A stretch of DNA of 21,654 bases from the NCBI GenBank assembly GCA_016748015.1, contig JAAOMT010000222.1, positions 933,966-955,619 on the forward strand. Direction: 5' to 3'. Below, piece after piece: positions 1 through 21,654 of this stretch. The position numbers and the translations under genes are program-made. This stretch comes from Geosiphon pyriformis (lineage: Eukaryota; Glomeromycota; Glomeromycetes; Archaeosporales; Geosiphonaceae). The notes under the pieces were generated by a model that had not been told where the DNA came from, did not search any database, and saw only the letters and a list, made by a program, of their open reading frames with translations. Every line of letters starts with the position of its first letter. The first letter of the stretch is position 1.

Positions 1-1299
1 TAATCGAGTTAGTAAAATCATGCAGCAGCAATGTGAGCTAGTTATTTATATTTACACGTTAATTAAATTTACAAATATCAAAATATTAATTCTTAAACTT
101 ATACGTATTAACTTTAGTTTTTATGATATTGTTTATAAATTTTTGATTAAAATTTAAAATTTAAAAAAATGCTCATCTTAATTATTTTATAATTTTATTA
201 AACACATCACAAAATTGATATAATTATTAATTCCAAGTTTTAAATAATATGAGAAATTTTCACAACCTGCTTGTTATTTAATTTATTTTTGTTATCATTT
301 TGAATATTTTTTTTAGCTTGTTTGAATATACAGCTTTAAATTTTTTAAAATAACAAATAAAAATTGATTAAAATAAAAAAATATTTGAAAATAATAATAA
401 TTAATTAAACACAAATAAATAAATAAATTTTGTTTTTGCAATTATCAATTTAATTATTCATCAATGATCTTCATAAAAAAAATATTTATCATGTAAACTT
501 GAATATTTTTAGATTCCTTAGTTCTAATTAAACAATTTGGTCTTAAATGCTCGCTACTACTTTAGTATCTGTGTCAAGATTGCATTTCTGTCAATTTCAT
601 TTGAATAATTTAGGAGAAAATACAGATTTCCAATCAAATATTAGTCGGAATTGATTTTAAAATTATTATTCTTCTTATAATATCTTAGCCATTTATTAAC
701 ATTATCATTATAACTTTTTTATATATTAACCGGACAATCACAATTTCTTGGAAGAATTCAGTAATTTATTCAATTGTTTGACATTTCAGAAAAATAAGAT
801 GCAAAATTTTTAAAGTAGATTATTTATCCTCTCTAAGACTCAAGTTTTTGCATATTGGAAGCTTCCAATTCTTGCTTATCTTAATATAAAAGTCAAACCC
901 ATTTTTCCTCCGTCATAGGTGTGCTCACATGATCAGGCCCAGGAAATTGTAAAGTGAGTTTTTAATTTTGATTATTAAAATATTTTACCAAGCTGCCAAG
1001 TTTATTACAAAGAGTTTGTTTTTTGAAAAATAGTGAAGATAATAACAGAAAAAAATTCAAACTAAAAACCTTTTTTTCAAAATTTAATTCTTTGAAAAAT
1101 TTGGAATATATAAGAGAAAGAAGTTTTTTAGCTTTTTCTAAATAATCAAGCCGTACAAAAAAAATTTGAAAAAAAATACTCGAAATCCAATTTTTAACAA
1201 TTGAGCAAAAAATATCTAATGAAAAAGACTGAAAATTTTATATTAAAAATTTATTAGTCCGAAATAAATTAATAAAATTAGAAAAAGAAATGTTTTGAT
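1..1299. other. AT-rich intergenic stretch without a recognisable gene
   Basis: No reading frame of useful length and no recognisable domain were seen on either strand. About 840-960 is clearly less AT-rich than its surroundings. It was checked for tRNA boxes and spliceosomal RNA motifs without success. The right end probably belongs to the same decayed Gypsy element annotated from about 1300, whose protease and gag parts would lie here but cannot be read. Confidence 0.5.
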
Positions 1300-3060
1300 T
1301 AAACAAACTTTATCCAACATGTGATTGAAATGAAAAATATTCAACTCATCTATCTGAAACTTTATTAATTAAATCAATAAAATAATAGTTTATTAAAAAA
1401 AATCAGATAAAAAAGTTTGAATTCATATAAAAGACCAAGAGAAAATATGCATTTTTAATTATAGTGGTATTTAAAAAAAAACTTTATAATTCTGTATTGA
1501 TTATTACCAACTAAATACAATTATCAAATAAAATATGTATTTACTTCTAAGAGTTAACAATGCTTTTAATTAATTTGAAAACTCAGTTTATTTTATAATA
1601 ATCAATTTAACTGCTGGATTTTTGCAAGTAGAAATAGATTCTACTAACAGAAAAAACCATTTTTATTACAAAGTATAAAACTTATGAGTTCATTATAATG
1701 TTTTTTAAATTGACAATTGTTTTATCTATTTTTTAAAGATTAATAAAAAAAGTATTTAGATCAAAACATTAGAAATTTGTTTTTGTATATCTTGATAATA
1801 TAATTGTGTATTCAAAAACTTGGGATAAATATTTAAATTACTTTCAAAAAGTTTTTGATCTTTTCAGAAATGTTAAACTCAAGATTAATTCAATCAAATC
1901 ATTTTTTAAACAACAATCCACCCAGTTTTTAGGTTCTTTCATTCGTTTACACTTACAAATGTTTCCATTTTATAACAAAGAATAAAAATTTTTCAGATTC
2001 AATCAAAATAAAAAAATGCAAAAATTCAGACAACTAATAAATATTTTCAAGTTACAATTTTTCTTTGAACTAGCCTCTTATTATCAAAATTTTTTTCAAA
2101 ATTACACATCTGTTTAACAAACTTCTAAGAAAAAATATTAATTATTATTAAAAATATTTCTTAACAAAAAGCTTTTGAAATTTTTAAAAAAAATTATTAT
2201 TGAACTTATCTTAAAGTAACTTAATTTTAATAAGCTTTTTATTTTTTATATTGATGTCTTTAATGTTTTTTTGGTACTATTTTGTTTCAAAAAATAAAAA
2301 AAGAAAGAATTATTATAGTTTATAATAACAAAATTCTTCAACAAACTTTAAAAAATTACACAATTATTAAAAAAAATTTAACAATAATATAGTCTATTGC
2401 TTATTGAAATAAATATTTTTTTGGAAAACAATTTATGTACACTAATTATTAAGTTTTAGTTTGGCTAAAAAACAAAAAAAAATCAAATTACAAAAAATTT
2501 TTTTACTAGATTATACATTTAAACAAATATAATTATAACATTAAGTATTGCAAAAAATAAACAATTAAAATACAAATGCTCTATTCTAATTAATAATCTA
2601 ATAAAAAAACAAATTAGCAGCAACTAATTACATTAATTATTAATAAATTGCTTTAAATTAAACATAACAATAAACTTGAAAAACTATTTAATATTTATTA
2701 AATTTTTGAATAAAAAACAATATTTGCTAAAGTATAATTGACAACAAAAAAAATATTTGTATAAACAATTAAATTTTTATTTGATTTATTAAAATTATAT
2801 AAAAAAACTAAAAAAATCTTAATTAACTATAAAAAGTTATCTAAATTAAAAAAAAAATTATAATATATAATATACACATTAATTTTTTAGTAAAACATTT
2901 TAAAAAAACAAAAACAATTCAAAAAATATTAACAAAATATTATTGGTGAGCTTTAAAAAAAGAATATTTATTTAATTTTTGTTAATTAATCTTTTAACCA
3001 AATTGGAATTAATATTATTAAATTTTTAATAGTAATTTTTAATAAAAATAAATATATTGC
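1300..3060 (+). mobile_element. Decayed Ty3/Gypsy retrotransposon pol (RT, RNase H, start of integrase)
   Basis: This is a broken polyprotein read in shifting frames. In order: an RT entry segment near 1310-1400; CIDYYQLNTIIK near 1490-1530, matching the Gypsy 'C(I/V)DYRxLN' motif; NLTAGFLQVEID near 1600-1640, matching 'LDLxSGYHQI'; and VYLDNIIVYSKTW from 1785, matching the 'YLDD' catalytic box with the last Asp changed to Asn. The frame from 1773 to 1985 is open for 70 codons and includes FLGSFIR. ELASYYQNFFQNYT near 2065-2105 matches 'GLAxYYRxFI'. A diverged RNase H follows at about 2220-2470 (NYTIIKKNLT, FFGKQFMYTNY). KYYW at 2935-2946 marks the zinc-binding head of integrase. Many stops and frameshifts show the copy is dead. 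No LTRs could be delimited. Confidence 0.8.
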
Positions 3061-3062
3061 TT

Positions 3063-3722
3063 TTGTTAAATTTTTACTTTTTAGCTTTTAATTATTTATT
3101 TAGTTATAATTAATTATATATATTAGCTATTAATATTATTAATTAGTTATCTTATTTTTAAATTAGTTATTAATGTAATTATTGATTTGATTAATGACTT
3201 AATTATTAACTTAGTCATTGATTTAATTATTCAATTATTAATGTAATTATTAATTTTTTTAAAAAATATATAAACAAGATTTTTCAAAGTTATAAAAAAG
3301 CATTTATACTAGAATTTATATTTAATTTAATATAATAATATTAACTTTTTATTTTTTTTATTTATTTTTTATTTTTTTTCTTAATTTGTATAATTATTAG
3401 TTTTTATAAAATATATTAAATATAATATTTACTAAAAAATATAATTAATATCTAATATTGAATTTTAAAAGTATTAATATAAATTAATATATTATTTTTT
3501 TTAATAATACAGACTATTTATCTATTTTTAAATTCTCTTGCTATTTTTTAAAAAGAATAATAAATAAAATATTTATGAAACTGATTTTTACATATTGAAT
3601 TTTTAATAATTTAATTTGTTTATTAAAAATTAAATTATCTTTTTAATTATTTTATTATTATACAATATTATATTTTTTTATTATTGTTAATGTATTATAT
3701 CTAATTGTAACAATATTATAAT
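3063..3722 (+). repeat. Left arm of a long imperfect inverted repeat
   Basis: This arm pairs with the reverse complement of 3811-4340. The best stretches are around 3560-3720, where ATATTTATGAAACT, TTTAATTATTTTATTATTATA and TATATCTAATT (reading inward) all have counterparts in the right arm. The 3470-3560 and 3060-3180 segments also match. The arms differ at many positions and by indels, so the palindrome is old. This arm is longer, partly because of the short tandem array at 3177-3256. The loop between the arms is about 88 bp. Confidence 0.7.
3177..3256. repeat. Short imperfect tandem array, about 24-bp unit
   Basis: Consecutive units begin with AATTATT at 3177 (24 bp), 3201 (24 bp), 3225 (20 bp) and 3245 (partial). 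The right arm of the surrounding inverted repeat has fewer units, so the array expanded or contracted after the palindrome formed. Confidence 0.55.
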
Positions 3723-3810
3723 AACAATAAATTATTTAACAAAATAAATAAAAGCAAAAACAATACTAAATCAAACTATTATTTTAATTGTTAATTTTAT
3801 TTAAAAGAAA

Positions 3811-4340
3811 ATTATATTATTATAATTAGATATAACATATTAATAAATAGCAAAAAAAAACAATATTGTATAATAATAAAATAATTAAAAGAATAATTCA
3901 ATTTTAATAAGCAAATTAAAGTAAAAATTTAATATATAAAATTAGTTTCATAAATATTTCAGTTACTATTTTTCCCAAAAGATAACAAAAAAATTTAAAA
4001 GTAGAAAAATAATTTATACTATTAATAAAAAATAACACATTAGTATAATTTTATACTTTATATTAGTGCTTTTAAAATTTAATATTGTATTTTTCAATAA
4101 ATTTTTATTTAATATACTTTATAAAAATTAATAATAATACAAATTAATATATTATTGTATTAAGATTTGCTTTAAATAAATTTTAATCTAAATATAACTA
4201 TATTTTTACAGTTGTAAAAAGTTTTACTTATATATTCTTAAAAAAGAATCAATAATTAAGTCAATAATCAAGTTAATAACTAATTAATATTAATGGTTAA
4301 TACATATAACTAATTATAATTAAGTAAAAAAATAAAAGAT
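3811..4340 (-). repeat. Right arm of the long imperfect inverted repeat
   Basis: The reverse complement of this interval aligns with 3063-3722. Reading from 3970 leftwards on the minus strand gives ATATTTATGAAACTAATTTT and, further inward, a run with TTATTATTATACAATATT, both found in the left arm. The outer part (4200-4320) matches 3100-3290 less well. No coding sequence was recognised in the arms, and the element type is not clear. Confidence 0.7.
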
Positions 4341-7239
4341 TCAATTATAATATTATTCTTTTCAAAAAAATTAAGCTTTAATAAAATAAATTTATTTAAA
4401 AAAAATTTGAACTAATTATTTAAAACTAATTAATTATTAAAATTTTAATTGACAAGATATATAATAGTTGTGCAATTAAGCTTCACTCGTTAAAAAAAAG
4501 TTGTAATAATTTTAATTTTGAATTTAAAAAACTTAATATTTTTAATAATTTTACCAAGTTTTTTAAAATATTTAAGTTGTTTTTTATATAACAAATTTTT
4601 GTTTATTGCTAAAATTTAATCAATTTTAATAATATTTTTTAAATATCTTATTAAACTTTTTAAAAATTATAAGTTTTTTATTATTAGATAGCTAAAATAT
4701 TATTATATTATTATAATATTACTGTTTTATTGTTATTTTATTATTTATAAAATCTAGAAAATTTTATAAAAAAATATTTTTATATATATTTTTGATTTGT
4801 TTTATCATGTTTGTAAATATAATATATAGATTTATATACATAAACAAAGTAAACATAAAAATTATAATTAAGAAATATAATTAGATAAATATTTAATTAT
4901 TATATTTCTTTGAAATCTTAAATATTATAATAAAAATATTAAAGAATATTATCCAAAAAATTAGTTGTCTAAAACCAATCAAAAATAAAAAAAGCATAAA
5001 TTTGTTTAAAATTTATTTGATGACAAAAAATAATCTTAATTTATACATATGTAACTTCTTTAAATTCTTTATAAATATTTACAATGTTTTAATATATAGT
5101 TGTACTTAAATTGGCTTTTTATTATTATTATTTAGAATTATATAAACAATATATTTATAAAAAAATAAATAATTAATAGTTAAATTTTTTAACCAGTCTT
5201 AATATAATAATTTTTTTATGTTTTATAATTAATACAATATAACATTAATAAAATAAGAATTATAACAAGTTATTTTGTTAATTTTTATAAAAAATAAAGT
5301 TAATAATAATAAATAAAATAATAATACTTACTAAAATTTTCTATTTTATTATAAATATATGATTTATATAAATAGTTAAAAGAATAAAATCTGTTGTAAA
5401 TTGTTGAAAACTATTTGATAATATAAAAAAGTAAGAATTTTGCCAACTCTTAATTAAGTATTAAATTGTTTCTTTTGTGTTTTTATATTATATTATATTA
5501 AATTAGATTTAATAGCTTTGTAATTTAACTAAGGTATTCGATTTTTGTGTTTATAATAAACTATTTTTTTGAATATTACAGTTATATTAGTAAGTATACT
5601 ATAATTGTAAACATATTGTATAAGATATATATTTATATATAAATTCAAAAAACTTGAAAATCTTTTAGAAAATATTTAAAATAATATTAAAAATAAACTT
5701 TAAAAATAGATTAGAAAATTTGGAATTTAATTTTATTTTATAGATTTTTTAATATATTTTCAATAAATATTCTATGTTTTTTTACAATTTTAATTAAAAA
5801 AATCAAATGTAAAATTCATTAATATTTGTGTTTTTTTAAGTATTAAATAATATGTATCATGTAATATTTGCAAATAATAATTTTAAATGAGTTTATTAAA
5901 AAAGCTTAATGTAATTAGATTATAACAAGTTATTAATTGTGTATATGTAACTCTAGTTTTTTGTTTATTGAGCTCAATATACAATTTGTTAGTGTATTAA
6001 TAAAAGCATATATTATTAATATAATCGAATATTGAATTAGTAAATTAATTGCTTAAATTATTATATATTTAACATTTATAATTTGTTTTATATTGTTTAA
6101 TTTTAGCCAAATTATTTTCTTGTAACAAATTAATTATTATACAATTATGCTCATCTATAATTTATATAACAATATTTTTTTCTAGCTAATAAATATCTTT
6201 TAGAATTGGTTTAATAAAATTAGAAATTTTGGCACCAAATAAAACAAAGCCAATAAAAAAATAATTTTTCAATTGTTTATGTTAAAATAAAAGGATATTG
6301 CCAATTTGCAAGTAAATACCACTTAATAAATAATAGATATTTTTATATGTGTCAAAATTGTTAACATAAAAATCCAAAAAAACCTATAAAATTAGCATTG
6401 GTTATAATAATTATTTTATTATAATATAATTATATAGAAGTTAATAACATCTTGTTATATTATAGTATTTTCAATAATTGTTAAATTTGTAAAAATCACA
6501 TAGTTATATTGATATATATTTAATAATTGATGTTATTTTAATAAATACAGAATTATTTTTAACAAGTTATAATTTTTTATTATAACTATGTTTTTATAAA
6601 CAGTTAACTAACTTAGGTAGATTGTGATAAAAAAGCAATCAATTAATTTTTAACTTCTAAGTATTTTTAATTAAGATAACTTTTTGCTTTATATATATTT
6701 AAAAAAGTTATTAATAGTATTTATCTAAAATTAAATAATAATTAGTGTAATGTATATGAATTTAATCCAATTACCACTTTATTTTTGTTAAGTAACAGTG
6801 AATTTTGTTACAATTTGCTATGCCAAAACTTGTGTTTCTGTTTAGCTACAATGTTTGGACTAAAGTACATTTTATGCTTTAATTTTAGATTATTTAGTAC
6901 TTTTTTCAAATGTTCTAGTAAAAAGATAGTAAATGTTGGTTTGGTTAGCATAGATATTAAAAGAATGTTTTATGTAATAATTGGAATTTCATGGCTGTGT
7001 ACTTGATAAAAAAAACAATCTAAACTTTTATTTTCTAAAACATCACATATTTATCATAATATCTTTGTAGAATTCTGGATCCAAAAATTTTTTAATAGAT
7101 TTTTATAAGCTGTGGTGGTTATATACTAAGCCAATCGATTAAAATGCAAATAGTACTAGAAAGTCTAAAATACTTACATATTAAATGCTTTGTAATCTAT
7201 ACAAATAACATACATAATGTAAAATTTGAAAAATAGGGT
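4341..7239. other. Very AT-rich region, no gene recognised
   Basis: There are long A and T runs and short local palindromes, for example AAGAAATATAATTA near 4870 facing TAATTATTATATTTCTT near 4895. A TATAACAAGTTAT-like word recurs near 5262, 5922 and 6559. No frame shows a plausible protein. The only longer open frame (6785-7006) starts with TTG, is dominated by codons expected from base composition, and resembles no family known to me. The stretch is probably old transposon debris decayed past recognition. Confidence 0.5.
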
Positions 7240-7317
7240 CCATAATTGTCTTTATAGCCTTCGAAAAATGGAGTTAGCCCATTAACTACATAAAAGAATC
7301 ATAAGCTATAGCTATTT

Positions 7318-7440
7318 AATAAAGATATTTTGCATCTTATTTACCAATATTCTTGTAATTTTTTTCTTTCATAAATAATATTTCTGAAGTGCTTACAAAG
7401 TCAATGCTTCAATGTTCAATATCTTCTAATTGAACCTTTT
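7318..7440. repeat. Direct repeat, copy 1 (period 182 bp)
   Basis: This copy aligns base for base at a constant offset of 182 with 7500-7622. Shared blocks include GATATTTTG, ATCTTATTTACCAA and TGTTCAATATCTT. Substitutions are scattered and indels are few, so the duplication is not recent. Confidence 0.75.
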
Positions 7441-7499
7441 TGGTTATATCTTGAGTCTTGTAAGATTCAAACACTGATAGATTATTAGTAATGCCACTC

Positions 7500-7622
7500 A
7501 ATAAGGATATTTTGAATCTTATTTACCAACATTCTCAATATCTTTTTCTTCCATATATAATGGTTCTAAAGTACTTGCAGAGTCAATATTTTGATGTTCA
7601 ATATCTTTTAATTAAATCTTTT
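7500..7622. repeat. Direct repeat, copy 2 (period 182 bp)
   Basis: This is the second copy of the 123-bp unit at 7318-7440. Read on the minus strand it carries the better preserved version of the encoded motif (DIEHQNIDSAST, YMEEKDIENVGK). Confidence 0.75.
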
Positions 7623-7946
7623 CAGTCACATTTTAGGTTTCATATGGCTTATAATGATCTTGCTCGAATGGCCACTGTATGTTAATATCTTTGTCACATT
7701 CAACAAGCTTGTCTCGTTCATTAACAAGAGACTTATTAGTTGAAATAGAAATGGATTTATGTGATAATAATAAAGACGCATTGTAGTTATAAAAAATTTG
7801 TTGAGATGTTCTAGACACATTGCCAATGTGTTCAAATAGTCGTTCAGTTTGCATAGACTTCAAATTTTTGGTAACATGCAGGTGCTTTGAATGAATGCAT
7901 AAACCAAAAATAGGTATGAGGCGGGATTTTATTCTTATTAATGTTT

Positions 7947-8380
7947 TTTATTATTGATAAGAGTTTCTATTATATTACTGAATATTTAGCACCAAGTTTT
8001 AAAAGTGGTAAACAATCATTAATGATTTGGAGATGTTTTGTGGGAGAAATCAAAAATCGATTAGTATTGTGTGATGAATATAAAAAAAAATGAAAAAATT
8101 ACAGCAAATACCTATTTAAAAATCTTGGAAAATAATCTTATATCATTTTATAATGCAGCACATCCATTGGTTGGAAAAAGTATAACATTTTAACAAGGAG
8201 TTGTTAATAGACAATATTCGAAAGCATAAAAACTTTCCAAGAACTATAGAAGAACTCAAAACTGCTTTAAGATTAGAATGGTTAAAATTTGAATGTATCA
8301 GTTCTCCAAACAGTTGTGATTCAATGCCACGAAGAATAGAAGCAGTATTAGATGCAGAGGGAGAGTCAATAAAATATTAA
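7947..8380 (+). pseudogene. Tc1/mariner-type transposase pseudogene, internally deleted
   Basis: Conceptual translation gives FIIDKSFYYITEYLAPSF from 7947, matching the 'fxDES' first catalytic Asp region of Tc1-like transposases. SGKQSLMIWRCF follows, matching 'GGSVMVWGCF'. After a frame change comes TYLKILENNLISFYN near 8107-8151, matching 'YxxILxxxLxPF', then TF*QG near 8187 where the second catalytic block (QQDNAPxH) should begin. From there the sequence jumps to IRKHKNFPRTIEELK near 8215-8265 and the family's C-terminal tail, SMPRRIEAVLDAEG...SIKY, with the stop at 8378-8380. The second Asp block and the block carrying the third acidic residue are gone. The element cannot transpose on its own. 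No convincing terminal inverted repeats were found. Confidence 0.8.
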
Positions 8381-9720
8381 TTGTTTCTAAAAAAAATTAG
8401 GTTTATAATTAATAAATAGAATAAATCAAATATAAATTCAAATTTTGTTTTAATAAAAAATTGGGCGTGACTTTTGGTGTTTACAGTACCTCCTAAATTT
8501 TCTTTACAATCGCCGAAAAATTGATCTGTTATCAGCTCTCAACAGGTGATCATAGGGATTTATCGCAAATATAAAACTGTAAAATATATTTATTCATTTA
8601 TGGAGTTTCAGAGTAAGTTTTCACTTGAGGATAAACCCTCAGATAGATAACTAATCAAAATCTGGGAAAAGCATTTGAGCTGTTATCAAATTCACTATAA
8701 ATTGGAATATAATTTTGTTTTCTGTTATCAAATGGGAAAAAATTTGAACTCTATTCAAATCGATTTTTGAAACCCCAAAAAATTCTCATTCATTTTCATT
8801 CAATCACAAATTTAAATGCACAGAGTTAATTTCCTAAGAAATATACTGTGAATGGCCAGCAAGCACCTACTCACTTGTATATGAATGGCATAAAACCCAC
8901 ATATTGGACGAACATCCTGTATAAATCTCGAAAAATTATATTTTTTCAGAAAATGATAAGAAGAGATTCAAAGTATTTCGGGAAACTAAATGACCTTCTT
9001 TATGGCCCATATTTTGAAAAAATATGAAACAATGTGAGAAACTCGAAACCAATGATATGTTAAAAGAGATAAACAATTGAGATTAATAAAATCTGAAATG
9101 TGAACATAGTAGTTTTGAGATTTTTGAAATTCCGTGAATCTCAGAAAAATTTAACTGGCAAAAAGAGGTTCATTAATCAAATTACTTTTACATTTAACTT
9201 GCTTTCTTGTTATAATTTTTTTAGTTAAATTTAAATTTTTTAATTCCTGTTATCAGTTAATTTGATATCCCAATCTATAGATAAAAATAGTGCTTTTTGT
9301 AAGAGTGTCAAAATTCATTTTCTTATTTATTATGCGCGCAATTGCACATTTTTGAAATAAAAAACTAAAATATATTTTGTAAGCAATCTTTTTTCAAAAA
9401 ACTATTACATTTGTATAGTATTTTCATTAAATAATAAAAGTATTGACTATTATAAAAAAAAGAGAATTTTTGTTTTTGTTTAACCTGTATAGATTAAGTT
9501 TGTACAATAAAAGTAATTACATTCATAATGTTAAAAAAAATTATCAAAAATTTGATTTGTTATAACTAATGATAACTTATAATTATTTTAAAATCTTATT
9601 TATAAATATTTTGCGAAATACAAATTATTAATAATTTTATGAGTTATAATTTGCAAGTTATTTTGCAAATGAGTTGTTGTATTTGAAGAAAAATAATATT
9701 TGTCATTTTAACCAATGTAT
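8381..9720. other. Intergenic region downstream of the Sel1 gene
   Basis: This interval is less AT-rich than the first 7 kb, especially 8460-9150, but no frame of interest was found. The 9-mer CTGTTATCA (TGATAACAG on the other strand, containing GATA) occurs four times: 8526-8534, 8680-8688, 8722-8730 and 9247-9255. The part next to the Tc1-like pseudogene (8381-8490) may include the remains of its 3' end. Confidence 0.45.
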
Positions 9721-9730
9721 TTTATTTATT
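9721..9730 (-). promoter_or_regulatory. Candidate polyadenylation signal of the Sel1 gene
   Basis: The minus strand reads AATAAATAAA, containing two overlapping AATAAA hexamers, about 93-102 nt past the Sel1 stop codon. In DNA this AT-rich the hexamer is common by chance, so position is the main support. Confidence 0.35.
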
Positions 9731-9822
9731 TTTGGCGAGACATTAGAATTTCGCCATTTTTTTCGCGTTCAGTTTCTTCTGTGAGCAACCGTACAGTTAA
9801 TTCAACTTCGGATTAACGGGAA

Positions 9823-10722
9823 TTACCGTTTATGATCTACAACAGGTTTTCGATTTTTGTATATTTCCTTTGGAGCAAACTGAGCCTGAGGATCACAACT
9901 TGCCGAGCTCAAATAAACGTTTGGTGCATATTTCTCCTCCTTTTTGATGACCTGTTCTTTGTCAAAATTAGCCAGCTGAATCTTGGCATTAAAATCATCA
10001 CCCGCTGCAGCTTTCTTGTACCAATATAATGCTCTTTTATCATCCTTTTTTGTACCCTGTGCCTCTCGAAAGCACTCGGCCAAATTAAATTGAGCACAGG
10101 GAAGACCAGCCCTGGCTGCTGTTTGATACCAATAGAAAGCTTTGACAAGATCTCGCTGAGTACCTAAACCTGATTTGTAAAAGCATCCGACGTTATTTTG
10201 GGCACCTAAGTGACCAGATTCAGCTGATCTAAGAAACCATTCTAATGATTTTTCCATATCAACAATAGTTCCTATTTCACGCTGATAACACCTTGCAAGC
10301 CGATATTGGGAATGTCCATTACCATCATTCGCAGACATCCGGTACAATTCGAAAGCTTTTTCTGGATTTTTTTCAACGCCAAATTCAGTCTCGAAACAGA
10401 TTCCAAGGAATAAATGGCCATACGAGTAACCACTATCAGAGGAAATTTCGTAAGCTTCAAATGCTTTTATCGGATCAAAACATTCTTTGATATACTGATG
10501 ACAGAATCCGAGGAGGCATCTAAACTGTCGAACGTACTGTGTTCTAATCGTTAGTTTTTCAATTAGATATTCCAGGGAAAGGTTGTGACTTTTAAGATTG
10601 TTTTGGATATCGAGCGCGATATCACAATAAATCTCTCCACGATCGATTGACTCAAGGAAACTTTTTGCGATCTGGTTGAATGAACCATTGATATAATTTT
10701 CTGGATTGAGATTTGAAATCAT
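9823..10722 (-). CDS. Sel1-repeat (SLR) protein, 299 aa, single exon
   Basis: This is an intact 299-aa frame made mostly of Sel1-like repeats, the alpha-helical TPR-like units of about 36 residues that act as protein-protein scaffolds. After an N-terminal helical region (1-65), five consecutive units can be read: about 66-97, 98-134, 135-170, 171-206 and 207-242. Each ends in the usual A-x-x-G-type turn, as in KAFYWYQTAARAG and RALYWYKKAAAGDD, with a G-x-G-T-type loop before it. The tail (243-299) is lysine-rich, has no repeat and is probably disordered. No signal peptide or membrane segment is visible, so it is probably cytosolic. There is no kinase domain, unlike many Sel1 proteins of Glomeromycotina. 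The start is the first Met of the open frame. The partner is unknown. A decayed relative lies on the opposite strand at 11408-12084. Confidence 0.9.
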   Translation of the reverse strand: MISNLNPENYINGSFNQIAKSFLESIDRGEIYCDIALDIQNNLKSHNLSLEYLIEKLTIRTQYVRQFRCLLGFCHQYIKECFDPIKAFEAYEISSDSGYSYGHLFLGICFETEFGVEKNPEKAFELYRMSANDGNGHSQYRLARCYQREIGTIVDMEKSLEWFLRSAESGHLGAQNNVGCFYKSGLGTQRDLVKAFYWYQTAARAGLPCAQFNLAECFREAQGTKKDDKRALYWYKKAAAGDDFNAKIQLANFDKEQVIKKEEKYAPNVYLSSASCDPQAQFAPKEIYKNRKPVVDHKR

Positions 10723-11407
10723 TTTGAAATTTGATGATTCTTTATTTTGAAATTTAATGGATTTTTTGATATTATTTAGATTTGATGAGATTTTTTGTTT
10801 TGGGTTTATTATTGAAATTAGATGGTTTTTTTGTTATTTTTTGAATCTAAAAAATCAATTATATTTATAGAAAACTTCTCATTGATTCCTAAATAGGCAT
10901 AAAACAGAGAAAAGGTGGTACATAATCCGGGTTCTGCCAATTTGTCAGTAATACCCCGCATTGTGTGCTGAAGAGACAATGAGAAGATGGTCTATTTTTG
11001 GTAAGTATTGTTTCTTTGTAACGTTGTAGATCTCCGGGTTAAATTATTAAGATTGTTGCGGCCCAATTTAGATTTTTAAGCACAGTTCTACAGGAGTAGA
11101 ATGATAATAATAACAACAGATATGTTTCAAGATTTTATTAATATTGTCTTTCAAAGTGACAGCTAATTTATTATTAAAAACTGAAAATTTTTTGATAAGC
11201 GGCTATATTTTTAAAATAATACTCTATCAATTAAAAAAATGTCAAATCCGGGAACTGTCTATTTTCAAAAGTTTTTTTTTTCATATTCTAACGTTGCAAG
11301 TCCTAGCCTTTTACGGAAATGTGATTTAAATTTAATTAATATAGAAATCCTTCTTTCCCTATACAAATTATTTGAAGTTCAATAATCTTTTGCTTTGTTT
11401 GAAAACC
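10723..11407. other. Shared upstream region between the Sel1 gene and the divergent Sel1 pseudogene
   Basis: This 5' region sits between two oppositely oriented Sel1 sequences and probably holds both promoters. It is less AT-rich around 10890-11100. A small perfect hairpin, TTCTAC-AGGA-GTAGAA, lies at 11086-11101. No coding sequence was recognised. A short ATG frame ending in a good donor (ATG at 10979, GTAAGT at 11001) could be a 5' mini-exon but has no identifiable partner exon. Confidence 0.4.
10861..10869 (-). promoter_or_regulatory. Candidate TATA box of the Sel1 gene
   Basis: The minus strand reads TATAAATAT about 140 bp upstream of the Sel1 start codon, in a locally less AT-rich promoter region. 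TATA-like words are frequent here, so this is only a position-based suggestion. Confidence 0.3.
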
Positions 11408-12084
11408 ATGTCGTTCACTTCATCAAGTGAAAACGCGATTTTATCTCCCAATTTCTTAAAGGAAACTTCATTGTTATCAAAGAAAGTTTAGATATTTTTT
11501 CAAAAAGTATCTTAAGCGCAATCAAAAAAATGAAGAAAAAGCATTTAAACGCTATTTAAAAGTAGCAAAAGCAAGAAATTTAGATGCACAATTAAAAATC
11601 TTGTTATTGTTGTAATAATGGAGAATGACGTCAAAATGAGGAAAAAATCTTTGAACTCTATTAAAAAGCAGCATAGATGGGTAACAAAAAAGCACAATTA
11701 AATCTTGAATTTTGTTATATAAAAAGGATGAGAACAGCAATAGATTTAGAAAAGGATTTAAACTCTATCTAAAAGCCTATGTAAATAAATTAAGTTCTTA
11801 AAATGAATTTTCCTAATTTAAATTAGGATGACCTGAAGCGTTTTATTTTACAATTCCAAAATTGTGGTTTTAAATATCTACATAATTCCAAAGGAGAATT
11901 TTTAGATTTTGAAGCTTTCTTTTCTCAGTTTTCAGATGAATTTAAGTAGCTGAAATGTGAAAAATTTGGTATAATCATTAATGGATCACCTATATGTTCG
12001 TTTTGTGATAAAAGTGTAATATTTTTAAAGCGGAGGTTACCGAAATGTTCAGAATGCTATAGTATATTAAAAGGTCCCCTTTGA
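11408..12084 (+). pseudogene. Broken Sel1-repeat gene with a C-terminal CxxC...CxxC module
   Basis: An ATG at 11408 opens a 27-codon frame that then stops. From about 11530 clear Sel1 units appear with stops inside them: EEKAFKRYLKVAKARNLDAQ, then NEEKIFELY, then MGNKKAQLNLEFCY and IDLEKD. A possible 46-nt intron (GTAAAT at 11781 to TTAG at 11826) leads to a frame open from 11827 to 12084 except for one TAG at 11947. It contains DDLKRFILQFQNCGF, GEFLDFEAFFSQFSDEF, GIIINGSPI, then CSFC (from 11995) and CSEC about 20 residues later, like a four-cysteine zinc ribbon. At least four in-frame stops make a pseudogene the simplest reading. I do not recognise the C-terminal module. Its relation to the neighbouring intact Sel1 gene is homology of repeats only. 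Confidence 0.65.
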
Positions 12085-12809
12085 TCTAAATGTTGTGAAT
12101 AATCACGATTTTTCAAACATAAACTAGTGGATAGGTGCATGGAAACTTAAATTCTGGCAATAAAACCTATCAATATTATAAACCTAATACTTACACGCCT
12201 CATTATCATGTTGAAACTAACGTGACAATTTTTTTATTTGTGGAGCAATACATTCAAAAAATTGTTGTATTGATTTATTTTTTCTGATTTCAGGCTCTTT
12301 AGACTATTAAAGATTAGAATAAATTATTTAGTTTAATAAAATAATTTATTACTAAATGTGTCTGGTAAAAGACAGCCATATTATTAGTGCATCTTTAAGA
12401 AACTGCTACAAACAATCAAATTTAGGAATGGAAGAATAATGATATTGAAGTTCTGCAAAATCTATGAAAACATGGTTAAAGAGTATTATCAACAGTTTTG
12501 AAAGTTTTTAGATTTGAATACTTATAAAATGAAAATAAATGATTGTATTTTTTGTCTATTTTAGAATAAAAATATTGTTGAAAATTTTATGAAACATAAA
12601 AATGACATTAAAATTAATTTTTGAATTTAATTCAGTAAATACCTTTTTTCAAAAAAATTTATTATTGAAGAAGTTATAACTATTTTGATATGTAAGTAGT
12701 TATTAATTTCATGTACTTTCAGGTTGGAATATAAGTTCTTGCAAAATTTCGAATTCAATTCATAAAATTTTCATAGACAATATAAAAAAACTATTCCTTT
12801 GCAAGAAAA
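12085..12809. other. 3' flank of lipase-like copy A
   Basis: No gene was seen. From about 12200 rightwards this non-coding DNA aligns with 15980-16502 downstream of copy B, so it belongs to the duplicated segment. Matching blocks include GATTTCAGGCTCTT at 12288 and 16072, ACTATTAAAGATTAG at 12303 and 16109, and ACATTAAAATTAATTTT at 12604 and 16304. Confidence 0.6.
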
Positions 12810-14562
12810 TTAGCAATCACCCATTGTAACACCGAAATAAGGGCCGTAATGTTCTTGAATGCTGTTCTCGCCTGCGATCGATTGTCCAGAATTGCATTCC
12901 TAAATTTTTGTTTAATTGAATAAAATCAAAGCCTCAAGGTTTATTTGGACTTACAAATTTCGAAATGAAAATATTGCTAATAATAATATTATAAACAAAA
13001 ATTACTACCTTATTCTCCCCTGCTAAATCATCGCCAGGAATCCAAAACTTTTCCCGACGAAAATCGTTCATTCTTTCTAAATTGAAACTTTTTTGAGGTC
13101 TTCCACAATCCCATACAGCTTCTCCATCAGTTACAAACATTTCTTCATCTTCAGGACAATCACAATCTATTGGTCCAATCATTACTTCCCTTTCGTGATG
13201 TTGCATTATTGAGCGTCCATTTTCAATTGGAAGAAAATGTGGGACGTAATCATTTTGACGAGTAACTCTTGTAACCTTTACCAAGTCATTCATCATTTTA
13301 GCAAACATTATATTTCCCGTTCTTGGTTGACCAAAAGTATAAATGGAAATATCAAGTGTTCCTTTGAATTTGATTCCGAGTGGTCGAAGTCCAATAAGAT
13401 CCAATATTGTAAATGATAAACCTGCTATTGCTGCATATGCTATTAATTTTTAAAAAGAAAAAAAATCGAAATTACTGAAGAAAAAGGTTTCAAAAACGAA
13501 ACATTCTAAATTACTCACCACCGCCTACACCATGTCCACAGAAAGAAATTTTTGTGAATCCTTTTTTTTCGATTATATAATATATTCTTGATAGAATAGC
13601 ATCCATCATCATGGATACCTCATAAAACCATTCTTTATCAACTAGTACTAATGCGTTTGTCGTCATTCCTGCAACACTAAATTGTTCCAACTCACTTTTT
13701 CTATTATGCCAGTCGGTTTTGCTTAAAATAGGTGCTTTGAAATGTACAAAAATAGTTCCTAAGCTTATAGTTTCAAATACGTTACCTATTACAGTTGATT
13801 GAATATCGAAATAGTAAACAAGTTATTTGAATTGAGGAAAAAACTGAATTATCATAAGATACCAAAGATGTGTTTGCCATTTTCCACCAATCTTCCAACA
13901 TTATTAAATGAGGAAAACGGCTCACAATAGGCCATATTTGCAAATACAGCGTTCGCCTTTAATAGTAAAATCTCATTTCTTTGAGTGTTGTTAAATGATC
14001 GTTTTTTAGGATACACTTCATTACCATTGTCTGTTCTTTTATAGAAGGAATAATCATTACTAATTTGTGTCGTTTTTGATAAAAATAAGAATTGAGGTGA
14101 TATTAGAAGTTTCTTGATTGATTCTCGAATATTTTCAGATGGATAAAGTTTATTTTGTTTTGAATTTGGGAAATTCATCAAAATATTTCTGGAATTTAAA
14201 CCATCAAAATGTGAAGAAATGATAATTAAAATAAAGAATATGAATGTTAAAATTAATGAAAGGAGACATACTAGGTTTGATTTTATTGAAAATAATCGAA
14301 ATTTTTTAGTAGAATTTCTTTGTATTTTAGACATTGTTTCGCTATCTTAATTTTTGAAAAGAATTCTGCTCAATTCAATAAAAAAAGAAAACTGGATTTT
14401 TAGCTTGATATTTGAAAATGATTTGAGATCATCAGCACCGGAATTATTCTCACTAGAGAAGGATTTATAAATTAATTTATTGTGGGTGGTTTGGAACAGT
14501 TAGACAAATATTTCTCAATGATAGGCAAAAAGTTTTTTGATACTTGCAATTTGCTATGAAGA
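12200..14562. repeat. Tandem segmental duplication, copy A
   Basis: This is a direct duplicate of 15980-18305, covering a complete four-exon gene plus about 600 bp of 3' flank and 230 bp of 5' flank. The 5' edge is near the shared AGGCAAAAAGTTTTT block (14523), after which the similarity ends. The boundaries are estimated by eye and may be off by tens of bases. Confidence 0.8.
12810..14334 (-). CDS. Class-3 lipase-fold protein, copy A, 419 aa, four exons, nucleophile Ser replaced by Gly
   Basis: Exons are 14334-13863, 13785-13519, 13439-13009 and 12899-12810; introns are 77, 79 and 109 nt, all GT-AG. An in-frame stop lies five codons before the ATG. Residues 1-19 are basic and about 20-42 form one hydrophobic segment, either a signal anchor or an uncleaved signal, so the alpha/beta-hydrolase domain is probably lumenal or extracellular. 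The Lipase_3 landmarks appear in order: TIFVHFKAP (168-176, where enzymes have FRGT/S), FCGHGVGGAYAA (239-250, the nucleophile elbow, normally GHSxGG), YTFGQPRTGN (280-289), RQNDYVPHFLP (307-317, catalytic Asp at 310) and EHYGPYFGVTMGDC (406-419, catalytic His at 407). The codon at the serine position is GGT (Gly243). The fold is well supported. Hydrolase activity is doubtful, so this is probably a pseudoenzyme. Its substrate or ligand is unknown. The 3' neighbour copy B is the same gene duplicated. Confidence 0.88.
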
Positions 14563-14869
14563 TTAATACTTTAAAATAATAAGAATAATAAGAATAAATT
14601 AGCTTGAAAAAAACAGTGACAATAAGAAATACATTATAGCTTATACAGACAAAAATCTATTTTCAACTGAAAAAATTATTAATTATTAAGCAAGCATGTT
14701 TTAAAATAGTTTGGTTAGCAAATTACTGATGTAAATATTTTTTAAGTATTTGTTTTTACAATAATAAATAATTATTAAACTTCAATCTAATTCTAATACA
14801 AAAGCTAACTTGAATATTACTAAATAATCTACTGGATTTTTTATTATATTTATGAGATCAACATTAAAA
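14563..14869. other. AT-rich spacer upstream of copy A
   Basis: Nothing recognisable was found here. It lies outside the duplicated unit and runs into the second Gypsy fragment. Confidence 0.4.
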
Positions 14870-15660
14870 AAATAAGTTGATCGAAATATATACACTCTTT
14901 CTTAACTAGCAATCTAGTAATAAAACCAATTTTCAACAAAACAAAATCAATTAATTATTAGTATAATTGCTTTAAATATCATATAACAATAAATTTGAAA
15001 ACTATTAAGCACTTTTCAGATTTTTGGGTAAAAAACAATACCTCCCAAAGTATAATGAACAAGAAAAGAACATTTGTAAAAGCAATTAAATTTGCCAATC
15101 AATTTTAAAGAGTTATTAAGTTTGAAAAAAATACTTTGAAAAACAAAGACAACTTAAAGACATGGCGAAATATTATTGGCTGACGTTAGAAAAAGATATA
15201 ACAAAATACATTAAGTTTATCTAAAAACTAACTTATTAGTTTATATAAACTATTGAAAGAATACATCAAAAATTACAATATACTCAATATTAAAAAGCAT
15301 ATAAAGCTGTAAATTAAATAATTATTTGAAATTAAAATAATAAAATATATTAATCAATAATTTCTATAAAAATTATTAATTAATATAATTAAGTACTAAA
15401 AATATTAATGCGAAAATGAATTTTGCATTTAATATATATACAAATTGTTATTATTTATTAATACCACATATTACGTGTCTAATAGTTATATTGGAATTTA
15501 GATCTTATGTATTTTGAATAATTTCATTTATTTATATTGTTATGATTCAATCTTTTGGTTTTTAGTTTATTAATTATTCAATTATATTTGGTGACATATA
15601 TTAGCCATCCTATTTTTAAATTAGTTATTGATGTAATTATTGACAAACATCTAACAACTG
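14870..15660 (+). mobile_element. Second decayed Ty3/Gypsy fragment (pre-integrase and integrase zinc-binding region)
   Basis: The nucleotide sequence aligns with about 2560-3180 of the first Gypsy remnant. Shared blocks include ATAACAATAAA, GTAAAAAACAATA/ATAAAAAACAATA, AAATATTATTGG and TTTTTAAATTAGTTATTGATG-like words near 15615 and 3155. The translation is better preserved here: FLGKKQYLPKYNEQEKNICK near 15020-15080, and MAKYYWLTLEKDITKYIK at 15162-15215, which matches the 'YYWPxMxxDIxxYV' core preceding the CxxC of Gypsy integrases. It has stops and frameshifts and no catalytic core could be read. The fragment sits between the two lipase-like genes. Confidence 0.7.
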
Positions 15661-16502
15661 TTATGAAATTTTAAGAAGTGCTGATTGAAACATAGAATTA
15701 TGACAATTTTTGTTATTTTTTTTTGATATTATAAACTATCTTTTAACTTTCAGATTTCTTAAAAAAATTAGTACTATAATTTTTATACGACAGATTACAT
15801 TAATTGAATTATTTACTTATATAATTTGCTTCTTTGATTAAATTTTTTTTGATTATTTTCATTGTCTTACACTATTATTTTCTTTGCTATTTATTAATCT
15901 GTTATCCTAACCTGTAACAATATATAGCTTTTTTATTTATTTAGGTAAACAGTTTAAAAAAAATTGAGAATTTTAAGACATTTTATTATGAGAATTAATA
16001 TGACATTTTTTTATTTTTGGAGAAATACCTTCGAAAAATTCAAAAAATTGTTTCATTTATTTATTTTCCTGATTTCAGGCTCTTGAAAAAACTAACCAAG
16101 TAAAATTAAACTATTAAAGATTAGTAATAAATTATTTAGTTTAGAAATATAAATTAATAATATTTTTGTCTGTTGCATATTTAATAAACTTACAACAACA
16201 ATCAAATTTGGAATGAGAGAATAATAGTTAATAACTCATAAAATTGAGTTTCTACAAAATTTAAAAAACATGAGTAGAGAAGATTATAAACAATTTTTAA
16301 ATAACATTAAAATTAATTTTTAATTTAATTCATTCATAATACTACAAATGCAATAAAAGCCAGAATTAGATATATTTGTTGAAAAAATATATTACAAACC
16401 AATTTATAAATATTTTGATATTTAAATTTTCATAAAGGATCTAAAAAAACAAGTTTCTCAGGCAGAAAGAAACTTTTCTTTTACAAAAAATTGGAATATT
16501 TA
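15661..16502. other. Spacer and 3' flank of lipase-like copy B
   Basis: About 15661-15980 shows nothing recognisable. From about 15980 the DNA aligns with the 3' flank of copy A starting near 12200 and belongs to the duplicated unit. Confidence 0.5.
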
Positions 16503-18305
16503 TCATTTAAATACACTGCAATCACCCATTGTAATACCAAAATAAGGACCAAAATGTTCTTGAATGCTGTTTTCGTTTGCGATTGATTGTCCAGAATTAC
16601 ATTCCTAAATTTTTGTTTAATTGAATAAAATCAAATTTCAAGGTTTATTTGAACTCAGTAATTTCGAAATGAAAAAAATGTCAATCCTATTATAAACAAG
16701 AATTACCTTATTCTCCCCTGCTAAATCATCTCCAGGAATCCAAAACTTTTCACGGCGAAAATGGTTCACTCTGAATAGAAGTCTTTCTAAGTTCAAACTT
16801 TTTGGGGATCTTCCACAATCCCATAAAGCTTCTCCGTCATTTAAAACCATTCCTTCATCTTCAGGACAATTACAATCTATTGGTCCAATCATTACTTCCC
16901 TTTCATGATGTTGCATTATTGAGCGTCCATTTTCAATTGGAAGAAAATGTGGGACGTAATCATTTTGACGAGTAACTCTTGTAACCTTTACTAATTCATT
17001 CATCATTCTGGCAAACATTATATTTCCAGTTCTTGGTTGACCAAAAGTATAAATGGAAATATCAAGTGACTTTTTGAGTTTGTCGATTTGAGGTGGATGA
17101 GATCCAATAAGATCCAATACAGCAAATGATAAACCCGCTATTGCTGCATACGCTATTAATTTTTTTAAAAAAAATCAAATGACTGAAGAAAAAGTTTTCA
17201 AAAGCAAAAAAAATTTAATTTACTTACAACCACCCACACCATGTCCACAAAAAGTAATTTTTGTGTATCCATCGTCATTTATTATAGTATATATTTTTAA
17301 TAGCACAGCATTCATCATAATTGATACCTCATCAAACCATTCTTTATCAACCAGTACCAATTTGTTTGTCGACATTCCTGAAACACTAAATGGCACCAAC
17401 TCACTTTTTCTATACAACCAGTCGGTTTTGCTTAAAATAGGTGCCTTGAAATGTATAACTATAGTTTCTAAGCTTGGTTGTTCGAATACAGCACCTGTTA
17501 CAGTCGATTGAATATGGGGATAGTAAAAAAGTTATTTGAATTGAGAGGTCGTCAAACTTTCAAGATTGAAAAAATTGAATTATCATAAAATACCAAAGAT
17601 GTATTTGCCATTTTTCACTAAGCTCCCAACAGTATTAATTAAGGAATATGGCTCACAATAGGCCATATTTGCATATAAAGCGTTCGTACTTAATAATGCA
17701 ATTTCATTTCTTTGAGTGTTGTTAAATGCTCGTTTTTTAGGGTACACTACATTACCATTATCTGTTCTTTTAAAGAAGAAATAATCATTATCAATTTGTG
17801 ATGTTGTTGATAAATATGAGAACTGAGGTGATGTTAAAAGTTTCTTGATTGATTCTGGATTTTTTTCAGGTGGATAATGTTTATTTCGTTTTAAATTTAG
17901 GAAAATCCTTAAAATATTACTGAATTTTAATCCATTCACATGGAAAGAAATTGTAATTAGAATAAAGATTACGAATATTAAAATAAATAAAATGGAATAG
18001 AAATGATTTGAATTTATCGAAAAATATCGAAATTTTTTAGTAGAGTTTCTTTGAGTTCTATACATTTTCTCTATATCTTTATTTTGAAAAAAGTTTGCTA
18101 AATAACTCCACGTAATTAAATAAAAGAAAAATGATTTTTTAGCTCGATATTTGAAGGTGATTAGATTATCAACACAAGGATTATCCTCACAAGAAAAAGG
18201 AAATTATATTTTAATTTTGTTGTAGACGGTTTGGAATAATTTAAACAAACATTTCTCAATTATAGGCAAAAAGTTTTTGTAGCTTGTAATTTGTTATATC
18301 AATAT
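15980..18305. repeat. Tandem segmental duplication, copy B
   Basis: This is a direct duplicate of 12200-14562, about 3.8 kb away. Non-coding flanks are clearly diverged but alignable on both sides, for example AGGCAAAAAGTTTTT near 18264 on the 5' side. Exon 3 contains a stretch much more similar than the rest (see findings). Confidence 0.8.
16503..18065 (-). CDS. Class-3 lipase-fold protein, copy B, 428 aa, four exons, nucleophile Ser replaced by Gly
   Basis: Exons are 18065-17594, 17494-17228, 17152-16707 and 16604-16503; introns are 99, 75 and 102 nt, all GT-AG. Exon lengths 1 and 2 and every intron phase equal those of copy A. The N-terminus is basic, followed by one hydrophobic segment at about 20-42 (signal anchor or signal peptide). 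Landmarks: TIVIHFKAP in exon 2, FCGHGVGGSYAAIAG across the exon 2/3 junction (Gly243 where the catalytic Ser is expected), YTFGQPRTGN, RQNDYVPHFLP with the likely Asp at 311, and EHFGPYFGITMGDC with the likely His at 412. Compared with copy A it has one extra residue near 264-276, a four-residue insertion near the exon 3 end (LLFR-V-N versus M-N), and four extra C-terminal residues (SVFK) because the stop codon is displaced. There are no frameshifts or internal stops, so the copy appears to be maintained. Confidence 0.88.
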
Positions 18306-19836
18306 TTTAATTAAAATATATCGTTTCAGACATATCCTCATTAATCTAAACAGAACCATTTAATGTATATGCATGTAATTTCAGTATTTTTCAGAGTACT
18401 TGAACATATTTCTATGAAATCTAATAAGAAAAATTTTAATTTGTAAAGTTTCAGTAGTAGTGAGTTGTATAATTTTTACTAATTACATTTTAACATATTT
18501 AATATATCACAAAAGACAATATGAAACAAATTATTATAATTATAATAATTATAATCAATCTATTATTAAAAAATCAAAAAGATTCCACAATTTCGGCTAA
18601 AAGTGAGGAAATTTAATGGAAATAAAATGAAAATAATAAATTTTTGCGTTTTTTTGATTCGTGTTGTACATGGTTTGATTTTTTTTCAATAAAATTTTGA
18701 ATTAGTTTTTCTTTGCAATTTACTTTAAAAAAAAGCTTTATGTCAAAATAGTTAATGCAATATATTATGTGATCAATTTATTCCAAAAAAAATTATTTTT
18801 ATAAAAACAACAGTTTATATAAATCTTTTGGTAAATCTGAAATTGAGCGTAACAAAAAAGAATCATTTTAATCATTATTTTTTTTTAACAAATATGATTG
18901 TAATTAAACTCATAATGTTAAATATATTTCTTTATATATTCAAATTTAATTTGTAAAACAAAAAATTTATGGTATAATAAAATATTTAAATTATTTTTTC
19001 TTCATATTGAAATAAGTTATTTTGCTTGCAAATATAGTTTATAAAATTCTAGTTTACATAAGATATAAAATTATTCTTATAACATAAATAAATTTAATTA
19101 AAGAATTATAAAAACAAAATTATTATAAAGAAATTTACCCAATTCAATAAAAACTATAAATTGATTTGTTAAAATTTTCTACAATTTTCTGATAAATAGC
19201 ATAAATATAAAACATAATTTTTTTTCCGCAACTATCTTTTTATCCTTATTAATATTTATTCACAAATATTTAAAGTAATTAAATAATCATTATTCTATTA
19301 TATTATTGGCTATATAAATACCTTTTTTTTGTTTAATATTATATTATGCTTGATGTTATATATAAGTATTTTGCGAATTAATCTTGTAACTTAAATTGAA
19401 CAAATTTTTTTGTTTCATTTTTTTATTTTTATTTGTTTCTGTGATATTAATTTTGTAAAAATTAGGAATAAATTAAATTCTTCTTAGAAATTTAGCTAAA
19501 ATAATTTGAATTATAATGCAGTATGAAAATCAATTAAATATAAATATATAAATTGTTTAATAAAATTTTGTATAAATCTTCAAAATTTTTGCTACCAAAA
19601 AAGAATTAAATGGTATAGAGTCAACAGAAATTTTGGACATTTTTACTCCAATTTTTTATATGATACTAGGTATTTTGAACACTCTTTTGATGATGATTTA
19701 AAAAAATGTATTTTTAGCAATCTTATACATAATAAATATAAAATAAATAAATAAAATACCAAGGTTTTATTCAAAATAATATAGATTATAATTTTAAAAT
19801 TACCAGGATACTTTACAATTTTTCAAAAATAATATC
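18066..19836. other. AT-rich intergenic region upstream of copy B
   Basis: The first 240 bp are the 5' flank shared with copy A. Beyond that nothing coding was recognised. It contains a 22-bp perfect AT palindrome at 18529-18550. The sequence near 19618-19650 (GAGTCAACAGAAATTTTGG and on) resembles a transposon end in style, but no inverted partner was found. Confidence 0.45.
18529..18550. repeat. 22-bp perfect AT-only palindrome
   Basis: The word AATTATTATAAT joined to its mirror TATAATAATT reads identically on both strands. Such sequences can form cruciforms, but they are not rare in DNA this AT-rich. Confidence 0.6.
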
Positions 19837-19910
19837 TTATAGTGTACCGGTCTTAATTATAGGATATTATAGAGGGATACTATAGAGGGTGTTCTACGGT
19901 AATATTATTT
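19837..19910 (-). repeat. Possible solitary terminal repeat of a pogo/Tigger-type DNA transposon
   Basis: On the minus strand the interval reads TACCGTAGAACACCCTCTAT and continues with a second CCCTCTATA unit, then ATAATTAAGACCGG. Repeated CCCTCTATA words followed by ATAATT are in the style of pogo/Tigger terminal inverted repeats. It includes an adjacent 13-bp duplication, 19864-19876 and 19877-19889, with one mismatch. No opposite terminal repeat or transposase was found in the window. Confidence 0.35.
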
Positions 19911-20780
19911 TTAGCCAGAACTATATAACTAAAACCTTTTAAATAGAATTTGAAATCCACAATTTTGATTTAGTATCATAAGATAAGTTGCCGTTTTTAA
20001 AATTAAAATGATTATGTAATATGATAAAACAAATGTAATGACTGTTAAATAAAAAAATTATGTTAATAAAAATTTATTGTTTAAAATAATTTAATATTAA
20101 GAAATTAATAAAAAAAATTTTATCATAGATAAAACTTAATTGACTATAAAAACATTATTATTTTTAAAAAATATGCAACTCATTTATAATTTTTAATATT
20201 AATTAAAAAAACGGCAAAATATTTAAAGTAAAATTCGTTAATTGATTAATTTTTGTTTTAACAAAATAATACAAAACCACACACTTCTAATATTTTTACC
20301 AATCTTTTCAAAACAAACGAAATTTAGTGTTAGAATGATTGCTCAAACTTAAGCCTAAATACAATTGACACAAATCAAATTACATTAATGTTTAGATTAA
20401 AGTGAAAAAAGCTTAGCAAAAATATTTTCCGTCTGATTTATTATGATATACATAAGTTATGTAGATATTTTTGGCAATATATCCTAAATCAAACAAAATT
20501 CATTTTAAATTTAGACAAATAATATCAGCTGACAATATCAAATTTCTTGTTAATTAATAATTAAAATAATGTGAAATTTTATATTATATTTTAATATATT
20601 TTGGTTTTCTATTGTAAAGTTTTTATAAATTGAATTCAAGTTTTTAAATTTTTATTTATATATTTCAATTAAGTATTTAATTTTTGCAATATTTATTTGT
20701 GAAATTTGGAATATTATATTATATTTTAATAAAAGATTTTAAGAAGGAAATAAAATTTAATATTCAAGTTAAAAAATAAC
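19911..20780. other. AT-rich intergenic region upstream of the BTB gene
   Basis: No frame, domain or structured repeat was recognised on either strand. Confidence 0.5.
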
Positions 20781-20908
20781 AGATCACCTGTCGATCACAT
20801 ATTACGTGCAGTATAAAATCAGCGCTGATTGGATTTTATGAAATCCTTTTCCCCTTAAAGACTGCAGATTGAAATATCAATATTTAAAGCTTTCTATATC
20901 TTTTATTA
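20781..20908 (+). promoter_or_regulatory. Probable core promoter and 5' UTR of the BTB gene
   Basis: This is a sharply less AT-rich block directly before the start codon. It holds TATAAAA at 20812-20818, a 14-bp perfect palindrome AATCAGCGCTGATT at 20817-20830, and an inverted CCAAT (GATTGG) at 20827-20832. The TATA word is about 90 bp before the ATG. The palindrome overlapping it could be a binding site for a dimeric factor, which is inference. Confidence 0.45.
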
Positions 20909-21654
20909 ATGGCACCTCAGCAATTCTTTCACGCTTTATCCAATGATTTCGGGAGTCTATTTAACACTCAGAAGTTCTCTGATGTTAGAATTATAGTTGG
21001 CGAAGCGCCCAATATTAGAACTTTTCATGCTCATTCACAAATTTTAGCAGCAAGATCACCATATTTTGCTGTAGCACTCTCTGGCAATTGGATTAAAAGG
21101 GAAAATAATACTATTATCTTCAATAAACCTAATATTTCACCTAATATTTTTGAAATAATTCTCAGGTAAGAGTTTCATTTGCTTTAAAGAATTTTAGCTA
21201 ACATTAAATCATATGTTTCATTTTCCTGGTACAGATATATTTATAATGGCGAGATTTCTCTTGATAAGCATGCAGTACCTACCATTTTAGAATTGCTTGT
21301 CACCGCTGACGAGCTTATTCTAGAAAAAATTATTGATCTCCTTGAAGATTATTTGATTGAACACCATGCAAAAGAGCTAGAAGAAAATTTTGCCACTTTG
21401 CAAAAAACTTCATTTATGCATGATTCTTTCAAAAAGTTACAAAATTTTTGCACCGAAATAATTGTTAATAATTCAGCTATAGTCTTCAACTCCCAAGATT
21501 TCAACTCCCTTAGTGAAAATGCTCTTTCCTCAATTTTAACTCGGGATGACCTAAATATAGAAGAATCTAAGATATGGGAAAAGATTGTGGAATGGGGAGT
21601 TGCTAAATTGGATAAAAATATTCAGATGAAAGAAGTTCTTACCTGGACAGATGA
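20909..21654 (+). CDS. BTB/POZ-BACK domain protein, 5' part (225 codons in the window), cut by the window edge
   Basis: Exon 1 is 20909-21165 and exon 2 runs from 21235 to the window end. The 69-nt GT-AG intron splits an Arg codon (AG|A) that joins EIILR to YIYNGE. An in-frame stop at 20885 makes this ATG the first possible start. The BTB fold spans about residues 16-125, with FSDV (23-26), HAHSQILAARSPYF (40-53), a NW-type step after the first helices, and FEIILRYIYNGEI (81-93). The BACK region follows, with LLEDYLIEHH, FCTEIIVNNSAIVFNS, LSSILTRDDLNIEESKIWEK and WGVAKL, ending in TWTD at the edge. This layout and motif set match the BTB-BACK proteins of Glomeromycotina, most of which continue into a TLDc domain. 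Whether this one does lies outside the window. BTB-BACK proteins typically dimerise and recruit Cullin-3 ubiquitin ligase. The target is unknown. Confidence 0.92.

Follow-up and report, generated by a model that had tools for sequence, protein, structure and literature searches.

The tandem gene pair in the window, the 21,654-nucleotide stretch of Geosiphon pyriformis DNA analysed here, raises the question of what role is left to lipase-like proteins in which glycine stands in place of the catalytic serine. Both genes, A and B, comprise four exons with every junction GT-AG and, as the initial annotation had it, neither a stop nor a frameshift in the spliced models. The nucleophile elbow of both reads FCGHGVGG, with a GGT (Gly) codon in place of Ser. 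At the exon junction that follows, A splits the codon G|CA (Ala) and B the codon T|CG (Ser), as had been described. The latter Ser, directly after GHGVGG, was considered as a substitute nucleophile and rejected, the position being occupied by Ala in A and in six other aligned members of the clade. A series of at least seven related genes that includes the pair lies between 866 kb and 952 kb of contig C358, all on its minus strand. The features of the two copies, in window coordinates, are as follows.

14334-13863, 13785-13519, 13439-13009, 12899-12810, minus strand: gene A, spliced model, 419 aa
13863-14334, minus strand: gene A exon 1, predicted cytoplasmic N-terminus, hydrophobic anchor and ANMAYC motif (model; motif in place)
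14218-14274, minus strand: gene A hydrophobic segment, aa 21-39, predicted signal anchor (hydrophobicity 3.34 across 19 residues; coordinates from the exon model)
13519-13785, minus strand: gene A exon 2, oxyanion region HFKAP and nucleophile elbow
13529-13531, minus strand: gene A nucleophile codon GGT (Gly for Ser), inside GHGVGG 13520-13537; position via the alignment of B
13009-13439, minus strand: gene A exon 3, motifs GQPR, NDYVPH and HHERE
13249-13251, minus strand: gene A catalytic-Asp codon (NDYVPH); position via the alignment of B
12810-12899, minus strand: gene A exon 4, EHYGPYFG with His codon 12849-12851 (assigned by motif) and the last conserved Cys
18065-17594, 17494-17228, 17152-16707, 16604-16503, minus strand: gene B, spliced model, 428 aa
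17594-18065, minus strand: gene B exon 1, hydrophobic anchor 17937-17993 (hydrophobicity 3.04) and ANMAYC motif
17228-17494, minus strand: gene B exon 2, HFKAP and nucleophile elbow
17238-17240, minus strand: gene B nucleophile codon GGT (Gly for Ser), inside GHGVGG 17229-17246
16707-17152, minus strand: gene B exon 3, GQPR, NDYVPH (Asp codon 16959-16961) and HHERE
16503-16604, minus strand: gene B exon 4, EHFGPYFG with His codon 16554-16556 (by motif, weak aligned stretch) and the last conserved Cys
12252-14537, no strand assigned: tandem duplication copy A including flanks (repeat families D1-D3, D6, D8, D10, D13 and D16, spacing about 3.7-3.8 kb)
16038-18278, no strand assigned: tandem duplication copy B including flanks (internal-repeat comparison of the window)

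Both proteins match the Pfam Lipase_3 profile (PF01764) with E = 2.6e-15 for A and 1.5e-15 for B (57 and 57.8 bits, the curated cut-off being 22), and the Pfam scan gave no other domain except DUF676, below its cut-off, for A. In the phmmer alignment of B with the Rhizomucor miehei lipase 1tgl, GHG lies over GHS and NDYVPHF over RDIVPHL, the segment of 1tgl with the catalytic Asp. EH[YF]GPYFG falls over DHLSYFG only in a second stretch, non-significant alone (score -1.5; 5tgl, 4tgl), and because of this weakness the His of A and B is assigned from the motif and its conservation in the family. Among the residues required of an active enzyme, A and B possess the catalytic Asp (NDYVPH, aligned) and, by the motif EHxGPYFG, the catalytic His; they lack the nucleophile Ser of GHSxG (GGT encodes Gly) and the oxyanion Ser/Thr after FRG, having instead FKAP, with Ala-Pro and the Pro at the residue itself. 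The spliced models and this alignment thus uphold the earlier description of two intact Lipase_3-fold genes with GHGVGG and lipase-like Asp and His regions. With fungal class-3 lipases (PF01764; 1tgl, Thermomyces lipase, feruloyl esterase A) the pair shares a significant profile match and an alignable elbow, GQPR, catalytic Asp and HxxxExW, while the likeness is weaker for the His and the C-terminal Cys, which align in the weak stretch only. It differs from them in the Gly at the nucleophile position, the Pro at the oxyanion Ser/Thr and a predicted N-terminal anchor, and its family also in a CxC motif, missing from seven canonical lipases of the same genome, and in a conserved intron right after the elbow.

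The Gly is not a private quirk of the tandem pair, an explanation rejected on the genome-wide occurrence of the GHGxGG elbow. There are 246 such sites in the 125-Mb genome, far beyond chance given the 9 of a reversed-pattern control, and 50 GHSxGG sites. The family-scoring domain was found around 105 of the 115 GHG sites read, implying, by extrapolation to all 246, a Gly family of about 225 genes. This size, as well as the changed oxyanion residue, goes beyond what the initial annotation contained. A domain score of at least 150 bits was reached at 93 of 100 sampled GHG sites and at 12 of 15 sites from further contigs, these 15 being hand-picked among the listed Ile and Leu/Phe sites, with no Val sites past the first 100. 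The exons of the 93 high-scoring loci are stop-free and all but one locus extend to the His exon, on which grounds pseudogenes were rejected; the remaining seven of the 100 score under 150 bits or nothing and include some fragments. Eleven loci with weak first scores (1 GHG, 10 GHS) were omitted by hand before the final exon models and are counted as misses among the sampled sites, and the paralogue exon models kept were those scoring best against a profile derived from the paralogous loci themselves, a procedure that tilts towards conserved motifs. An artefact of gene models or assembly, with splicing or RNA editing restoring the Ser, is barely credible: the Gly codon is exon-internal, 10 bases ahead of a GT donor present at the same place after the elbow in 97 of the 100 sampled loci, 246 sites spread over many contigs show this codon state, and nothing was counted in favour of such an artefact.

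Of the 146 rows in the alignment, 12 (9 with Gly and 3 with Ser, being fragments, badly spliced models or loci read only in part) enter neither the tree nor the counts for 97 Gly and 37 Ser members. In this quick tree, 55 of whose 130 inner branches are weak, all 19 rows of the clade that contains A and B (support 99) have Gly, which supports a loss of Ser before the A/B duplication, as had been proposed. The idea that Gly might define one clade, which the initial annotation had raised as a point to check, has to be abandoned, since Gly and Ser members are intermixed: the best tree needs at least 17 changes, at least 5 are forced by the starred branches, and a single Gly clade is rejected with p-AU 1.6e-29. 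Moreover, Ser occurs in 6 of the 84 rows that make up the Gly-rich clade, so some members may be active.

The 97 Gly members have a median pairwise identity of 31%, and yet the catalytic Asp is found in all 97 and the His in 91, with six lacking it; in the HxxxExW motif H is present in 94 and E in 97, and five Cys columns are kept in 94 to 97 of the 97. Ser members retain Asp (36/37) and His (32 of the 36 with a letter) to the same degree, so structure alone could explain the retention; across all 146 rows the values are 103/105 for Asp and 96/103 (with a letter) for His in Gly members, and 38/39 and 32/36 in Ser members. The Asp-His pair offers a natural experiment on what maintains it once the nucleophile is gone. 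The oxyanion Thr/Ser occurs in 7 of 88 Gly members, in none of 23 non-canonical Ser members and in all seven canonical Ser lipases. Only 7 of the 30 Ser members readable at this column have the full canonical set, and lipase counts in such genomes would therefore overstate lipolytic capacity.

Hydrolysis might persist through another nucleophile, which we hold to be very unlikely; examples would be the Cys that precedes the elbow, the Tyr located five residues beyond the Gly, and a carboxylate where VH has become VD, VN or VE. The Tyr is present in 87/97 Gly members, and at position 217 (numbering of B) 94/97 have D, N or E, as against His in 7/7 canonical lipases. Nevertheless, the same Tyr is found in 25 and Asp at position 217 in 12 of 28 non-canonical Ser members, and the Cys, among the matches listed, is confined to members of the window's 19-row clade and absent from some of these. 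Co-evolution of the position-217 carboxylate with Ser loss was considered in view of the raw His counts (17/35 in Ser members vs 1/97 in Gly members) and rejected, the link being inseparable from relatedness with so few independent pairs (in most cases 0 or 1 of 5 being informative).

Selective constraint is unevenly distributed along the gene. In four hand-chosen disjoint pairs from the window's clade, synonymous and nonsynonymous substitutions stand at 33.5:18.5 in the elbow, Asp and His segments together and at 83.6:291.4 elsewhere, the latter near the neutral ratio; the odds ratio is 6.5 and the Fisher p of 1.2e-9 is descriptive, the segment borders having been set after inspection of the sliding-window table. 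The separate values are 14:4 for the elbow, 8:4 for the Asp and 11.5:10.5 for the His segment, the least constrained of the three. Over whole genes, dN/dS in 21 hand-chosen recent paralogue pairs ranges from 0.35 to 1.12, with a median of 0.66 and one pair at 1.12. The initial annotation had regarded a dN/dS near 1 as speaking against a retained role; the whole-gene values partly approach it, whereas the active-centre segments are jointly under strong constraint.

These data bear on the possibility of relaxed birth and death, in which surplus secreted lipases would be drifting after Ser loss, with the leftover conservation purely structural and no specific function. It is a doubtful explanation, although it agrees with the high dN/dS, the near-neutral remainder of the gene, the repeated Ser/Gly switching, the occurrence of Ala, Arg and Asp at the nucleophile site among five hand-picked odd sites, and the fragments among the low-scoring loci. 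However, joint constraint on the active-centre segments and its lack in the rest make plain decay a poor fit, the Asp is invariant despite the low identity, and the great majority of sampled Gly loci are high-scoring with stop-free exons. The six fully modelled C358 members (A, B and four neighbours) are open across exons 2 to 4 as well.

With little more than even confidence, we regard the family as extracytoplasmic, partly anchored predicted pseudolipases whose pocket is retained for ligand binding, plausibly of acyl lipid. Ester hydrolysis would have been lost with the change of the nucleophile to Gly and the replacement of the oxyanion Thr/Ser; the acyl pocket would have been kept together with Asp and His and would bind a ligand, most likely an acyl lipid; and the fast-changing remainder may tune binding or recognition at the surface of a lipid-dependent symbiont. 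The overall pattern suggests a large set of lipid-binding rather than lipid-cutting proteins. That the Asp never varies and the His hardly does is more than binding alone would require, unless both residues are structural, and the high whole-gene dN/dS also suits relaxed constraint.

The conserved Asp (97/97) and His (91/97), and the joint position of the active-centre segments as the most constrained ones, would also fit non-hydrolytic enzymes, in which the His-Asp dyad serves as a general base that activates water, peroxide or a carbon acid and no covalent acyl-enzyme forms, in the manner of perhydrolases, aldolases or lyases. The mono- and diacylglycerol lipase structure 5ch8, that of the Penicillium camembertii enzyme, is among the PDB matches of the family profile. 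According to passages of PMC5357956, the Ser145Ala mutant of P. camembertii lipase has no hydrolase and some residual perhydrolase activity, for which peroxide activation by the remaining His was proposed, and CalB Ser105Ala largely keeps its perhydrolase activity with hydrolysis gone; a passage of PMC8910291 reports that CalB Ser105Ala yields an aldol. These mutants resemble A and B in having the nucleophile removed and His-Asp left, but they are man-made and altered in Ser alone, whereas here the change is natural and multi-gene and the oxyanion Thr/Ser is missing too in 81/88 (Ala-Pro in A and B). Considering also the six Gly members devoid of the His, such enzymes seem unlikely. Quite improbable is the broader proposal of hundreds of natural, secreted serine-free Lipase_3 enzymes which, by means of the His-Asp dyad and a rebuilt oxyanion region, would perform non-covalent chemistry on plant- or fungus-derived lipids (e.g., peroxide or carbon-acid activation), gain and loss of Ser being a repeated activity switch.

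The exon-1 Cys motif was found in 42 of the 99 Gly loci scanned, and 32 of these, including A and B, have a hydrophobic stretch; the other 57 loci, without this motif in the scan (perhaps owing to an intron or to the motif definition), are not counted as lacking it. A and B are probably anchored by the N-terminal hydrophobic segment with the lipase domain outside, and we infer that proteins of the Gly family enter the secretory pathway. The hydrophobic segments and the intact genes agree with the membrane-anchored pseudolipase family predicted by the initial annotation.

As for the lipid context, the PF00109 profile located a single ketoacyl-synthase locus in the genome, two exons on one contig, as expected for a fungus without fatty acid synthase I; the PF17951 profile (fatty acid synthase I) gave zero matches in the genome, and likewise zero in the controls, which makes this result uninformative. 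The fungus itself probably cannot make fatty acids and, being probably an arbuscular mycorrhizal fungus, would depend on host lipids. In the passages available of PMC6920215, overexpression in planta of lipase and lipid-recognition genes of R. irregularis is reported, and this 2019 paper states that a fatty acid transporter had yet to be identified in fungi and that how the transport works was not known. About 225 surface-anchored, fast-diversifying lipid-pocket proteins without the usual ester hydrolysis would, if the proposed reading is true, be strong candidates for lipid capture or interface recognition.

Plant EDS1 and PAD4 are among the PDB matches of the family profile (E about 1e-6 to 1e-3). 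They are Lipase_3-related immune proteins whose lipase-like domain serves signalling, and in EDS1, PAD4 and SAG101 a C-terminal helical EP domain stands beside it. Pfam found no second domain of this type in A and B, nor is there a long C-terminal extension, and, unlike EDS1/PAD4, the pair has a predicted anchor and conserved Cys residues, consistent with an extracytoplasmic protein. A search for outside relatives gave 46 pattern matches on prokaryote contigs and 14 on viral contigs, and zero relatives by tblastn.

Ser-less hydrolase folds are already known from neuroligins, membrane proteins that act by binding (passages of PMC12931606 and PMC8526735). In the openly available literature on the lipases of these fungi, no Ser-less lipase family or expansion of this scale was found among the titles of the matches listed. 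Like A and B, neuroligins and related cholinesterase-like adhesion proteins have a Ser-less hydrolase fold, and neuroligins are extracellular and membrane anchored, as is predicted for the pair. They differ in being type I membrane proteins of the cholinesterase-type family, a domain absent from A and B in the Pfam scan, and in numbering a handful of genes as against hundreds here. The hydrophobic stretch and the Cys pattern of A and B are compatible with a neuroligin-like anchored Ser-less domain of predicted topology.

Tandem genes A and B are both intact once their minus-strand exons are joined at GT-AG sites, which gives two splicing models:

Gene A, minus strand, exons 14334-13863, 13785-13519, 13439-13009 and 12899-12810, 419 amino acids
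Gene B, minus strand, exons 18065-17594, 17494-17228, 17152-16707 and 16604-16503, 428 amino acids

Each gene matches the Pfam profile Lipase_3, and B also matches structure-solved fungal lipases in a sequence search. The GHGVGG elbow of A and B aligns to GHSLGG of Rhizomucor miehei lipase, with a GGT nucleophile codon in both genes, so that the spliced models bear out the initial annotation of two intact tandem genes with a Ser-less nucleophile elbow. Its description of the Asp and His regions as lipase-like holds by alignment for the catalytic Asp motif, which aligns with lipases of known structure, while the His motif is assigned from its letters, its alignment to solved lipases being non-significant by itself. 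Alignment to the solved lipases also places FKAP in both proteins where the oxyanion motif FRGS is expected; together with Gly for Ser, this makes two altered places in the active site instead of one. In both proteins the basic N-terminus is followed by a hydrophobic stretch of 19 residues (mean 3.34 in A, 3.04 in B). Of 99 Gly loci scanned, the exon-1 Cys motif could be placed in 42, and 32 of these, including A and B, have such a stretch. This stretch and the conserved cysteines suggest a predicted location of such proteins as secreted or type II anchored.

The genome (124.7 Mb, 406 contigs) contains at least 163 exon matches to the Lipase_3 profile (150 of 750 candidates scored). The GHGxGG DNA pattern occurs at 246 sites versus 9 for the reversed-pattern control, with Ile as the next residue at 107 (control 0) and Leu or Phe at 54 (control 9), and the GHSxGG pattern at 50 (14 + 36) versus 1 + 2 in the controls. 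The loci read comprised the first 100 GHG sites listed, the complete set of 50 GHS sites, five neighbouring loci on C358, the contig of A and B, and one further region; 15 GHG sites from contigs not represented among the first 100, and five sites bearing a different residue, were added later. A family match was found at 99 of the first 100 GHG sites, and scores of at least 150 bits at 93 of these 100 and at 12 of the 15 added ones, i.e., at 105 of 115 overall; about 225 of the 246 sites are family genes if the unread ones are alike. Among the GHS sites 40 of 50 match the family (35 with at least 150 bits), and the five sites with other residues (three Ala, one Arg, one Asp) score 127 to 223 bits. 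The closest relatives include a series of at least seven genes on the minus strand of C358, to which A and B themselves belong. One Gly-type locus, L168 (G000:C280:54860-56076), carries a long in-frame serine run between the Asp and HxxxExW motifs. An identical 17-mer, GGCCATTTGTTTGGGGG, probably a mobile element, recurs on several contigs and makes up 9 of the 100 GHxxGG matches listed, thereby inflating the counts of sites with neither Ser nor Gly. Ser-less hydrolase folds are already known; a Ser-less Lipase_3 expansion this large is named in none of the titles listed by open-literature searches on lipases of these fungi, nor is such a family mentioned in the accessible parts of PMC8778642 and PMC11426481. 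A search with the motif GHG[VIL]GG[ASV]YA found no relative among prokaryote or viral contigs.

In the filtered Gly set (n=97, median pairwise identity 31%) the catalytic Asp is present in all 97 members and His in 91 (the exceptions being five Asn and one Pro), HxxxExW retains H in 94 and E in 97, and the Cys columns are kept in 94, 95, 97, 95 and 95. Ser members (Asp in 36/37, His in 32/36 with a letter) do not visibly differ from them. The oxyanion Thr/Ser is retained in 7 of 88 Gly members, in none of 23 non-canonical Ser members and in 7/7 canonical ones, i.e., those keeping the full active-site set, and was thus lost more widely than the nucleophile Ser. At position 217 (numbering of B), 94 of 97 Gly members carry D, N or E, and the seven canonical lipases all carry His; this association with the Ser/Gly state is inseparable from shared descent.

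Between A and B, dN/dS (Nei-Gojobori) amounts to 0.55 overall, with 0.43 for the domain and 0.76 for exon 1, and the introns of the two genes are identical at 218 of 253 positions. It ranges from 0.35 to 1.12 (median 0.66) in 21 further paralogue pairs, and its median in 28 pairs of the clade of A and B is 0.61-0.81 under four mutation models. Counted over four disjoint pairs, the three segments holding the elbow, Asp and His motifs (58 codons in all) accumulated 33.5 synonymous and 18.5 nonsynonymous changes (14:4, 8:4 and 11.5:10.5, respectively), versus 83.6 and 291.4 in the remaining codons (odds ratio 6.5; p 1.2e-9, a descriptive value, as the segments were drawn after inspecting the rate table). 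About a fifth of mutations are synonymous, which puts the rest of the gene near the neutral ratio. The dead active centre is the most guarded part of the gene, which argues against simple decay; the same segments also form the structural core, so constraint alone is no proof of pocket use.

The favoured reading is that the pocket preserved around the dead nucleophile would serve ligand binding, much as neuroligins, likewise anchored hydrolase folds without Ser, can function by binding. Among the rivals, the one most worth testing is that the His-Asp pair would carry out non-hydrolytic chemistry. In P. camembertii lipase and CalB, mutation of Ser to Ala abolishes hydrolysis and leaves some or most of the perhydrolase activity (PMC5357956), and CalB Ser105Ala forms an aldol (PMC8910291). 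The Asp, invariant among the Gly members, favours this rival, and the alteration of the oxyanion residue weighs against it.

The idea that Gly might mark one clade did not survive a maximum-likelihood tree of 134 members with the nucleophile column left out. Ser and Gly are intermixed, with at least 17 changes, at least five of them on starred branches, in a tree with 55 of 130 inner branches weak; a single all-Gly clade was rejected (log-likelihood 634 lower, p-AU 1.6e-29, values which long branches could inflate). The clade holding A and B has 19 rows, all with Gly (support 99), and is nested in a larger Gly-rich group in which six of 84 rows have Ser. The canonical Ser codons are AGY in 7/7, one transition away from GGY, so that switching is easy; TCN, the codon type in three of the six nested Ser members, is separated from Gly by two base changes. 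Among near relatives, L118 and L120 have Ser as TCA beside the Gly neighbour L013, a two-base switch that perhaps passed through Ala (GCN), also found in the family.

The window contains several further features:

9823-10833, minus strand, Sel1-repeat open frame of 336 amino acids (Pfam E 5.6e-36)
20888-21169, plus strand, BTB/POZ domain exon (Pfam E 3.4e-12)
1773-1985, plus strand, a short piece of reverse-transcriptase sequence (RVT_1 E 2.1e-6; 28.1 bits, slightly below the curated cut-off of 29.6) resembling the remains of a retrotransposon
7311-7634, 142-nt direct repeat, 182-nt spacing, 78% identical
3143-3262, short array of a 52-nt AT-rich repeat unit
15601-15652, the same unit 12 kb away, between A and B

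A single ketoacyl-synthase locus was found in the genome, and 14/14 control genomes gave matches. This locus and the Sel1 and BTB genes would be in keeping with an arbuscular mycorrhizal fungus that lacks fatty acid synthase I, an absent match being no proof of absence. The initial annotation presupposes a member of the Glomeromycotina. In such fungi, the accessible parts of earlier papers report R. irregularis lipase genes overexpressed in planta (PMC6920215), induction of one secreted alpha-beta hydrolase (PMC5293756), and expression in planta of two putative triglyceride lipases of Gigaspora rosea (PMC4771724).
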